Assembly: GCF_001697225.1 (NCBI RefSeq)
Contig: NZ_CP014671.1
Span: 2,356,001 to 2,420,000 of the forward strand
DNA from: Immundisolibacter cernigliae
Lineage (GTDB): Bacteria; Pseudomonadota; Gammaproteobacteria; Immundisolibacterales; Immundisolibacteraceae
Length of the DNA stretch: 64,000 bases
Direction: 5' to 3'
In this document: in pieces, positions 1 through 64,000 of the stretch
Numbering within the stretch: the first letter of the stretch is position 1
Layout of the letters: the number at the start of each line of letters is the position of its first letter
Position numbers and translations under genes: made by a program
The notes under the pieces: generated by a model
What the model was told of the DNA's origin: nothing
The model's database searches: none
Seen by the model: the letters and a program-made list of their open reading frames with translations, nothing else

Positions 1-930
1 GGCGATCTGCGCCGGCGTACCGACCCACACCATGTCCTGCGCCAGGATGTCGTCGTAGCTCAGGGCCATCATCTGGTTCATGGCGTCGCTGGCATAGAAG
101 CCATAGCCGGAAGCCAGCAGGCGCTCGCGGTCGGCCTTCTGGTCCAGCGACAGGATCGGCTTGGCGATCTGGTGGTAGAAGTACGGCGCCGCCAGGCGCG
201 CCTGCTCGTGGGCTTCATTCTCGGTCGGCGCGATGTGCACCGGCTGAATCCAGCTGACGATGGGCTTGGTGCCGGCCTTGATGCAGGCGTCGCGGTATTC
301 GGCCATCGGCTTGGCGAACAGCGGATACGGCGCCGGGCCGCCCACGGAGATGCCCCAGCCGCGCTCGGCGGCAAAGCGGAACGAGCGCCCGCTGGTGCCG
401 GTCAGGTACACCGGCATCGGCTTTTGCACCGGCCGCGGATAGACCGTGACGTTATCGACCGTGTACAGCGCGCCGTGGTGCGAGAACCGCTCCTCGGTCA
501 GCGCCTTCATGATGATGTCCTGCGCTTCCTCGTAGCGCGGCTGGCTTTCCTCGTAGGGAATGCCGGCCATCTTGTACAGCCACGCATGACCGCGCCCGAA
601 GCCCAGGTCCAGCCGCCCGCCGGTCAGCACGTCGGCGGTGGCGATCTCGCCCGCCAGCACGGTCGGCGTGTGCAGCGGCAGGGTGTGGCACAGGGTGCGG
701 AAACGGATGTTCTGCGTGCGCTGGGCGGCGGCCGAAAACAGCGCCAGCGGGTTCGACGACTGGCCGAAGGTCGGGAAGAAATGGTGCTCGATGGCCATGT
801 AAACGTCGTAGCCGAGCCGGTCGCACTGCTCGATGTGGCCGATCACGTCCCATACCGCGTCGCCGGTGTCGACACCCGGCATGCAGTTCATTTCGGTATA
901 GACGCCGAATTTCAGCTTGCTCTTTGCCAC
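1..930 (-). CDS. LLM-class flavin-dependent oxidoreductase (3' end outside window)
   Basis: About 310 residues are visible and the C-terminus lies beyond position 1. The start is GTG at 930 (MAKSKLKFGVYTEMN), with a GGGAGT ribosome site about 10 bases upstream. The N-terminal FGVYTEMN strand, the IEHHFFPTFGQSSNP segment and the later LDLGFGRG stretch are typical of bacterial luciferase-like F420/FMN monooxygenases. Members oxidise small organic substrates with reduced flavin. The substrate cannot be read from sequence. The gene lies on the same strand as the catabolic operon but beyond DedA, so membership in that operon is uncertain. Confidence 0.85.
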   Translation of the reverse strand, partial: MAKSKLKFGVYTEMNCMPGVDTGDAVWDVIGHIEQCDRLGYDVYMAIEHHFFPTFGQSSNPLALFSAAAQRTQNIRFRTLCHTLPLHTPTVLAGEIATADVLTGGRLDLGFGRGHAWLYKMAGIPYEESQPRYEEAQDIIMKALTEERFSHHGALYTVDNVTVYPRPVQKPMPVYLTGTSGRSFRFAAERGWGISVGGPAPYPLFAKPMAEYRDACIKAGTKPIVSWIQPVHIAPTENEAHEQARLAAPYFYHQIAKPILSLDQKADRERLLASGYGFYASDAMNQMMALSYDDILAQDMVWVGTPAQIA

Positions 931-1043
931 GAACGGTTACTCCCTACGTGAATGATCCGGCGGCGGTCAGGCACGCATCCAGCCCGCCCCAGCCACGAGG
1001 GGCGCCACTATAAACGTCGCCACCGCCGGCCGACTGATGCCCG

Positions 1044-1688
1044 TCAAGCCACTCGGGTACGGCGTGCCTGCAGCCAATGCACGGCCACCGGCAGCAGCGA
1101 CACGGCGACGATGCCCAGCGCGATCAGTGTCAGGTTGTTCTTGACCACCGGCAGTTGGCCGAATACCACCCCGGCGGTCATGAACAGCAGCACCCATACC
1201 GCCGCGCCGAACACGTTGTAGGCCAGAAAACGCCGGTAATGCATGCTGCCGACGCCGGCCACGAACGGCGCGAAGGTGCGCACGATGGGCACGAAGCGCG
1301 CCAGCACGATGGTCTTGCCGCCGTGGCGCTCGAAAAACGCCCGCGTGCGCGCCAGGTGCTCCTGACGCAGCCAGCGCGAATCCGGGCGCGCATAGACCCG
1401 CGGGCCGACGGCGTGGCCGATGGCGTAATTGACGCTGTCGCCGACCACCGCCGACACGAACAGCACCGCCGCCGCCGTGCCGAAATCCAGCAGCCCGCCG
1501 GCCGCCAGCGTGCCGACCACGAACAGCAGCGAGTCCCCCGGCAGGAACGGCGTCACCACCAGCCCGGTTTCGCAAAACACCACCAGCGCCAGCAAGGCAT
1601 ACACCCACACGCCGTAGTCGGCAGTGAATTCGGCCAGGTGCGTGTCCAGGTGCAGGAACAGGTCGAGCAGGGTGTGCAGCAATTCCAT
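1044..1688 (-). CDS. DedA family inner-membrane protein
   Basis: The protein has 214 residues and several hydrophobic segments. The family signature is visible around FCETGLVVTPFLPGDSLLF and the later GGKTIVLARFVPIVRTFAPF stretch, whose conserved arginines belong to the DedA/VTT (SNARE-associated) domain. Family members are thought to be lipid flippases or proton-dependent transporters needed for membrane homeostasis. ATG at 1688 is preferred to the in-frame ATG at 1733, because TTGGAAG precedes it at normal spacing and the protein then begins at the usual MELLHTLLDL position. There is no evident link with the catabolic genes. Confidence 0.9.
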   Translation of the reverse strand: MELLHTLLDLFLHLDTHLAEFTADYGVWVYALLALVVFCETGLVVTPFLPGDSLLFVVGTLAAGGLLDFGTAAAVLFVSAVVGDSVNYAIGHAVGPRVYARPDSRWLRQEHLARTRAFFERHGGKTIVLARFVPIVRTFAPFVAGVGSMHYRRFLAYNVFGAAVWVLLFMTAGVVFGQLPVVKNNLTLIALGIVAVSLLPVAVHWLQARRTRVA

Positions 1689-1835
1689 GTCGGGCTTCCA
1701 AGAATGCGGCGGGCCAGTATCACGGGCCGTCACTGCCGGAACAAGGCAGCGGCGCCGCGGTGTCTTTGCGGCGCCGGCCTGTTAGATTGCCGCTGCCGCG
1801 CTGTCGCGCGGCGTCATCTACCGGAGGACTCCGTC

Positions 1836-1943
1836 ATGAGCAAAGGCATGGACAAGAAAAAGGAAGTGAAGAAAAAGCCGGCCAAGACCGTCAAGGAAAA
1901 GAAAGAGGCCAAGGCCGTCAAAAAGGCCAAGCAGGACCGTTGA
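1836..1943 (+). CDS. Small lysine-rich protein, 35 aa
   Basis: This short reading frame has a clear ribosome site (GGAGG at 1823-1827) and starts ATG at 1836. The product begins MSKGMDKKKEVKKKPAKT and continues with further Lys/Ala/Glu repeats. More than a third of its residues are lysine and no hydrophobic core is visible, so it is probably disordered and nucleic-acid binding. Similar tiny MSKGMD..KKKPAKT proteins occur as hypotheticals in other Proteobacteria (recalled, not searched). Function unknown. It is transcribed away from DedA and converges with the ketopantoate-reductase-like gene. Confidence 0.6.
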   Translation: MSKGMDKKKEVKKKPAKTVKEKKEAKAVKKAKQDR

Positions 1944-2054
1944 CATCACACGCCCGCCCCGGGCATCCGTGACGGCCATGCCGCGGATGGCAACGGCGCG
2001 CCTTTCTGGTCGAACTGGCGGACCTGTGCCGCAGGAGGCCGCAGGGCGCTGCCC

Positions 2055-3053
2055 TCACTCCAGATACGCATCCTGCGTCTTGATGACGCGGTAGACCGTC
2101 TCGAGCACCGGCACCTGCAGGCCAAGCTCGGCGGCCTTGTCCAGGAAGGGCTTGAGCAGGAAGTCGACCTCGGTTTTCTTGCCGCGGATGACGTCCTCGT
2201 GCATGGAGGTGCGGCCGCGCATGCCCTGCTGCTTGAGGCGCTCGCCGAGTTTCATCATCAGCGCCACGCCGCCCTCGAAGTCGAGCTCGTTCAGTTCCTT
2301 GAACTGCGACATGGGCGCGTAGAAATTCTGTGGCGTGTAGCCCATGGCGCCGTACACGCGCAGCATGTCCTTGGCCAGCGCCACGTAGTGTTCGGCGCCC
2401 TGGCGGATCAGCAGGCCGTCCTGGAAGTACAGGCGCAGGCCGAGCGTGGACACCGACCAGCCGGACGCGGTGCCGATCTGCACCAGTTTTTCCCACAGCA
2501 CCTGCATGATGTTGGGGACCGATTTGGCCACCAGGCCGGAGCGGGTGAAGGCCTCGGCCAGTGCATCGGTGCGCGCGCTGGTGCCGCCGTCCAGTTCGCC
2601 AAACCACGCTGTCGTTGGCGTTGTGAGCGGGTTGCTGACCACGCCCGGCTCGTGCAGCGTGCCGCCCTCGATGGTGGAGGCGCCGACCACCTTGTCGCGC
2701 CCGGCCCACTGGCGCAGGCGCTCTTCCTTGCCGATGCCGTTCTGCAGCGAGAACACGTTCTTGCAGCGGGCTTTCAGGCCTTCGGCCTGGGCCAGCGCGG
2801 TTTCGGTGTCCTTGCCCTTGACCAGCACGATCAGGTGGTCGAATTCCCCCGCCGCCTCGTCGGGGCTGGTGACGGCGCTGAGGTTCTCGCGCACCAGATG
2901 CTCGCCGCGCACGCCGCTGATCTTGAGGCCCTTGCTGTTGATCGCCTCGGCATGGGCCGGGCGGCAGATGAGGGTGACGTCCTCGCCGGCCTTGGCGAGG
3001 TAACCGCCGATGACCGAACCCAGACCGCCGGCACCCAGAATGACAAAACGCAT
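2055..3053 (-). CDS. Ketopantoate reductase family (PanE/ApbA-like) dehydrogenase
   Basis: The product has 332 residues. The N-terminus MRFVILGAGGLGSVIGG carries the GxGxxG dinucleotide-binding loop at about residues 7-12. A VLVKGKDT segment, SLQNGIGKEE and WEKLVQIG with the likely catalytic lysine follow the PanE fold, NADPH-dependent 2-oxoacid reduction. An AAGGAAG ribosome site precedes the ATG. It lies 30 bases beyond a cytochrome gene at the downstream end of the minus-strand catabolic operon. It may therefore reduce a 2-keto catabolic intermediate rather than make pantoate. That reassignment is inference. Confidence 0.8.
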   Translation of the reverse strand: MRFVILGAGGLGSVIGGYLAKAGEDVTLICRPAHAEAINSKGLKISGVRGEHLVRENLSAVTSPDEAAGEFDHLIVLVKGKDTETALAQAEGLKARCKNVFSLQNGIGKEERLRQWAGRDKVVGASTIEGGTLHEPGVVSNPLTTPTTAWFGELDGGTSARTDALAEAFTRSGLVAKSVPNIMQVLWEKLVQIGTASGWSVSTLGLRLYFQDGLLIRQGAEHYVALAKDMLRVYGAMGYTPQNFYAPMSQFKELNELDFEGGVALMMKLGERLKQQGMRGRTSMHEDVIRGKKTEVDFLLKPFLDKAAELGLQVPVLETVYRVIKTQDAYLE

Positions 3054-3083
3054 GGTTCTTCCTTGGTTTGAAAAATCGGTAAA

Positions 3084-3653
3084 TCAGGCCTTGCGCCGCC
3101 GGCGCAGCAGAACCACCAGCAGTACCAGCGCGGCAATGGCCGGCAGGATGAGCGTGAACAGCTTCGGGCGGATGCCGAACAACCAGATCTGCTCCAGCGT
3201 CGGGGCGACGGTGTATGCCCCGCCGGGGTGCTCGGCCGGAATCTTGTCGGCCGGCGTGCTGCGGATGTACTCGACCAGGCGCGTGAGCTCCTCGTCAGTG
3301 ACGTCGGTCGGGCGCAGCGGCGGCATGCCCAGCAGGCCGTTGCGCACCACGTGGGCGATGTACTCGCCCGGCAGGTCCTGGCGGTTCAGGATGACCGACT
3401 GCGCCTCGCCCTTGGTCTGCGCCAGTTTGGCGGCACCGGGGTGCGCCGGACCGGGGGCGTGGCAGGCACGGCAGAACAGCACGAACAGCTCCTCGCCGCT
3501 GCGTTCGCCGACCGGCGTGGTGGCGTCGGCGACCGGGCTGGTTGCGGCATCGGCTGCCGGGGCATCGCTTGCGCCATGCGCGAATTGCATGCCGCCGGCC
3601 AGGCCGAGCAACACGGCGGCGACAAGGCGCAGGGTGTTTTTTTGAACGGTCAT
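3084..3653 (-). CDS. Membrane-anchored cytochrome c, partner of the upstream flavoprotein
   Basis: The protein has 189 residues. A signal peptide (about 1-27) is followed by one haem-binding CRACH at 61-65 and a likely axial Met110 in LLGMPPLRP. Near the C-terminus a hydrophobic helix (about 163-181) is followed by RRRRK, so the haem domain should sit on the periplasmic face of the inner membrane. The gene starts 9 bases after the stop of the VAO/PCMH-type flavoprotein. This copies the flavoprotein/cytochrome pairing of p-cresol methylhydroxylase. The role inferred is to pass substrate electrons to the respiratory chain. Confidence 0.85.
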   Translation of the reverse strand: MTVQKNTLRLVAAVLLGLAGGMQFAHGASDAPAADAATSPVADATTPVGERSGEELFVLFCRACHAPGPAHPGAAKLAQTKGEAQSVILNRQDLPGEYIAHVVRNGLLGMPPLRPTDVTDEELTRLVEYIRSTPADKIPAEHPGGAYTVAPTLEQIWLFGIRPKLFTLILPAIAALVLLVVLLRRRRKA

Positions 3654-3662
3654 GGCTGCGCC

Positions 3663-5234
3663 TCAGGTACGGGGGCCGGTCCAGTTGGACGGCCAGATGC
3701 CGGACTTGCCCGGCGACAGGATGCCGTTCGGGTCCAGGGCGTCCTTGATGACCTGGTTCACCTTGCGCAGGGCGCCGCCCTGGCCGTCGTACATGTCGGC
3801 GATGATGTCCATGTAGGTGAGGTTGGCCTTCAGCTCGCCATAGCCGTGCTGCTTGGCGATGGCGACCAGCTCGCGCGAGCAGGCGTCGGCGCGCTGTCGG
3901 GCGTCCTCGTCGCGCGGGTCGAACATGATCATGACCAGCGTGATCATGGTGCGGAACATGGCCACTTCTTCGCAGATCATGTCGAAGCCGTGGCGGTTGA
4001 GCAGTTCCTTGAAGGTGTTGAACATCTCCCGGGCGTTCTTGCCGGTCATGGCCGCCATGGGGGTGAAGTTCAGATGCCCGCCGCCGTCCCAGTTGACCAG
4101 GTTGAACTCGGTCATGTTCGGCTCGCCGCGCATCAGTTTTTCGCGGTAGTTCCAGCCGGCGTCATCGGCCGGCCGGTCGCCCTGCAGGTACACCTTGGCG
4201 CCGGGAATGCGGGTCAGCTCGTGCTGCACCATCTGCCAGGTCATTTCGACGTTCTCGGGCAGGCCGTACAGGGCGCCGTAGATGTTCCACATGCCAAGGT
4301 CCAGTTCCTTGGCCACCTCGCGCCAGCGCTCGTCCGGGATGATGCCCGGCTTGTCCCACAGCTGCTTGCGCAGGCGCTGCACCGAGGCGCTGTAGGAGAT
4401 GTGCTCGATGACCACGCCGTTCTGGATGACCATGTTCATCTTGAGCGGTCGCAGGATGTCCATCAGCGGGCCGATGTCGTCCTCATTCTCGTACGTGACC
4501 ATGAACGGCTTGTAGGCCGGCGGTACCGGCATCAGCCAGAAGCCCATCTTGGTGACGATGCCGAAATTGCCCTGCGAGAACATGCCGTCCACGTAAGGCC
4601 CAAAGCCGTACTTGAACAGCTGCCAGCTGGTGTTGCCGGGCATGGCGCCCATGCCGGTGCGCAGCAGCTGGCCGTCAGCCAGCAGCACCTCCATGCCGCA
4701 GGAGAACAGGAAGTGGTCGGCGTAGGGCGTATAGCCGGCGCCGTGTTCCAGCGCGTTGCCGATCATGCCGCCCCAGCCGGGCGCGGCGCAGTCGATCCAC
4801 AGCTTGTAGCCCTTCTCCTGCAGGTGCTGGTACAGCTGGTAGTACGACACGCCCGGCTCGACCAGGCAGTAGCCGGATTCCTCGTTTACCTCCAGGATGC
4901 GGTTCATGCGTTTGAGGTCCAGCACCAGGTAGCCGGCCTGCTTGGGCGCCGGGCCGCCGTAGGCGAAGTTCTTGCCGTTGCCGTAGGTCCACAGCGGCAG
5001 CTTGTACTGGTTGGCCACCTGCAGCACGGCCTGCACTTCGGCCACCGAGGCGGCCGAGATGGCGGCCGATGGCATGCGCGTTTCCGGCGGCACCGCCGAC
5101 ATGTGGTCCAGATAGGGCTGCAAATCCCCCTCCGGGTCCGTGAAGACCCAGGCCGCGCCCACGATCTTGCGGATTTCCGCCAGGGCTGTCTGGAAATCCT
5201 CGCGCGCTACGCCGTGCGGCAGGTACTCGGGCAT
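3663..5234 (-). CDS. VAO/PCMH-family FAD enzyme (4-alkylphenol or vanillyl-alcohol type)
   Basis: The protein has 523 residues with an N-terminal FAD-binding domain. YGNGKNFAYGGPAP and LDLKRMNRILEVNEE match the 4-cresol dehydrogenase / vanillyl-alcohol oxidase family. Such enzymes oxidise para-alkyl or para-alkoxymethyl phenols through a quinone methide. At the position where p-cresol methylhydroxylase carries its FAD-linking tyrosine this protein has Val380 (FNLVNW). His387 (GGGHLNFTP) aligns, by recalled sequence, with the FAD-linking histidine of vanillyl-alcohol oxidase. The start at 5234 is set by AAGGAGA. It precedes its cytochrome partner and follows two Rieske oxygenases. Confidence 0.88.
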   Translation of the reverse strand: MPEYLPHGVAREDFQTALAEIRKIVGAAWVFTDPEGDLQPYLDHMSAVPPETRMPSAAISAASVAEVQAVLQVANQYKLPLWTYGNGKNFAYGGPAPKQAGYLVLDLKRMNRILEVNEESGYCLVEPGVSYYQLYQHLQEKGYKLWIDCAAPGWGGMIGNALEHGAGYTPYADHFLFSCGMEVLLADGQLLRTGMGAMPGNTSWQLFKYGFGPYVDGMFSQGNFGIVTKMGFWLMPVPPAYKPFMVTYENEDDIGPLMDILRPLKMNMVIQNGVVIEHISYSASVQRLRKQLWDKPGIIPDERWREVAKELDLGMWNIYGALYGLPENVEMTWQMVQHELTRIPGAKVYLQGDRPADDAGWNYREKLMRGEPNMTEFNLVNWDGGGHLNFTPMAAMTGKNAREMFNTFKELLNRHGFDMICEEVAMFRTMITLVMIMFDPRDEDARQRADACSRELVAIAKQHGYGELKANLTYMDIIADMYDGQGGALRKVNQVIKDALDPNGILSPGKSGIWPSNWTGPRT

Positions 5235-5296
5235 CGATTTCTCCTTGCGGTGGCCTTGCGGCCACGGGTATTGCGTTGTTCGTGGGACTTGGCAGA

Positions 5297-6655
5297 TCAG
5301 TCGGCGAGGACTGGCGCCAGCAGGCGCAGCCACTCGCGATACTGGCCGTGCAGCAGCACTTCATCCTGGAAATCCGGGCCGCTCATGTGGGCGTCCATGC
5401 CGACCGCCGCAGACTCCTCGTCACCGCCCGCGTGGGCATGCGCAAAGCCGCGGTCGTAGCCCAGTTGCCAGGGCACCAGGCGGCCCTGCAGGCCGTCGTG
5501 GCAGGCCTCGAAGGTGGACAGGTCATCCGGCGTGGCCAGACCCGTGGCGTTGTAGAAGTCCTCGAACTGGCGGATGCGGCGGGTGCGCACGTCCGGTTCG
5601 TCCTCGCGCGCGGCAAGCGCGAAGCTCTCGACCTTGGTGAAGTCCACCGACACCGGCTTGATGACACGAATCTGCGTGGCCGCGTGATCCATCAGCAGCA
5701 GGTTCGGGAAGATCAGCAGATTGCGCAGGCGCCCGACCACCCATTCGGCATGCGCGGCGCCGTGGCGCTGCGCGATCTGTTCGCGCCGGTTCCACACCGG
5801 GCGGTTCTGTGGCTGCCCGAAGCTGCCCCACATCAGGGTGTGGCCGTGGCCGTAGTCGTACCAGCCGCTTTTCATTTGCAGCAGCGAGTCGCCGCCGAAG
5901 CTGCGCTGCACACCGCCGGCCGTGGCCTTTCTGGCGCGCCGCTCGGCGTCGCGCTTCATGACGCCGACGTAGTTGGCATGCACGGCGGTGAAGTGATAGC
6001 CGTCGATGCCGTTTTCCGGCTGCAGCTTCCAGTTGCCGCGGTGGGTGTAGGTGGACCAGCCGCGCAGGACTTCGAGCGGGCTCTCGGACTGATCCATGAC
6101 GAAATCGATGGCCTTGGCGGCGCCGCCCAGGTGCTCGGCCAGCGTCGGCACGTCCGGGTTCAGGGAGCCGAACACCAGGCCGCGATACACGGCCAGTTTC
6201 GGGATGGCCTTCAGGTCATGCGACTGCTGCTCGAAGGCCGGCGGATAGGCGCCGCTGGCGTGGTCCTTGATGTCGACGTTCTTGCCGGCGGTGTCGTAGA
6301 CCCAGCCGTGATACGGGCAGGTCAGGAACTGCTGGTTGCCCTTTCGGGTGCGGCACAGGGTGGCGCCGCGGTGTGCGCAGGCGTTCACGAAGCCATGCAC
6401 CTGGCCGTCCTTGCCGCGCGTGATGACCACCGGCTGGCGGCCCATCTCGGTGGTGAAGAAATCGCCCGGATTGGGCACCTGCCCCTCGTGGCACAGGAAT
6501 ATCCAGGTGTTCTCGAAGATGTATTTCATCTCCAGCTCGAACAGCTCGGCCTCGTTGAACAGGCGCCGGCTGACCAGAAAGGTGCCGTCCTGCGGCTGGT
6601 CCACGACCAGTTCGCGTGGATCGAGAAAGGGATGAGCCTCGACGGGCTTGTTCAT
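5297..6655 (-). CDS. Rieske ring-hydroxylating oxygenase alpha subunit, BenA-like (copy A)
   Basis: The protein has 452 residues. The Rieske [2Fe-2S] ligands are C93-x-H95 and C113-x2-H116 (CAHRG, CPYHGW). The mononuclear iron site is seen in ENGIDGYHFTAVH with Asp218, His221 and His226. Overall it resembles benzoate/toluate dioxygenase large subunits, which dihydroxylate aromatic carboxylates to cis-diols. No beta subunit lies beside it. The only BenB-like beta subunit is at 22537 on the other strand. It is a clear paralogue of the next gene upstream. Confidence 0.9.
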   Translation of the reverse strand: MNKPVEAHPFLDPRELVVDQPQDGTFLVSRRLFNEAELFELEMKYIFENTWIFLCHEGQVPNPGDFFTTEMGRQPVVITRGKDGQVHGFVNACAHRGATLCRTRKGNQQFLTCPYHGWVYDTAGKNVDIKDHASGAYPPAFEQQSHDLKAIPKLAVYRGLVFGSLNPDVPTLAEHLGGAAKAIDFVMDQSESPLEVLRGWSTYTHRGNWKLQPENGIDGYHFTAVHANYVGVMKRDAERRARKATAGGVQRSFGGDSLLQMKSGWYDYGHGHTLMWGSFGQPQNRPVWNRREQIAQRHGAAHAEWVVGRLRNLLIFPNLLLMDHAATQIRVIKPVSVDFTKVESFALAAREDEPDVRTRRIRQFEDFYNATGLATPDDLSTFEACHDGLQGRLVPWQLGYDRGFAHAHAGGDEESAAVGMDAHMSGPDFQDEVLLHGQYREWLRLLAPVLAD

Positions 6656-6686
6656 GGTGCAACCTCCGGTGGGGGGGCGGGTGGTC

Positions 6687-8003
6687 TCAGCGCGATCCGG
6701 TCAGCAGCTGGTGCCAGCGCCGGTAGAAGCTGTGGAAGATGTTCTCGTCTGCCCAGTTCGGGCCCGCCGTGTGGGGCGTCGAGCCGACGCTGCGGGCCGC
6801 CTCATCGGCGCCCTGGATGACCCGGCTCAGGCCCCGGTCCAGGTGCTGCACGGTGCCGGCCAGGCCCTGGTTGCCGGCCTGGCAGGCTTCGAACTCGCTC
6901 AGGTCGTCCGGCGTGGCCATGCCGGTGGCGTTGAAGAAATCCTCGTACTGGCGCACGCGGCGTGTGCGCGCCGAGGCGCTCTCGCCCTTCGGAGCGATGC
7001 AGAAGATGGTGACCTCGGTCTTGTCGATCGCCAGCGGCCGGAATACCCGAATCTGCGTCGAGGTCTGGTCCATCAGGAACACGTTCGGAAACAGGCCAAG
7101 ATTGCGGCTGCAGTCGATCATCCAGTGCGCCTGCACCGGGCCCATGCGTTGTTCGATTTCGGCCCGGCGCTGCGCCAGCGGGCGGTCGTTGGCACCCGGT
7201 ACCTCGCCCCACAGCAACGAGTGACCCATGCCAAGGTCATAGGCGCCACTGGTCATCTTGGTGATGTCGCCGCCGCCGACGATGGCCTTGACCTTGTCTT
7301 CCTTGCCCATCGTCATGCGCCGCTGGACCATGGCCACGTAATTGGCGTGCACGCTGGTGACGTGGTAACCGTCGACGCCGTTCTCGGCCTGCAGTTTCCA
7401 GTTGGAGTTGTAGGTGTACGTGGATGAGCCGCGCAGCACTTCCAGACCCTCGGGCGACTGGTCGGCCATCAGGTCGATGAACGGCATCGCCGCCCCAAGG
7501 TGCTCGGCGAGCGTGGGCACATCGGCGCTCAGCGAGCCGAACACGAAGCCGCGGTAGGACTCCAGCTTCGGGATGGCGGTCAGGTCGTGCGATTGCGCCT
7601 CGAAGGCGGCCGGATAGGCGCCGCTGGCGTGGTCCTTGATGTCGACGTTCTTGCCGGCGGTGTCATACACCCAGCCGTGGTAGGGGCAGGTGAAGAACTG
7701 CTGGTTGCCCTTGCGCGTGCGGCACAGGGTGGCGCCGCGGTGCGCGCAGGCGTTCACGAAGCCACGCACCTGGTCATCCTTGCCGCGCACGATGATGACC
7801 GGCTGGCGGCCCATGTGGGTGGCGAAGAAATCCCCCGCGTTCGGGATCTGGCTCTCGTGACACAGATACAGCCAGCTGGCCTCGAAGATGTGCTTCATCT
7901 CCAGCTCGAACAGCTCGGGGTTCAGGTATACGTCGCGGTTGACGTCGAACACGCCCTCGCTGATGCGATCGTCGATCCAGGTGTTGATGGTCTCGATTTT
8001 CAC
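6687..8003 (-). CDS. Rieske ring-hydroxylating oxygenase alpha subunit, BenA-like (copy B)
   Basis: The protein has 438 residues and aligns without gaps with copy A over the Rieske and iron sites, shifted by seven residues: C86, H88, C106, H109, then Asp211, His214 and His219. Both proteins share an identical KNVDIKDHASGAYP stretch, so they arose by duplication. Differences are spread through the catalytic domain, including RGSSTYTYNSNW against RGWSTYTHRGNW, so substrate ranges may differ. It is in the same operon, 31 bases before copy A, and must also borrow a beta subunit and a reductase. Confidence 0.9.
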   Translation of the reverse strand: MKIETINTWIDDRISEGVFDVNRDVYLNPELFELEMKHIFEASWLYLCHESQIPNAGDFFATHMGRQPVIIVRGKDDQVRGFVNACAHRGATLCRTRKGNQQFFTCPYHGWVYDTAGKNVDIKDHASGAYPAAFEAQSHDLTAIPKLESYRGFVFGSLSADVPTLAEHLGAAMPFIDLMADQSPEGLEVLRGSSTYTYNSNWKLQAENGVDGYHVTSVHANYVAMVQRRMTMGKEDKVKAIVGGGDITKMTSGAYDLGMGHSLLWGEVPGANDRPLAQRRAEIEQRMGPVQAHWMIDCSRNLGLFPNVFLMDQTSTQIRVFRPLAIDKTEVTIFCIAPKGESASARTRRVRQYEDFFNATGMATPDDLSEFEACQAGNQGLAGTVQHLDRGLSRVIQGADEAARSVGSTPHTAGPNWADENIFHSFYRRWHQLLTGSR

Positions 8004-8042
8004 GGGCGTGCTCCTCTTGTGGGGTATGTGCTTTGTCGGCGT

Positions 8043-9158
8043 TCAGGCCGGCGCGGCGGCCGCGCCATTGCCCAGCCACTGTGGCCAGCCGGCGGCGCGG
8101 TTGGCGGCAATGGCCAGTTCACGTTCGCGGGCGCTGGCGTGGTGGGTGTCCCAGTGTTCCAGCAGCGGGCGGCCGATCAGCCGCTCCCAGAGCGGCGGCA
8201 CCAGGGCCAGCACGAAGCAGGTCACGGCGCTCGGCATTTGCGGGGCACTGGGCCGCGGCGTCAGGCGCCAGTAGGGACGGTCCGGGTCCACGTGGTGCTG
8301 CGAGTGGGTCACGATCTCGAAGGTCAGCGCCCGGCCCAGCGGCGTCAGGTGGTTCCAGGCGTGGCGATCCTCGATCGGCGTGCCCGGTTCGCGCAGCAGG
8401 CCGTAGTGCTGGATGTAGCTGAAGATTTCCAGGATGAACAGACCCAGCGCCGACACCAGCATCAGCAGCAGCATGCCGGTAAGGCCGGTGGCCAGATAAA
8501 AGCCGCCCAGCAGCAGCGCATACATGCCGATGCCCCGCAGGATCAGGTTCTGCGGCGACCAGAAGCTCAGGCCCAGCCGATCAAGGCGCGTCATCTCGAT
8601 CTGCCACGAGCGCCGGTGCTGGCGGTACGCGGCACGCACGACGAAGCGGTACACGTTCTCGCCGCGAAACGGCGTTTCGGTGTCGTCCGCAGTGTCGGTT
8701 TCGATGTGATGCACGTGCACATGCGCCAGCGCGCTGTAGCCGGACGCGAAGATGGTGCCCAGCACACTGCCGACGAACTTGCCCAGCGCGCTGTGGCGAT
8801 GAAACATCTCGTGCGCCGCCGGCAGGCCGCCCAGCGCCGTCATGAAGGCCACCGACACCGCGGCGCCGAAGTAATCGAGTGGCGCCAGATCCGCATTGGC
8901 GGTGCCGATGCGCCAGGCGAACACCACCCACAGCAGTGCCACCGGCACCACCTGGAAGTACAGGATCAGGTCCGCCAGCAGCGGATGGGCGCCGCGGCGC
9001 ATGCCGTGATCCTTGCCCAGCAGCGGGTCGGTTACCGCCACCGCCAGGAAGGCGGCAAAGCCTAGCCACACCCAGTGCCCGCCCAGCCACAGGCCGGCGA
9101 TGCCGCTGGCCACCAGCAGTGCCGGCGACATGTAACGCAAGTAATCGAGTCTGGTCAT
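8043..9158 (-). CDS. XylM/AlkB-family membrane non-haem diiron hydroxylase (copy 1)
   Basis: The protein has 371 residues, several membrane helices and the diiron histidine motifs of alkane/xylene monooxygenases: HEMFHRH at 116-122, HVHVHH at 146-151, a later IQHYG and HSQHHVDP. Family members hydroxylate alkyl chains or methyl groups on aromatic rings (XylM on toluene/xylene, CymA on p-cymene). No XylA-type reductase is beside it. It is followed at once by two Rieske oxygenase genes and preceded by the decarboxylase genes, so side-chain oxidation of an alkyl-aromatic is the likely role. Confidence 0.88.
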   Translation of the reverse strand: MTRLDYLRYMSPALLVASGIAGLWLGGHWVWLGFAAFLAVAVTDPLLGKDHGMRRGAHPLLADLILYFQVVPVALLWVVFAWRIGTANADLAPLDYFGAAVSVAFMTALGGLPAAHEMFHRHSALGKFVGSVLGTIFASGYSALAHVHVHHIETDTADDTETPFRGENVYRFVVRAAYRQHRRSWQIEMTRLDRLGLSFWSPQNLILRGIGMYALLLGGFYLATGLTGMLLLMLVSALGLFILEIFSYIQHYGLLREPGTPIEDRHAWNHLTPLGRALTFEIVTHSQHHVDPDRPYWRLTPRPSAPQMPSAVTCFVLALVPPLWERLIGRPLLEHWDTHHASARERELAIAANRAAGWPQWLGNGAAAAPA

Positions 9159-9199
9159 CGTCGTTCCCTGTCAATGTCCAGTCGGCAGGACCGGCCGCC

Positions 9200-9430
9200 T
9201 CAGCGCGCCACCGGCGGAATCACCACGCCAAACCGCTCCGGGTGGCTGGGGTCGATCTGAAATACCTTGCGGCGCTTGGTCGAATCGATCGACAGCGCCG
9301 GCTCCGTGTCGCGCCAGGTAAAGCAGCAGGCGGTGCAGTAGTGCACGGTCCAGATCACCTGGCCGTCTTCCTTGCCCTGGTGTTCGACGCGGTTCTTGTC
9401 ACCGCCGCAGCGGGGGCAGTTCAGAGCCAT
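9200..9430 (-). CDS. Non-oxidative hydroxyarylic acid decarboxylase, small subunit D (VdcD-like)
   Basis: The product has 76 residues. A zinc-ribbon-like pair of Cys motifs (CPRCGG near the start, CTACC later) and CFTWRDTEP match the small D subunit found with VdcC/BsdC/EcdC decarboxylases. It begins one base after the stop of the large subunit gene, so the pair is almost certainly co-translated. The D subunit is not known to be catalytic. Start choice: the ATG at 9430 gives the family's normal MALNCPRC beginning and lies just after GGAGGTAATTGAC. Confidence 0.85.
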   Translation of the reverse strand: MALNCPRCGGDKNRVEHQGKEDGQVIWTVHYCTACCFTWRDTEPALSIDSTKRRKVFQIDPSHPERFGVVIPPVAR

Positions 9431-9431
9431 G

Positions 9432-10895
9432 TCAATTACCTCCCTGCAGGGCGCGGATGCGGGCGGCCAGGGCATCGATGGCCGGGCCGGATGGGGGGGT
9501 CACGATTTCCACGTCGCCGCCGATCGGGTCCGGCGGCATGTGCGTGGTGGCGTCGATGATCAGGTGATGGCCCTTGCCGGGCGTGACCGCGGCCGGGTCG
9601 ATCATGATCATGGCCATGTCGTTCAGAACCATGATGTCGCTGGCGCGGGTGCGCACTGACAGTGCCCACATGACCTGGTTCAGGTCGAACGGATCGACGT
9701 CGGCATCGACCATGATCAGGTTCTTCAGATACATCAACCCATGCGGCGTCGACAGCGCGCGCAGCGCCACGCTCTTGGCAAAACCTGCGAAGCGGTTCTT
9801 GACCGCGATGATGCCGGTCAGGCCGTGCTGGTACAGCGCGTTGACGGCCACCACTTCGGGGAATTCTTTTTTCAGTTGGGCATAGATCGGCGCCGAGGTG
9901 TTCAGACCGATCAGCGTGTCGTGCTCGGTCCAGCCGCGGCCGATGTAGATGTTCTCGAAAATCGGGTTCTTGCGGTGCGAGACGGCCGTGACCTTGAACG
10001 TCGGCGCCCGGCGCACGCCGCTGTAGGAGCCCGGGAACTCGCCAAACGGCCCCTCGAACTCGCGCCGGCCGTGGATGTACTCGGCCTCGATCACGATCTC
10101 GGCGTGGGCCTGGATGTCCAAGCCATTGCCCGATTCGGTCAGCTCGATCGGCGAGCCCATCATGGCCGAGGCGTAGCTGTATTCGGACTCGTCGTAGCCG
10201 ATCGGCGTGGCGGCAAACATGGCCATGGCCGGGTGGTTGCCGAGCATGACGGCGATCTTCAGCGGCTTGCCAGTTTCCTCGGCGGCCTGCATGTGCCGGC
10301 CCATGTCGTGGATCGGCACGCTCATCAGCGTGAACTCGTCCGGGCCGTGCGGCTGGATGCGGTAGATGCCGACGTTCTGCTTGCCGAAGTTGTCAGGATC
10401 GTTCGGATCGCGGCTGACCACGTTGGCCTTGCCGATGTAGTAGCCGCCGTCGAAATCGTTGATGCGGTACAGCGGCAGGATGTCGTACAGGTTGATGTCG
10501 CGCTCGATGCGCACCTCGTGCACCGGCGCCTGGTCCGGCTTGACGCGCGGCAGCTGCGCCTTCTCGGAACCCCAGCGGCTGATGATGTCGTAGAACATCG
10601 CCTTGATGGTGGTGTTCTTCGGGTGCCCGAGCAGGATGGCCAGATTCGCCCAGCTGCCGTGCACGCCGGTGACCAGGCGCTTGTCCGGGTAGCCACGAAT
10701 CTTGTCGAACAGGATGGCCGGCGCGCCCGGCACGTCCTGCCCGGAGGCGACGCAGATCTCGCGAATGTCCGGCTCCGGCATCACCGGGTCGGGCCAGGTG
10801 ATGCACTGGTCGTGGCTGGACAGCAGGTCCAGGAAGTCGCGCATCGAGCGCACCGAACTGGCCAGCTTGATCGGCAGGTCGGAGTATTTGTTCAT
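9432..10895 (-). CDS. UbiD-family prenyl-FMN decarboxylase, subunit C (VdcC/BsdC-like)
   Basis: The protein has 487 residues. Residues expected for the UbiD catalytic Arg-Glu-Glu set are visible: Arg179 (GIYRIQ), Glu281 and Glu286 (EGPFGE). Members reversibly decarboxylate hydroxybenzoates such as vanillate or 4-hydroxybenzoate with prenylated FMN. The adjacent D subunit supports a hydroxyarylic-acid enzyme rather than ubiquinone synthesis. The B subunit (flavin prenyltransferase, UbiX-like) is not in this window and must be supplied elsewhere. Next to aldehyde dehydrogenase and side-chain oxidases, it could remove a carboxylate made from an oxidised methyl group. Confidence 0.88.
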   Translation of the reverse strand: MNKYSDLPIKLASSVRSMRDFLDLLSSHDQCITWPDPVMPEPDIREICVASGQDVPGAPAILFDKIRGYPDKRLVTGVHGSWANLAILLGHPKNTTIKAMFYDIISRWGSEKAQLPRVKPDQAPVHEVRIERDINLYDILPLYRINDFDGGYYIGKANVVSRDPNDPDNFGKQNVGIYRIQPHGPDEFTLMSVPIHDMGRHMQAAEETGKPLKIAVMLGNHPAMAMFAATPIGYDESEYSYASAMMGSPIELTESGNGLDIQAHAEIVIEAEYIHGRREFEGPFGEFPGSYSGVRRAPTFKVTAVSHRKNPIFENIYIGRGWTEHDTLIGLNTSAPIYAQLKKEFPEVVAVNALYQHGLTGIIAVKNRFAGFAKSVALRALSTPHGLMYLKNLIMVDADVDPFDLNQVMWALSVRTRASDIMVLNDMAMIMIDPAAVTPGKGHHLIIDATTHMPPDPIGGDVEIVTPPSGPAIDALAARIRALQGGN

Positions 10896-10929
10896 GGCGT
10901 GTCGCCTCCGGTGTCGGGTCCGTGTGAAC

Positions 10930-12399
10930 TCAGTGGTGGCCGGGCGCGTCGGTCGGCAGCTGGATGGTCACCCACTTCCATTCGGTCATGGCGTCCAGGT
11001 CACAGTCCGTGCCCTCGCGGCCGACACCGCTCTGCCCGACGCCGCCGAACGGCACGTGCGGCTCGTCGTACAGGCTGGGGGCGTTGATGTGCACCATGCC
11101 GGTGTGGATGCCGGAGGCGGCTTGCAGCGCGCTGTTGATGTTGCTGGTGTAGATGGCCGCCGACAGGCCGTAGGGCGTGTCGTTGGCCATGGCGAGGGCT
11201 TCTTCCAGCGTGTCGAAGGGGTACAGCGACGTGACCGGGCCGAAGGTTTCCTCATAGAACAGTGTCATGGCGGGCGTGACGTCGGTCAGCACGGTCGGGG
11301 CGCACTGAAAGCCGGTGAAACTGCCGCCGGCCAGCACCCGCGCGCCCTTGGCGGCGGCGTCCTCGATGTGCGTCTTGACGCGGCTGCGCTGGCGGCCGGA
11401 GATGATCGGCCCCAGCGTGGTGCCCGGATCGCGCAGGTCACCGCCCTTCAGGCCCGCTGCGGCGCCGGCCAGCGCCTGTGAGAAGCGCTCGAAAATGCCG
11501 CGCTGCACCAGGATGCGGGACGAAGCCATGCAGGCCTGACCCTGGTAGAAAAACGTACCCATGGCCGCGGCGCGCACGGCGCCGGCCAGATCCGCATCGT
11601 CCATGACGATCAGCGGGCTCTTGCCGCCCAGCTCCAGGGTGAATTTCTTCAGCTGTTTGGCGCAGATTTCCGCGATGTGCCGGCCGACCACGGACGAACC
11701 GGTGAAGGTGACGGATTTCACCAGCGGATGGCCGGTCAGGGCGTCGCCGATCACGGCGCCGTTGCCCAGCACCACGTTGAAGCTGCCGGCCGGGAAGCCG
11801 GCCTCGTGGTATAGCTGCGCCACCCGCAGCGACAGCCGCGGCGCGTGCTCGGACGGCAGGTTGACGAAGGTATTGCCGCAGGCCAGCGCCATGGCCGACT
11901 GCTTGATGACCTTGATCATCGGCACGTTGAACGGCGTGATGCCGGCGATGACGCCCAGCGGCTCGCGCAGCGACAGGCTCCAGCGGTCGGCCGAATCGGA
12001 CGGCAGGGTTTGACCCGTGATGCGCCGCGGCACGCCGGCCGCCGCACGCAGCATGCCGATGGCGAATTGCACCTCGAAGCCGGCCTTCATCACCGGCGAG
12101 CCCACTTCGTCGATCAGGATGTCGATGAATTCCTGGCGGTCGCGCTCCAGCAGCGCGGCGGCCTTTTGCAGCAGCGCCTCGCGGTCCTTGGCCAGCAGCT
12201 TGCGAAAGGCCGGAAAGGCCTGCGCGGCGGCCTGCACGGCGCGCTCGACGTCCGCTGCGTTGCCGTCGGCGGCGCGTGCGTAGACCGAATCGTCCAGCGG
12301 ATTCAGGTCGTCGAAATAGTTACTGCCGGCGGGAGCGACGGCGGCGCCGCCGATCCAGTGGTCCAGCTTGATGGGGGTGGTCGATTGCGGGGCGTTCAT
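10930..12399 (-). CDS. Aldehyde dehydrogenase, aromatic-aldehyde type
   Basis: The protein has 489 residues. The NAD-binding and catalytic signatures are present: FTGSSVVGRHI, LELGGKSP with the general-base glutamate, and GQACMASS with nucleophile Cys290. It resembles salicylaldehyde/benzaldehyde dehydrogenases and would oxidise aromatic aldehydes from the neighbouring flavoenzymes and alcohol dehydrogenase to carboxylates. ATG at 12399 is chosen because AAGGA precedes it closely; an upstream in-frame ATG at 12459 would overlap the cytochrome gene. It lies between the cytochrome and the decarboxylase in one operon. Confidence 0.92.
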   Translation of the reverse strand: MNAPQSTTPIKLDHWIGGAAVAPAGSNYFDDLNPLDDSVYARAADGNAADVERAVQAAAQAFPAFRKLLAKDREALLQKAAALLERDRQEFIDILIDEVGSPVMKAGFEVQFAIGMLRAAAGVPRRITGQTLPSDSADRWSLSLREPLGVIAGITPFNVPMIKVIKQSAMALACGNTFVNLPSEHAPRLSLRVAQLYHEAGFPAGSFNVVLGNGAVIGDALTGHPLVKSVTFTGSSVVGRHIAEICAKQLKKFTLELGGKSPLIVMDDADLAGAVRAAAMGTFFYQGQACMASSRILVQRGIFERFSQALAGAAAGLKGGDLRDPGTTLGPIISGRQRSRVKTHIEDAAAKGARVLAGGSFTGFQCAPTVLTDVTPAMTLFYEETFGPVTSLYPFDTLEEALAMANDTPYGLSAAIYTSNINSALQAASGIHTGMVHINAPSLYDEPHVPFGGVGQSGVGREGTDCDLDAMTEWKWVTIQLPTDAPGHH

Positions 12400-12415
12400 G
12401 CGAATCCTTGCGTGC

Positions 12416-12757
12416 TCAGGGTTGGCGCAGGTAGGTAATGAGGGCGTCCAGCTCCTCATCGGTGATGTCGGTCGGGCGCAGGGGCGCCATTTCGATCAGG
12501 CCGTGGCGCACCACGTGCTTGGCGTAGGTGGGGTCCAGATCCTGGCGGCCCTTGAGCGGCGCCTTGTCCCAGCCGAGGCGGTCCGCCAGCACGCGCGTGC
12601 CGGGCGCCTCGGGGCCGGGCTTGTGGCAGCCCTCGCAGAACAGCCGCCAGGATTTCTCGCCGCTGCGCGGACGGGCGTCGATGCCGTCGGGGGCGGGCTC
12701 GGTGGCCATCGCACCGCAGCTGGCTGCCAGCAGGATCAGTCCGAGTGTGCGCCGCAT
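12416..12757 (-). CDS. Soluble periplasmic cytochrome c, partner of the second flavoprotein
   Basis: The product has 113 residues. A short signal peptide (MRRTLGLILLAASCGAMA) is followed by CEGCH at 41-45 and a probable axial Met90 (IEMAPLRP). The APLRPTDITDEEL tail is nearly the same as in the other cytochrome (PPLRPTDVTDEEL), so the two are paralogues, but this copy lacks the C-terminal membrane helix. Its ATG overlaps the flavoprotein stop codon by one base (TGATG), which implies translational coupling and a flavocytochrome complex. Confidence 0.87.
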   Translation of the reverse strand: MRRTLGLILLAASCGAMATEPAPDGIDARPRSGEKSWRLFCEGCHKPGPEAPGTRVLADRLGWDKAPLKGRQDLDPTYAKHVVRHGLIEMAPLRPTDITDEELDALITYLRQP

Positions 12758-14328
12758 CAGGCTTTCTCCTCGCGCATGTGTTTGGGCCAGATGCCCATCT
12801 TGCCGGGCGCCAGGATGCCGTTCGGGTCCAGCGCGTCCTTGAGCTTGTGGTGCAGCTTCCACAGGGCGCCGTCGTTCCAGTTGTAGGTGCCGGCGATCTT
12901 GTCCATGAAGGCCAGGTGCGTGCGGTACTCGCCGTAGCCGGCCTTGGCCGCGTCGTCGATCAGCACATTGAACAGCTCACGGGCGCGGCGGCGCTGGTCG
13001 GCGTCCGAGCGGTCGAAGGTGAGCGAGAACACGTGATGCATGTCCCGCCAGCCGACCGCGAACTCACCGATGTAGTCGAAGTCGTACTCGTGCGCGCGGT
13101 TCTTGATCAGCTCGTACTGCTTGACCGCGTCATCGCCGCGGGTCGGCGAGATTGGCGAGAAGTCGACATGCGCGCCGCTGCCACCGACCCAGTTGGTCAT
13201 GTTGAACTCGGTCATGTTCGGAATGCCGCGCATGAGTTTCACGCGGTAGTCCCAGGACGGGTCGCCCTTGCGGTCCTCGTCGAAGTAGAACTTCGCGCCC
13301 GGAATGCCGCCCAGGGCCTCACGCACCACCTTGAAGGTGTTGTCCATCATCGGCTTGGGGCCGTAGAGCGCGGCGTAGAAGTTCCACATGCCAAGCTTGT
13401 GGTCGGACATGATCTTCTTGAGCGCGCTGTCGGGCAGGCGCTTTTTAGGATCGCCGTACTGGGCGCGCGTGGTCTTGATCGACGCCTCCCACAGCAGGCC
13501 GACGGTGAAGGCGCCGTTCGGGATCAGCATGTTCACCTTGAGCGGGCGCACCGCCTCGGTGATCGCATGCAGGTCTTCCTCGCGCTCGTAGGTGATCATG
13601 AACGGCATGTAGCCGGGGGGCTCGGGCATCAGCCACATGCCCATCTTGGTGACGATGCCGAAGTTCGACTGGGTGAAGATGCCGTCCAGCACCGGCCCGA
13701 AGCCGTACTGGAACAGCTGCCAGCATTGCGTGCCGGGCAGCGAGCCCTGACCCGTGCGCAGCACCGTGCCGTCGGCCAGCACCACCTCCATGCCGCAGTG
13801 CATCATGTAGTGGTCGCCGTAGGGCGTGTAGCCGACGCCGTGTTCCAGCGTGTTGCCGAGCACGCTGCCCCAGCCGGGCGCGGCCGGGTCGATCCACAGC
13901 TTGTAGCCCTTTTTCTGGATGTACTCGTAGAGCTGGAAATAGGTGACGCCCGGTTCCACCAGCGCGTAGCCGAACTCCTCGTTGACTTCCAGGATGCGGT
14001 TCATGCGCTTCAGATCCAGCACCACATGACCGGCCTTGCGCGGCGCCGGCCCGCCGTAGGCGAAGTTCTTGCCGCTGGAGATGGTCCACAGCGGCACGCG
14101 GTAGTCGTTCGCGATCTTCAGAATCTTCTGGATCTGCTCGACGCCGTCCGGGGCCACCACGGCCGAGGGCAGGAAGACATCGTCTTCCTCCGGGGAGAAG
14201 GCATCCCGGTAGCTGCGCAGTGCCGGGCCATCCTCCGACACCACCCACTGCTTGCCGACCACGGCGCGCATTTCCTCCACCGCCTGAAAGAACTGTTGCG
14301 GGGTCAGCCAATCGGGCAGCGTGGGCAT
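12757..14328 (-). CDS. VAO/PCMH-family FAD enzyme (second copy)
   Basis: This 523-residue protein has exactly the length of the first copy and the same landmarks: SSGKNFAYGGPAP, LDLKRMNRILEVNEE and HALEHG/TLEHG-like loops. It carries His387 in GSGAHVDFSP where vanillyl-alcohol oxidase has its FAD-linking histidine, and Thr378 where p-cresol methylhydroxylase has tyrosine. The C-terminal GEYRTHLAFMD and DPNGILAPGKMGIWP stretches are close to recalled vanillyl-alcohol oxidase sequence. A cytochrome c is nonetheless translationally coupled downstream, so it probably acts as a dehydrogenase. The start at 14328 follows GGAGA. Confidence 0.88.
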   Translation of the reverse strand: MPTLPDWLTPQQFFQAVEEMRAVVGKQWVVSEDGPALRSYRDAFSPEEDDVFLPSAVVAPDGVEQIQKILKIANDYRVPLWTISSGKNFAYGGPAPRKAGHVVLDLKRMNRILEVNEEFGYALVEPGVTYFQLYEYIQKKGYKLWIDPAAPGWGSVLGNTLEHGVGYTPYGDHYMMHCGMEVVLADGTVLRTGQGSLPGTQCWQLFQYGFGPVLDGIFTQSNFGIVTKMGMWLMPEPPGYMPFMITYEREEDLHAITEAVRPLKVNMLIPNGAFTVGLLWEASIKTTRAQYGDPKKRLPDSALKKIMSDHKLGMWNFYAALYGPKPMMDNTFKVVREALGGIPGAKFYFDEDRKGDPSWDYRVKLMRGIPNMTEFNMTNWVGGSGAHVDFSPISPTRGDDAVKQYELIKNRAHEYDFDYIGEFAVGWRDMHHVFSLTFDRSDADQRRRARELFNVLIDDAAKAGYGEYRTHLAFMDKIAGTYNWNDGALWKLHHKLKDALDPNGILAPGKMGIWPKHMREEKA

Positions 14329-14377
14329 GTCGGGTTTCTCCGTGTTGGGACGAGGTGCGGACGGCTGCGGTGCCGGA

Positions 14378-14968
14378 TCAGGCGCGCATCGGCGCAAGCA
14401 GCCAGGTCACCATCTGGCCTGGCGTGCGTGCCGGGTGGCGGGCAGTGCAGCTGACGGCTTCGGTTGCGGTGCATTCCCGGTCCGTCGGCAGGCCGGCCAG
14501 GGTGCGGCCGAGCGCCTGGGGCCAGGCATCGGCGCTGTGCTCGAGCAGCGTGGCCAGGTCGCCCAGCCAGGCGTCGTCGCCGCGCAGGCGGTGGCGCAGG
14601 CGGTCGTTGCCCAGATAGTCATGCTCGCCGTGGAAGGCGAGTCCGTAGCCGTGCGGCGCGGCGACCTGCCGGGCGATCATGAGCGCGGTCGGCGTGGTCA
14701 GGCCCAGCACCGCACGGCCAGCGGCGGTGGCATCGGCCATGACGCCAAGCACTGTGCCCGGATCCGCGCCGACACCATGGCTGCGGTACGCGCGCTGGGA
14801 GACGGCAGTCAGGAAGGCGTCGCCGTGGGCATGGCGGGTGTCGCACACGGCTTCGAACGGCTGCCCGGTCAGCGCGGCGCGCGGATGCACCACCGCGCCT
14901 GCGGCTGGAACCAGCGACGCCAGGCCGGCAAGACTGCCACCCCGCAGGAACGCGCGACGCGAAACCAT
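14378..14968 (-). CDS. Tat-exported protein of unknown function
   Basis: This is the first gene of the minus-strand operon, with a very strong ribosome site (GAGGAGG). The 196-residue product starts MVSRRAFLRGGSLAGLASL, a twin-arginine signal with cleavage near AGA at about residue 25. The mature part has no motif I recognise; histidines and cysteines are scattered (CDTRHAHGDAF, HGEHDY, ECTATEAVSC). Tat export implies a protein folded or loaded with cofactor before export. Being just upstream of the flavoprotein/cytochrome pair, it may assist that periplasmic system. Function unknown. Confidence 0.75.
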   Translation of the reverse strand: MVSRRAFLRGGSLAGLASLVPAAGAVVHPRAALTGQPFEAVCDTRHAHGDAFLTAVSQRAYRSHGVGADPGTVLGVMADATAAGRAVLGLTTPTALMIARQVAAPHGYGLAFHGEHDYLGNDRLRHRLRGDDAWLGDLATLLEHSADAWPQALGRTLAGLPTDRECTATEAVSCTARHPARTPGQMVTWLLAPMRA

Positions 14969-15048
14969 GGCTCTCCTCCTCATGTGCAACGACGTGCGTG
15001 CGCGGCAATCCCTGCGAGCACGCTGGCCCGGCATCTTAGCCTTGCCCA

Positions 15049-15070
15049 AACGGGCGGGCAAACGCCCGTT
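15049..15070. other. Inverted repeat in the divergent promoter region
   Basis: AACGGGCG and CGCCCGTT form a perfect 8-bp inverted repeat around a 6-base loop between the two divergent catabolic operons. It has no T-run, so it is not an obvious terminator. It could be a regulator site or an RNA hairpin in the leader of the minus-strand operon. Confidence 0.4.
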
Positions 15071-15103
15071 CTGGCCGATGCTGGCCAAAGTCCGCGTGCT
15101 GGT

Positions 15104-15129
15104 TAGAATGCCTCGACCGATCGGCCGGT
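15104..15129 (+). promoter_or_regulatory. Candidate promoter and operator of the plus-strand ring-cleavage operon
   Basis: A -10-like TAGAAT (15104-15109) is followed directly by GACCGATCGGCCGGT (15115-15129), which contains the perfect palindrome CCGATCGG. A weak -35 (TGGCCA) lies 16 bases upstream of the -10. A palindrome at the expected start point suits a repressor. Similar CCGA/TCGG sites lie upstream of both duplicated blocks (27081, 31247). Confidence 0.4.
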
Positions 15130-15180
15130 AAATGCGGGCCCCGGCGGGGAATTTGCGGCAGCCACAGCAGGAGAATGACG

Positions 15181-15567
15181 ATGAGCGTGCACGCGGTCGA
15201 GAAGGTGTTCTGGGAGTTCGGCAACAAGCCGGCGCGTATCGACGCGTTTCGTCGCGATCCCGACACGTACCTGAAAAACTACGCGCTGACCGATCAGGAG
15301 CGGGCGATGATCCGCGGGGTCGACCTGAAGGCGCTGGAGGCGCACGGCGTCAGTTCGCTGCTGACGTTGATGGTCTGGCCGCTGCTGAAGGGCGCCGACG
15401 AAATGCCGTTCGACTATCTTGTGCACATGAACGACGGCAAGCTGCCTGACATGGGCATGACCGGCTTCAAGGCGATCGGCCTGAAGGGCTATATTCGCTT
15501 TCGCCAGCTGCGGGCGGCGATCAGGCGCGCCTTGCGTGGCGGCGGCCCGGCCAAGGTCGGCGCCTGA
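15181..15567 (+). CDS. LigA/CarBa-like small subunit of an extradiol dioxygenase (long form)
   Basis: The product has 128 residues. MSVHAVEKVFWEFGNKP, the DPDTYLKNYALTDQE stretch and LMVWPLLKGADEMPF match the small structural subunit of class III (LigB-superfamily) extradiol dioxygenases. The start at 15181 is favoured over the ATG six bases earlier, because AGGAG then has normal spacing. Compared with the 98-residue paralogue at 19799 it has an extra basic C-terminal tail of about 30 residues (FRQLRAAIRRALRGG). It is the first gene of the plus-strand operon and pairs with the next gene. Confidence 0.82.
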   Translation: MSVHAVEKVFWEFGNKPARIDAFRRDPDTYLKNYALTDQERAMIRGVDLKALEAHGVSSLLTLMVWPLLKGADEMPFDYLVHMNDGKLPDMGMTGFKAIGLKGYIRFRQLRAAIRRALRGGGPAKVGA

Positions 15568-15636
15568 TACAGCGATAAACACCGGATGGCGGCCGCGCCG
15601 CCGGCATCACGCGACAGTCACCAGGAGGAGACGCAC

Positions 15637-16467
15637 ATGGCAAGCATCGTCGGCGGATTCTGCGTACCCCACGACCCGGCCATCACGGCCTTTCCCGAAG
15701 TCGCCAACAAGCGCCAGGCGGCCAACATCATGGCTGGCTTCGCACGGGTGGCCCGGCGCGTTGCCGAACTGCAGGCGGACACGGCCATCGTGGTCGGTGA
15801 CGATCATTTCGCGCTGTTCGGGCCGCACTGCCTGCCAAGCTTCCTGATCGGCATCGGTGACGTCGAGGGGCCGGAGGAGAACTGGATGCACATCGATCGC
15901 TATCCGGTGCCCAACAACGTGCCGCTGGCCGAGCACATCATGAACTACGGTTTCGACCACGGCTTCGACTGGTCGGTGGCCAAGTCGCTGGTGCTGGATC
16001 ACGGCACCATGATCCCGGTGCATCTTGCGTTGACCCCCAACCCCGGCGTGCGGACCATACCTATATATACCGCCGCAGCCGTGACGCCCTTGCTGCGCAT
16101 GAAGCGCGCCGTGGCGCTGGGCAGGATGATCGGCGAAGCCGTCGCGGCCTTCCCCGGCAACGACCGGGTGGTCGTAATGGGCTGCGGTGGCATCAGTCAC
16201 CGCGTGGGCACCTCCGACATGGGGCGGGTGAATCAGGCTTTCGACCAGATGATTCTGGATATGGTGGTGCGCGGCGATGTCGAGGCGATGGCCGAGCTGG
16301 ACGATGCCTACGTGTTGCGCGAGGGCGGCAACGGCGCCTTCGAGATCCGCAACTGGATCGTCGCCATGGCCGCCATGCCGCGTTTCCGCGGCGAGGTGAT
16401 CTGCTACGAGCCGGTGCCGGAGTGGATCACCGGCCTGGGTCTGGCCGAACTGAAACCGGCCGCCTGA
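15637..16467 (+). CDS. LigB/CarBb-like class III extradiol dioxygenase, catalytic subunit (copy 1)
   Basis: The protein has 276 residues. Probable iron ligands and active-site residues of the LigB family are visible: His12 (VPHDP), His57 (GDDHFALFG), His188 (GGISHRVG) and Glu236 (GAFEIRNW). Such enzymes open catecholic rings next to the hydroxyls, for example protocatechuate or 2-aminobiphenyl-2,3-diol. AGGAGG precedes the ATG. With the preceding small subunit it forms a LigAB/CarBaBb-type pair. A second complete pair lies 4 kb downstream. Confidence 0.88.
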   Translation: MASIVGGFCVPHDPAITAFPEVANKRQAANIMAGFARVARRVAELQADTAIVVGDDHFALFGPHCLPSFLIGIGDVEGPEENWMHIDRYPVPNNVPLAEHIMNYGFDHGFDWSVAKSLVLDHGTMIPVHLALTPNPGVRTIPIYTAAAVTPLLRMKRAVALGRMIGEAVAAFPGNDRVVVMGCGGISHRVGTSDMGRVNQAFDQMILDMVVRGDVEAMAELDDAYVLREGGNGAFEIRNWIVAMAAMPRFRGEVICYEPVPEWITGLGLAELKPAA

Positions 16468-16502
16468 ACCGGCTCACCGATCGTACTGTCCAATTCGAAA
16501 CC

Positions 16503-17759
16503 ATGAATGCACCACACGCCTCGTCTCCCGTCTGGCCGCACAGCGCGGTCACGCAGGTTCCCTACGCGCTTTACACCGACCCGGCCGTCTATGCCCTCGA
16601 GCAGGAGCGGCTGTTCCGCGGTCCGACCTGGAACTTCCTTGGCCTGGCGGAGGAGGTGCCAAACGCCGGCGACTTCAAGACCAACCTAGTCGGCGACACG
16701 CCGGTAGTGCTCAGCCGCGATGTCGACGGCAGCCTGCATGCCTGGGTCAACCGCTGCGCCCACCGCGGCGCCCTGGTGTGCCGCGAACTGCGGGGCCACA
16801 GCGCATCCGGCACGCACACCTGCGTCTACCACCAGTGGGCCTACGACAACCGGGGCCAGCTGGTCGGCGTGCCGTTTCGCAAGGGCCTGGGCGGCAAGGG
16901 CGGTTATCCGGCCGACTTCGACATGGCAAAGCACGGCCTGCAACGGCTGCGCGTCGAGTGCATCGAATCGATGGTGTTCGCGACCTTCGATGACCAAGCC
17001 GAGCCGCTGCACGATTATCTGGGACCGGTCATGCTGGCCAATATCCGGCGCGTGCTGGGGCGGCCGATCGAGGTGCTGGGCACCGCCCGCCAGCACATGC
17101 GCGGCAACTGGAAGCTGTACGCCGAGAACACCCGCGACAGCTACCACGGCGCCCTGCTGCACCTGTTCTATCCGACCTTCGGCATCTACCGCCCGGCGCA
17201 GGACAGCGCCGCGGTGATGGACCAGGGCCACCGTTTCCACAACCTGTTCCAGATCATGACTTCCGGTGCCGGTGGCGATGTGTCCGAGTACCAGAACAAG
17301 GGTATGCGGGCCATGCCGGCCGCCGACAGCCTGGCCGATAGCCGCGTCATCGAGTTCAAGGACGACTACGCCGACGGCATCTCGCTGACCATCCAGTCGC
17401 TGTTCCCGAACGTGGTGCTGCAGCAGATCCAGAACACGCTGGCCACGCGCCAGATCGTCACCCGCGGCATCGCCGACACCGAGGTGGTGTGGACCTTCTT
17501 CGGCTACGCCGGGGAAAGCGCCGAAATGCGTGCGCACCGCCTGCGCAACATCAACCTGGTCGGCCCGGCCGGTTTCATATCGATGGAAGACGGCGAGGCG
17601 GTCGAGGTCGTGCAGCAGGGCCTGGCCGGGGTCGAAGCCGGCGCCGCTTCGGTGCTCTCGATGGGCGGCGACAGCGACGCGGACCTGGATCGGCTCGGCA
17701 TGGACGAGAACTCGATTCGTGGCTTCTGGCGCGGCTACCGGCAATTCATGCAGTTGTGA
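16503..17759 (+). CDS. Rieske oxygenase alpha subunit, salicylate 5-hydroxylase (NagG)-like
   Basis: The protein has 418 residues. Rieske ligands are C85-x-H87 and C107-x2-H110. The second motif reads CVYHQW rather than the usual YHGW, which is typical of the NagG/salicylate-hydroxylase branch. A YAENTRDSYHGALLH iron site follows. It would hydroxylate an aromatic carboxylate. Its natural beta partner appears to be the gene at 20964, separated from it by four genes. It is closely similar to the alpha subunit at 40575. Confidence 0.88.
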   Translation: MNAPHASSPVWPHSAVTQVPYALYTDPAVYALEQERLFRGPTWNFLGLAEEVPNAGDFKTNLVGDTPVVLSRDVDGSLHAWVNRCAHRGALVCRELRGHSASGTHTCVYHQWAYDNRGQLVGVPFRKGLGGKGGYPADFDMAKHGLQRLRVECIESMVFATFDDQAEPLHDYLGPVMLANIRRVLGRPIEVLGTARQHMRGNWKLYAENTRDSYHGALLHLFYPTFGIYRPAQDSAAVMDQGHRFHNLFQIMTSGAGGDVSEYQNKGMRAMPAADSLADSRVIEFKDDYADGISLTIQSLFPNVVLQQIQNTLATRQIVTRGIADTEVVWTFFGYAGESAEMRAHRLRNINLVGPAGFISMEDGEAVEVVQQGLAGVEAGAASVLSMGGDSDADLDRLGMDENSIRGFWRGYRQFMQL

Positions 17760-17862
17760 TCGGGCCGGCCGCCGGGTCACGGCGAATGAGAACCGCTTGC
17801 GGCATAATCGGCACCCCCTGGCGGGCCTGGACTGGCCCACTGCGTCAACACGGAGGTGAAGC

Positions 17863-19221
17863 GTGGTCAAGGTAAACGAACTGGTGGACGTCGCGCACGG
17901 CGTCCAGAGCAAGCGGGTGTTCTGGGACCAGGAGGTCTACGAGCAGGAGCTCGAGCGCGTGTTTGGCCGCTGCTGGCTGTTCCTGACCCACGAGAGCCTG
18001 ATCCCGAATTTCGGCGATTTCGTGACCGCCTACATGGGCGAGGACAAGGTCATCGTGGTGCGCCAGAAGGACGGCGAGATCAAGGCCTTCCTGAATTCCT
18101 GCACCCACCGCGGCAACCAGGTCTGCCATGCCGATTCCGGCAACGCCAAGGCGTTTACCTGCAGTTACCACGGCTGGTCCTTTGGCGCCGACGGTTCCCT
18201 GGCCGCCCTGCCGCTGGAGCAGTCCGCCTACTACGGAAAGTTCGACAAGGCCGGCGCCGGCCTGCGTGAGGTCGCCAAGGTCGACAGCTACCGCGGCTTC
18301 GTGTTCGGCTGTTTCGATGCTGCGGCGCCAAGCCTGCCCGACTATTTGGGCGAGATGGGCTGGTACCTGGACACCTGGATGGACGGCACGGGCGGCGCCG
18401 AGCTGGTCGGCCCGCCGATGAAATCCATCCTGCGCTGCAACTGGAAGGTGCCGGCCGAGAACTTCATCGGCGACGGCTACCACGTCGGCTGGACCCACGC
18501 CGCGGCCATCAAGGTACTGGGCGGACCGCTGTCCGGCCTGGCCGGCAACGCGGAAATCCCCTTCGACGACGCCGGCCTGCAGGTCACGTCGCGCCACGGT
18601 CACGGTTTTGGCGTGATCTGGGACGGCCTGGGCCTGATTCACGACGACCCGGCGTATCGCGAATACGCCTATGCCAATCTGCCGGCATTGACCGAAAAAA
18701 TGGGTCCGTGGCGGGCCAAGCTCTACACCGGCCACTGGAACGCCGGCATCTTCCCCAACTGCTCGTACCTTTATGGCACCAATACCTTCAAGGTGTGGAA
18801 TCCGCGCGGTCCGAATGAAATCGAGGTCTGGACCTGGACCCTGGTCGAGAAGGCCATGTCGCCGGAACTGAAGGCCGAGGTGGTCAAGCAGGCCATCCAC
18901 AGTTTCGGCACCGCCGGCACGCTGGAAAGCGACGACGGCGAGAACATGGAAACCTGCACCTGGTCGAACCGCGGTCCGCAAACCCGCAAGGGCGTGATGA
19001 ACAGCCAGATGGGTCAGATCAACGACGGCGAGCACCCGGAACTGCCGGGCATCATCGGCAAGAACTTCATCGGCGAGACGTCCTATCGTGGCTTCTATCG
19101 CTTCTGGGCCGAGATGATGCAGGCCGAGAACTGGGACGCGGTGCGCGCCAACGACGCCACCTGGAAAGACGCCCTGATCAAGGGCGCCGCCGAGGCCAAG
19201 GCCGCGGAGCGTGCGGCATGA
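17863..19221 (+). CDS. Rieske dioxygenase alpha subunit, biphenyl/naphthalene dioxygenase type
   Basis: The protein has 452 residues, starting at GTG 17863 behind GGAGG. Rieske ligands C80-x-H82 and C100-x2-H103 (CTHRGNQVC, CSYHGWSF) and the iron-site stretch ENFIGDGYHVGWTH are hallmarks of BphA1/NahAc-type enzymes, which convert unsubstituted or fused aromatic rings to cis-dihydrodiols. Its TGA overlaps the ATG of the beta subunit. This is the best candidate in the window for the initial attack on a hydrocarbon ring. Confidence 0.92.
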   Translation: MVKVNELVDVAHGVQSKRVFWDQEVYEQELERVFGRCWLFLTHESLIPNFGDFVTAYMGEDKVIVVRQKDGEIKAFLNSCTHRGNQVCHADSGNAKAFTCSYHGWSFGADGSLAALPLEQSAYYGKFDKAGAGLREVAKVDSYRGFVFGCFDAAAPSLPDYLGEMGWYLDTWMDGTGGAELVGPPMKSILRCNWKVPAENFIGDGYHVGWTHAAAIKVLGGPLSGLAGNAEIPFDDAGLQVTSRHGHGFGVIWDGLGLIHDDPAYREYAYANLPALTEKMGPWRAKLYTGHWNAGIFPNCSYLYGTNTFKVWNPRGPNEIEVWTWTLVEKAMSPELKAEVVKQAIHSFGTAGTLESDDGENMETCTWSNRGPQTRKGVMNSQMGQINDGEHPELPGIIGKNFIGETSYRGFYRFWAEMMQAENWDAVRANDATWKDALIKGAAEAKAAERAA

Positions 19222-19784
19222 ACGCGCCGACCCTGCAATCCTTCAGTCCGGTGCAGCCGGACGAAACCCGCCCGGTGGACCTGGCGCTGCATCACGCCGT
19301 TTCGCAGTTCTACTTTCGCGAGGCGCGGCTGCAAAACGGCCGTCAGGCGCGTCAGTGGCTGGAAACGATGGTGGATGCCGACATCCACTACTGGCTGCCG
19401 ATTCTGGAAGACCGTTTCGCCAAGGACCCGCGCCCACAGCCGACGCCGGCCGAGCCGGCGGTCTACAACGACAGCCACGACGACCTGCGCAAGCGCATCG
19501 AGCGTCTGGAAACCGGCTTGGTGTGGATGGAAGACCCGCCATCCCGGGTGCGCTTTCTGGTCACCAACATCGAGGCTTACCACACCGCCGAGCCGGATCT
19601 GATCGGGACCTTCTGCAACGTGCACGTCTATCGCAACCGGCGCCAGCGGGACGAGACCCATCATTTCTACGGTCGTGAGGATGTACTGCGCCGCGGGGCG
19701 GACGGGCAGTTGCGGCTGCTGCGGCGCAAGATCGTGCTCGACCAGCGGGTGGTGCTGGACAAGAACCTGTACATGTTCCTTTAA
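19218..19784 (+). CDS. Ring-hydroxylating dioxygenase beta subunit, BphA2/NahAd type
   Basis: The product has 188 residues and overlaps the alpha gene by the ATGA junction. It shows the SnoaL-like fold of the beta family (FYFREARLQNGRQARQWLE, DADIHYWLP, VRFLVTNIEAY, LLRRKIVLDQ). The beta subunit forms the alpha3beta3 hexamer core and can tune specificity. It is immediately followed by a second LigA/LigB pair. Confidence 0.9.
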   Translation: MNAPTLQSFSPVQPDETRPVDLALHHAVSQFYFREARLQNGRQARQWLETMVDADIHYWLPILEDRFAKDPRPQPTPAEPAVYNDSHDDLRKRIERLETGLVWMEDPPSRVRFLVTNIEAYHTAEPDLIGTFCNVHVYRNRRQRDETHHFYGREDVLRRGADGQLRLLRRKIVLDQRVVLDKNLYMFL

Positions 19785-19798
19785 GAGCGGAGCCTGCT

Positions 19799-20095
19799 GT
19801 GAGTCTGAATGCCGTCGAAAAAGTGTTCTGGGAATTCGGCACCGATCCGGACCGTATCGCGGCCTTCCGGGCCGATCCGGACGGCTATCTGGCCCCGTAT
19901 CGGCTGGAGCCGGACGAACGGGACATGGTCAAGCGCGTGGACCTGAAGGCACTGGCCGAGCGCGGCGTCAGCACGCTGCTGACCATGATGGTCTGGCCCA
20001 TGCTCAAGGGCCCCGAGGGCATGCCGTTCTCGTACCTGGAGCACATGAACGGCGGCGTCATGCCGCCGTTCCCGGGCATGCCGCCACAATCCTGA
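19799..20095 (+). CDS. LigA/CarBa-like small subunit of an extradiol dioxygenase (short form)
   Basis: The product has 98 residues, starting at GTG 19799. MSLNAVEKVFWEFGTDPDRI and LMMVWPMLKGPEGMPFSYLEHMN are clearly homologous to the protein at 15181. It ends in PPFPGMPPQS and lacks the basic tail of that copy. It pairs with the catalytic subunit beginning 20 bases later. Confidence 0.82.
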   Translation: MSLNAVEKVFWEFGTDPDRIAAFRADPDGYLAPYRLEPDERDMVKRVDLKALAERGVSTLLTMMVWPMLKGPEGMPFSYLEHMNGGVMPPFPGMPPQS

Positions 20096-20115
20096 TCCCC
20101 CACGGAGTACATCGC

Positions 20116-20949
20116 ATGGCACAGATCGTTGGCGGCTTCATCATGCCGCACGACCCCCTGATCACCGGCAATCCGGAAATCGCCGACCCGGCCCAGGTGG
20201 CCGCGGTCGAGGCCGCCTTTGCCCGTGTGGTCGAGCGTGTCAAGGCACTGAAAGCCGACACGGCCATCGTGATCGGCGACGATCATTTCACCATGTTCGG
20301 CCCGCACTGCCTGCCGCCCTACCTGATCGGCATCGGCGACGTCGAGGGTCCGGAGGAGAGCTGGCTGCGCATCGAGCGCTACACGGTGCCCAACAACACG
20401 GCGCTGGCAGAGCACATCATGAACTTCGGTTTCGATCGCGGTTTCGACTGGGCGGTCGCCAAGTCGCTGGTGGTCGACCACGGCACCATGATCCCGATCC
20501 ACAAGGCAGTCACGCCAGTGCCGGGCATGCGTACCATCCCGATCTACACCGCCGCCGGCGTGACGCCGCTGCTGCGCACCAAACGGGCCAAGGAGCTCGG
20601 GCAGATGATCGGCGCGGCGGTGGCCGCTTTTCCCGGTGATGACCGGGTGGTTGTGTACGGCACCGGCGGCATCAGCCACTGGGTCGGCACGGCCGAAATG
20701 GGCCGCGTCAACACCGATTTCGACCGATTGGTACTGGGCATGGTCGAGCGCGGCGACGTCGACGGTCTGGTGAACCTCAGCGACGAGTACGTGCTCGAGC
20801 ACGGCGGCAACGGTGCGCTGGAAATCCGCAACTGGATCGTCGCCATGGCGGCCATGCCGGCCACCGTCCGCGGCGAGCTGTTCTGTTACGAGCCGATGCC
20901 GCCCTGGATCACCGGCATCGGCATTGCAGAACTGAATCTTGCCGCCTGA
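20116..20949 (+). CDS. LigB/CarBb-like class III extradiol dioxygenase, catalytic subunit (copy 2)
   Basis: The protein has 277 residues and is collinear with copy 1: His12, His57, His188 and Glu236 fall at identical positions. Sequence differences are spread over the whole protein, so this is not a recent duplication. Association with the BphA-type dioxygenase genes suggests it cleaves the diol made from that ring system, while copy 1 may act on a different catechol. The ATG at 20116 follows CGGAG. Confidence 0.88.
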   Translation: MAQIVGGFIMPHDPLITGNPEIADPAQVAAVEAAFARVVERVKALKADTAIVIGDDHFTMFGPHCLPPYLIGIGDVEGPEESWLRIERYTVPNNTALAEHIMNFGFDRGFDWAVAKSLVVDHGTMIPIHKAVTPVPGMRTIPIYTAAGVTPLLRTKRAKELGQMIGAAVAAFPGDDRVVVYGTGGISHWVGTAEMGRVNTDFDRLVLGMVERGDVDGLVNLSDEYVLEHGGNGALEIRNWIVAMAAMPATVRGELFCYEPMPPWITGIGIAELNLAA

Positions 20950-20963
20950 GCCGGAGACGCACG

Positions 20964-21437
20964 ATGAGCCAATTGCCCTTGCGCTACGAAGTCGAGGAAC
21001 TGATCCACGCCTACGTGCAGTGCATCGACGACGATCAGCTTGAAAGCTGGCCGGATTTTTTTGCCGACGAGTGCGTGTACAAGGTCATCCCGCGCGAGAA
21101 CGCGGACCTGGGTCTGCCGGTGGCGGTGATGTTCTGCGACAGCAAGGGCATGCTGCGCGACCGCATCGTGGCCCTGCGCAAGGCCAACATCTACGCGCCG
21201 CACTTCTACCGCCACCTGGTCAGCAACGTGCGGGTGCTCGGTGAGCAGGACGGCGTGATCAGCGCGCAGACCAACTACGTCGTGTTCCAGACCCTGCTGG
21301 ACGGCGAGACGCGCATCTACAACGCCGGCAAGTACCTGGACAAGATGGTGCGCGTGAACGGGCAGCTGCGTTTCAGGGAAAAGCTGTGCGTGTTCGACAC
21401 CAACCGCATCCAGACGCTGATGGTGACGCCGATCTGA
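20964..21437 (+). CDS. Ring-hydroxylating oxygenase beta subunit, NagH-like
   Basis: The product has 157 residues. YVQCIDDDQLESWPDFFADE, PRENADLGLP and the later ALRKANIYAPHFYRH stretch closely match the beta subunit at 40035 and salicylate 5-hydroxylase small subunits. It is the last gene of the operon, just before a terminator, and is the presumed partner of the NagG-like alpha subunit at 16503. Confidence 0.87.
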   Translation: MSQLPLRYEVEELIHAYVQCIDDDQLESWPDFFADECVYKVIPRENADLGLPVAVMFCDSKGMLRDRIVALRKANIYAPHFYRHLVSNVRVLGEQDGVISAQTNYVVFQTLLDGETRIYNAGKYLDKMVRVNGQLRFREKLCVFDTNRIQTLMVTPI

Positions 21438-21477
21438 TGCGCACGGCGCCCCGGCGCTGCGTCGCCCTGACAAGCCG

Positions 21478-21515
21478 CCGCCCCGTCCGGGATTGCCCTG
21501 ACGGGGCGGTTTGCG
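21478..21515 (+). terminator. Rho-independent terminator of the plus-strand catabolic operon
   Basis: CCGCCCCGTC (21478-21487) pairs perfectly with GACGGGGCGG (21500-21509), followed by TTTGCGTTT. It lies 40 bases after the last gene of the operon. Confidence 0.75.
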
Positions 21516-21551
21516 TTTCCGGGACCTGCTGCCGCGGCTGCTTCGGTTCGC

Positions 21552-21578
21552 TATAGTGCGCAAAAATTAACGATCGTT
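21552..21578 (+). promoter_or_regulatory. Candidate -10 box and palindrome upstream of the SDR gene
   Basis: TATAGT at 21552-21557 could be a -10 box. It is followed at 21569-21578 by AACGATCGTT, a perfect 10-bp palindrome near the expected start point, resembling a TetR-type operator core. No good -35 box is seen. Confidence 0.4.
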
Positions 21579-21625
21579 CGACACGGCCACTTTCCGTGAC
21601 GCCGACGGGTCGGCAGGAGCACGCC

Positions 21626-22378
21626 ATGCAGGGCAGATTCGAGGGACGCAGCGCCATCGTCACCGGCGCCGCCAACGGCATGGGGCAGGCGACCGCCCTG
21701 CGCCTGGCGAGCGAAGGCGCGCGGGTGTGTCTGGCCGATGTGGACGAGGCCGGCAGCGCGCAGACCCTGGCACAAATCGAGGCCGCCGGTGGCGAGGCTT
21801 TCGCCTGTCATTGCGATGTGACTGACGAGGCCAGCGTGGCGGCCATGACCGCGCGCGCCGAACAGGTGCATGGGCCGCTGCGCATCCTGTTCAACAACGC
21901 CGGCACCGAGGGTCACGACGGCAACGTCGACACCCTGAGCCTGGACAACTGGGAGCGCATCCAGGCGGTCAACACCCGCGGCGTGTTTCTGGTCGCCAAG
22001 CACGCCATCCGGTCCATGCTGCGCGGCGGTAGCGGGGTGATCACCTGCACCGCCTCGGTTGGTGGGCTGATCGGCGGGCCCGGCATGCATTCCTACAGCG
22101 CCTCCAAGGGGGCGGTGATCTCGCTCACGCGCACACTGGCGGTGACGTACGCCCGGCAGGGCATTCGTGCCAACGCCATTTGCCCGGGCCTGGTGATGAC
22201 GCCGATGGTCGACCGCATCGGCCGGCAGTTCATCGACATGGCGACCGCCATGACGCCGCTTGGGCGTGGCGCCGATCCCCGTGAGGTGGCCAATGTGGTG
22301 GCCTTCCTGTCGTCGGACGAGGCCAGCTATGTCACCGGTGCCACCATACCCGTCGACGGCGGATTCACTGCCCAGTGA
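21626..22378 (+). CDS. Short-chain dehydrogenase/reductase (possible dihydrodiol or alcohol dehydrogenase)
   Basis: The protein has 250 residues. Classical SDR signatures are present: TGAANGMG (residues 13-20), NNAG, and the catalytic pair Tyr157/Lys161 in YSASK. The ATG at 21626 with AGGAG seven bases upstream is preferred to the in-frame ATG at 21596. SDRs in oxygenase clusters often oxidise cis-dihydrodiols to catechols, and none of the other genes here clearly fills that step. This assignment is by context only. Confidence 0.85.
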   Translation: MQGRFEGRSAIVTGAANGMGQATALRLASEGARVCLADVDEAGSAQTLAQIEAAGGEAFACHCDVTDEASVAAMTARAEQVHGPLRILFNNAGTEGHDGNVDTLSLDNWERIQAVNTRGVFLVAKHAIRSMLRGGSGVITCTASVGGLIGGPGMHSYSASKGAVISLTRTLAVTYARQGIRANAICPGLVMTPMVDRIGRQFIDMATAMTPLGRGADPREVANVVAFLSSDEASYVTGATIPVDGGFTAQ

Positions 22379-22402
22379 CGCCGCGGCCTTCAGACCGCCA
22401 GA

Positions 22403-22418
22403 TCATCGCCGGCGATGA
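22403..22418. other. Perfect 16-bp palindrome after the SDR gene
   Basis: TCATCGCCGGCGATGA is its own reverse complement. It lies 25 bases after the SDR stop and about 120 bases before the BenB-like gene. It could be a regulator site for the downstream gene or a transcript-end hairpin; no T-run follows. Confidence 0.4.
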
Positions 22419-22536
22419 CGGTTGGACTGCCTGGTGGCTTGCTCCGTGCGTGGACAGCATGGCCTGCTTCGGCTAGCATCCCAGTCCCCCCATTTGCGCC
22501 ATATCAAGCACCGTACGAGAGCGAGGGAGACCATTC

Positions 22537-23025
22537 ATGAGCGATCAATTTTCAAAAGTCAGTGCGCTACTGTACGAGGAAGCGGCGGCGCTGGACGAAC
22601 AGCGCTGGGACGACTGGCTGGCCCTGTTCACGCCCGATGTCGAGTACTGGATGCCGGCCTGGGACAGCGAGCACGAGCTGACGCAGGATCCGACCAGCGA
22701 AATCTCGCTCATCTACTACAGCGACCGCAGCGGCCTCGAAGACCGCATCTGGCGCATCAAGTCCGGTATGTCGTCGGCGTCGACGCCGCTGCCGCGCACC
22801 TGCCACCTGGTGACCAACATCCGTGTCGGCGCCGTGGTCGACGGCCTGTTGCAGGTCAAGGCCAACTGGCAGGGCAACGCCTATCGCCACGAGAAGACCG
22901 ATTCCTTCTATGGCAGCTACACCTATGGGCTGCGCGAGGAGCAGGGCAAGCTGCTGATCGCGCGCAAGAAGATCGTGCTGATGAACGACACCATCCCGTC
23001 GGTGGTCGACGTCTACAACGTCTGA
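22537..23025 (+). CDS. Ring-hydroxylating dioxygenase beta subunit, BenB-like (orphan)
   Basis: The product has 162 residues. ALDEQRWDDWLALF, VEYWMPAWDSEHELT, ISLIYYSDRSGLEDR and RKKIVLMND are strongly characteristic of benzoate/toluate dioxygenase small subunits. No alpha subunit is adjacent. The only BenA-like alpha subunits in the window are the two minus-strand genes at 5297 and 6687, about 14-16 kb away. It probably serves both. A strong terminator separates it from the BenC-like reductase downstream. Confidence 0.88.
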   Translation: MSDQFSKVSALLYEEAAALDEQRWDDWLALFTPDVEYWMPAWDSEHELTQDPTSEISLIYYSDRSGLEDRIWRIKSGMSSASTPLPRTCHLVTNIRVGAVVDGLLQVKANWQGNAYRHEKTDSFYGSYTYGLREEQGKLLIARKKIVLMNDTIPSVVDVYNV

Positions 23026-23045
23026 CGCGCCCGGAGCGCTCAGCG

Positions 23046-23086
23046 CGGCCCCGGTATCCTGGCGGGTATCGGGGCCGTCGTGTTTT
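23046..23086 (+). terminator. Rho-independent terminator after the BenB-like gene
   Basis: CGGCCCCG (23046-23053) pairs with CGGGGCCG (23070-23077). The inner bases continue the stem with two G-U pairs to a 4-base loop, giving about 14 pairs in RNA. TCGTGTTTT follows. Confidence 0.75.
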
Positions 23087-23137
23087 GAAGGCCGTGGCCG
23101 GTAGTGCCGCGGCGCCAGCCCGGCAAAGGAATTGCGC

Positions 23138-24208
23138 ATGTTCGGCTTATTCAAACGCCAGCCCAAGGAACCGGGCATCGTCCGTATCGAGCCGCTGGGT
23201 ATCGAGCTGCCCGTGCCAGGCAACCAGAGCGTGCTGCAGGCGGCGCTGGAGGCCGGCGTCGATTTCCCGCACAGCTGCAAGGTCGGCACCTGCATGGCCT
23301 GCCGCAGCCGCCTGCGTGAGGGCAAGGTCAAGGCCATCCGCGATTTCTCTTACGTGCTCAGCGCCGAGGAGCTCAAGGCCGGCTACATCCTCGCCTGCCA
23401 GGCCAAGGTGGCGCCCGGCGAGCGGATCGTGTTGGAGGTCGACATCGACAGCCAGCGCCCCCACCACCCGCAAATCACCACCCAGGGCCGGATCGCTGCG
23501 CAGCTGCCGCTGACGCACGACATCGTCGAGGTGCGTGTCGCCCTGGACCAGCCCCTGGCCTACACGGCCGGGCAGTACGCTGCCCTGCGCCCGGCCCACA
23601 TCGAGCGCGCCCGCGAGTATTCCTTTGCCGCCGCACCGGCCGCGGCGGGTGACCGGGAGCTGCGCTTTTTCATTCGCCTGACGCCCGGTGGGCAGTTCAC
23701 CGGCTGGCTGTTTGAGCAATCCCGCGTTGGCGAGACCCTGGAGATCACCGGCCCCGGCGGGGATTTCTGGCTGCGCGCAGCGGATGCGCCGCTGGTGTTC
23801 GTGGCCGGGGGCAGTGGCCTGGCGCCGGTGCTGGCGGTGCTTGAGGCAACCGCCAATGCGGGGGTCACGCGTGATGCCGTGTTTCTGTTCGGTGCGCGCT
23901 CGCAGGCCGATCTGTACAAGCTGGACGCGATCGAGGCAATTGCTGCGCGCTGGGCCGGCGGCTTCCGCTTTGTACCGGTGCTGTCGCACGAACCGCCCGA
24001 CAGCGGCTGGACCGGCGCCCGCGGCTTTGTGACCGAATTCCTGGCCGCACCAACTGTGCCGGACCTGGCCGGGCGCCATGCGTACCTGTGCGGCCCGCCG
24101 CCGATGATCGACGCGGCGCTGGCTGTGCTGGCCACGGCCGGCGTTGCCGATGGGCACGTGCATTACGACAAGTTTCTGGATTCCAGCAGCCTTGGTTTGA
24201 AGGCCTGA
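23138..24208 (+). CDS. BenC-like ferredoxin-NAD(P)H reductase for ring-hydroxylating oxygenases
   Basis: The protein has 356 residues. The N-terminal plant-type [2Fe-2S] domain has C47, C52, C55 and C87 (CKVGTCMAC, LACQAK). The FAD domain shows REYSFAAAP, and the NAD domain shows GGSGLAPV and YLCGPPPM. This is the single-component reductase of class IB oxygenases such as benzoate dioxygenase. It is the only such reductase in the window, so it may supply the BenA-like, NagG-like and XylM-like enzymes. AAAGGA sets the ATG at 23138; an in-frame TTG lies six bases earlier. Confidence 0.92.
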   Translation: MFGLFKRQPKEPGIVRIEPLGIELPVPGNQSVLQAALEAGVDFPHSCKVGTCMACRSRLREGKVKAIRDFSYVLSAEELKAGYILACQAKVAPGERIVLEVDIDSQRPHHPQITTQGRIAAQLPLTHDIVEVRVALDQPLAYTAGQYAALRPAHIERAREYSFAAAPAAAGDRELRFFIRLTPGGQFTGWLFEQSRVGETLEITGPGGDFWLRAADAPLVFVAGGSGLAPVLAVLEATANAGVTRDAVFLFGARSQADLYKLDAIEAIAARWAGGFRFVPVLSHEPPDSGWTGARGFVTEFLAAPTVPDLAGRHAYLCGPPPMIDAALAVLATAGVADGHVHYDKFLDSSSLGLKA

Positions 24209-24255
24209 ATCTGCCCGTCCCGCTGGACGGCCGCTGCCGGACGGTTTGCCCACGC

Positions 24256-25017
24256 CTAGCGACTGGACATGCCCCCGTCCACGGTGTACGTGCCACCGGT
24301 GCAATAGCCGCTCTCGTCGCTGGCCAGGAACAGCATCAGATCGGCCACCTCCTGCGGCGTGCCGTAGCGCTGCATGGGGATGCGCTGGGTGATGACGGCC
24401 TTGGCGGCGTCCGGCTGCCCGGGCAGGAAGCCGGTTTCGAGTGAGCGCATCATGCGCGTCTCGATCGGCGCCGGGTTCACCGTGTTGACGCGGATGTTCA
24501 GCGGCGCGCATTCGCCCGCTGCGGTGCGCATCAGGCCGACCACCGCGTGTTTGCTGGCGCAGTAGGCGGACATGTTGTCCGCGCCGCTGAGGCCGGCCAC
24601 GGATGAGGTGATGACGATGCTGCCCCCGCCGCGCTGGGCGATGGCCGGGATGCAGTATTTGAGGCCCAGCCACACGCCGCGCACGTTGACGGCCATCACC
24701 CGATCGAAGGTGGCGATGTCGTAGTCGGTGATCGGCCGCACTTCGCCTTCGATGCCGGCGTTCAAGACCGCGATATCGAGGCCACCGAAGCGCTGCACGG
24801 CGGCCTGAACGCAGGCGGCCATCTGCTCGGGCTCGGATACGTCGGCGACGCAGCAGCTCATCTGTGCGTTGCCGTCGGCAACCGCCCGCAGGGCGGCTTC
24901 GTCCCTGTCCACCAGCAGAACCCGCGCGCCCTGGGCGACGAAGCGGCGCGCGGCGGCCGCGCCGATGCCACCGCTGGCCCCGGTGATAATGGCAACCTTG
25001 TTCGTGAGTCGATTCAT
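24256..25017 (-). CDS. Short-chain dehydrogenase/reductase
   Basis: The protein has 253 residues with TGASGGIG, LNAG, SSVAG and the catalytic YCASK (Tyr152). It converges with the reductase gene and diverges from the nitroreductase. Like the SDR at 21626 it could be a dihydrodiol, alcohol or hydroxyacyl dehydrogenase; the sequence does not decide. CMSCCVADVSEPEQ-type cofactor-strand residues suggest NAD preference (inference). Confidence 0.85.
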   Translation of the reverse strand: MNRLTNKVAIITGASGGIGAAAARRFVAQGARVLLVDRDEAALRAVADGNAQMSCCVADVSEPEQMAACVQAAVQRFGGLDIAVLNAGIEGEVRPITDYDIATFDRVMAVNVRGVWLGLKYCIPAIAQRGGGSIVITSSVAGLSGADNMSAYCASKHAVVGLMRTAAGECAPLNIRVNTVNPAPIETRMMRSLETGFLPGQPDAAKAVITQRIPMQRYGTPQEVADLMLFLASDESGYCTGGTYTVDGGMSSR

Positions 25018-25115
25018 CGGCAGGCCTCCTCGGGCGTGGTCTTGTGTGGAGCGCGCAAGGTTTAACGCGGCCGGCGCATGAACCGCAAGCCCGGCGCCTG
25101 GCCGATCAGGGGTGA

Positions 25116-25784
25116 GTGTTGGAAATCATCGAAGCCATGCGGGGTCGCACTTCGGTCCGCGCTTATTTGGACAAGCCCGTTGCCAGGAAAACCCTGGAGC
25201 AGGTGCTCGAAGCAGCCCGCTGGGCGCCATCGGGCACCAACACGCAGCCGTGGCGGGTGCTGGCCGTCAGCGGCGCGGTTCGGCAACGCATCGTCGATGC
25301 GCTCCTCGCTCACGTGGCCGGCGGCGGCGCGCCGGGCGCCCACTACGACTATTACCCCGAGACCTTCGTGGAACCCTACAAGGGCCGGCGCTGGCGCTGC
25401 GGGATGCAGCTCTATGGGGCCTTGGGGATTGGCATCGACGACAAGCCCGCGCGCCAGCGGGCGATGCTGCGCAATTTCGAGTTCTTCGGTGCGCCGCTGG
25501 GCTTGTTCTTCTACATTGACCGGGCCATGGCCCGGGGTTCCTGGGTCGACATGGGCATGTTTGTGCAAAACGTCATGCTTGCCGCGCGCGGCTACGGGCT
25601 TGAAACCTGCCCCCAGTTCGCGCTGGCCATGTACCCGGACATCGTCGCGCAGCACATCGACGCCCCGCAAAACCACGACCTGGTGTGCGGCATGTCGATC
25701 GGCTATCGCGATCCCGACGCGCCGGTCAATCAGTACCGCACCGAGCGCATGGCGGTTGACGAGTTTCTGAGCTGGGTCGAGTAG
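25116..25784 (+). CDS. Nitroreductase-family FMN oxidoreductase
   Basis: The protein has 222 residues. RTSVRAYLDKPV near the start, ARWAPSGTNTQPW and the C-terminal GMSIGYRDPDAPVN are typical of the nitroreductase fold (FMN, NAD(P)H-dependent). Proteins of this kind reduce nitroaromatics, quinones or enoates; in a catabolic island a quinone or ring-reduction step is possible. The start is GTG at 25116 or the adjacent TTG, and spacing to AGGGG cannot separate them. Its 3' end runs into the structured repeat at 25794. Confidence 0.82.
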   Translation: MLEIIEAMRGRTSVRAYLDKPVARKTLEQVLEAARWAPSGTNTQPWRVLAVSGAVRQRIVDALLAHVAGGGAPGAHYDYYPETFVEPYKGRRWRCGMQLYGALGIGIDDKPARQRAMLRNFEFFGAPLGLFFYIDRAMARGSWVDMGMFVQNVMLAARGYGLETCPQFALAMYPDIVAQHIDAPQNHDLVCGMSIGYRDPDAPVNQYRTERMAVDEFLSWVE

Positions 25785-25793
25785 CGGCTGCAA

Positions 25794-25947
25794 GGGAAGC
25801 GCCGAATAAATCCATCCTGGATTTCTCAGCGCCCGCCATCGGAAAAGCGTGGTTTTCCGATGGCTCACAAAATCAGCGGCTCATAGCCACTGATTTTGGC
25901 AGCGCGTCCCTGCGCTGCGGGAAGCGCTGAATAAATCAGCGCTTCCC
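25794..25947. repeat. Five-hairpin intergenic repeat, copy A
   Basis: This 154-bp element lies between two convergent genes and recurs at 41838. In order it contains AAATCCA/TGGATTT; a perfect 12-bp stem GCCATCGGAAAA/TTTTCCGATGGC (25835-25864); AAAATCAG/CTGATTTT with an inner GGCT/AGCC; GCAGCGC/GCGCTGC; and a perfect 12-bp stem GGGAAGCGCTGA/TCAGCGCTTCCC (25919-25947). Its ends are inverted (GGGAAGCGC...GCGCTTCCC), as in a miniature mobile element or a REP-type array. The right end touches the stop codon of the XylM-like gene. Confidence 0.85.
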
Positions 25948-27050
25948 TACGCACCGGGCGCCGTCTGCAACCACTGTGGCCAGCCGGCGCGGGCGTTCGC
26001 TTCCATGGCCAGCTCCTGCTCGGCCGGGCTGGCGAAGTGGCGGTCCCAGTTCTCGAGTCGCGGCCTGGCGATCACCCGCTCCCACAGCGGCGGGATGAAC
26101 GACGCCAGAAAACACGCCACGATGCTCGGCATCTGCGGCGCCTGCGTGTACGGGCGCAGCAGTTCGTAATGCTTGTCCGGGTCCAGGTGATGCTCCGAGT
26201 GCGTGGAAATCTCGAACGAGACCGCCCGGCTGAACGTGTTCAGGTGATTCCACGAGTGGTGCGGCAGCAGCGGCGTGCCCGGCTGGCGCACGATCCCGTA
26301 GTGCTGCGTGTAGTTGAAGCCGCCCAGGATCAGAAAACATACCGCCCAGGCGCCGATCAGCCACGGCAGGCCGAGCGGTCCGGCCAGCCACAGAAAAAAG
26401 CCGACCCAGGCGCTGACGCTGAACAGCGCCCACACCACACGGCTGCGCCACCACAGCACTGAGTGATCGCGCTTGGCCAGGCGGGCTTTTTCGAACCGGT
26501 AGGCCTTGACCGTGCCATCCACCACCGAGTCCCACACGAAGCGGTACACCGACTGACCGCGCACCGGGGTGTCGGAATCATCGGCCGTGCCGACGAACGG
26601 ATGATGCCCGTGCACGTGGTTGAGGTCGTTCATCGGCAGCCCGAACACCGTCAGGTACAGGCTGCAATAGGCGATTTCGAGCGGGTGTTTGCGGTGCATC
26701 AGCTCGTGCGCCGACGGCAGGCCGCCCAGCGCACTGAGGAAGGCAACCGCAATCAGCGCGCCGATCATGTTGAACCAGCCAAGGTCACCGGCGCGGATGT
26801 GCAGTGCAAACAGCACCCACAAGGTCACCATCAGGGGCAGCTGCAGGTACAGCACGCCGTTGTAGAACCACTTGCCGGCGCCCCCGCGCAGGCTGTGATC
26901 GGCCCCGGCCGTGAAATCCAGCAGCGCCAGGCTGACAAATCCGGCCAGGCCCAGCCACACCCAGGCCCCGCCCAGATACAGGCCGACAATGCCATTGCAC
27001 AGCATGGCGGTTGCGATCAGGTAACGGGCGTATTCGCCAATCCTTGGCAT
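25947..27050 (-). CDS. XylM/AlkB-family membrane non-haem diiron hydroxylase (copy 2)
   Basis: The protein has 367 residues. The histidine motifs are HELMHRKH, HVHGHH, YTQHYG and HSEHHLDP. It is homologous to the enzyme at 8043 along its length, but divergent. ATG at 27050 is chosen for the GGAGA ribosome site; the open frame continues upstream through the promoter of the divergent block and should not be included. It is transcribed divergently from the duplicated DUF1302 block with about 110 bases to the shared promoter region. Probable role: alkyl or methyl hydroxylation of an aromatic substrate. Confidence 0.87.
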   Translation of the reverse strand: MPRIGEYARYLIATAMLCNGIVGLYLGGAWVWLGLAGFVSLALLDFTAGADHSLRGGAGKWFYNGVLYLQLPLMVTLWVLFALHIRAGDLGWFNMIGALIAVAFLSALGGLPSAHELMHRKHPLEIAYCSLYLTVFGLPMNDLNHVHGHHPFVGTADDSDTPVRGQSVYRFVWDSVVDGTVKAYRFEKARLAKRDHSVLWWRSRVVWALFSVSAWVGFFLWLAGPLGLPWLIGAWAVCFLILGGFNYTQHYGIVRQPGTPLLPHHSWNHLNTFSRAVSFEISTHSEHHLDPDKHYELLRPYTQAPQMPSIVACFLASFIPPLWERVIARPRLENWDRHFASPAEQELAMEANARAGWPQWLQTAPGA

Positions 27051-27080
27051 GTCAACTCTCCGTGTCGAGTAAGCCCGGCC

Positions 27081-27092
27081 GACCGGCCGGTC
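27081..27092. promoter_or_regulatory. Palindrome upstream of duplicated block 1
   Basis: GACCGGCCGGTC is a perfect 12-bp palindrome followed by AGTAATTAGGCGGG. The paralogous site of block 2 (31247) reads CCGATCAGTCGG followed by TCAGTAAGCAGGCGGG. It lies between the divergent XylM-like gene and the block 1 promoter, so it could control both. Confidence 0.4.
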
Positions 27093-27160
27093 AGTAATTA
27101 GGCGGGATGCCCTGTCAATAGTTTTTTGAGAAAAATTGCTGTTTTTTCTGCGGCGCTCAA

Positions 27161-27189
27161 TTGTCACGCCAATTTTTTGTGCGTATGGT
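27161..27189 (+). promoter_or_regulatory. Sigma-70-type promoter of duplicated block 1
   Basis: TTGTCA (27161-27166), a 17-base spacer and TATGGT (27184-27189). The spacer's last 13 bases (TTTTTTGTGCG region) and the -10 are conserved in block 2, where -35 reads TTGCCA. Conservation across the duplication supports function. Confidence 0.7.
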
Positions 27190-27239
27190 ACCGCTCGCAC
27201 TTTCCCAAGCACACATTTGGGAAGGGCAGGAGGAGAGGA

Positions 27240-27503
27240 ATGCGCGTGCGTGCCATCGTTGCTCGCCAGCCCAGCAGACCGTTCCCGGTCGACATCGTCG
27301 ATCGTACAGAGCCTGCCGCCCACCAATTCCTGGCCGCGCTCCCGCCGCGCGTCGGCGCCGTCTTCGACGGTGGCGCTGACGATGTTGGCAGCATCAGGAG
27401 CGCCGTCGTCGCCAATGGCATCACTACTGTCTGCTGCGGGCCCGGTCCGGCCCGCGCTGCGAATGATCTGAGCTTGACAACCGGTTTTCACGGCGTCCGT
27501 TAG
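27240..27503 (+). pseudogene. Remnant of a zinc alcohol dehydrogenase (block 1)
   Basis: A reading frame of 87 codons follows GGAGGAGAGGA. Its first 31 residues (MRVRAIVARQPSRPFPVDIV and on to the TEPAAHQFL segment) align with the start of the intact dehydrogenase at 31429 ([29 protein letters not shown]). After this the similarity stops and no zinc or NAD motif remains, while the DNA before DUF1302 resembles the end of block 2 again. The simplest reading is a duplicated dehydrogenase that lost most of its body. A short peptide may still be made. Confidence 0.65.
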
Positions 27504-27574
27504 CCACGGACGCTGGAAAAGTCCCTCGCGCTGATGGAGGGATATCAAGGGGGTGGGGCATCGCCGATGGCGAT
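27493..27574 (+). ncRNA. Structured leader upstream of DUF1302 gene 1
   Basis: Three hairpins occur in order: GCGTCCGT/ACGGACGC (27493-27513), TCCCTC/GAGGGA with a 9-base loop (27522-27542) and ATCGCC/GGCGAT (27560-27574). The same three are found upstream of the second DUF1302 gene, with paired changes in the first two stems. It may be a cis-acting RNA element of the mRNA; its role is unknown. Confidence 0.5.
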
Positions 27575-27609
27575 TGCGGTACTTCGATAATCGGGAGGGG
27601 TTACGCAAG

Positions 27610-29544
27610 ATGCAAACGCAACAAGTAAAACGGGTCCGTTCGGCATTGCCGGCCGGCGTGGCGGCACTGCTGGGGTCGGCGATTCTGGCGCCCGGCATGG
27701 CGCGCGCGGTGGAGTTCGAGTACTCCGGCTACATCCGCGAGCACCTGTCGGTCAACCTGCAGGACAACGACCAGTTCGAGCCCAAGGGCTCACCGGGCGG
27801 CAATCCGGTGACGTTCATCGGCGACGAATTCGGCGGCCAGGGCGAGTTCTCGATGATTCGCCACAGCGGCAAGCTGGAAGCCTCGGCCGATTTCGGCCCG
27901 TTCCAGATTGCCGGCGTCGGCCGCATTGCGCGCGAGACCCGCACCAGCTACGAGCGGGGGCTACAGGACGCATCCAAGGCGATTGCCGCCTATGTACACC
28001 CGGGTGCCTTCGGGTATGGCGCGCTCACCGCGCCACCGGCGTTCGGCGGTTTCGGCGTGACCACGAATGCTGAAGGCGGTCCGCTGATGCCGGGTGACGC
28101 GGTGTACGCCAATGCCGGGCTGTTCGGCTACGGCGGCGGCACCACCGATGACCTGTTGCTGGACGACTACGACTCGACCGAACTGCGCGAGCTGTACGTG
28201 ACCTTCGATCTTGGTGAGCGCACCCACGTCAAGCTCGGCAAGCAGCAGGTGGTGTGGGGCGAGACCGATTTCTTCCGGGCCATGGACATCATTCACGGCT
28301 ACGACCTGCGCTGGCGCTCGTTCCTGGAGCTGGAGAACGAGGAACTGCGCAAGCCGCTGAACCTGGCCAACGTCACCATCGACGTGCCGGAACTGGCCGG
28401 TGCGCTGCAACTGATCTACCGTCCGGGTTGGGATGGTGCCGACGACGTGGGCGACGACGGTCCCATCAACGGCGGTCGCTGGGCTCCGGCGCCCTGGACC
28501 GGCGCGGGCGTGACCAGCTCGCTGATCGGGCCGATCAACCGCCACCACAAGTATGGCGACGAGGACGACGCCAACTACGGCTTCCGCTGGTCGGGCACCT
28601 TCAAGCAGGTGGGCTACTCGTTCGCCTACTATCGGGGCATCAGCAGCGAAGGCGTGACCACCTACAACCCGATCCTGAGCCCGGGCGGCAGCAACTGGCT
28701 GTGGGATCCGAAGGACAACGGCATCGGCGGGAACCAGCGCCTGGTGGAGCTGCTGTCGCCGATGGTCGAGACCTACGGCTTCACCTTCAACGCCTACTCC
28801 GGGGCCCTGGATTCGGTGCTGCGCGGCGAGCTGGCCTTCACGCCGAACAAGCCCTACAACACCGGTACCAATACCTTCCTCGACCTGCTGGGCGCGTTCC
28901 AGGCGATGGGGGCGTTACCGCCGGCCGGGACACCCACGCCAAGTGGACCGATGCCGCCGCTGAAAGGCGTTCTGAACGATCCGAACGATCCGGGCTCTGC
29001 CTATTCCTTGGGTGACATGGTCACTGCCGATGGCACCCCGGTGGGTCTGGCCATGGATGTGCCCGGCCTGGGTCCGGTGATCGAGAAGGACACCCTCAAG
29101 ATCATGATCGGCGCGGACAAGAACCTGAACTGGACCATGAACACGCTGGGCACCTCGCGGCCGGCGTTCTGGACCCTGCAGCTGTTCGACACCTGGGTGA
29201 TGAACTTCGATCGGGACGACGACATCGTCGAGAACTTCGGCTTCGGCGCCTCGCGGCGTGAGCACCAGACGGTACTCACCAATGCCTTCTCGTTCCCGTA
29301 CAAGTACGACACGGTGACGCCGGGCATTGCGTTCGGTGTGGACCTGGGCAGCTTCGACTCGTTCCTGATCCCGTCGCTGGACCTGCAGTTCGGCGATCAC
29401 TGGCGGGTGCGCTTCGAGGCCGACCTGTTCTTCCCCACCCACGTTGAGAAGACCAACCTGGGTCGGGTGGACACCAAGACCCGCACGCTGGGCACGCTGC
29501 ACAACCGCGACCAGTTCGTGGCGCGTATCACGTACCAGTTCTGA
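27610..29544 (+). CDS. DUF1302 family outer-membrane beta-barrel protein (copy 1)
   Basis: The protein has 644 residues. A signal peptide ends near PGMARA (about residue 33) and the mature chain starts VEFEYSGYIREHLSVN. Rich aromatic/glycine strand patterns and the terminal VARITYQF (final Phe) are typical of outer-membrane barrels. DUF1302 proteins are widespread near hydrocarbon, terpene and steroid degradation genes, and a function in hydrophobic-substrate uptake is suspected, not proven. It is nearly identical to copy 2 except in two patches (about residues 131-160 and 431-477). The start at 27610 follows GGGAGG. Confidence 0.85.
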   Translation: MQTQQVKRVRSALPAGVAALLGSAILAPGMARAVEFEYSGYIREHLSVNLQDNDQFEPKGSPGGNPVTFIGDEFGGQGEFSMIRHSGKLEASADFGPFQIAGVGRIARETRTSYERGLQDASKAIAAYVHPGAFGYGALTAPPAFGGFGVTTNAEGGPLMPGDAVYANAGLFGYGGGTTDDLLLDDYDSTELRELYVTFDLGERTHVKLGKQQVVWGETDFFRAMDIIHGYDLRWRSFLELENEELRKPLNLANVTIDVPELAGALQLIYRPGWDGADDVGDDGPINGGRWAPAPWTGAGVTSSLIGPINRHHKYGDEDDANYGFRWSGTFKQVGYSFAYYRGISSEGVTTYNPILSPGGSNWLWDPKDNGIGGNQRLVELLSPMVETYGFTFNAYSGALDSVLRGELAFTPNKPYNTGTNTFLDLLGAFQAMGALPPAGTPTPSGPMPPLKGVLNDPNDPGSAYSLGDMVTADGTPVGLAMDVPGLGPVIEKDTLKIMIGADKNLNWTMNTLGTSRPAFWTLQLFDTWVMNFDRDDDIVENFGFGASRREHQTVLTNAFSFPYKYDTVTPGIAFGVDLGSFDSFLIPSLDLQFGDHWRVRFEADLFFPTHVEKTNLGRVDTKTRTLGTLHNRDQFVARITYQF

Positions 29545-29643
29545 TTGCAGCGGATCACGCGTTTGGAAAAGGGTTTTCCCTGCGGGTGGTGGCGACGCCG
29601 CTCGTAGGGGAATTCCGACAACTACTTGAGCGAGGACTACAGG

Positions 29644-30912
29644 ATGTTCAGAAAAAAAGTTGCCCGCGTGCTGGCTTGCGGCAGCCTGGCCGCCGGGCTG
29701 TCGTTTGCCGGGCCGGTTCTGGCCGAGGAAGTGGCTGAAGGCACGGTCCTGAACGCGGCGAGCATCGACAGCCTGCTCGACAAGACTCTGCAGGGTCAGC
29801 CGATCAAAAATTTGCTGGTGGGCGAGCAGCAAAAAATGATTCGCCAGTTTGGCGTGACCATGGTGCTGACGCACACAAAACCCGTCAACGTCACTAGTGG
29901 GCTGCTTGAGCTGACTGAAAAGCACAAGGGCGAGGCGAAACTTGACGCCGGCAAGCACTTGGTCGGCTACGCGACGGGAGTGCCGTTTCCGGATATAGAA
30001 GTCGCAGACCCCGATGCTGGCATAAAGCTGGTCTACAACGCGCTGCGTGTGGGCTGGTTGGGCGATGCCTTGTATCTGAACCCGCTGTATTTTTTGATTA
30101 TTGACGGCAAGAAGGGTCTTGAAAAGGAACAGGGCTGGGTGTATCGGCGTTTCCTGATGTCCGGGCGTCTGACGGAGCCGCCGGTTCTGGATGACACGAT
30201 CGCCAAGTACGAGGCGCTGATCAACGTCTATCCCAACGACACCCGCGGCCTTGGCCTGCTGACCGTGAACTACACCGATGGCCGGCTGCCGGACGTGTAT
30301 GCCTACGTCAAGAGTCTGCGACGGGTACGGCGGTTGTCCAGCGGCGCCTGGGCCGATCCGGTGCAGGGCACGGACTTGCTGTTCGACGATACGTTCGGCC
30401 TGAATCTGGACCCAACCTGGTACGAGAGCTGGAAAATCGTCGCCAAGCGGCCGGCACTGGTTGTCGACCACTCCATACTGCCGCCGATGGACGAGAAAGC
30501 ATCCGGGCACGCCAAGTATCCGTTCATCAAACTTGATGAACCGCCGTTCTGGAACATGCAGCCCGACAACTACGAAACCCAGCTGGTTTTTGAACTCGAA
30601 GGGCGTCCCAAGAGCAATCATCTTGTGAGCCTGCGGCGCAGCTTCATTGGAGCCACACTGGGTGCGCCCAAGTTCTACTGGCAGGATATGTACGACCGCA
30701 AGGGCGAGCATTGGCGCTCCAACCAGCTCGGCTACAAGGACTTCAAATGGGAGGACGGTCGTTCCGGGCCAAGCGTGGCCAACGTCCTGCTGGTCGACGT
30801 GCAGCGTTTCCACGCGACATCGTTTGGTTCATCGAAAGGTTTTCATTTCAATCCTGCCGGTGCCAAACAGGCCGACTACACGCCCGAAGCCCTGCCACGC
30901 ATGTTGCAGTGA
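29644..30912 (+). CDS. DUF1329 family envelope protein (copy 1)
   Basis: The protein has 422 residues with a signal peptide ending near AGPVLA (about residue 27). The mature part has the family stretches GWVYRRFLMSGR, INVYPNDTRGLGLLTVNYTD and YVKSLRRVRRLSSGAWADP. The fold resembles LolA/LppX-type lipid-binding proteins (family knowledge). It is almost always encoded next to DUF1302, as here. It may carry a hydrophobic ligand across the periplasm (inference). Copy 2 is clearly more diverged from it than the DUF1302 copies are from each other. ATG at 29644 is preferred over TTG 29626. Confidence 0.83.
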   Translation: MFRKKVARVLACGSLAAGLSFAGPVLAEEVAEGTVLNAASIDSLLDKTLQGQPIKNLLVGEQQKMIRQFGVTMVLTHTKPVNVTSGLLELTEKHKGEAKLDAGKHLVGYATGVPFPDIEVADPDAGIKLVYNALRVGWLGDALYLNPLYFLIIDGKKGLEKEQGWVYRRFLMSGRLTEPPVLDDTIAKYEALINVYPNDTRGLGLLTVNYTDGRLPDVYAYVKSLRRVRRLSSGAWADPVQGTDLLFDDTFGLNLDPTWYESWKIVAKRPALVVDHSILPPMDEKASGHAKYPFIKLDEPPFWNMQPDNYETQLVFELEGRPKSNHLVSLRRSFIGATLGAPKFYWQDMYDRKGEHWRSNQLGYKDFKWEDGRSGPSVANVLLVDVQRFHATSFGSSKGFHFNPAGAKQADYTPEALPRMLQ

Positions 30913-30920
30913 CTGGCTCG

Positions 30921-30991
30921 CCAGACCAGCCAAAACGCTGGTCTGGCGTCCTCCCCCAAAGGCCGCCGAACGCAAACGGCGGCTTTTTTTT
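30921..30991 (+). terminator. Double hairpin with T-run after duplicated block 1
   Basis: CCAGACCAGC/GCTGGTCTGG (30921-30946) is followed by GCCGCCG/CGGCGGC (30962-30983) and eight Ts. The second hairpin with its T-run is a strong rho-independent terminator that isolates block 1 from block 2. Confidence 0.85.
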
Positions 30992-31246
30992 GGGCGGTGT
31001 TGGTGTTCCCCTTTCAGTGGCGATTTGCGGCATCAGGCTCGACCGCCGCCGGGGGTGTGCGGCGGGTTCGCGCAGGGCCGCCGAGCAAGGGCCTTGGGGC
31101 TGTTTGGGCGCTGCTGGCGCGGGCCGCTGACCATAGGGTGGCTCACCATCCTGCGATGTGCGGCAGCCGCTGCCGCCCGATCCGGAGCCGACTTTCGATT
31201 CCCCAAGCGCTCCGCGCCATCTAACCATGCGGGTCCGGCGCCCCGG
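30992..31246. other. Intergenic stretch between duplicated blocks
   Basis: No convincing gene is seen between the block 1 terminator and the block 2 promoter region. Open frames here lack ribosome sites and family signatures. The GC-rich sequence has short direct runs only; it may be spacer left from the duplication. Confidence 0.5.
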
Positions 31247-31258
31247 CCGATCAGTCGG
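31247..31258. promoter_or_regulatory. Palindrome upstream of duplicated block 2
   Basis: CCGATCAGTCGG is followed by TCAGTAAGCAGGCGGG. It is the counterpart of the palindrome at 27081 and shares the CCGA/TCGG half-site with the sequence at 15117. Confidence 0.4.
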
Positions 31259-31327
31259 TCAGTAAGCAGGCGGGGGCGCCTGTCAAGGGCGATTGGGGAA
31301 AAATCCGCATTTTTCCGCGTTGCTTAA

Positions 31328-31356
31328 TTGCCACACGAGTTTTTTGTGCGTATGGT
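31328..31356 (+). promoter_or_regulatory. Sigma-70-type promoter of duplicated block 2
   Basis: TTGCCA (31328-31333), a 17-base spacer and TATGGT (31351-31356). The TTTTTTGTGCGTATGGTACC core is identical to block 1. Confidence 0.7.
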
Positions 31357-31428
31357 ACCGCCCGCGCCTGGCCCCGGACATACGTTCGGCAGGCAAAGGG
31401 ACTACGCAGGGCAGAAGGAGGAGCCAGA

Positions 31429-32529
31429 ATGCAAACGCGTGCAGCAGTCGTTCGCGAGCCGAAAGGACAGTTCACTGTCGAGACCGTCGAGCTGGCGGAA
31501 CCCGCCGACGACCAGATACTGGTCCGCATCGTCGCCGCCGGCATGTGCCACACCGACCTGTCCATTCGCGACCAGCTATATCCGGCCCCGCTGCCGATGG
31601 TGCTCGGTCACGAGGGCGCCGGCGTGGTCGAGAAGGTCGGCCGTAACGTGCGCAAGGTGGTGCCGGGCGATCACGTGGTGCTCACCTTCTACAGCTGCGG
31701 TCTGTGCGCCAACTGCCTGGCCGGCCAACCGCTGTCCTGTCTGAATGCCTTTGGCCTGAACTTCGGTGGCCGCACGCCGGACGGCCAGTGCACCATTCAC
31801 AATCACGACGAGGAAATCGGCTGCAGCTTTTTTGGCCAGTCGTCCTTCGCTGGCTACGCCCTGTCCTACGAGCGCAACACCATCAAGGTGCCCAAGGACG
31901 TGCCGCTGGACATCCTGGGGCCGCTCGGTTGCGGCATCCAGACCGGTGCCGGCTCGGTGCTGAACGCGCTCAATCCGCCGGCCGGCAGCACCATTGCCAT
32001 TTTCGGTGCCGGCGCCGTGGGCCTGAGCGCCGTCATGGGCGCCGTGGTCGCCAACTGCACCACCATCATCTGCGTCGACATCAAGGAAAATCGCCTGGCC
32101 CTGGCCAGGGAACTGGGCGCCACACACGCCATCAACGGCACGCAGTGCAACCCGGTCGAGGAAATCCAGAAAATCACCGGCGGCCTGGGTGTGCCGTACA
32201 TGCTGGAGACCACCGGCAATCCGCGCGTGCTGGAAGGCGCCGTGTTCAGTCTGGGTATGGGCGGTGTGGGCGGCATCGTCGGAGCGCCGGCCATGGGTAC
32301 CACGGTCAGCCTGGACGTGAACTTCATGCTGTTCAATCGCACCCTGCGCGGCATCATCGAGGGCGACAGCAATTCGGACGTGTTCGTCCCGCGTCTGATC
32401 GAGCTGTACAAGCAGGGCAAGTTTCCGTTCGACAAGCTGATCAAGTTCTACAGCCTGGATCAGATCAACCAGGCGGCAGCGGATTCGGAAGCCGGCGGTA
32501 CGCTAAAACCCGTGCTGCGCATGGCCTGA
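31429..32529 (+). CDS. Zinc-dependent alcohol dehydrogenase, aryl-alcohol (XylB-like) type
   Basis: The protein has 366 residues. Catalytic zinc residues Cys40 and His61/Glu62 (GMCHTDL, GHEGAG), structural zinc cysteines C90, C93, C96 and C104, and the FGAGAVG nucleotide loop are all intact. It resembles benzyl-alcohol dehydrogenases of the TOL pathway, which convert aryl alcohols to aldehydes. It would follow the XylM-like hydroxylases and precede the aldehyde dehydrogenase at 10930. It is the functional counterpart of the remnant at 27240 and opens block 2. Confidence 0.9.
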
Positions 32530-32549
32530 ACGCAGCAAACAGTTTCAGG

Positions 32550-32630
32550 GCGTCTGTAGCCGCAGACGCGGGGATGTCCCCTGCACGCACGGGGGGCATC
32601 AAGGGGGAGCGGGGCATCGCCGCTGGCGAT
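32550..32630 (+). ncRNA. Structured leader upstream of DUF1302 gene 2
   Basis: Hairpins GCGTCTG/CAGACGC (32550-32569), TCCCC/GGGGG with a 9-base loop (32577-32595) and ATCGCC/GGCGAT (32616-32630). Compared with block 1, a C-G pair in the first stem became T-A and a T-A pair in the second became C-G, so pairing is preserved. Confidence 0.5.
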
Positions 32631-32665
32631 TGCCGAAACTCGACTTTCGGAGGGATATACACGAG

Positions 32666-34588
32666 ATGCAAATGCAACAAGTAAAACGGGTCCGTTCGGT
32701 GCTGCCGGCTGGTGTGGTGGCCCTGCTGGGGTCGGCGATTCTGGCGCCCGGCATGGCGCGCGCGGTGGAGTTCGAGTACTCCGGCTACATCCGCGAGCAC
32801 CTGTCGGTCAACCTGCAGGACAACGACCAGTTCGAGGCCAAGGGCTCGCCGGGCGGCAATCCGGTGACGTTCATGGGCGACGAGTTCGGCGGCCAGGGCG
32901 AGTTCTCGATGATCCGCCACAGCGGCAAGCTGGAAGCCTCGGCCGATTTCGGACCGTTCCAGATTGCCGGCGTCGGCCGCATTGCGCGCGAGACGCGCAC
33001 CAGCTACGAGCGCGGTCTGCAGGATGCGTCCAAAGCCATCGCGGCCTACGTCACTACGGGTGCTTTTGGCGCGCCATTTCTGAACGGTGCCGGCGTCTTT
33101 ACCAACGCCGACGGCGGGCCCCTGACGTCGGGCGACGCGGTGTACGCCAATGCCGGGCTGTTCGGCTATGGCGGCGGCACCACCGATGACCTGTTGCTGG
33201 ACGACTACGACTCGACCGAACTGCGCGAGCTGTACGTGACCTTCGATCTTGGTGAGCGCACCCACGTCAAGCTCGGCAAGCAGCAGGTGGTGTGGGGCGA
33301 GACCGATTTCTTCCGGGCCATGGACATCATTCACGGCTACGACCTGCGCTGGCGCTCGTTCCTGGAACTCGAGAACGAGGAACTGCGCAAGCCGCTGAAC
33401 CTGGCCAACGTCACCATCGACGTGCCGGAACTGGCCGGTGCGCTGCAACTGATCTACCGTCCCGGCTGGGATGGCGCCGACGACGTGGGCGATGACGGTC
33501 CCATCAACGGCGGTCGCTGGGCGCCGGCACCGTGGTCCGGCGCCGGTGTGACCAGCTCGCTGATCGGGCCGATCAACCGCCACCACAAGTACGGCGACGA
33601 GGACGACGCCAACTACGGCTTCCGCTGGTCGGGCACCTTCAAGCAGGTGGGCTACTCGTTCGCCTACTACCGCGGCATCAGCAGCGAAGGCGTGACCACC
33701 TACAACCCGATCCTGAGCCCGGGCGGCAGCAACTGGCTGTGGGATCCGAAGGACAACGGCATCGGCGGGAACCAGCGCCTGGTGGAGCTGCTGTCGCCGA
33801 TGGTCGAGACCTACGGCTTCACCTTCAACGCCTACTCCGGGGCCCTGGATTCGGTGCTGCGCGGCGAGCTGGCCTTCACGCCGAACAAGCCCTACAACAC
33901 CGGTACCAATACCTTCCTCGACCTGCTGGGCGCGTTCCAGGGGATGGGGACATTGCCGCCGCCCGGTACGCCGTTGGGCCCCCCGGGCGCTTTCATGCCG
34001 CCGTTGAAGGGCATCCTGAACGATCCGAACGATCCGGGCTCCGCCTATACCTTGGGTAGTCCGGTTACGGCCGACGGCACCCCGGTGGGTCTGGCACTGG
34101 ACGTGCCCGGCCTGGGTCCGGTGATCGAGAAGGACACCCTCAAGATCATGATCGGCGCGGACAAGAACCTGAACTGGACCATGAACACGCTGGGCACCTC
34201 GCGGCCGGCGTTCTGGACCCTGCAGCTGTTCGACACCTGGGTGATGAACTTCGATCGGGACGACGACATCGTCGAGAACTTCGGCTTCGGCGCCTCGCGG
34301 CGTGAGCACCAGACGATACTGACCAATGCCTTCTCGTTCCCGTACAAGTACGACACGGTGACGCCGGGCATCGCGTTCGGTGTGGACCTGGGCAGCTTCG
34401 ACTCGTTTGTGATCCCGTCGCTGGACCTGCAGTATGGCGATCACTGGCGGGTACGCTTCGAGGCCGACCTGTTCTTCCCCACCCACGTGGAGAAAGACAA
34501 CCTGGGCCGGGTGGACACCAAGACCCGCACGCTGGGCACGCTGCACAACCGCGACCAGTTCGTGGCGCGTATCACGTACCAGTTCTGA
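32666..34588 (+). CDS. DUF1302 family outer-membrane beta-barrel protein (copy 2)
   Basis: The protein has 640 residues, a signal peptide to about residue 33 and a C-terminal VARITYQF. Long stretches are identical to copy 1 at the DNA level, including silent positions. Two patches differ: around residues 129-157 (GAFGAPFLNGAGVFTNAD) and 425-472 (QGMGTLPPPGTPLGPPG). If the protein is a barrel, these would be surface loops that could determine the ligand. GGAGGG precedes the ATG at 32666. Confidence 0.85.
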   Translation: MQMQQVKRVRSVLPAGVVALLGSAILAPGMARAVEFEYSGYIREHLSVNLQDNDQFEAKGSPGGNPVTFMGDEFGGQGEFSMIRHSGKLEASADFGPFQIAGVGRIARETRTSYERGLQDASKAIAAYVTTGAFGAPFLNGAGVFTNADGGPLTSGDAVYANAGLFGYGGGTTDDLLLDDYDSTELRELYVTFDLGERTHVKLGKQQVVWGETDFFRAMDIIHGYDLRWRSFLELENEELRKPLNLANVTIDVPELAGALQLIYRPGWDGADDVGDDGPINGGRWAPAPWSGAGVTSSLIGPINRHHKYGDEDDANYGFRWSGTFKQVGYSFAYYRGISSEGVTTYNPILSPGGSNWLWDPKDNGIGGNQRLVELLSPMVETYGFTFNAYSGALDSVLRGELAFTPNKPYNTGTNTFLDLLGAFQGMGTLPPPGTPLGPPGAFMPPLKGILNDPNDPGSAYTLGSPVTADGTPVGLALDVPGLGPVIEKDTLKIMIGADKNLNWTMNTLGTSRPAFWTLQLFDTWVMNFDRDDDIVENFGFGASRREHQTILTNAFSFPYKYDTVTPGIAFGVDLGSFDSFVIPSLDLQYGDHWRVRFEADLFFPTHVEKDNLGRVDTKTRTLGTLHNRDQFVARITYQF

Positions 34589-34638
34589 AGGTGTTCCGGT
34601 AGCTGTTTCGAGTTTTTGGATAACAACAAACAAGGATT

Positions 34639-34667
34639 GGCCCGGCCGGCGGTGTGCTGGCCGGGCC
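34639..34667 (+). other. Hairpin between DUF1302 copy 2 and DUF1329 copy 2
   Basis: GGCCCGGCC and GGCCGGGCC pair perfectly (9 bp) around an 11-base loop, 36 bases before the DUF1329 start. No T-run follows. It could stabilise the upstream transcript or lower expression of the distal gene. Confidence 0.5.
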
Positions 34668-34702
34668 GATCAGTAAAGTCACCGAACCGAGGATAAACAA
34701 GC

Positions 34703-35977
34703 ATGCAAACGCAAGGAAAGGTGTTGCCGCGGCTGCTCGCGGCCGGTGCCGTGGCGGCTGGCTTGGTAACGGCGATGGCGGTGCCGGCCGAGGAAGTGGC
34801 CGAAGGTACGCTGCTGAATGCCGCCAGTATCGACAGCCTGCTCGACAAGACCCTGGAAGGCAAGCCGATTCGCAGCTTGCTGCTGGGCAAGCAGGAAAGA
34901 ATGATTCGTGAATTCGGGTGGGCCATGCAACTGGTCCACGCCAAGCCTGTGACCGTGGCGGACGGCGTTGTCGAGCTGAGCGAAAAGCATCGCGGCGAGG
35001 CATCGCTCGACGCCGGCAAACGTCTGGTCAACTACACCACGGGCGTACCGTTTCCGGACCTTGATCCGGCCGATCCGGACGCCGGTTACAAGCTGGCGTA
35101 CAACACCCTGCGTTTTGGCTGGTTGGGCGATGCCATGAATCTACAACCGCTCAACTTCCTGATCATCGATGGCAAGAAAGGCCTGGAAAAGGAGCAGGGC
35201 TGGGTGTATCGGCGCTTCCTGATGTCCGGCCGGGTCAACGAACCGCACGTACTGGACACGAACATTGCCAAATACGAAGCCCTGATCAACGTCTATCCCA
35301 ACGATACCCGTGGCCTTGGCTTGCTGACGGTCAATTATACTGATGGCCGTCTGCCGGACGTCTATGCTTATGTGAAGAGCCTGCGGCGGGTGCGGCGGTT
35401 GTCCAGTGGTGCCTGGGCGGACCCGGTGCAGGGCACCGACCTGCTGTTCGACGACAGCTTCGGGCTCAACCTGGACCCGACCTGGTACGAGGGCTGGAAG
35501 CTGCTCGGCAAGCGTGAGGGTTTGGTAGTGGATCACTCGATCCTGCCGGCCATGGACGAGAAGGCATCCGGCAAGGCGAAGTACCCATTCATGCGCCTCG
35601 ACGAGGCGCCGTACTGGAACTTCCTGCCGGACAACTATGAAACCCAGGCCGTCTACGAGCTTGAGGGCACGCCCAAGAACAACCACTTGGTCAGTCGCCG
35701 GCACATGTTCGTGGGCGCCACGCTGGGAGCGCCCAAGTTCTATTGGCAGGATCATTACGACCGCAAGGGCGAGCACTGGCACGTGGAATTCGTCGGCTAC
35801 AAGGATTGGAAGTGGGAAGACGGCCGCAACGGCACGACGGCAAACGGCGTGGTGCTGGTCGATGTGCAGCGCCTGCATGCCACGGCGTTTGGCTACTCGG
35901 AGGGTTTCCATATCAATCCGCCGGATGCCAAGGCGGCCGATTATTCCCCGGAGGCGTTGCCCCGCATGTTGCAGTAG
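34703..35977 (+). CDS. DUF1329 family envelope protein (copy 2)
   Basis: The protein has 424 residues, with a signal peptide ending near AMAVPA (about residue 29) before EEVAEGTLLNAASIDSLLDKT. It is collinear with copy 1, sharing GWVYRRFLMSGR, NVYPNDTRGLGLLTVNYTDG and PRMLQ at the end, but with many amino-acid and silent differences. The presumed role is the same: a periplasmic partner of the DUF1302 barrel. A terminator follows, then the YCF48-like and RND genes. Confidence 0.83.
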   Translation: MQTQGKVLPRLLAAGAVAAGLVTAMAVPAEEVAEGTLLNAASIDSLLDKTLEGKPIRSLLLGKQERMIREFGWAMQLVHAKPVTVADGVVELSEKHRGEASLDAGKRLVNYTTGVPFPDLDPADPDAGYKLAYNTLRFGWLGDAMNLQPLNFLIIDGKKGLEKEQGWVYRRFLMSGRVNEPHVLDTNIAKYEALINVYPNDTRGLGLLTVNYTDGRLPDVYAYVKSLRRVRRLSSGAWADPVQGTDLLFDDSFGLNLDPTWYEGWKLLGKREGLVVDHSILPAMDEKASGKAKYPFMRLDEAPYWNFLPDNYETQAVYELEGTPKNNHLVSRRHMFVGATLGAPKFYWQDHYDRKGEHWHVEFVGYKDWKWEDGRNGTTANGVVLVDVQRLHATAFGYSEGFHINPPDAKAADYSPEALPRMLQ

Positions 35978-36026
35978 GCAGGGCGTCTGGGTCGGCTTCG
36001 GGCTGATTCAGATGTGTTGTCGTGGG

Positions 36027-36055
36027 GCCGCCGCACATGTGCGGCGGCTTTTTTT
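36027..36055 (+). terminator. Rho-independent terminator after duplicated block 2
   Basis: GCCGCCGCAC pairs perfectly with GTGCGGCGGC around a 2-base loop and is followed by seven Ts. It lies only about 70 bases before the YCF48-like gene, so that gene has its own promoter or depends on readthrough. Confidence 0.85.
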
Positions 36056-36123
36056 CGCGGCACACGGCCAGGGTAGGCAGGTGCCAGACCCGATACGGAT
36101 TTTTCAAGACGAGGCCTTTGGAA

Positions 36124-37128
36124 ATGGCGCAGCGGTCGGTGATGTCGAAGTCGTGGGCGATCCTGTCGCCGGTGTTGGTGGTCGTGGCGTTGGCAGCGCT
36201 GTCGACGGTGCGGCTGGAAGTGCCGCGGGTGGTCATCGAACCGCCGGTCATCGAGACGCGCGACCGTTTCATGAGCGTCGTAGCGGTCGATGATGTGTTC
36301 TGGGCCGTCGGCAAGGATGGCAAGATCATCCGCAGCGAGGATGCAGGCAAGACCTGGGTGCGCCAGACCACCGGCTTGCATACGAATTTTCAGTCGATCG
36401 CCGCTTGGGACGCGCAAAAGGCGGTGGTTGTCGCCAACGAAGGCAAGGGCCTGGCGACCTCCGACGGCGGGCAGACCTGGCAGGCCATCACGCTGCCGGT
36501 GTCGGACATGGGCAGCGGCAAGGTGTTGCGTGTGCGCCTGGACCCGCAGGGACGGGCCTGGGCCGTGTCCGAAATCAACGTGATCATGCGCTCGGCCGAT
36601 TATGGCAAGACGTGGGAGCGCTTGACACAGGTCGACGACGACGTGGCCTGGAATGACATTGCCTTCACGGGCGAAGGGACCGCATGCGTGGTGGGCGAGT
36701 TCGGTCGTCTGGCGTGCAGCGCCGATGACGGCGTGACCTGGGAGCCGCGCCCGACCAATGTCGAACCCAGCCTGATGTCGATTGTGTTTCGCGACCCGCA
36801 GCACGGGCTGGCGGTGGGCCTGAGCGGCACCGTGCTGGCGACCGACGACGCCGGCGCGACCTGGCGTCAGGTTGAGGTGGCGGGCCTGGAGCGGCATTTG
36901 TTTGACGTGATCTGGACCGGCGCTCGCTGGGTTGCCGTTGGCGACAAGGGCGTCCTGCTGACCGGCGACGCCAGTGCAGCGCACTGGGAGATCGGCCGCG
37001 TCAACCCCGCCGATTTTGCGTGGCGCATCGCGCTGGCCCAGCATGGCGAAGGGTTTGTGGCGGTAGGCCAGAACGTCGGGCGCTGGGAAGCCGGCCAATG
37101 GGAGCTGTTCGGCCCGCGCTTTCATTGA
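36124..37128 (+). CDS. YCF48/BNR-repeat beta-propeller protein, membrane-anchored
   Basis: The protein has 334 residues. A hydrophobic N-terminal segment (about 11-27) acts as signal or anchor. Five Asp-box-like motifs recur at roughly 41-45-residue spacing: SEDAGKTW (71), TSDGGQTW (112), SADYGKTW (157), SADDGVTW (199) and TDDAGATW (240). They indicate a beta-propeller related to the photosystem II factor YCF48. In non-photosynthetic bacteria this type is often found beside DUF1302, DUF1329 and RND genes. It may be an assembly or scaffold protein for that envelope system (inference). Confidence 0.82.
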   Translation: MAQRSVMSKSWAILSPVLVVVALAALSTVRLEVPRVVIEPPVIETRDRFMSVVAVDDVFWAVGKDGKIIRSEDAGKTWVRQTTGLHTNFQSIAAWDAQKAVVVANEGKGLATSDGGQTWQAITLPVSDMGSGKVLRVRLDPQGRAWAVSEINVIMRSADYGKTWERLTQVDDDVAWNDIAFTGEGTACVVGEFGRLACSADDGVTWEPRPTNVEPSLMSIVFRDPQHGLAVGLSGTVLATDDAGATWRQVEVAGLERHLFDVIWTGARWVAVGDKGVLLTGDASAAHWEIGRVNPADFAWRIALAQHGEGFVAVGQNVGRWEAGQWELFGPRFH

Positions 37129-37179
37129 GCCAGACGGGCCGGTCCGGTAGCACGCACTTATCACGTAGGGAATCGGGTA

Positions 37180-39618
37180 ATGCAACAGGTTAGTTGGGTG
37201 GAACGGTTTGCAGCGTATTGCATAGCGCATCGCAAGCTGGTGACGACGGTAATTCTTGCCCTCACGGTCATGTTTGGCTATTTCGCGGCGCATGTGGAAA
37301 TCAAGACGATCTTCCACGACCTGCTGCCCAAGGGCCATCCGTTTATCGAGATCAACGACAAGTACAACGAACGCTTCGGCGGTCCTAACATCGTCTCGAT
37401 CATGGTCGAGGCCGAGCAGGGCGACATTTTCCAGCCCAAGGTTCTGGAGCGTATCAAGCAGATTACGGACGATCTGTACCTGGTGCCGGCGATCAACCAG
37501 TTCCAGGTGATCTCGCTGGCGTCGCGCAAGATCCGATCCATCAACTCGTCCACCGCGGGCATCGAAACCAAGCCGATGATGTGGCCGGAGTTGCCCAAGG
37601 ACCAGGCCGAAATCGACCTGCTGCGGGAACAGGTGCTGGCCAGCCCGTTGGTTTACGGGCGCTACGTGTCGCCCGATCTGCGCTCGGCGCTGGTGACCGC
37701 CGACTTCATCGACCGCCTGATCGACTACGAAAAGCTGTACGACGGCGTCACCCAGATCGCCGAGAAGTACAACGGCGACGGTGTGCGCGTGCGCGTGGTA
37801 GGCGAACCCCTGTTGACCGGCTGGGTGGTGCACTACCTGCCCGAGACCTTCAAGCTGTTTGTGATAACCATCGCCATCATGGCGGTCTTGTTGTTCGTAA
37901 CGGTGCGCACCTGGCGGGGCATATTGCTGCCGATGCTGGCCGGGGTGGTCAGCGCGGTGTGGGCGCTGGGCATTGCGAGTCTGTTCAAGGTCAATTTTGA
38001 TCCCTTGATCATCGTCGTGGCTTTCCTGGTCACGGCCCGTGCCATTTCGCACGCGGTGCAGATGCTGGCCGCGTTCGACGACGAACTGGAGCGCGGCTAC
38101 GCGTTGCCGAGCGTGTCGACACTGGGCGGCGTCGAGCCGGGGGTCCTGGACCAACGGCTCGACCGTGGCTATCTGCCCAAGCAGGCCGCGGCCAGGGCGC
38201 TCGTAGCCCTGTTCCGGCCCGGCATGCTGGGCGTGGTGGTGGATGCGGTGGCGGTTGCCATCGTGGCTGCCATGCCGATGCCTCTGTTGCAGAAGACCGC
38301 CTTTGTCGGCGCGGTCTGGCTGGGCACCATCGCGGTGTCTGCCATGGTGCTGGTGCCGACCTTGCTGTCGTGGGTAACCAGGCCGCATGCGGTGGCGTTT
38401 CCGATCGATACCAATCGCTGGGTGTTGCGCCCGCTGCTGAACCTGTGCGGCACCCTGGTGCTCGGTCGTCGATCCGTCGTGGTGGTGCTGATTGGCTTGG
38501 TCGTGCTGTTGGTTTCCGGTTTCTATGCCACCAAGGTGACGGTGGGTGATGCGCTGCCCGGTACGCCGCTGCTCTGGCCCGACCATCCATACAACGTCGA
38601 CGCGAAGGCCATCAACGACACCTTCCAGGGCAGCGACCAGATGTTCGTGGTGCTGGAAGGCGAAGGACCGAACGCACTGAAGGACCCGGAGGTGCTGACC
38701 AACGTCGACAACTTCCAGCGCTACCTCGAAACGCAACCGCAGATCGGCGGCACGGTGTCAGTGGTGGACCTGATCGGGCCGGTGAATGCCAACCTGCACG
38801 AAGGCAACCGCCGCTTCGAGGAGCTGGGCCCCGTCGCCGACATCAACGGCGAGCTGCTGTTCATGTACATGCAGGGCACCGACCCGGGCGACATGGACCG
38901 CTTCGTGGATGCCGATTTCAAGGACGGCGCGGTGACCATGTTCTTCCGCGACCACAAGGGCGACACCATCCGCACGGCGGTCTCCCGTATCGAGGAATAT
39001 CTTGAGAAAAATCCGCTCCCCGGTGAGTCGACCTATCGCCTGGCAGGCGGGCTCGTGGGCGTGCTGGCGGCGGTGAACGAGGAAGTGTTCGCGCGCCAGG
39101 TCGAGAGCATTGCGCTGGCGCTGCTGACCTTGTTTGTGCTGTCGGCCATTGCCTACCGCTCGACCGTGGCGGGGCTGTTCTACATGCCGCTGGTGATCAT
39201 GTCCAACACGATCACGTTCGCGTTCATGGCCTGGAAAGGCATCGGCATGAACATCAACACCTTGCCGGTGGCTGCACTGGGCATCGGCCTGGGCGTAGAC
39301 TATGCGTTCTACATCGTGGACGGCGTGAAGGAACGGTTTGAGGAAACCGGTGACGTGATGGCCTCTATCCAGGGATCGTTGCGCACGGCCGGTCGCGGCG
39401 TGCTGATCACCGGTGGCACCATGATCGCAGCGGTGCTGGTGTGGTATGCCTCGTCATTGAAGTTCCAGGCCGAAATGGGGCTGCTGATGGCGCTGTGGCT
39501 GACCGTGTCGGCGATCACCTCGCTGCTGCTGATCCCGGCGATGATCTATGTGTTCCGCCCGGCCTTCGTGTTTGGCGATGGGACACATCACGCCGCGGCC
39601 CAGCCGGCCACGGCCTAA
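37180..39618 (+). CDS. RND superfamily (MMPL/HpnN-like) transporter
   Basis: The protein has 812 residues with the two-fold RND layout: TM1 near residues 21-38, a periplasmic domain, about five helices (230-430), TM7 near 440-460, a second periplasmic domain and a final helical bundle. The MMPL-type proton-relay motif is present in the second half (GIGLGVDY, Asp707). The equivalent first-half segment reads FLVTARAISHAVQ (about 282-294) with no acidic residue. RND proteins of this branch move lipids or other hydrophobic molecules. It lies 51 bases after the YCF48-like gene and is probably co-transcribed. Confidence 0.87.
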   Translation: MQQVSWVERFAAYCIAHRKLVTTVILALTVMFGYFAAHVEIKTIFHDLLPKGHPFIEINDKYNERFGGPNIVSIMVEAEQGDIFQPKVLERIKQITDDLYLVPAINQFQVISLASRKIRSINSSTAGIETKPMMWPELPKDQAEIDLLREQVLASPLVYGRYVSPDLRSALVTADFIDRLIDYEKLYDGVTQIAEKYNGDGVRVRVVGEPLLTGWVVHYLPETFKLFVITIAIMAVLLFVTVRTWRGILLPMLAGVVSAVWALGIASLFKVNFDPLIIVVAFLVTARAISHAVQMLAAFDDELERGYALPSVSTLGGVEPGVLDQRLDRGYLPKQAAARALVALFRPGMLGVVVDAVAVAIVAAMPMPLLQKTAFVGAVWLGTIAVSAMVLVPTLLSWVTRPHAVAFPIDTNRWVLRPLLNLCGTLVLGRRSVVVVLIGLVVLLVSGFYATKVTVGDALPGTPLLWPDHPYNVDAKAINDTFQGSDQMFVVLEGEGPNALKDPEVLTNVDNFQRYLETQPQIGGTVSVVDLIGPVNANLHEGNRRFEELGPVADINGELLFMYMQGTDPGDMDRFVDADFKDGAVTMFFRDHKGDTIRTAVSRIEEYLEKNPLPGESTYRLAGGLVGVLAAVNEEVFARQVESIALALLTLFVLSAIAYRSTVAGLFYMPLVIMSNTITFAFMAWKGIGMNINTLPVAALGIGLGVDYAFYIVDGVKERFEETGDVMASIQGSLRTAGRGVLITGGTMIAAVLVWYASSLKFQAEMGLLMALWLTVSAITSLLLIPAMIYVFRPAFVFGDGTHHAAAQPATA

Positions 39619-39671
39619 GGTATGCGCGGCGGGCGTCAGTCGCCCGCCACAATTTCAGTTATGGGGAAGAC

Positions 39672-39992
39672 ATGTCTGATCTGATCAAGCTGTGCAAGGC
39701 GCAGGATGTGGCGCCGGGGCAATCCCTGCAGGTGGATGCCGAAGGCCTGCCCGCACTGGCCGTCTACAACCTCGAAGGCGAGTACTACGTCAGCAACAAT
39801 ATGTGCACCCATGGCATGGCCTGGATGACTGACGGCTACGTCGAGGGTGACGAGGTCGAGTGCCCCTTCCACGGCGGTCGCTTCAACATTCGCACCGGTG
39901 AGCCGACCGCGTTTCCGTGTGTGGTGCCGCTGCAGACCTATCCGGTCACCGTCGTCGATGGCGATGTCTGTATCCAGCGGCCGGTGGCCTGA
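39672..39992 (+). CDS. Rieske-type ferredoxin for ring-hydroxylating oxygenases
   Basis: The product has 106 residues. Cluster ligands are C45-x-H47 (MCTHGMAW) and C64-x2-H67 (CPFHGGRF). It resembles NahAb/BphA3 ferredoxins that carry electrons to the alpha subunit Rieske centre. It is the only ferredoxin in the window and directly precedes a NagH/NagG-like pair. It may also serve the BphA-like dioxygenase at 17863, which normally needs a separate ferredoxin. Confidence 0.9.
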   Translation: MSDLIKLCKAQDVAPGQSLQVDAEGLPALAVYNLEGEYYVSNNMCTHGMAWMTDGYVEGDEVECPFHGGRFNIRTGEPTAFPCVVPLQTYPVTVVDGDVCIQRPVA

Positions 39993-40034
39993 CAGGCCGC
40001 CTGTGCGGTCCCAAAAATTGGCCAGGGTTTGAGA

Positions 40035-40526
40035 ATGCTCGATTTGTCCGCGCTGGTTCCGGTAGATCTGCACTACCAGGTCAGCAAATTGCTGAGCGAT
40101 TACGTCGAGTGCATCGACGACGACCGGCTCGAGGAGTGGCCGCAGCTGTTCGTCGAGGATTGCCTGTACCAGGTGATCGCTCGGGAAAACGCTGACCGCG
40201 GCCTGCCGACCTCGGCCATGTACTGCGACAGCCGCGGCATGTTGCGCGACCGGGTGGTGGCGCTGCGCCATGCCAACATCTACGCCAAGCACTACTACCG
40301 GCACGTGCTCAGCAACGTCAACGTCAAGGGCGTGCAGGACGGCGAAGTGCTCGTGCAGAGCAATTACGTGGTGCTGCAGACACTGGTCGAAGGCGACACC
40401 AAGGTCTTCAACGCCGGCAAGTACCTGGACCGGATCGTGGCCACGCCCGACGGACTGCGTTTCAAGCGCAAGGTGGTGGTGTTCGATACCTACCGGATTC
40501 CCAACCTGCTGGTAACGCCGCTCTAA
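40035..40526 (+). CDS. Ring-hydroxylating oxygenase beta subunit, NagH-like
   Basis: The product has 163 residues. YVECIDDDRLEEWPQLFVED, ARENADRGLP and ALRHANIYAKHYYRH closely match the beta subunit at 20964. ATG at 40035 with AGGG eight bases upstream is chosen; an in-frame TTG lies two codons earlier. It precedes its alpha subunit by about 50 bases, the reverse order (beta then alpha) of the BphA-type pair. Confidence 0.87.
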   Translation: MLDLSALVPVDLHYQVSKLLSDYVECIDDDRLEEWPQLFVEDCLYQVIARENADRGLPTSAMYCDSRGMLRDRVVALRHANIYAKHYYRHVLSNVNVKGVQDGEVLVQSNYVVLQTLVEGDTKVFNAGKYLDRIVATPDGLRFKRKVVVFDTYRIPNLLVTPL

Positions 40527-40574
40527 GTCGCGCAAGATTGGCTGCTCATCCAGCGCCAGATCGGAGGCTCCCCC

Positions 40575-41825
40575 ATGAATGCGATACGCGAACCGGCCCT
40601 TGGGCATTTGCGCTGGCCGACCGCCGGCGGCAGTCAGGTTCCCTACGGTGTCTTCACCGACCCGGCCATTTACGAGCTGGAACAACAGCGACTGTTTCGC
40701 GGCGACGCCTGGTCGTTCGTCGCACTGGAAGCGGAAATTCCCGCCAGCGGCGACTACAAGTCGACCTTCGTTGGCGACTCGCCGGTGGTCGTCAGTCGTG
40801 CCGAGGACGGCTCGATCCATGCCTATGTCAACCGCTGTGCGCATCGTGGCGCCGCGATCTGTCGCGAGCTGCGCGGCAACGTGCAAAATCACACCTGCGT
40901 CTACCACCAATGGGCGTATGACCTCAAAGGCAACCTGATCGGCGTGCCGTTCCGGCGTGGTCTGAACGGCCAGGGCGGCATGCCGGCTGATTTCGACATG
41001 AAAAAGCACGGCCTGCAAAAGCTGCGCGTCGATGCCTACGCAGGCTTGGTGTTCGCGACGTTTTCGGACTCGGTCGAGCCACTGCAGGACTACCTGGGCC
41101 CGATGCCGTGCAAGGCCATCGACCGCATCATGAGTCGGCCGATCACGGTGCTGGGCGACCAGCGCCAGTACGTGGCGGGGAACTGGAAGCTGTACGCCGA
41201 GAACACCCGCGATCCTTATCATGCCAGCCTGCTGCACCTGTTCCACTGCACGTTTGGCCTGTACCGGTCCAGTCAGAAGGGCGTCAGCGTGATGGACGCC
41301 AAGCGGCGGCATTCGATGCTCACGGCGATGCGCGGCACCGACGAGGGCAAGGTCGATGGCTATCAGGACACCCGCACCTACAACACGGATTTCACCCTGG
41401 CCGACCCGTCGGTCTTGGCTGGCAAGCCGGATTTCGACGACGGCGTCACGCTGGTGATCCTGGCCGTGTTCCCGAACCTGGTCGTCCAGCAGATCGCCAA
41501 CACGCTGGCGGTGCGCCAGATCATCCCGCGCGGTGTGGACAAGTTCGAGCTGGTCTGGACGCAGTTCGGCTACGCCGACGATGACTCAGAAATGCAGGCC
41601 ATCCGCAACAAGCAGGGCAACCTGATCGGCCCGGCCGGCCTCATTTCCATGGAAGACGGCGAGGCGGTCGAGATCGTGCACCGCTCCATCATTCGCGACC
41701 AGGACCAGACCTCCTACATCGCCATGGGCGGCGAGCAGGCCAAGGATGCCGAGCACCTGGTGACCGAGGGCAGCATCATCGGTTTCTGGGAGTACTACCG
41801 CGAGGTGATGGGCTGGGCAGCCTGA
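40575..41825 (+). CDS. Rieske oxygenase alpha subunit, salicylate 5-hydroxylase (NagG)-like
   Basis: The protein has 416 residues. It has CAHRG and CVYHQWAYD Rieske motifs, the latter with Gln in place of the usual Gly, then YAENTRDPYHASLLHLF as the iron site. It is a close paralogue of the alpha subunit at 16503 (RCAHRGA, CRELRG, VPFR.GL, ISMEDGEAVE shared). The ferredoxin-beta-alpha order makes this a complete three-gene oxygenase lacking only a reductase, for which 23138 is the candidate. Confidence 0.9.
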   Translation: MNAIREPALGHLRWPTAGGSQVPYGVFTDPAIYELEQQRLFRGDAWSFVALEAEIPASGDYKSTFVGDSPVVVSRAEDGSIHAYVNRCAHRGAAICRELRGNVQNHTCVYHQWAYDLKGNLIGVPFRRGLNGQGGMPADFDMKKHGLQKLRVDAYAGLVFATFSDSVEPLQDYLGPMPCKAIDRIMSRPITVLGDQRQYVAGNWKLYAENTRDPYHASLLHLFHCTFGLYRSSQKGVSVMDAKRRHSMLTAMRGTDEGKVDGYQDTRTYNTDFTLADPSVLAGKPDFDDGVTLVILAVFPNLVVQQIANTLAVRQIIPRGVDKFELVWTQFGYADDDSEMQAIRNKQGNLIGPAGLISMEDGEAVEIVHRSIIRDQDQTSYIAMGGEQAKDAEHLVTEGSIIGFWEYYREVMGWAA

Positions 41826-41837
41826 GCGATTCTTAAA

Positions 41838-41989
41838 GGAAGCGCTGAATAAATCCATCGTGGATTTTTCAGCGCCCGCCATCGGAAAAGCGTGGTTTTC
41901 CGATGGCTCACAAAATCAGCAGCTTGCACCCGCCGATTTTGGCAGCGCGTCCCTGCGCTGCGGGAAGCGCTGAATAGATCAGCGCTTCC
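41838..41989. repeat. Five-hairpin intergenic repeat, copy B
   Basis: This 152-bp element has the same order of hairpins as the one at 25794. The second, fourth and fifth stems are intact; the third keeps its outer AAAATC/GATTTT but has two A-C mismatches inside. Here it lies between two genes on the same strand, so the element is not simply a terminator for convergent genes. Confidence 0.85.
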
Positions 41990-42015
41990 TTAACGATACC
42001 GACGAGGAGGGCGTC

Positions 42016-42615
42016 ATGGCGTCAAAGGTGATTGATTTTTATATTGATTTCACAAGTCCGTTCACGTATCTGTGCAATCTCAAGTTGCCGGATCTGGCCG
42101 CCAGGTACGGTTACCAGCTCAATTACCACCCGATCGACATTCCGACCGCCAAGCTGGCGGCGGGTAACTACGGCCCTTCCAACCGTCAGGTGCCGGCCAA
42201 GATTCGTGCCCTGATGCAGGACCTGAATCGCTGGGCGGCGCACTATGGTGTGCCGTTCACGTTCCCCAAGGGCCTGAACGCCTGGCGCATGAACATCGGC
42301 ACGTTTTACGCCATTGAAAAAGGCAAGGCGCGCCACTATGTGGACGAGGCCTATCGCCTGGTCTGGGCGGACGGCGTCGATCCGAACGACGATGCCGTGC
42401 TGCGCGGACTTGCCAAGACGGTGGGTCTGGATGCCGACGCCTTCATGGCGTATGTGTCCTCCCGCGAGGGCGAAAAGGCATACGAGGCATCGCGGGTCGC
42501 GGCGCACGCCCGGGGCGTGTACGGGGTGCCGATCATGATGGTCGACGACCAGATATGGTGGGGCAACGACCGGTTGATGTTTGTCGAGGAATACCTCAAG
42601 GCTCACGCCGCCTGA
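42016..42615 (+). CDS. 2-hydroxychromene-2-carboxylate isomerase family (NahD-like, DsbA fold)
   Basis: The protein has 199 residues. The N-terminal FYIDFTSPFTYLCN with its active-site serine (about residue 14) and the GVYGVPIMMVDDQIWWGNDR C-terminal stretch are typical of kappa-class GST-like isomerases. NahD converts 2-hydroxychromene-2-carboxylate to the benzylidenepyruvate in naphthalene breakdown. Its presence is the best direct hint that a fused-ring substrate is used, though the family also has other roles. GAGGAGG precedes the ATG. Confidence 0.85.
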   Translation: MASKVIDFYIDFTSPFTYLCNLKLPDLAARYGYQLNYHPIDIPTAKLAAGNYGPSNRQVPAKIRALMQDLNRWAAHYGVPFTFPKGLNAWRMNIGTFYAIEKGKARHYVDEAYRLVWADGVDPNDDAVLRGLAKTVGLDADAFMAYVSSREGEKAYEASRVAAHARGVYGVPIMMVDDQIWWGNDRLMFVEEYLKAHAA

Positions 42616-42639
42616 GGAAAGGCAAGAGGTTCGTGTTCA

Positions 42640-42957
42640 ATGCCGATTTACGAGTACGCCTGCCGCGCCTGTGGCGTGCAGCGCGAAGTGATGCAGAAGG
42701 TCAGCGAGTCACCGCTGACGCACTGTCCGGCCTGCGGGGCTGAAGCGTTCGAGAAAAAAGTCTCCGCGGCCGGCTTCCAGCTCAAGGGCGGCGGCTGGTA
42801 CGTGACCGATTTTCGCGACGGATCCCGCAAGGCAGCGGCGGGAACGGACGCGTCGGGCGATGCCTCAGCGACGCCCGCCCCGGCAAGCACGCCGGTCGCC
42901 GGTGACAGCAAGCCCAGCGCGCCCGCCCCGGCCGCGAGTCCGGCGTCAGTCGACTGA
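42640..42957 (+). CDS. FmdB-family zinc-ribbon protein
   Basis: The product has 105 residues. MPIYEYACRACG and CPACGAEAFEKKVS form the FmdB zinc ribbon (two CxxC knuckles). A Gly-rich FQLKGGGWYVTDF segment and a low-complexity Ala/Pro/Ser tail follow. It commonly sits before aspS in Gammaproteobacteria, as here, so it marks the return to core genome. Function is poorly known; a regulatory role was proposed for a relative. Confidence 0.85.
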   Translation: MPIYEYACRACGVQREVMQKVSESPLTHCPACGAEAFEKKVSAAGFQLKGGGWYVTDFRDGSRKAAAGTDASGDASATPAPASTPVAGDSKPSAPAPAASPASVD

Positions 42958-42970
42958 AGCGGTATCCTGC

Positions 42971-43014
42971 GGCGCCAGGCAGGCGGGGCCAGTCCCGTCC
43001 GCCTGGCGCCTTTT
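42971..43014 (+). terminator. Rho-independent terminator between FmdB-like gene and aspS
   Basis: GGCGCCAGGC (42971-42980) pairs perfectly with GCCTGGCGCC (43001-43010), followed by TTTTGCATTTT. It comes 14 bases after the FmdB-like stop. Confidence 0.8.
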
Positions 43015-43076
43015 GCATTTTCTGAAGGGGGCGATGTGGTAGCCAATCGCCCCGTCATCAAGCATCGGAGCCTCTA

Positions 43077-44861
43077 GTGCGTAGCGTCTATTGCGGGTTG
43101 GTCGACAGCGCGGCCCTGGGCCAGACCGTCACCCTGTGCGGCTGGGTGCACCGTCGGCGCGATCACGGCGGGGTGATCTTTATCGACCTGCGCGACCGCG
43201 AGGGCCTGCTGCAGGTGGTGATCGACCCGGACACCGAGGCGGCCTTTCGCACCGCCGAGCAGGTGCGCTCCGAGTACGTGCTCAAGGTCGTCGGCACCGT
43301 TCGCCGCCGGCCGGCGGGCACCGAAAACACCGCCATGCGCAGTGGCGAAGTGGAAGTGCTCGCCAACCACATCGAGGTGCTGAACGCCGCCCAGACGCCG
43401 CCGTTCCAGATCGACGAGGACGACGTCCACGAGGAAAAGCGCCTGCGTTACCGGTACCTGGACCTGCGCCGCCCGGCCATGCTGGACCGCCTGCGCTTGC
43501 GCGCGCGGGTCAGCGGCTGGTTGCGGCGGTTTCTGGAGGCCGACGGCTTCATCGAGGTCGAAACGCCCATCCTTACCCGCGCCACGCCGGAAGGCGCGCG
43601 CGACTACCTGGTGCCAAGCCGCGTGCATCAGGGCAGCTTTTTCGCCCTGCCGCAGTCGCCGCAGCTGTTCAAGCAGATTCTGATGATGGGCGGCCTGGAC
43701 CGCTATTTCCAGATCGCGCGCTGCTTTCGCGACGAGGACCTGCGCGCCGACCGCCAGCCGGAGTTCACGCAGCTGGACATCGAGGTGTCGTTCCTGGACG
43801 AGGACGCCTTCATGGCCATCATGGAGACCATGATCCGCGGGCTGTTTGCCGAGGTGATGGGCGTCGAGTTGCCAGACCCGTTGCCGCGCATGAGCTATGC
43901 CGAGGCCATGTCCCGCTTCGGCATCGACCGGCCGGACCTGCGCAATCCGCTGGAGCTGGTCGAGGTGTCGGACCTGCTGCGCGAGACCGATTTCAAGGTC
44001 TTCTCCGGCCCGGCGAACGATCCGGAAGGCCGCGTAGCCGCCTTGTGCGTGCCCGGCGGGGGCGCCAGCATGAGCCGGCGCGATCTGGACAACTACGTCG
44101 AGTTCGTCAAGCAGTTCGGCGCCAAGGGCCTGGCCTACATCCGCCTGGCAGAGGGCGCGGACGGCGGCGTCGAGTGGCAGTCGCCGATCGTCAAGTTCCT
44201 CAGCGGCGAGACCGTTGCCGCCATCCTGGAGCGGGTCGGCGCCACCGTGGGCGACGTGGTGTTCTTCGGTGCCGACAAGGCGAGCGTCGTCAACGGCTAC
44301 CTGAGCCACCTGCGCGGCAAGCTGGCGGACGATCTCGGCCTGCTCGAAGGCGGCTGGAAGCCGCTGTGGGTGGTCGATTTCCCGATGTTCGAGCACGATC
44401 CGGACAGCGGCCGCTGGCAGGCGCTGCACCATCCGTTCACCGCCCCGCAGGTGGCCGACACGGACGCCATGCTGGCCGATCCAGGCAACTGCCTGTCGCG
44501 CGCCTACGACATGGTGCTCAATGGCTCGGAAATCGGCGGCGGCTCGATCCGCATCCACCGGCCGGACATGCAGCAGGCCGTGTTCGGTCTGCTCGGCATC
44601 GGCGAGGAAGAAGCGCAGGCCAAGTTCGGCTTCCTGCTGGAGGCGCTCGGCTACGGCGCGCCACCGCACGGCGGCATGGCCTTCGGCATCGACCGGCTGG
44701 TGATGCTCATGGCCGGCGCCAGCTCAATCCGCGACGTGATCGCCTTCCCCAAGACGCAGCGCGCCTCGTGCCCGTTGACGGATGCGCCCTCGACCGTCGA
44801 CGATAGCCAGCTGCGCGAACTGGGCATCCGCAGCGCGCTCAAGAAACCCGCAACCACCTAA
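43077..44861 (+). CDS. aspS: Aspartate--tRNA ligase
   Basis: The protein has 594 residues, normal for bacterial AspRS. It has an N-terminal anticodon-binding OB fold ([20 protein letters not shown]), motif 2 ([20 protein letters not shown]) and motif 3 ([13 protein letters not shown]) of class II synthetases, plus the bacterial GAD insertion domain. The start is GTG at 43077, giving MRSVYCG. Class knowledge: many such enzymes also charge tRNA-Asn; this cannot be judged here. Confidence 0.97.
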
Positions 44862-44881
44862 TCTGCATAGCGATTCTCGTC

Positions 44882-45625
44882 ATGGCCGGCCATTCCAAAT
44901 GGGCTAACATCCAGCACCGAAAATCGGCGCAGGACGCCAAGCGCGGCAAGCTGTTCACCAAGCTGATCCGCGAGCTGACCACCGCCGCCCGCAGCGGCGG
45001 CGCCGATCCGGCCACCAACCCGCGCCTGCGCACCGCCATCGACAAGGCCCTGGCGGCCAACATGACGCGCGACACCATCGACCGCGCAACCAAGCGCGGC
45101 GCCGGTGGTACCGATGGTGATAACTACGAGGCGGTGCGCTACGAGGGCTACGGCCCAGGCGGCGTGGCCATCATGGTCGATTGCCTCACCGACAACCGCA
45201 ACCGCACGGTCGGCGAGGTGCGCCATTTGTTCTCCAAGCGCGGCGGCAACCTGGGCACCGACGGCTCGGTGGCGTATCTGTTCGAGGCCCGCGGCAGCAT
45301 TGTCCTGCCGGCGGATATAACCGAGGAGCGCGCCTACGAGCTGGCGCTCGAAGCCGGCGCCGACGACGTGCTGGTGCAGGACGGAACCATCGAGCTGCTG
45401 ACCGCCTTCGATCGCCTGCACGAGGTGCGCGAGGCGCTGCTGGCGCTGGGCGTCACGCCGCAGTCGGCGGAGTTGGCCGAGCGGCCGACCACGTCGGTGC
45501 AGCTGGACGCGGAACAGACGCTGCAGGTGATCAAGCTGCTGGACGCGCTCGAAGACCTGGATGACGTGCAGCAGGTGCACTCGAACGCGGAGTTCTCGGA
45601 CGAGGCGCTGGCAGCGCTGGCCTGA
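44882..45625 (+). CDS. yebC: YebC/PmpR family protein (translation factor / regulator)
   Basis: The protein has 247 residues, usual length. It starts [20 protein letters not shown], the defining signature of the family, and contains [20 protein letters not shown]. Family members are described as transcriptional regulators and more recently as factors that relieve ribosome stalling. It lies between aspS and ruvC in the common gammaproteobacterial order and is probably co-transcribed with ruvCAB. Confidence 0.95.
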
Positions 45626-45634
45626 CGGGGCGGC

Positions 45635-46138
45635 GTGACGCGCATACTCGGCATCGATCCTGGCTCGCGACTGACCGGTTTCGGACTCATCGACGCCCGG
45701 CGCGGGCGCGCGCAGTACGTCGAAAGCGGCGTCATCCGCATCGATCCGGGGCCGCTGGACACGCGCCTGGCCTGCATTTTCAGCGGCATCACCGAGCTGC
45801 TGGCCGAGTTTCAACCCACCTCGGTCGCCATCGAGAACGTATTCATGCACCGCAACGCCGCCTCGGCGCTCAAGCTCGGCCAGGCCCGCGGCGCTGCCAT
45901 CGTGGCGGCGGCCGTGGCCGGCATAGCGGTTGCCGAGTACACGCCGGCCGAGATCAAGCTCAGCGTGGTCGGCAATGGGCGGGCTGCCAAAGCCCAGGTC
46001 CAGTTCATGGTCAGCCGGCTGCTGGGGCTGGCCGCCCTGCCGCGGGTCGATGCCGCCGATGCTCTGGCCGGTGCGCTGTGCCATGCGCAGCGCCTGGCCA
46101 ATGATCTGCCCTCGACAGCCAGCCGGCGTCGTCGATGA
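45635..46138 (+). CDS. ruvC: Holliday junction endonuclease RuvC
   Basis: The product has 167 residues, starting at GTG 45635. RILGIDPGSRLTGFGLI holds the first catalytic aspartate; AIENVF, and DAADALAGALCHA near the end, hold the other acidic residues. It resolves four-way junctions during recombination repair. Its stop overlaps the ruvA start (ATGA). Confidence 0.96.
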   Translation: MTRILGIDPGSRLTGFGLIDARRGRAQYVESGVIRIDPGPLDTRLACIFSGITELLAEFQPTSVAIENVFMHRNAASALKLGQARGAAIVAAAVAGIAVAEYTPAEIKLSVVGNGRAAKAQVQFMVSRLLGLAALPRVDAADALAGALCHAQRLANDLPSTASRRRR

Positions 46139-46722
46139 TCGGACGCATCGCCGGCACCCTGCTCGCCAAATCGCCGCCGATGCTGCTGGTGGACGTGGGC
46201 GGCGTGGGCTACGAGATCGACGCCCCGATGAGCACCTTCTACCGCCTGCCGGCGGTCGGCGAGCCGGTGCTGCTGCATACGCACCTGCTGGTGCGCGAGG
46301 ACGCGCAGCTGCTGTATGGCTTTGCCAGCGAGGCCGAACGGGCGCTGTTTCGCCAGTTGCTCAAGGTCAGTGGCGTCGGGGCGAAGCTGGCGCTGGTGAT
46401 CCTGTCCGGCGTGGCGGTGGACGAACTGCTGGCCATCGTCAGCGATGCCGATGCGGCGCGCCTGGTACGCATTCCGGGCATCGGGCGCAAGACCGCCGAG
46501 CGCCTGATCCTGGAACTGCGCGAGCCGCTGGGGCGCATGGCCAGCACGCCGGCCAGCGCCCTGGCGCCGCGCGGTGACGCCCTGCAGGATGCCGCCAGCG
46601 CGCTCGAGGCGCTGGGCTACAAGCCGACCGAGGCCCGGGCCGCGCTGCGTGACCTGACGGTCGCGGATCAGAGCAGCGAAGACCTGATCCGGGCGGCCCT
46701 CAAACGGCTGATGCGGGGCTAG
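46135..46722 (+). CDS. ruvA: Holliday junction DNA helicase subunit RuvA
   Basis: The product has 195 residues. [20 protein letters not shown] begins the OB domain, then helix-hairpin-helix motifs ([25 protein letters not shown]), and a C-terminal domain ([13 protein letters not shown]) that contacts RuvB. It binds the junction and loads RuvB. Confidence 0.97.
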
Positions 46723-46724
46723 GC

Positions 46725-47771
<1,047 letters not shown>

Positions 47772-47897
47772 ATTTGTGCCGGCAGCGGGCGCAGTGGCGG
47801 CCGGCAGGTAAAATTCTGCGCTGCGGCAACGGTCTTACTGGCCGACGACGCAGCCACCTCACCGCAACCCTTTCCAAACACCCCTGCGGAGCATTGC

Positions 47898-48611
47898 TTG
47901 GCCAACGAGTTATCCATTGCCCACCTGGTGCTGGGGGCAGGTCCGGTCGTCAAGACCGTCATGGTGATCCTGCTCGGGGCCTCGGTGCTGTCCTGGACCA
48001 TCATGCTGCGCAAACGCCGCGCATTTGCGCAGGTGGCGGCAGCCATCGAAGCCTTCGAGCGGCGCTTCTGGTCTGGCCAGGACATGGAAGAACTCTACAA
48101 GGCGGCCGCCGGCAGTGTTTATCCGCCCGGCAGTGTCGAGGGTCTGTTCATCGGTGGTTACCGCGAGTTCCGGCATTTGTACGAGCAGCCGCATCTGCCG
48201 ATCGAGGCGGCGCTTGATTCCGCCCAGCGCGGCATGCGGGCCGGCATGTCGCGCGAAATGGAAGCGCTCGACGAGCACTTGCCGTACCTGGCCACGATCG
48301 GTTCGATCAGCCCGTACATCGGCCTGTTCGGTACCGTGTGGGGCATCATGAGCGCCTTCCAGTCGCTTGGCACCACGGGTCAGCCAACCTTGGCGCTGGT
48401 GGCGCCGGCCATCTCCGAGGCGCTGGTCGCCACCGCCATGGGCCTGTTCGCGGCCATTCCGGCGGTAATCGCCTACAACCGCTTTGCGTCGGTCGTGGAT
48501 CACCGCGCCGGCCAGTACGACGCTTTCATCGAGGACTTCATGAGCCTGCTGCAGCGTCAGGCACATGCATTTCGTGCCGGGCTGGGCCAGCGCGGCGCCG
48601 CGAAGGGCTGA
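47898..48611 (+). CDS. tolQ: Tol-Pal system protein TolQ
   Basis: The protein has 237 residues, starting at TTG 47898 behind GCGGAG. Three membrane helices are seen; the conserved ATIGSISPYIGLFGTVWGIM and ATAMGLFAAIPAVIAYN segments line the proton channel shared with ExbB/MotA. It energises the envelope constriction machinery with TolR and TolA. A TAAAAT-like -10 near 47812 might start the tol transcript, with no good -35. Confidence 0.94.
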   Translation: MANELSIAHLVLGAGPVVKTVMVILLGASVLSWTIMLRKRRAFAQVAAAIEAFERRFWSGQDMEELYKAAAGSVYPPGSVEGLFIGGYREFRHLYEQPHLPIEAALDSAQRGMRAGMSREMEALDEHLPYLATIGSISPYIGLFGTVWGIMSAFQSLGTTGQPTLALVAPAISEALVATAMGLFAAIPAVIAYNRFASVVDHRAGQYDAFIEDFMSLLQRQAHAFRAGLGQRGAAKG

Positions 48612-48616
48612 CCGGC

Positions 48617-49066
48617 ATGGCGCAGACGCAGGGCCGCCGCAAGCGCAGCCGGGTGGTGGCGGAAATCAATGTCGTGCCCTACATCGACGTGATGCTGGTG
48701 CTGCTGATCATTTTCATGATTACCACGCCGCTGCTGGAGCAGGGCGTGAAGGTTGACTTGCCGCAGACCCAGGCCGAGCAAGGCGAGCAGGTCGAACAGG
48801 AAAAACAGACTCCGATTCAGGTCACCGTGGACAAGGACGGTCGGTATTACTTCGACTTCGAGACCTATCGCAGCGAAGAGAGCAAGCCGGAGGACGCCGA
48901 GCGTCTGGTTGCCCTGACCCGGGTGGCTCTGGAGAAGGCGCCCGATGCGCCGGTAGTGGTGCGCGGGGACAAGGCGGTGCCGTATCAGGCGGTCATCGAC
49001 GCCATGGCCCTGCTCCAGCAGGCGGGCGCCAAGAAGGTCGGCCTCATCACCCAGGCCGCCGACTGA
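48617..49066 (+). CDS. tolR: Tol-Pal system protein TolR
   Basis: The product has 149 residues with one N-terminal membrane helix. VVAEINVVPYIDVMLVLLII carries the essential channel aspartate. The C-terminal periplasmic domain (VVVRGDKAVPYQAVIDAM) resembles ExbD. It lies five bases after tolQ and five before tolA. Confidence 0.94.
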   Translation: MAQTQGRRKRSRVVAEINVVPYIDVMLVLLIIFMITTPLLEQGVKVDLPQTQAEQGEQVEQEKQTPIQVTVDKDGRYYFDFETYRSEESKPEDAERLVALTRVALEKAPDAPVVVRGDKAVPYQAVIDAMALLQQAGAKKVGLITQAAD

Positions 49067-49070
49067 GCGC

Positions 49071-50180
49071 ATGGTCAAGCGGCGCGGCTCAAGCGGCGGT
49101 CTGTCCCGCCCCCTGTTCTGGGCGGTGCTGGCTCACGTTGCCCTGATTCTGCTGCTGACGGTGGGCGTCGATCTGTGGAAGGACGAGCCGGTGCGCCCGG
49201 CTGGCCAGCCGATCGAGGCCGAAGTGATCGACCCGGCGGCCCTGGATGCGGCCCGCGAACGGATCGACGCCGCCGAAAGGGCCCGTGCCCAGGCGGACCG
49301 TGCCCGTCAGGCCAAGGTCGAGGAGGAGCAGCGGCGCATCGAAGAGCTGCAGCGCCAGCGCGAGCGCGAACAGGAGCGCGCGCAGGCCGCCGCCGAGCAA
49401 CGTCAGCAGGAGGAAGCCGCTGCCGCGAAAGCCGCCGAACAGGCGCAGCGCGAACGCGAGGCAGCCCAGCAAGCCGCGCAGGCAAAACAGCAGGCGCAGG
49501 CCGAGGCACGTGCCGCCGCGGAAAAAGCGGCGGCAGCCAAGGCGGCCGCCGACAAGGCCGCTGCGCAGAAAGCCGCCGCAGCCAGGGCGGCAGCAGAAAA
49601 AGCCGCGGCCGATGCCAAACAACAGGCGGATGCAAGCGCCGCCAAGCAGGCGGCCGAGCAGAAGCTCCAGCAGGATCAGGCAGCCAAGGCGGCGGCCCAG
49701 AAAGCCGCAGCCGAGAAAGCTGCCGCTCAGAAAGCAGCGGCCGACAAAGCCGCAGCGCAACAGGCAGCCGCCGCCAAGGCCGCAGCGGACAAGGCCGCGG
49801 CAGATAAAGCAGCCGCGCAGGCCGCCGCTGCAAAGGCTGCCGCCGACCAAGCTGCCGCCGCGCAGGCAGCGGCCGGGGCCGCCGAGCGGGCCAACCAGAT
49901 CAACGGCTTTGTCGCGGCAATCCAGCGGCAGGTGCAGGCGCGCTGGCGCAAGCCGCTGAACTGGCCGCCGGGCCTGCGTTGCGAGCTGCGCGTGAAACTG
50001 CTGCCCAGCGGCGAGGTGATCGGTGCGCAGGCGGTGGCGTGTGGGGGTGATCCGGCCTTCGTCGAGTCGGTCGAGCAGGCGGTGATGGCGGCGTCGCCGT
50101 TACGGGTTCCAACGGATATCAGGCTGTTCAATGAACATTTCCGAAACTTCATTTTCGAGTTCAAGGCGGATGCGGTTTGA
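49071..50180 (+). CDS. tolA: Tol-Pal system protein TolA
   Basis: The protein has 369 residues. One membrane helix (about 13-35) is followed by a long Ala/Lys/Glu/Gln-rich helical domain (about 60-275, many KAAAEKAAA-like repeats) that spans the periplasm, then a small globular domain with WRKPLNWPPGLRCELRVKLL that meets Pal/TolB. Long antisense frames over the repeat are composition artefacts. Its end overlaps tolB by 11 bases. Confidence 0.93.
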   Translation: MVKRRGSSGGLSRPLFWAVLAHVALILLLTVGVDLWKDEPVRPAGQPIEAEVIDPAALDAARERIDAAERARAQADRARQAKVEEEQRRIEELQRQREREQERAQAAAEQRQQEEAAAAKAAEQAQREREAAQQAAQAKQQAQAEARAAAEKAAAAKAAADKAAAQKAAAARAAAEKAAADAKQQADASAAKQAAEQKLQQDQAAKAAAQKAAAEKAAAQKAAADKAAAQQAAAAKAAADKAAADKAAAQAAAAKAAADQAAAAQAAAGAAERANQINGFVAAIQRQVQARWRKPLNWPPGLRCELRVKLLPSGEVIGAQAVACGGDPAFVESVEQAVMAASPLRVPTDIRLFNEHFRNFIFEFKADAV

Positions 50181-51453
50181 CCTGCGCTGGATGGGGCTAC
50201 TGTTGCTGGCCCTGGTCGGCGCGGCGCGCGCGGAGCTGCGGATCGAGATCACGCAGGGCGCGGCGCAGACCATCCCGATCGCCGTCGTGCCGTACGCCAA
50301 CGACGGCGGGGCCGACTCCATTCACGCCGTGGTCGGGGCCGACCTGACGCGATCCGGGCAGTTTCGCGTGGTGGCCGACGAGCAGATGCTGTCGCGCCCG
50401 ACCGAAGCGGCGCAGGTCGATTTTCGCGACTGGCAGCTGGTGATGGCTCAGTACCTGACCATCGGCCGGATATTGCCGCAGCCGGACGGGCGCTTCACGG
50501 CCGAGTTCGAGCTGTTCAACGTCGCCACCGGCCAGCGCATGACCGGCGCCCGCTTTCCGGGCGTCGCGCCGGCCAGCAAGCGCCGCCTGGCGCACCACAT
50601 CGCCGACTTGATCTACGAAGCCATCACCGGCGTGCGCGGCGTGTTCGGCACCCGCGTGACCTACGTGACGCAGGTCGGCAACAACTACGAGCTGCAAATC
50701 GCCGACGCCGACGGCTACAACCCGGTCACGGTGCTGCGCACGCAGGAGCCGATCCTGTCGCCCACCTGGTCGGCGGATGGCCGCTTCGTTGCGTATGCGA
50801 CCTACGCCAACCGGCGGGCCGCCATTTTTCGTCAGGACGTCAGCACCGGTGTGCGTCAGCTGGTGTCATCGTTTCCGGGTCTGAACGGCGCCCCGGCGTT
50901 TTCCCCGGACGGCGGGCGCATTGCGATGGTGCTGTCCAAGGACGGCAACCCGGACATCTACGTGATGGACCTGGCCGGCGGCCCACCTCGGCGCGTGAGT
51001 CAGCATTACGCCATCGACACGGAGCCGAACTGGTCGCCCGACGGACGCTACATCTACTTCACGTCCGATCGCAGCGGTGGCCCGCAGGTCTATCGTGTGC
51101 CCGCCAGCGGCGGCGCCGAGGAGCGGGTGACCTTCGACGGCAACTACAACACCCGCCCGGCGGTGTCGCCCGACGGGCGCAAGATCGCGATGGTGCACGG
51201 GGCAGCGGGGCGCGGCTACCGGATTGCCGTGCTCGACATCGCCAGCCGCCGACTCGACGTACTGACCGATGGTCCACTTGACGAATCGCCGGGCTTCGCG
51301 CCCAACGGACAGGTCATCATCTATACTACGAAATCAGGTGGCGCCGAGGCGCTCGCCACTGTTTCGATTGATGGCAATGTCCGCCAGCGCCTGGGCGTCG
51401 TCCAGGCCAAAGTGCGAGAACCCGGTTGGTCGCCGTTCGGTGCCACACCCTGA
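50170..51453 (+). CDS. tolB: Tol-Pal system beta-propeller protein TolB
   Basis: The protein has 427 residues. A signal peptide (MRFDLRWMGLLLLALVGAARA) precedes the N-terminal domain and a six-bladed propeller with repeated FSPDGGRIA, WSPDGRYIYFTSDRSG and VSPDGRKIA motifs. The 50170 start is chosen for its signal peptide; an in-frame ATG at 50131 lies deeper inside tolA. It acts in the periplasm with Pal. Confidence 0.95.
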   Translation: MRFDLRWMGLLLLALVGAARAELRIEITQGAAQTIPIAVVPYANDGGADSIHAVVGADLTRSGQFRVVADEQMLSRPTEAAQVDFRDWQLVMAQYLTIGRILPQPDGRFTAEFELFNVATGQRMTGARFPGVAPASKRRLAHHIADLIYEAITGVRGVFGTRVTYVTQVGNNYELQIADADGYNPVTVLRTQEPILSPTWSADGRFVAYATYANRRAAIFRQDVSTGVRQLVSSFPGLNGAPAFSPDGGRIAMVLSKDGNPDIYVMDLAGGPPRRVSQHYAIDTEPNWSPDGRYIYFTSDRSGGPQVYRVPASGGAEERVTFDGNYNTRPAVSPDGRKIAMVHGAAGRGYRIAVLDIASRRLDVLTDGPLDESPGFAPNGQVIIYTTKSGGAEALATVSIDGNVRQRLGVVQAKVREPGWSPFGATP

Positions 51454-51485
51454 TTTCCCCCAACGCTCGTGAGGAGCTTCTGTCC

Positions 51486-52025
51486 ATGAAGAAGTTTTTG
51501 TATGTGTGCGTGATTGCCCTGACCGCCGTGGCTGTGACCGGTTGCGGCAAGAAAGCGACCACCCGCGCTGGGGGCGATGCGGCATCGACGTCCGGCACCG
51601 CTGGCACCGGCACCGGGGCGGATGGTGCCTACGGGGCCGGTTCCGGCACGGGTTTTGCGGCCGGCTCGCTGGACGATCCCAGCAGCCCGCTGTCGCAGCG
51701 CAAGATCTACTTCGGTCTGGATCGCTACGACGTCACCGACGAATATCGTTCGCTGGTCGAGGCGCATGCCGGCTATCTGCGCAGCAGCCCGAGTGCGGCG
51801 GTTACCCTGGAAGGCCATACCGACGAGCGCGGCTCGCGCGAGTACAACATCGCGCTGGGCGAGCGCCGCTCGAACGCGGTGCGCGACCTGCTGGTGGCGC
51901 TGGGTGCCTCGGCCAGCCAGATCACCACCGTCAGCTATGGCGAGGAGAAGCCGGCCTCCGATTGCCATGACGAGAGCTGCTGGTCGCAGAACCGGCGCGT
52001 GGAAATCGTCTACACCGCACGGTAA
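51486..52025 (+). CDS. pal: Peptidoglycan-associated lipoprotein Pal
   Basis: The product has 179 residues. The lipobox VTGC places the lipidated cysteine at residue 20. A Gly/Ala/Thr linker is followed by the OmpA-like domain with LEGHTDERGSREYNIALGER and NRRVEIVY, which binds peptidoglycan. ATG at 51486 is preferred over an upstream in-frame ATG because it yields a proper lipoprotein signal. Confidence 0.96.
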   Translation: MKKFLYVCVIALTAVAVTGCGKKATTRAGGDAASTSGTAGTGTGADGAYGAGSGTGFAAGSLDDPSSPLSQRKIYFGLDRYDVTDEYRSLVEAHAGYLRSSPSAAVTLEGHTDERGSREYNIALGERRSNAVRDLLVALGASASQITTVSYGEEKPASDCHDESCWSQNRRVEIVYTAR

Positions 52026-52031
52026 TTGCTG

Positions 52032-52967
52032 ATGCTGCACCGTTCCGGCCGCGCTGGCGGCGCATTGCTTGTCTTGCTGGCACTGGCCGGCGCGGTGTCG
52101 GCAGCGACCAGCCCCAGGGACTTCGACCAGCGCCTGACGGCGCTGGAGCAGGCGGCCGGCGCCGCCGGTGCGGGGGCTGGCCAGAGCCAGGCGCAGGTGG
52201 TGATGCAATTGCAGCAGATGCAGGCCGAACTGCGCCAGCTGCGCGGCATGGTGGAGGAATCCGCCAATCAAGTGCAGCAGTTGCAAAAGCGCCAGCGCGA
52301 GTTCTATCTGGACCTCGACGGTCGGCTGAGCACGCTGGAAGGAGGTGGTTCGCCGTCCGGTGGGACTGCCGCGCCGCCAGCCGAGCCGGGGACTGACGCC
52401 GCAGCGCCAAGCCCGCCACCCGGCGGGTCGGCAGGCGTCGATGCGCCCGCAGCGCCGGGACCCGCGTCGACGGCGGATGCCGGGCCGGTCGAGAGGCCGG
52501 TTGCGCCGGTCGTTGCTCCGCCTCCCCCGCCGGCGCCCGCCGGCCAGGTGGCATCGGTTGCGCCGGCTGCGGCGGATGCCGGCGGTGAACAGGCTGCCTA
52601 TCGGGCGGCTTCCGAGCTGCTGCGCATCGGACGCTACGAGGACGCCATCGCCGGCTTCCAGGCGCAGCTTCAGCAATATCCGGGCGGCAGTCTTGCCGAC
52701 AACGCACAGTACTGGATCGGTGAGGCGTACTACGTCACGCGCCAGTTCGACCGTGCGCTGGCCGAATTCCAGCGCGTTGTGGCGCAGTATCCACAGTCGC
52801 CCAAGGCGGCCGATGCCCTGCTCAAGGTGGGTTATATCCAGTACGAGCGTCGGCAGTTCGCGGCCGCCCGCCAGACGCTGACGGATCTCAAGACCACCTG
52901 GCCCAACAGCCCGGCGGCTCGTCTGGCGGACAACCGCCTGAGCCGGATGAAGGAAGAGGGCGTCTGA
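52032..52967 (+). CDS. cpoB: Cell division coordinator CpoB (YbgF)
   Basis: The protein has 311 residues from ATG 52032. It has a signal peptide, an N-terminal coiled coil (QLQQMQAELRQLRGMVEE), a long Ala/Pro-rich linker and C-terminal TPR repeats (YWIGEAYYVTRQFDRALAEF). CpoB couples Tol-Pal to peptidoglycan synthesis. The linker of about 100 residues is long for the family. A hairpin array begins at its stop codon. Confidence 0.9.
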   Translation: MLHRSGRAGGALLVLLALAGAVSAATSPRDFDQRLTALEQAAGAAGAGAGQSQAQVVMQLQQMQAELRQLRGMVEESANQVQQLQKRQREFYLDLDGRLSTLEGGGSPSGGTAAPPAEPGTDAAAPSPPPGGSAGVDAPAAPGPASTADAGPVERPVAPVVAPPPPPAPAGQVASVAPAAADAGGEQAAYRAASELLRIGRYEDAIAGFQAQLQQYPGGSLADNAQYWIGEAYYVTRQFDRALAEFQRVVAQYPQSPKAADALLKVGYIQYERRQFAAARQTLTDLKTTWPNSPAARLADNRLSRMKEEGV

Positions 52968-53106
52968 GAGCTTGTGACATTCAAGCTCTCAGTCCGGCCA
53001 GGGCTGGCCGGTCGCCCATCGAGCACGCAAGTGCTTGATGGGCGGGAGCGAATCCGGGCGTGTACCGGACTCGCGACAGAAGAAATGCGCAGGACGTGCA
53101 TTTCTT
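52966..53106 (+). other. Array of five consecutive hairpins between cpoB and queE
   Basis: GAGAGCTTG/CAAGCTCTC (52966-52990); CCGGCCAG/CTGGCCGG (52994-53011); CGCCCATC-g-AGCAC with GTGCT-t-GATGGGCG closing on a GCAA tetraloop (53013-53044); GCGA-TCCGG/CCGGA-TCGC (53048-53074); AAGAAATGC/GCATTTCTT (53080-53106). The first overlaps the cpoB stop codon. The stems differ from those of the repeats at 25794 and 41838. It may be a REP-type element, an mRNA stabiliser or a regulator of queE. Confidence 0.75.
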
Positions 53107-53140
53107 TACAAATTCTGAGCCGCCCGCCGGCTGGTTTGCA

Positions 53141-53821
53141 ATGACCGTACATGCCCAGGCTGCGCCGGCGAAGGTGCCGGCGGTTCGCCTCAAGATCACC
53201 GAAATCTTCCATTCGATACAGGGTGAAGGCCTGACGGCCGGCGTGCCGACGGTGTTCGTGCGTCTGACCGGCTGCCCGCTGCGTTGCAGTTACTGCGATA
53301 CCGCCTATGCCTTCACGGGCGGCGAGTATGTGGAACTGCCGGCGATCCTGAGCCGAGTGGCGGCCTTCGCGACCTCGCATGTGACGGTCACCGGTGGCGA
53401 GCCATTGGCTCAGGCCGGCTGCCTGGAGCTTCTGAGCGCCCTGTGCGACGCGGGTCATCAGGTGTCGCTCGAAACCAGCGGCGCGCTCGACGTGGCGCCG
53501 GTCGACCGGCGCGTGGTGCGCGTGCTCGACCTGAAAACGCCATCATCCGGCGAATGCGCCCGCAACCTGTATGCAAATCTGGACCTGCTGCAGTCGGGTG
53601 ATCAGGTGAAATTCGTGCTGACCGATCGGGCCGACTACGACTGGGCGGTCGAAACCGCCAGGCGGTATGACATTGCCAGCCGGGCCTGCGTCCTGTTTTC
53701 TCCCGCCTTCGGCTTGCTCGACGCCGCGACGCTGGCCGACTGGATGCTGGCCGACCGGCTGCCCTTTCGCCTGCAGTTGCAACTGCACAAACTGCTGTGG
53801 GGCGAGGTGCCGGGCCGATGA
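53141..53821 (+). CDS. queE: 7-carboxy-7-deazaguanine synthase QueE
   Basis: The product has 226 residues. Radical-SAM cysteines C45-x3-C49-x2-C52 (CPLRCSYC), [15 protein letters not shown] and the DLKTPSSGE loop match QueE, which makes CDG in queuosine/preQ0 synthesis. The start at 53141 follows the hairpin array; an in-frame upstream ATG at 53060 would run through the hairpins. The end overlaps queC (ATGA). Confidence 0.93.
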
Positions 53822-54507
53822 ATGAGTCCGCGCGTGGCCCGGCCGTCGTCCTGCTGTCCGGCGGGCTCGATTCCGCCACGGTGCTGGCCATGGCGCGCGC
53901 TGATGGCTATCTGTGTCATGCGCTGAGCATCGACTACGGACAGCGTCACGGTGCGGAACTGGCGGCGGCGGCGCGGGTGGCCGCTGCCGGCGGCGCGGCC
54001 AGCCATCGCACGGTCTCGGTCAACCTCGACGCCATCGGCGGCTCGGCCCTGACCGATGTGTCGATCGATGTGCCGTCGTCGCCCAGCGCCGGCATACCGG
54101 TGACCTACGTGCCGGCCCGCAACACGGTGTTTCTGGCCATTGCACTGGGCTACGCCGAGGTGTTGGCCGCCTCAGCCATCTTCGTGGGCGTCAACGCGGT
54201 CGACTATTCCGGCTATCCGGACTGTCGGCCGGCGTTCATCGACGCCTTCCAGGCCTTGGCGGACGTCGCCACCAAGGCCGGCGTGGAAGGTCAGGGGCCA
54301 CGCATCGCCGCGCCGCTGCTGCGGCTGTCCAAGGCCGATATCGTTCGCCGAGGTCAGGAACTGGGCGTCGATTATGGGCTCACGGTGTCTTGTTATAATG
54401 CCGACCCGCAAGGCCGGGCCTGCGGCCAGTGCGATGCCTGTCGCCTGCGGGCGGAGGGCTTTCGCGTTGCCGGCGTGGCCGATCCCACCGTCTATTTCCC
54501 CGCCTGA
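53818..54507 (+). CDS. queC: 7-cyano-7-deazaguanine synthase QueC
   Basis: The product has 229 residues. The PP-loop motif SGGLDS (14-19), [10 protein letters not shown] and a C-terminal zinc site ([10 protein letters not shown] with an upstream Cys) define QueC, which converts CDG to preQ0 with ATP and ammonia. It overlaps queE by 4 bases and precedes tRNA-Lys. Confidence 0.95.
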
Positions 54508-54544
54508 CCGTATCCATTCCGGCCCATCCGGGCCTGCCCCCACG

Positions 54545-54620
54545 GGGCCGTTAGCTCAGTCGGTAGAGCAGCGGACTTTTAATCCGCGTGTCCTGGGTTC
54601 GATTCCCAGACGGCCCACCA
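54545..54620 (+). tRNA. tRNA-Lys (anticodon TTT)
   Basis: Acceptor GGGCCGT pairs with ACGGCCC. The D arm is TAGCTCAGTCGGTAGAGCA, the anticodon stem GCGGA/TCCGC encloses CTTTTAA, the T arm is CTGGGTTCGATTCCCAG, and CCA is encoded. The following DNA looks accessory, so the gene may have served as an integration site. Confidence 0.98.
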
Positions 54621-55007
54621 TTTCGCATTCCGCCGGCGCCCGCCAAGCGCCGCGAACCCCGTATGAAGCCAAGCGTCAAGACACATCGTTGGCTTTGCCG
54701 GCGCCCGCTTGCGTCCATGACATCCAGTAATCTGACGGTAACTTCAGCGGTGATCAGCGCACCGCCGCGACGCGGCGCGCCTTGGCTTTTCCGCGGCGAC
54801 GCTGCGGCATTGGGAACGCGGCGACTGCACGCCCAAAGGGCCGACGCTGGCATTGCTCAATGTCATACACAGTGGGAACCGAAGGCCGCGCTGCGGGCGC
54901 TGGCTGCCTGATCGTTTGCCGCGCCCAGGCCGACGGGGCGAAAAGCCGGACACCTTCGCTGGCTTGGTACGGTGCCTTTATGAAGGACGCGTGACGGAGT
55001 ACCGCAC
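54621..55007. other. Gene-poor stretch downstream of tRNA-Lys
   Basis: No convincing gene is seen. Short open frames on both strands lack family signatures. No integrase and no second copy of the tRNA 3' end is visible here. Confidence 0.5.
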
Positions 55008-55778
55008 ATGACCCCGGAGTTTTTGACACTGGCCGACACAGCTACCGCGTTGAAGATCGAGCCGCACCACGTGAAAGACCTTGTCGCAACGGGCAAGATC
55101 CGCTGCGGCCTTTTCGTGCCCCGCTGGAAGGGCCAGGCGTCAATCGTCCATAGGCGGTCGGGCAAAGGGTTGCACTGGGAAGGCGAGGCAGTCGATTTCA
55201 ACCCGCGCGATCCCCGCTTGAAAAGCTGGCACTACCGCTGCGTCGAGACCAGCGAGGAATACACGGTAGCAGACACGTGGATTGCCCAATTCTGGTACCT
55301 GCACCACTCCACCGCGTACCCGCTGGCCTTGGCCGGCGCCGATGGTGTGGATTGTGAATGGCTAGCACCACTGGACCCGGCCAGCCTGCACCTACATTCC
55401 CCAGACTGTTTCCCATGGCCCAATGACTTCATTTTCGACGTCGCAAAGGAACAGGAACAGTCGCGCCGGATCACTTGGGAAAACATACGTTTTCGGCAGC
55501 CGGATGTGGAAGCGCTGACCCGCGAACAGAAAAGCCCGGCCGTGCAGGCTGGCAGCGCGCAGATCCCGTGGCAGGAAGTTGCGCGGACCATCGCGGACGA
55601 ACTTTGGGCAGGCGATCACGCACAGGGCTTCGAACGCACACTCAAGCAATACGCTGATTTGGTGGAGGTCGAAATGCAGAAACGACGGATTCAAGGGGCG
55701 CGCGGAATCCTTGACGCGAAAAACATCCAACGCGAGGCTTTGGGCGGTCATTTGTGGTGGGCGAACAGGAAAAAATGA
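55008..55778 (+). CDS. Hypothetical protein, possibly phage- or island-derived
   Basis: The protein has 256 residues. The ATG at 55008 has CGGAG eight bases upstream. The N-terminus FLTLADTATALKIEPHHVKD looks like a small helix-turn-helix/MerR-type specificity segment. The rest is soluble, tryptophan-rich (WLAPLDPAS, FPWPNDFIFD, GGHLWWANRKK) and not recognised. The codon choices are less GC-rich than in neighbouring core genes. Its place next to a tRNA suggests horizontal origin. Function unknown. Confidence 0.65.
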   Translation: MTPEFLTLADTATALKIEPHHVKDLVATGKIRCGLFVPRWKGQASIVHRRSGKGLHWEGEAVDFNPRDPRLKSWHYRCVETSEEYTVADTWIAQFWYLHHSTAYPLALAGADGVDCEWLAPLDPASLHLHSPDCFPWPNDFIFDVAKEQEQSRRITWENIRFRQPDVEALTREQKSPAVQAGSAQIPWQEVARTIADELWAGDHAQGFERTLKQYADLVEVEMQKRRIQGARGILDAKNIQREALGGHLWWANRKK

Positions 55779-55799
55779 CCCGCGGGAAAGTGGGGAAAT

Positions 55800-55960
55800 G
55801 GGATTCCCATTTTCACGCTTTCCCCTCCTGTGACGATAAATTTAACGCATTGAATTATAAAATCTTTTTTGCTATAAATTTTTTAAAAGATCGCTTGTTT
55901 CCCCACAATTCCCGGCATTGAATGACATCCCGATACCGCTGACTTCCGGCGGTGCTTTTC
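55800..55960. other. AT-rich patch
   Basis: A run containing AAATTTAACGCATTGAATTATAAAATC-type sequence (given here only in part) and TTTTTTAAAAGATCG is sharply AT-rich against the GC-rich surroundings. It marks an acquired segment and could contain a promoter for the small frames that follow; no specific element is recognised. Confidence 0.5.
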
Positions 55961-55972
55961 GGAGGTGTCCCC

Positions 55973-56325
55973 GTGATCGATTTCAACTGCCCATCGCCCG
56001 AAACACTGCTTCGGGCACGCGAGTTCCTGAAACCCGGTAGCCCGGTCCCGATGGGACGCACGCTGTGGGTTCAGAGGGTGGCCGACGGCCGGGCGCTGGC
56101 ATCGGCCGTCTGGAAGGGCCGCCTGACGGCCCGGAAGTGGGCCGGGCCGGCATCCGGCGGTTTCTGGCCGGCGCGGCGGCTGACCAAGGGCGCTCGAACG
56201 GCCGCCCCTGGTCGTCTTCGATGTCGACGAAGCGGACGACGGCCAAGGTGTCCGAAGCGGACAAAATGGCGGACATTCCAGGCAACGTGTTTCAAGCGCA
56301 TAAGCGGCAACTGGCCGTCTTATAA
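55973..56325 (+). other. Short ORF debris in the accessory patch
   Basis: A GTG-started frame (VIDFNCPSPETLLRAREF) reads well for about 80 codons. A different frame then holds MSTKRTTAKVSEADKMADIP and ends at 56325. These may be one damaged gene or two tiny ones. The product is not recognised. Confidence 0.3.
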
Positions 56326-56333
56326 GCAAGTTA

Positions 56334-56677
56334 TTGACCATACAACGGGACATTCTGGTGGACATCCAGAACCTACAGAAGCTTGCCCGGCGAGTTCAGA
56401 CCGACCGCTTCGGCCCGTTCACCTTCCAGGGCGGCCTGGACCTGCAGGCACTGGAATTGCCGCTGATGTGCGTTCAGGATGCGCATCGGCGCTTCTTCGG
56501 CTCGCCGCGATCAAGCTGCGTCAAGGCTCGGCCTGTCAGACCCTCTACCGCGATAAAACGGACAAGACCAAACAGCGCGACTTGCGCCGGTTGCGCGAGC
56601 AGGACTGGCTGCGGGTGGGTGTCGGCGGCATGGTGTGGCCGGGCGTCATTGCCGGACCTGATGATGGCGTGATCTGA
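56334..56677 (+). pseudogene. Probable frameshifted small gene
   Basis: The frame from 56334 (MTIQRDILVDIQNLQKLARR to about MCVQDAHRRFF) has coding character. From about position 56490 coding character switches to another frame (AAIKLRQGSACQTLYRDKTD, then LRRLREQDWLRVGVGGMVWP) ending at 56677. A single-base shift would join them. No family is recognised. Confidence 0.4.
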
Positions 56678-56991
56678 AGGCAGCCGGCGCGAGGGGCATC
56701 GCCGTTATCGAGGCGGGGCGTCGAGCGCTGCCATTGCTGGCGGTTGTGGCCGGTGTAGCGGCCCACGGCCACGCCGGTGCCCGGCGCCTCCTGTTCCACG
56801 TAGCCGCACAGCATGGCGCCGACGGTGACGGCAGAGTGCGGCCGGCCGGACTGATCCGGCAGCAGGCTTTCGTCCTTGGCCGCGACGACCAGTCCCTCCA
56901 TCGTGCCCATGGCGGTGAGCAGGCGTTCGGTCGGGCCGCACAGCTGGTCTTCCGGCTGGCCGGCGGCGAGGGCGGCGAACTTGGCCGCCAC
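56545..56991 (-). CDS. Hypothetical protein or truncated remnant
   Basis: From about 57135 to 56690 the minus strand has a frame with strong GC-third-position coding character (KFAALAAGQPEDQLCGPTER, LLPDQSGRPHSAVTVGAMLC, GYVEQEAPGTGVAVGRYTGH). No good start codon is seen beyond GTG 56991, though the open frame extends to 57135. Past about 56690 the frame runs through the end of the opposite-strand gene, so the C-terminus looks cut and fused to foreign DNA. Function unknown. Confidence 0.35.
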   Translation of the reverse strand: MAAKFAALAAGQPEDQLCGPTERLLTAMGTMEGLVVAAKDESLLPDQSGRPHSAVTVGAMLCGYVEQEAPGTGVAVGRYTGHNRQQWQRSTPRLDNGDAPRAGCLQITPSSGPAMTPGHTMPPTPTRSQSCSRNRRKSRCLVLSVLSR

Positions 56992-57398
56992 CTCGGCCGC
57001 GAAGGTCTGTACAGGCTCTGGATGCTGGGCGGGGCTGTCATGGGCGCAAAAGCGTACGCCGTTTGGGGTGGTGTCCGGACTGCATATGCGGCGTACCGCG
57101 GAGACGTCGCCCGTTGTTTTTGTGCCTGCGCAGATTCACGCGCGGCGCCGGTGTTAGACTTGGTTTTCATTTTTAGGCCTCGGGGTGTTCGCCTTGTCGA
57201 GTGTGTTGCGCGAGATTCGGTCTTTTGTGTAGGGCGGGTCTTGTCAGTCTCCGGTAAGGGAATGCGGATTCATTCAGGTACGTCGGTCCGGTGGAAGCCG
57301 GAATTCGTTACAAGCGGCGGCCTGGCTCCGGTAATAAACCGGGGTGTTGAATAGAATCATTCATTCATGAATTCCCCATCTTTAGTCATTACCTATAC

Positions 57399-57644
57399 AT
57401 GGCATATCTGATCGTAAAGCAGACCAAGAAAACCCTTTCCAAGGGCAAGTTCCTCGATCGCGAGAGCGGAGAAATTTATGAACGCGAGCGGCTGACCACG
57501 GATAGGGAAGCCTATCTGAACAGTGTGGATCCGGTGTGCTGGGTGCCGTGGATCGACATGGCGATGACCTTCTCCACCCGTGCCAAGGCCGAACAGGTAC
57601 GCCGCGTCTTGCCGATCGAGAACGTGTCGATCGAAGCCGTATAA
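57399..57644 (+). CDS. Hypothetical small protein, 81 aa
   Basis: MAYLIVKQTKKTLSKGKFLD, then acidic/basic segments and PWIDMAMTFSTRAKAEQVRR. It is soluble, with no signal or membrane segment. There is no clear ribosome site, but codon use fits the genome in this frame. It lies just beyond the IS481-type transposase stop, on the opposite strand. Not recognised. Confidence 0.5.
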   Translation: MAYLIVKQTKKTLSKGKFLDRESGEIYERERLTTDREAYLNSVDPVCWVPWIDMAMTFSTRAKAEQVRRVLPIENVSIEAV

Positions 57645-57666
57645 CGGCGCATCCGATCCGGACGGG

Positions 57667-58638
57667 CTACCTGTCACGTCCCGGCCGATTATTTGGCCTT
57701 CGATGAAACAGCTCCGGTTTTGAAGCGTACCAGTGCTGAAGCGCTTGAGCCGGAGTCTGGGCGTTCAGTGCCTTCTGCGGCAAGTGGTGGTTGTAGAGCG
57801 TGACATAGCGGTGCAGGGTCTGCTCCAGGTCCTCGCTGGACCTGAAGTGGTGCGTGCGCAGCAGGTCCGCGATGCGCCCGTTGAAGCGCTCGACCATGCC
57901 ATTGGTCTGCGGGTGGCGCGGGGGCGTCAGACGGTGCTCGATGCCCAGTTCCTGGCACAGGCGATCGAACTCATGCGTCCCGGTCGGGGCCCGCGCCCGG
58001 CTCCCGAACAGCCGGTCCGTGAACTCGGTGCCGTTGTCGGTGAGCAGGCGCGTGATGCGCACCGGGCAGGCCGTGGCCAGGGCACTGAGGAAGGCGCGCG
58101 CCGAGCGCGCGCTCTTGTCGGCTTTCAGGGCCACGTAAACCCAGCGGGTGGCCCGATCGATGGCCACGAACAGGAACCGGCGCCGGTCCTCGTCGGCCAT
58201 CTGCGGCAGGTACTTCACGTCGACGTGCACAAAGCCGGGCACGTAGGTCTTGAAGGTCTTGCTGACCGCTTTGTCCGGCGCCGGGCGCAGGGCGCGCAGG
58301 TTGCCCACGCCGTGGCGGCGCAGGCAGCGGTCCAGCCCGGAGCGGGACACGTCCGGACACAGGAACTCGCGCGTCACCGCCAGCAGGTCGTCCAGCGGCA
58401 GCAGCAGGGCCCGGCGCAGGTAGACCACGATCGCCTCCTGGCCGGGGGTCAACGTCGTTTGCAGGCGGTGCGCGGTGTGCGGCCGGTCGTAGACATCCGG
58501 GCGCCGCTTCCATTTGTAGATCGTCGGCTCGGTGACGCCAAAGCGGCGGGCCAGCACCGCCACCGGCTCATCACTGGCCGCGATCTGCGCCCGCACGTGG
58601 GGCGTGGTGCGGGCTTGTTTGTGCAGTGCAATCAGCAT
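57667..58638 (-). mobile_element. IS481-family transposase
   Basis: The protein has 323 residues. An N-terminal helix-turn-helix region (LARRFGVTEPTIYKWKRRPD) is followed by the DDE integrase core: HVDVKYLP with the first Asp, LLTDNGTEFTDR with the second, and HPQTNGMVERFNGRI with the Glu. The reading frame is intact, so the element may be active. Terminal inverted repeats could not be fixed with confidence. It is the only transposase in the window and lies at the edge of the tRNA-linked accessory patch. Confidence 0.88.
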
Positions 58639-58853
58639 GCGGACACCTCCCGATCAACCGCTTTCCCGTCCCCTGCCAGCTCCCGGAACACCTCGCGCGC
58701 CAGCAGCAGCGGGGACCGAGACGGAACTATATGATGATCCGGGATGGAACAGCTACCCGGCCGGACACTCCATAAGTCCGCTCTTCCGGCGCCCGGGCGG
58801 GATTGCCTGCCCTGAGCATTGCCGGCTATCGGGCAAGAGATGCCAGTCACCGC

Positions 58854-58885
58854 CCGCCGCTGTCCGCGGATGGCGGTTTTTTTTT
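58854..58885 (+). terminator. Possible rho-independent terminator
   Basis: CCGCC (58854-58858) pairs with GGCGG (58872-58876) with some inner GC pairing, followed by nine Ts. It precedes the AEC permease gene by about 30 bases, so it would end transcription coming from the accessory patch. Confidence 0.5.
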
Positions 58886-58914
58886 GTAGCTGCGCAGCGC
58901 GAGGACTGTTCGAA

Positions 58915-59835
58915 ATGTACGAACGTCTATTGCCGATGATCCTGATTCTGGCGTCCGGTCTGGCCTGGCGGCAGGTGCTGCCGGGTGGTATTCCGATGCA
59001 GCAGGTGCGTCAGGTCCTGAACACCCTGGTCATCAACCTGCTGGTGCCGGCGCTGATTTTTGGCGTGTTCCTGAATGCCCACCCGGAGCCGGCGCTGTAC
59101 CGCGTGCCGCTGGTGGCGCTGGTCACGATCGGCGCGTGCCTGGGCGCCGGGCTGCTGGTGTTCGGCGCCATGCTGCGAGCCGGGCGGCTGACGCGCGCCG
59201 AGGCCGGGGCGGCGGTGCTGGCAGTCGGTTTCGGCAACGGCCTGGGCGCCGCGCTGGCGGTGGTGGAGGGCCTGTTTGGCGGCACCGCCACGCGCGTGCC
59301 GCTGATGTACGAGATGTTCGCCACGGTGCCGGTGCACTGGTCGCTGGGGGTGGCGCTGGCGGCCTGGTTCGGCGGCGCGGCGGTCGGCTGGAACAGCGCG
59401 CTGGTGGTGCTGCGCATGCCGCCGTTCTGGGCCACGTTGGTCGCGCTGGCGGTCAACGCCAGCGGCGTGGCGGTGCCCGACAGCGTGGTTCACGCCTTTG
59501 GCGTGCTGGGCCAGGCTTCGGTGCCGCTGCTGTTGTTCGTGGTCGGCAGCACGTTTACGTTCAAGGGCCTGTCGCGCTTGTCGGTGCTGGTGCCGGTGGT
59601 GCTGCTGCGGCCGGTGTTGGGCGTGGCGGTGTGCCTGCTGGCGGCGCGGGCGCTGGACCTCGACGGGACGCTGCTGACTGCCACGACCATCGTGGCGGCG
59701 GCGCCGTCGGTGGCCGTGGGCATCGCGATCTGCGAGCGCTTCAAGCTCGATTCGGCGTTGTTCACCGCCGCGCTCACCGTGACGACGGTGCTCTACGTGC
59801 TCGTTGCGCCCTATCTGCAAGGCTGGATTGGATGA
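58915..59835 (+). CDS. AEC-family (auxin efflux carrier-type) permease
   Basis: The protein has 306 residues with about ten hydrophobic segments in two five-helix repeats. LNTLVINLLVPALIFGVF in the first half and TATTIVAAAPSVAVGIAIC in the second match bacterial AEC transporters of organic acids. The substrate is unknown. ATG at 58915 is chosen because it begins directly at the first helix (MYERLLPMILILASG); GAGG is 11 bases away. Confidence 0.82.
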   Translation: MYERLLPMILILASGLAWRQVLPGGIPMQQVRQVLNTLVINLLVPALIFGVFLNAHPEPALYRVPLVALVTIGACLGAGLLVFGAMLRAGRLTRAEAGAAVLAVGFGNGLGAALAVVEGLFGGTATRVPLMYEMFATVPVHWSLGVALAAWFGGAAVGWNSALVVLRMPPFWATLVALAVNASGVAVPDSVVHAFGVLGQASVPLLLFVVGSTFTFKGLSRLSVLVPVVLLRPVLGVAVCLLAARALDLDGTLLTATTIVAAAPSVAVGIAICERFKLDSALFTAALTVTTVLYVLVAPYLQGWIG

Positions 59836-59909
59836 TGCATGCGCTTGCCGATCATCCTCGCCTCGCCAAACAGCGCCCGTAGCGGGCGCTTTCCGCGCAG
59901 GCTTCCGGT

Positions 59910-61019
59910 TCAGTCGGGCATGGCCGGCTGTTCGCCGTCTTCGTCCTCGCCGTCGTCCGCGTACTCGACCACGGTTGGTACGTAGGCGCCTTCGATCGGG
60001 TGCAGGATGTAGCCGCCGGATTTGGTGTCCCGTTCCAGGGTCAGCCAGCCGCGCTCGGCGGCCTCTTCCAGCATGGCGTTGAAGCTGCGAAAGCCGTAGA
60101 AGCGCTCGTTGAAGCCCGGCCGGCGCCGACGCAGGGTCTGCTTGACCATCGAGCCCCAGATTTTCTGCTCCTCGCCGCGGTCCTCGACCAGCGCGCCGAC
60201 GGTTTCCATGATCAGGCCAAGGCCCTTGGTGGAGCGGCTGGCATCGGTCGTCAGCTCACCGTCGTCCTCAGGATCGGTTGGTGCAGGCGCCGTGTCCGGC
60301 GCACCGTCCGGCAGGCTGTCGAACAGATTGCCCAGATTGTCGGCGGTGACGGCGACGGTCTCGCCGCGCTTACGCCGCCCGCCGCGCGAGCGGGACTTGC
60401 GTTTCGGTTCTTCGGGTGAGGTTTCGGCCGCCACTTGTTCGGTGGCCATCAGCGGCGCCGGTGGCTCGGCGGGCGTCGCGGCTGCCGCCTTGGGTTTGGC
60501 GCTGCGCCGGCGGGCGGCCGGCTTCTTGGGCGTGTCGCCGCGCACCAGGTCGTCGTAGTAGATGAATTCGTCGCAGTTGGCGATCAGCAGGTCCGACGTG
60601 GAACTGGCCACGCCCACGCCGATCACTTCCTTGTTGTTCTCGCGCAGCTTGGACACCAGCGGCGAGAAGTCCGAATCGCCGGAGATGATCACGAAGGTGT
60701 TGACGTGGCCCTTGGTGTAGCAAAGGTCCAGCGCGTCGACGACCAGACGGATGTCGGCCGAATTCTTGCCGGACTGGCGCAGGTGCGGGATTTCGATCAT
60801 CTCGAAGGCGGCCTCGTGCATGGCCGGCTTGAATTTCTTGTAGCGCTCCCAGTCGCAGTAGGCCTTCTTGACCACGATCGGGCCCTTCAGCAGCAGCCGC
60901 TCCAGAACCCGGCGGATGTCGAACTGGTCATACTTGGCGTCGCGCACGCCCAGCGCCACGTTCTCGAAGTCACAAAACACGGCCAGAATCGGCGTACGGT
61001 GGCTGGTCGGGGTGCTCAC
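59910..61019 (-). CDS. NYN (PIN-like) nuclease domain plus OST-HTH/LOTUS domain protein
   Basis: The protein has 369 residues, starting at GTG 61019 behind AGGA. The N-terminal NYN domain shows conserved acidic residues: FCDFENVALG, NSADIRLVVDALD and IISGDSDFSPLV. A charged linker rich in Lys/Arg/Ala follows, then a C-terminal OST-HTH domain (IWGSMVKQTLRRRRPGF, FNAMLEEAAERGWL). NYN-LOTUS proteins (LabA/DUF88 group) are predicted RNA-cleaving or RNA-binding factors. It is transcribed divergently from the SelW-like gene. Confidence 0.87.
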   Translation of the reverse strand: MSTPTSHRTPILAVFCDFENVALGVRDAKYDQFDIRRVLERLLLKGPIVVKKAYCDWERYKKFKPAMHEAAFEMIEIPHLRQSGKNSADIRLVVDALDLCYTKGHVNTFVIISGDSDFSPLVSKLRENNKEVIGVGVASSTSDLLIANCDEFIYYDDLVRGDTPKKPAARRRSAKPKAAAATPAEPPAPLMATEQVAAETSPEEPKRKSRSRGGRRKRGETVAVTADNLGNLFDSLPDGAPDTAPAPTDPEDDGELTTDASRSTKGLGLIMETVGALVEDRGEEQKIWGSMVKQTLRRRRPGFNERFYGFRSFNAMLEEAAERGWLTLERDTKSGGYILHPIEGAYVPTVVEYADDGEDEDGEQPAMPD

Positions 61020-61076
61020 GGGGTTTCCTGGCGGGCGAAGGGCGCGGCCATTATAGGCACCCAGCGAGGATCCCCC

Positions 61077-61349
61077 ATGACGCACCGCGTCGCGATCACC
61101 TATTGCACGCAATGTCGTTGGCTGCTGCGCGCCGCCTGGATGGCGCAGGAGCTGCTGAGCAGCTTCGAGGATGAACTGGCTGAGGTGGTCCTGCGCCCCG
61201 GTCGCGGCGGCGTGTTCGAGGTGCACGTGGATGATGTGTTGATCTGGTCGCGCGGCGCCGAGGGGCGCTTTCCGGACATCAAGGAACTGAAGCAACGGGT
61301 GCGCGACTGCGTCGCCCCCGGCCGTGATCTTGGCCATGTGGACCGCTGA
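61077..61349 (+). CDS. SelW/Rdx-family protein
   Basis: The product has 90 residues. The redox motif CTQC lies near the start (VAITYCTQCRWLLRAAWMAQ) and the thioredoxin-like core ends with FPDIKELKQRVRD. Family members are thiol-redox proteins of unclear role; here cysteine replaces selenocysteine. GAGGA precedes the ATG. It overlaps the start of the DsbD-like gene, so a shared redox role is plausible. Confidence 0.88.
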   Translation: MTHRVAITYCTQCRWLLRAAWMAQELLSSFEDELAEVVLRPGRGGVFEVHVDDVLIWSRGAEGRFPDIKELKQRVRDCVAPGRDLGHVDR

Positions 61350-63450
61350 GCGTTGGCGGCAGGGCGCGCGCCGGCTGCTGCTGGCGCTGGCCGTATTGCC
61401 GGGCCTGGCCGCGGCGCAGGCCGAGGGACCGCATGCCCGCGTGGAACTGCTGGCCGACGTGCGCGGCGTGCTGCCGGACCAGCCGTTTGCGCTCGGCGTG
61501 CGGTTCAAACTGGACCGTGGCTGGCACATCTATTGGCAAAACCCCGGCGATTCCGGACAGGCGCCGCGCATCGACTGGCAGCTGCCGCCAGGATTCAGCG
61601 CCGGCGACATCGAGTGGCCTTATCCAAGGCAGGTGTCGCCACCGCCGGTGGTGACCTACGGCTACGAGGACGAAGTGTTGCTGCCGGTGGCCGTGACGCC
61701 GCCGGGCACGCTGGCCGGACCGGGGCAGGTCAGCCTGCGTGGCACGGTGCATTACCTGATCTGCAAGGACCTGTGCCTGCCCGAGCAGGCGCAGCTAGCG
61801 CTCGACCTGCCGCTGCTGGAACGGGCCGATCCGGACCCGGCCGGACAACGGGCGATTGCCGACGCCCGCGCGCGGCTGCCGCGCCATTTGCCGGAAGTGC
61901 TGCTCGGCGCCGGCCGCTTCGGCGATCGGGTGTACCTGGACTGGCCGGCCGGCGTGGCGCCGGGCACGGCGCAGTTCTTCCCGGACCGCGAGGGGCAGTT
62001 CCGGCACGCGGCGGCGCAGGTTCTGGAGCGCGTGGACGATCGGCTGCGGCTGACGCTGACGGCCGCCGGACCGCTGGAGCGCCTCACCGGTGTGCTGGTG
62101 CATGAGCGCGGCTGGGATGCCGCCGGTCAGGTGCGGGCGCTGGCGGTGGATGTGCCGATCCAGTCGCTGGCTGCCGCTGCGCCAGCCGGGCAGCCAGTGT
62201 CGGTGCAGGCCGCGGACGGCGGCATGGGCCTTGCGCTTGCCGCCGGTCTGGCGGTGCTCGGCGGGCTGATCCTGAACCTCATGCCGTGCGTGTTTCCGGT
62301 GCTGTCGGTCAAGGTGCTGAGCTTCATCCAGCTCGCGCACGGCGATCCGGGCCGGGTGCGGCGCCACGGGCTGGCGTTCCTGGGCGGCGTGCTGGTCAGT
62401 TTCTGGTTGCTGGCCGGGTTGCTGCTGGCGCTGCGCGCGGCCGGCGGCGGCGTCGGCTGGGGATTTCAGTTGCAGTCACCCGGCTTCGTGGCGGCCATGG
62501 CGCTGTTGCTGACGGCGGTGGGCCTTAACCTCATGGGTGTCTTCGAGGTCGGTCTTGGCCTGTCGCGCCTGGCCGGCAGCGCGCCGCAGCCGGCCGGCTA
62601 TCCGGGCTCGTTCCTGACCGGCACGCTGGCGGTGCTGGTGGCCACGCCGTGCACCGCGCCGTTCATGGGTGCGGCACTCGGCTTTGCGCTGGCGCGCCCG
62701 GCCTGGGAGGCGCTGACCATCTTCACGGCGCTCGGTCTTGGCATGGCCCTGCCGTATCTGCTGCTGGCGGAGTTGCCGGGACTGCTGGCGCGCCTGCCGC
62801 GGCCGGGGCAGTGGATGGTTACGCTGCGGCAGGGGCTGGCGTTTCCGCTGTTCGCCACCGCCGTGTGGCTGGTGTGGGTGCTCGGGCGCCAGTCCGGGGT
62901 GGATGCGGTCGGCTTGTTGCTGCTCGCGGCGCTGGGCGTCGGCTTCGCCGCCTGGGGGGTCGGGCATGCGCAGCGGGGCGCACGGCGCTGGCTGCCCGGC
63001 GGCGTGGTGGTGATCGGCCTGGGCGTGGCGGCGGTGCTGGGCTTTGCGGCGGCCATGCGCCCGGCGGCGGTCGCCGAAAATCAGGCGACTCTCTCGACGG
63101 CCACTGCGGCCGGCATCGACTGGCAGCCGTGGTCGCCGGCGGCGGTCGACGCACTGCGCGCCACCGGCCGGCCAGTGTTCGTCGATTTCACGGCCGCTTG
63201 GTGCATCAGCTGCCAGGTGAACAAGCAGGTGGCGCTGGATACGGCGGCGGTGGCGGCCCGCTTTGCCGAACTCGGCGTGGTCACGCTGCAGGCCGACTGG
63301 ACGCGCTATGACCCGGCGATCACGCAGGCGCTGGCCGGTTTCGGCCGCAGCGGTGTGCCGCTGTATGTGTACTACCCACCCGGCGCGCCGCCGCAGCTGC
63401 TGCCGGCGGTGCTCACGCCGGGGCTGGTGCTCGAGGCGCTGGCGGACTGA
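61336..63450 (+). CDS. Thiol:disulfide interchange protein DsbD/ScsB family
   Basis: The protein has 704 residues from ATG 61336 (GTG at 61324 is also possible). It has a signal peptide and a periplasmic domain with a cysteine pair (LICKDLCLPE). A polytopic core follows with MPCVFPVLSVK and ATPCTAPFMG, which hold the two membrane cysteines. The C-terminal thioredoxin domain has AWCISC. It passes electrons from cytoplasmic thioredoxin to periplasmic thiols, for example for cytochrome c maturation, which the catabolic cytochromes need. Confidence 0.88.
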   Translation: MWTAERWRQGARRLLLALAVLPGLAAAQAEGPHARVELLADVRGVLPDQPFALGVRFKLDRGWHIYWQNPGDSGQAPRIDWQLPPGFSAGDIEWPYPRQVSPPPVVTYGYEDEVLLPVAVTPPGTLAGPGQVSLRGTVHYLICKDLCLPEQAQLALDLPLLERADPDPAGQRAIADARARLPRHLPEVLLGAGRFGDRVYLDWPAGVAPGTAQFFPDREGQFRHAAAQVLERVDDRLRLTLTAAGPLERLTGVLVHERGWDAAGQVRALAVDVPIQSLAAAAPAGQPVSVQAADGGMGLALAAGLAVLGGLILNLMPCVFPVLSVKVLSFIQLAHGDPGRVRRHGLAFLGGVLVSFWLLAGLLLALRAAGGGVGWGFQLQSPGFVAAMALLLTAVGLNLMGVFEVGLGLSRLAGSAPQPAGYPGSFLTGTLAVLVATPCTAPFMGAALGFALARPAWEALTIFTALGLGMALPYLLLAELPGLLARLPRPGQWMVTLRQGLAFPLFATAVWLVWVLGRQSGVDAVGLLLLAALGVGFAAWGVGHAQRGARRWLPGGVVVIGLGVAAVLGFAAAMRPAAVAENQATLSTATAAGIDWQPWSPAAVDALRATGRPVFVDFTAAWCISCQVNKQVALDTAAVAARFAELGVVTLQADWTRYDPAITQALAGFGRSGVPLYVYYPPGAPPQLLPAVLTPGLVLEALAD

Positions 63451-63514
63451 TCGCCGGTCGCGCTGCCGCAGGTGGGCCAGGCCAGTGGGCAGCCCGGGAC
63501 CGGCCGACCGTCGA

Positions 63515-64000
63515 TTACTGCGTGGCCTGCCCGGCCGGCTCGGCGAGCGGCTTGCGAAAGCGCAGCGTCATGCGGTCGGATTCGCCGATCGCCAGGTATT
63601 TCTCGCGATCCTTGTCGCCCAGGCGCAGCGACGGCGGCAGGCTCCACACGCCGGCTTCGTGGTCCTTGGTGTCGGCCGGGTTGGCGTTGATCTCGCTACT
63701 GGCCTCCAGTTCGAAGCCGGCCGCGCGGGCCAGCGCGATCACCTGATCCTGGCCGACATAGCCGGACTTGTCGCCGTCGGGCACGTCGCCGGCCGCGCGG
63801 TGTTCGACCACGCCCAGCACGCCGCCGGGTTTCAGCACCTCGTAAAAGCCCTTGAACATGGCCTCGGCCTGACCGGCCGCCAGCCAGTTATGGACGTTGC
63901 GGAAGGTCAGCACGGTGTCGATGGAGTCCGTCGCGCCGAAGTTCGGCCTGGCGGCGTCGATTTCGCGCAGTGTGGGCTGGCCGTAGATGTCCGGCCGGGC
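63515..64000 (-). CDS. Class I SAM-dependent methyltransferase (5' end outside window)
   Basis: The C-terminal 161 residues are visible and the start lies beyond 64000. TVLTFRNVHNWLA, EVLKPGGVLGVVEHRA, VIALARAAGFEL and the DREKYLAIGESDRMTLRFRK end match a bacterial methyltransferase-fold family. The SAM-binding motif I would be outside the window. It converges with the DsbD-like gene; no substrate can be assigned. Confidence 0.8.
   Translation of the reverse strand, partial: ARPDIYGQPTLREIDAARPNFGATDSIDTVLTFRNVHNWLAAGQAEAMFKGFYEVLKPGGVLGVVEHRAAGDVPDGDKSGYVGQDQVIALARAAGFELEASSEINANPADTKDHEAGVWSLPPSLRLGDKDREKYLAIGESDRMTLRFRKPLAEPAGQATQ

Follow-up and report, generated by a model that had tools for sequence, protein, structure and literature searches.

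A conserved three-hairpin RNA structure in the spacer between alcohol dehydrogenase and DUF1302 genes of Immundisolibacter

In the genome of Immundisolibacter cernigliae, which belongs to a genus of soil bacteria, two DUF1302 genes of a 64,000-nucleotide stretch (contig NZ_CP014671.1, positions 2,356,001 to 2,420,000, forward strand; hereafter the window) each have three hairpins ahead of them, and the order of the hairpins is shared. This raises the question of whether the hairpins form a conserved RNA structure, and, if so, what they do for the mRNA of the outer-membrane barrel encoded downstream. We conclude that the stretch concerned, a spacer that separates a zinc alcohol dehydrogenase gene (ADH) from DUF1302, is a well-supported case of conserved RNA structure, for which we infer a mechanism. 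On our best reading, the three hairpins (H1–H3) would be a new, genus-restricted example of a known, operon-internal kind of processing and stabilising element, one that is not in Rfam.

The genome that holds the window is 3.24 Mb long, in a single contig, and the two genes belong to two copies of one cassette, both on the forward strand. In block 2, a sigma-70-like promoter (TTGCCA-17-TATGGT, 31328–31356) is followed by an ADH gene with ADH_N and ADH_zinc_N domains (31429–32529), the spacer, DUF1302 (32666–34588), DUF1329 (34703–35977) and a terminator, beyond which lie YCF48-like and MMPL genes. Block 1 repeats the cassette, except that ADH has shrunk and decayed: the promoter (TTGTCA-17-TATGGT, 27161–27189), a match to consensus only, aligns with the block 2 copy, and leads into an ADH relic (27240–27503) in which about 31 N-terminal codons are recognisable, the remainder being deleted or decayed, and whose stop codon falls inside the loop of H1. 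DUF1302 (PF06980, 27610–29544) and DUF1329 (PF07044, 29644–30912) follow. The Shine-Dalgarno regions of the two DUF1302 genes, read from sequence, lie at 27592–27605 and 32648–32660 (anti-SD duplexes of -13.1 and -12.0 kcal/mol respectively).

The preliminary description called the hairpin region a leader RNA. As to RNA structure the term holds, but a 5'-terminal leader it is not, since in block 2, in an orthologous locus (G001) and in Immundisolibacter sp. STE_186 (G002), three orthologous loci in all, the spacer sits between a co-oriented, intact ADH and DUF1302. Moreover, the only promoter-like site of the window cassettes is upstream of ADH or its relic, none being found inside the spacer of either block. 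Block 1 looks leader-like because its ADH has decayed. We nonetheless keep "leader" below as a label for the four sequences compared, two of which are paralogues; a fifth sequence is degenerate.

All three hairpins were present where they had been placed. H1 of block 1 (27485–27520) has a core, around 27492–27513, of GGCGTCCG-TTAGCCA-CGGACGC, and a lower stem UUUUC/GAAAA; that of block 2 (32543–32574) has the core GCGTCTG-TAGCCG-CAGACGC (32550–32569) and a lower stem, UUUC/GGGA, that overlaps the most stable register of H2. H2 of block 1 (27522–27542, TCCCTC-9nt-GAGGGA) folds as given in its own segment, while the minimum-free-energy fold of the whole leader pairs differently; in block 2 (32573–32600) the most stable register is slipped, with an 11-bp stem and a 6-nt loop. 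H3 (27558–27577 in block 1, 32613–32634 in block 2) is nearly invariant between the blocks. Between H2 and H3 runs a conserved, G-rich and Shine-Dalgarno-like linker, AUCAAGGGGG (27544–27553 and 32598–32607), which reads AUCAAGGGGGAG in block 2 and G001 and is nearly unchanged. The paired change reported for H1, C27498-G27508 in block 1 against T32555-A32564 in block 2, is exact. The one reported for H2, T27526-A27538 against C32580-G32592, exists but is one alignment column off (columns 54/66 versus 53/65), and the claim of covariation survives because columns 54/66, the pair that does align, likewise read U-A against C-G. The 9-base loop of H2 said to be kept is kept in one register, but block 2 folds better in the slipped one.

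Both leaders of the window fold more stably than their shuffled counterparts, with z -3.71 for block 1 (0 of 200 shuffles) and -3.28 for block 2 (1 of 200), a value that about 2% (2.2%) of 106-nt stretches of the window also reach. The blocks differ at 5 of 40 core stem sites versus 25 of 71 unpaired sites; pairing is intact at all 20 core pairs (P about 0.01), in two cases through double changes (P about 0.003). The blocks are paralogous, the matched stretch of their leaders being 78% and the protein 95% identical, and two paralogues alone prove little about conserved structure. With G001 added (z -1.95, modest alone), a column-shuffle test of covariation on the three close sequences gave a non-significant 40 of 500, a test that is weak with so few.

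The leader of STE_186, in the same ADH-DUF1302 gap as the others, was left out when a covariance model was trained on blocks 1 and 2 and the orthologue G001. That model found the STE_186 spacer at full length (E = 9.4e-12; 2.3e-10 for the whole STE_186 genome). The spacer has z -3.86 and folds into an H1 of 15 bp, an H2 of 7 bp and an H3 of 6 bp. Across H1 and H2, 10 of the 36 stem sites differ between block 2 and STE_186, yet all 18 pairs remain standard, four of them through double-sided changes (simulated P about 6e-4 and 1.5e-4, with pair lists aligned by hand). In a four-sequence MAFFT alignment, 93.6% of cells pair, versus 44–58% with slid partners. H3 is retained in STE_186 as a hairpin of shifted register, so that its pairs do not correspond position by position. 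What the four leaders have conserved is, for H1 and H2, the RNA pairing and, for H3, the hairpin as such. The claim of a covarying, conserved RNA structure is borne out, and the case is stronger than could be known from the window because the diverged STE_186 leader keeps H1 and H2.

How far does the element extend? A covariance-model search of the genome and 19 relatives gave only the four leaders good scores, and no other convincing copy. The preliminary description had spoken of both DUF1302 genes; there are two in the window, but seven in the genome, the others being without a good match. A degenerate match (17 bits) precedes a third DUF1302 paralogue (260526–262442, minus strand), whose protein is 90% identical and whose upstream region has no significant structure (z +0.34). 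In a sister genus (G003 and G005), the ADH-DUF1302 order is kept, the spacer is longer, and a promoter-like sequence, read by eye, adjoins DUF1302; the G003 spacer has no significant structure (z +0.49, first 101 nt), and G005 has two strong hairpins directly after the ADH stop (z -3.55) that cannot be aligned with H1–H3. Homologues are divided: hairpins are absent before the 90%-identical paralogue and in G003, and STE_186 covaries. Because it is absent from those two places, the element is not a general DUF1302 leader; it is confined to one operon arrangement in one genus. The contigs of G006 and KhS hold about 60 nt before the gene, so their spacer region is missing from this comparison. 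A full-length match in G003 (contig C19, E = 0.001) runs opposite to the genes of the pheS/thrS region, where it is located, and was taken as chance. Weak, partial matches were seen in G014 and G019.

Several familiar classes could be set aside. At gathering score, Rfam matched only tRNA and int-alpA in the whole window, with no match at the spacer. A REP/BIME-type repeat was rejected, as only two leaders of the genome match well, by sequence and by model. H1–H3 lack the U-tract of an intrinsic terminator or attenuator, the true terminators following DUF1329, and the idea that a leader peptide is encoded between the hairpins was dropped because neither block 2 nor STE_186 has a start codon at a fitting distance.

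That the hairpins control expression of a barrel mRNA presumed to be very abundant, as was first proposed, is plausible. We give an even chance to the more specific proposal that the spacer is an intercistronic processing and stabilisation element of the ADH-DUF1302-DUF1329 unit, like that of papBA, by which the barrel would be made in excess. In the papBA model, RNase E cleaves the intercistronic RNA immediately 5' of a hairpin, and the downstream segment owes its protection to a structured 5' end and to 3' structure (PMC5927463). In the cip-cel operon of Clostridium cellulolyticum, intergenic stem-loops direct processing, and reportedly set relative transcript amounts (PMC4423207). Using the definition RN|WUU (PMC5927463), an RNase E-like motif lies 5' of H1 in block 1 (GGUUU, 27483–27487) and in block 2 (AGUUU, 32541–32545). 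All four leaders have an RNWUU a few bases before H1, although the motif is a weak one, found in a random regional 24-mer at a frequency of 0.115. Its UUU can pair with the GGGA below H1, and the sites that RNase E prefers are unpaired ones. The genome encodes a member of the RNase E/G family (RNase_E_G domain, E = 8e-101, in an 835-aa frame).

In such a scheme, the primary transcript would begin upstream of ADH, and RNase E would cleave it at the conserved (A/G)GUUU directly before H1. The freed ADH segment would be degraded from its new 3' end, while the DUF1302 segment would keep a structured 5' end, H1–H3, resisting further 5'-dependent attack, and hairpins on its 3' side would block 3'-5' exonucleases. 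One promoter would thereby yield more barrel protein than dehydrogenase, as is the case for papBA. The likeness to papBA extends to a polycistronic unit, predicted here, in which a candidate RNase E motif between cistrons is followed at once by a hairpin, to a downstream gene for a cell-surface protein and to RNase-resistant structures at the 3' end (PMC5927463). However, papBA has one hairpin, as against three and a conserved linker here, and the genes and sequences are unrelated. Stem-loops in the intergenic regions of a single operon are shared with cip-cel (PMC4423207), which belongs to another phylum and comprises other genes. For both comparisons, the Immundisolibacter case is known from sequence alone. 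As in the spacer, the mRNA of the outer-membrane barrel OmpA has a stable hairpin on its 5' side. That hairpin, in the 5' UTR, acts as a stabiliser and lies at the primary 5' end, whereas the promoter-like site nearest to the Immundisolibacter spacer is upstream of a whole other gene.

The alternative that survives best assigns the hairpins chiefly to the 3' end of the ADH mRNA, which they would protect or form as a 3' stabiliser or a Rho-assisted end, with DUF1302 merely downstream. We consider this possible but unlikely. H1 does begin about 20 nt past the ADH stop in block 2, G001 and STE_186, and G005 has its two hairpins after the ADH stop even though DUF1302 there has a promoter-like sequence of its own. 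Against this, block 1 retains 20 of 20 core pairs, with two compensated changes, despite its relic ADH, and because it keeps all pairs the element appears to be tied to DUF1302. Leader similarity also runs on to the DUF1302 start codon, the third paralogue retains only the 3' part of the element, adjoining DUF1302, and the absence of a U-tract from H1–H3 counts against an end at this point.

Rather improbable, in our view, is translational control, in which the hairpins would present the linker as a ribosome standby site, loading 30S subunits for DUF1302 in a manner decoupled from ADH translation. Among the unpaired parts of the four leaders the linker is one of the best conserved, and its duplex with the anti-SD (-10.5 to -15.3 kcal/mol) is about equal to that of the real SD (-11.2 to -13.1). 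But G-runs by default pair well with C-rich RNA, the predicted accessibility of linker and SD differs among the leaders, and block 2 and STE_186 lack a suitably placed start codon. Several hairpins and a conserved linker beside the gene of a transport-like outer-membrane protein could also suggest a leader that senses a ligand (a riboswitch) or a regulatory RNA bound by protein. Such a reading is very improbable: there is no Rfam match and no terminator/anti-terminator pair, the element was seen in a single operon type of a single genus, and a conserved binding core is lacking, since STE_186 differs in the loops and at most unpaired positions. Equally hard to credit is that the leaders are alike through block copying, as functionless remnants of a segmental duplication in which promoter regions align as well, given that stem sites are more conserved than unpaired ones, that every changed pair is still standard and that STE_186, which largely contradicts this account, has independently retained H1 and H2 with different letters.

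Structure is also found at the other junctions of the operon. Near the point where the transcript is predicted to start there is a hairpin in block 1 (27200–27225, CTTTCCCAA/TTTGGGAAGG), block 2 (31367–31393) and G001, with stem letters that differ. The gap between DUF1302 and DUF1329 holds a hairpin at 29571–29616 in block 1 (z -3.13, 0 of 200 shuffles) and one of 16 bp at 34635–34671 in block 2 (z -4.64, 0 of 200), with strong and weaker counterparts in STE_186 (z -3.74) and G001 (z -1.60) respectively; none has a U-tract, and their letters are unrelated between loci. On the 3' side of DUF1329, all four loci have a hairpin without a U-tract and then an intrinsic terminator, at 30919–30948 and 30958–30990 in block 1 (jointly z -7.79), and at 35978–36020 and 36026–36055 in block 2 (jointly z -7.26). 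Since hairpins stand at the 5' end, in the gaps and at the 3' end, each segment of the operon appears to be bracketed by structure. We would entertain, as a speculation and an unlikely one, that the operon is a series of hairpin-bracketed segments in which structure is selected while letters turn over, and that H1, H2, the linker and H3 form a dosage and standby module that stays with the barrel when the upstream gene is lost. If true, nature would here supply a clean example of operon spacers that are selected for their structure alone. The paralogues with and without the upstream gene, together with a close paralogue that lacks the element, offer a direct test of the role of the hairpins, a role that would concern the outer-membrane barrel of the widespread and poorly understood DUF1302/DUF1329 pair.

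Other gaps of the window, at 25812–25970 and 52948–53107, hold tandem hairpins too, and spacer hairpins may thus be a habit of this genome.

A third DUF1302 paralogue, 90% identical, lies outside the window in the same genome (locus G000:C1:258000-266000; gene at 260526-262442, minus strand), where about 14 nt separate it from the Rieske dioxygenase genes directly downstream. This copy is without the hairpin leader and offers a natural case for comparison.

Upstream of the dehydrogenase, close to the predicted 5' end of its transcript, is a further hairpin (27200-27225 in block 1, 31367-31393 in block 2), the stem letters of which differ among block 1, block 2 and the orthologous locus of a relative (G001). 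It is possibly a 5' stabiliser.

In the gap separating convergent nitroreductase-like and membrane hydroxylase-like genes, at 25812-25970, lie tandem hairpins that are very strong, with a z-score of about -8.5, and are probably bidirectional terminators. Among the window's most structured stretches is 52948-53107, with four strong hairpins in tandem and an MFE of -92 kcal/mol over 160 nt. At 54545-54986, a tRNA-Lys is followed by a match to the int-alpA RNA (RF02996), which suggests a mobile element integrated at the tRNA gene.

Follow-up and report, generated by a model that had tools for sequence, protein, structure and literature searches.

In the 64,000-nucleotide stretch of Immundisolibacter cernigliae DNA that we analysed (the window), cpoB (NCBIfam TIGR02795) and queE (TIGR04349), both called above cut-off, are co-directional and enclose a row of five hairpins, H1 to H5, the last of which ends 34 bases upstream of the queE ATG at position 53141. 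All five stand back to back at the interval 52966-53106, where the initial annotation had described successive stems of 8 to 14 pairs, although H2 has 7 pairs and the full element is slightly larger than that interval (Table 1). The GCAA (GNRA) tetraloop named there is present and closes H3, and the stem said to overlap the cpoB stop codon is H1, which also contains the left terminal repeat, GAGCTTGTGA. The 211-nt stretch with the array folds at -115.5 kcal/mol, against a shuffle mean of -77.05 (sd 4.67, z -8.23), and none of 200 dinucleotide shuffles reached its folding energy; this, together with further copies in the genome, bears out the earlier view of a structured intergenic element. A tRNA gene and then an int-alpA RNA lie in the same window and possibly mark an integrated island beside queE and its neighbouring genes.

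Table 1. Features of the window, with positions counted from its first nucleotide.
Feature	Position	Strand	Basis
Family A element, five-hairpin, MITE-like, cpoB/queE intergenic	52964..53119	+	R1 170 bits (the copy is among the training rows)
Left TGA: cpoB stop codon and insertion target	52965..52967	+	G001 empty site
Right TGA: distal-end direct repeat of the target	53116..53118	+	Sequence and empty-site comparison
H1, left-end hairpin, 11 pairs, includes the cpoB TGA	52964..52992	+	Fold
H2, 7 pairs; family GGA-loop hairpin AGGGAT, mutated to AGGGCT in the window copy	52994..53011	+	Fold and copy comparison
H3, 14 pairs, GNRA (GCAA) loop; stem covaries among copies	53013..53044	+	Fold and covariation
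H4, 9 pairs with one mismatch	53048..53074	+	Fold and covariation
H5, 11-12 pairs, AAGAAATGC/GCATTTCTT; second GGA-loop hairpin, C-AGGAC-G	53080..53106	+	Fold and loop counts
Family B copy, same five-hairpin layout	25789..25947	-	R1 58.9 bits, E 1.1e-14, full length
Family B copy, same five-hairpin layout	41832..41990	-	R1 55.4 bits, E 9.5e-14, full length
tRNA gene	54545..54617		
int-alpA RNA	54918..54986		Rfam RF02996

The orthologous cpoB-queE gap is empty in the congener G001, where GGGCGTCTGA is followed by GCCGCCCGCCGGC and GTCTGA directly abuts GCCGCCC; in the window, the element follows the cpoB TGA, and after it come a second TGA and then GCCGCCCGCC. The gap of a second congener, G002, is likewise empty. 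These comparisons bear on the earlier suggestion that the last stem, put at 35 bases before queE, could control this gene. The distance is essentially right, and a place between two co-directional genes, with H5 so near the ATG, would suit a regulatory array for queE acting by attenuation or translational control. The control itself is unsupported, however, as neither of the two congeners examined has the array in its orthologous gap, and other family A copies stand after unrelated genes. We therefore see no conserved role for queE, the empty gaps ruling out a conserved regulator and making a queE-directed array of any kind highly improbable; an influence of the window copy on queE is possible, then as an accident of its insertion.

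Fourteen pairs of occupied and empty sites were compared in all, comprising five copies of the I. cernigliae genome (G000) whose sites are empty in G001 and nine G002 copies whose sites are empty in G000 or G001. In every pair the upstream genes share the same stop; the downstream flank can be aligned in the case of the G000 copies, whereas for the G002 copies it has mostly diverged, and one of the G001 sites holds a different, shortened element. TGA is present at both ends of the element and once in the empty sites. Since this repeat is constant among copies, a target-site duplication is inseparable from an end motif, and since, in copies with a variable base before TGA, this base is not the same on the two sides, the repeat comprises three bases.

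The preference for stop codons was counted on 77 independent 5' ends from three genomes, 75 of them testable, with 14 tandem-downstream ends and repeated flanks excluded and G002 represented by a sample of 60 regions rather than by every copy. With a stop defined as a TGA closing a frame that is open for 80 codons and has the top GC3, 62 of the 75 insertions lie exactly on a stop codon, as against 55 of 706 CTGA sites elsewhere in the loci; the other 13 testable ends lie off any recognised stop. A stricter second gene caller placed 58 of the 77 ends at stops, compared with 31 of 91 CTGA sites that were stop or noncoding (Fisher p 1e-7). Selection against insertion within genes accounts for part of this bias, but not for the excess over free sites. 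The orientation is fixed, with the TGA (once a TAA) on the H1 side at all 77 ends, which is not predicted from symmetric terminal repeats.

A genome search for other copies, which included a covariance model (R1), returned them both in I. cernigliae and beyond it. By DNA search, G000 contains five further family A copies (74-90% identity) and a solo H1; R1 gives 30 matches at E 0.001 in this genome, corresponding to 26 loci and 4 antisense echoes. One of the five further family A copies, at G000:C1:2588804-2588933 (L006), lacks H3 and part of H2. In G001 there is a single full copy, along with a solo H1 whose context resembles that of the G000 solo H1. The left-end pattern, searched with at most one mismatch and able to match a full copy at both ends, occurs 72 and 79 times on the two strands of G002, 4 and 5 times in G000, and 1 and 3 times in G001, and the reversed pattern gave 0 matches. 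Family A thus underwent a burst in G002, where several copies stand head to tail at a spacing of 152-153 nt. The terminal inverted repeats of the family are GAGCTTGTGAA on the left and, as the reverse complement, GAGTTTGTGAA on the right, and family A thereby has these marks of a MITE: several dispersed, short, non-coding copies bounded by such repeats.

The two other arrays of the window, which had been set apart from the one at cpoB-queE as a different kind of element (the 25794/41838 family), belong with it after all. R1 was built from 10 rows of families A, C, and D, with no family B row, and matches both of these family B copies over their full length. They contain the same five helices as family A, and H2 and H5 have GGA in their loops, except that the 41838 copy has lost the one in H5; because two of the family D rows share the family B left end, H1 is not independent evidence here. 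R1 also finds family B copies at other loci.

Family B ends in GGAAGCGCTGATTTATTC, which matches a resident IS5-family element of G000 (NF033581) that occupies 12 near-identical PF01609 places, ends in GGAAACGCTGATTTATTC, and is flanked on both sides by CTAG, CTAA, TTAG, TTAA, or ATAA. Copies of this element lie at G000:C1, L075, L078, L080, L082, L084, and L086-L092, some of them in tandem and with variable YTAR-type repeats, and their near identity, with these variable repeats, suggests recent activity. About 10 of the 22 full family B copies have, as judged by eye, an identical four bases on both sides, mostly of the YTAR type, with near matches in others. On the strength of its IS5-type ends and YTAR repeats, we take family B to be an IS5-type MITE. 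Family A, in contrast, has ends that differ from the IS5 type and a TGA repeat instead of a 4-bp YTAR duplication, and in these respects does not fit an IS5-family derivative.

Some copies combine ends of different family types, and two G000 loci (L304 and L305), found by the covariance model only, surround this core with additional end types (type E), for example GGGCACCTCGAAAA. At G026:C1:13817-14533 (L204), tandem family B units of ~124 nt each all lack H1, which is what recombination between the 3' arms of H1 and H5 would produce. In three family C copies of G047 (L069, L070, and L071), a longer GC-rich stretch interrupts H4 or takes its place.

The core shared by these families covaries. 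In alignment A4, 25 of the 53 pairs are changed on both sides, a number reached by none of 500 shuffles, and the true structure pairs 90% of cells, whereas slid structures pair 28-42%. Across eight genomes outside the model, 45 of the 53 pairs show a both-sided change and the share of paired cells is 95%, the alignment having been fitted to the model. RNAalifold, applied to a MAFFT alignment of 21 genomes in which the remaining stems are shifted, recovered two stems only, H2 and H4, with 19 pairs, 13 of them changed on both sides. R1 matches 36 of the 369 genomes of the class (28 of 272 genera) and 35 of 398 phylum genomes, 31 of the latter outside the class; as 7-8 candidates were scored per genome, copy numbers are at least those counted and E-values are rough. 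The five-hairpin core therefore recurs in many distantly related bacteria and is common to element types with different terminal repeats (A to E). While the array at this locus is unconserved in close relatives, which, along with a lack of other copies, had been named beforehand as speaking against it, many other copies exist and their stems covary.

We conclude that the array is very probably a non-autonomous, MITE-like mobile element of ~150 nt that inserted in the cpoB TGA and has a conserved five-hairpin interior. The comparisons show that insertion into the cpoB TGA kept the stop on the left and left a second TGA on the right, and that the family sits likewise at many other genes, always with H1 gene-ward. 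In the course of events that we propose, (i) a transposase would have moved the element in trans, although the PF01609 loci of three genomes yielded no autonomous element having the ends of family A; and (ii) the element, lying in the 3' UTR, would be read into the transcript of the upstream gene, forming a rigid array that does this gene little harm and may shield the end of its mRNA.

No Rfam 15 family fits the element in the window at gathering score, and none was found up to E 1 in 24 loci with copies (L001, L003, L010, L012, and 20 others), a CsrB/RsmZ-type RNA included; in open-licence papers, we found no description of such an element class. Like the IS5-family MITEs, the elements are short, non-coding, and dispersed, and have terminal inverted repeats, family B even sharing the ends and YTAR duplications of the resident IS5-family element. 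They differ from these MITEs in a five-hairpin core that is conserved across end types and across two classes, and family A differs further in its other ends, its constant 3-base TGA repeat, and its single orientation. QMITE2 of Coxiella burnetii, compared by its description only, is likewise a structured gammaproteobacterial MITE, of ~190 bp, some copies of which are described as overlapping gene 3' ends and which is given as the source of a small RNA; the 7-9 bp direct repeats described for it, however, vary between copies (PMC5896051). REP/BIME sequences with RAYT are also repeated extragenic palindromes that stand after genes and are sometimes in tandem, whereas the present element is built as a fixed unit of five hairpins and has inverted terminal repeats. 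Further, Y1 transposase (PF01797) gave 0 matches in the burst genome G002, against 4 each in G000 and G001, and for its lack in G002 we rejected a REP/RAYT identity. What is new in this MITE-like element is thus its core, its loops, and its choice of target; its spread as such is MITE-like.

The loops of the core were examined in 35 genomes, represented by one match each (L265-L291 and L327-L334) and including no training rows. GGA is present in the loop of H2 in 31 of the 35 and of H5 in 33, compared with 0 for H1, 2 for H3, and 6 for H4, where mostly stem letters at the loop edge were counted. The set was found by R1, whose loops belong to the model, and its genomes are related; nevertheless, the H4 loop of the model survives in 1 of the 35, indicating that loops could differ and the match still be found. 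When 21 of these genomes were aligned with plain MAFFT, the columns C, G, G, A, and G of the H5 loop were invariant. A row of hairpins with GGA in their loops recalls the CsrB/CsrC and RsmY/RsmZ small RNAs, from which the element differs in being mobile and multi-copy and in having GGA in two of five hairpins.

The two GGA hairpins might bind CsrA. We tentatively consider, while holding it to be rather doubtful, that the core is a mobile CsrA/RsmA-binding RNA, in which the H2 and H5 loops (C-ANGGAN-G) would hold a CsrA dimer within a 3' UTR and act as a dispersed decoy or as a tag on host mRNAs; such a function would add to the mobile-element explanation and not replace it. The concentration of GGA in these two loops and the invariant H5 columns are consistent with this, as is the match of the loop form to the ANGGAN hexaloop found in RsmE targets and to the SELEX consensus, RUACARGGAUGU (PMC7652899), and csrA was found in G000, G001, and G002. 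On the other hand, the stems exceed the four or fewer pairs described for most SELEX ligands (PMC7652899), and the window copy has lost GGA from H2 while keeping it in H5. Nor does csrA discriminate significantly between carriers and non-carriers (35 of 37 versus 31 of 36, p 0.26), and none was detected in two carriers, G130 and G202. Strand bias, considered as a proof of an RNA role, was not found for family B, and in co-directional gene pairs the copies of families B to E have no clear preference for one strand (5 versus 3, with a simple gene caller).

This lack of preference would suit internal hairpins that serve the movement or copying of the element itself, for example through recognition of folded single-stranded DNA, with the loops as contacts for transposition enzymes and no role as RNA, given that DNA hairpins are equal on both strands. 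The conservation of the structure along with the element in many genomes agrees with such a use, and the single orientation in which family A sits at TGA is reminiscent of asymmetric target recognition. Against it, the burst genome G002 has no Y1 (RAYT/IS200) transposase, copies without H3 exist (L006), though nothing shows the mobility of such copies, and the loop form suits an RNA-binding protein; we regard a use confined to movement as unlikely.

In summary, our analyses identified a MITE-like element whose interior is its lasting part. MITEs are usually viewed as gutted IS elements with an interior under no selection. Here, covarying pairs and two kept loops persist across two bacterial classes while the ends differ, and a conserved interior of this kind calls for a function at the RNA level or for some unrecognised requirement of the element. 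The use of stop codons as landing sites, in one orientation, is in turn a choice of target that known IS5-type ends leave unexplained. More speculatively, and with slightly less confidence than we give to CsrA binding by the core, the families may together form a phylum-wide class of transposable CsrA-binding 3' UTRs, in which a single conserved five-hairpin RNA core, equipped with two docking loops for CsrA/RsmA, is joined to IS ends of several kinds and inserts at gene ends. If true, such a mobile 3' UTR would titrate or rewire the Csr network wherever it is inserted.
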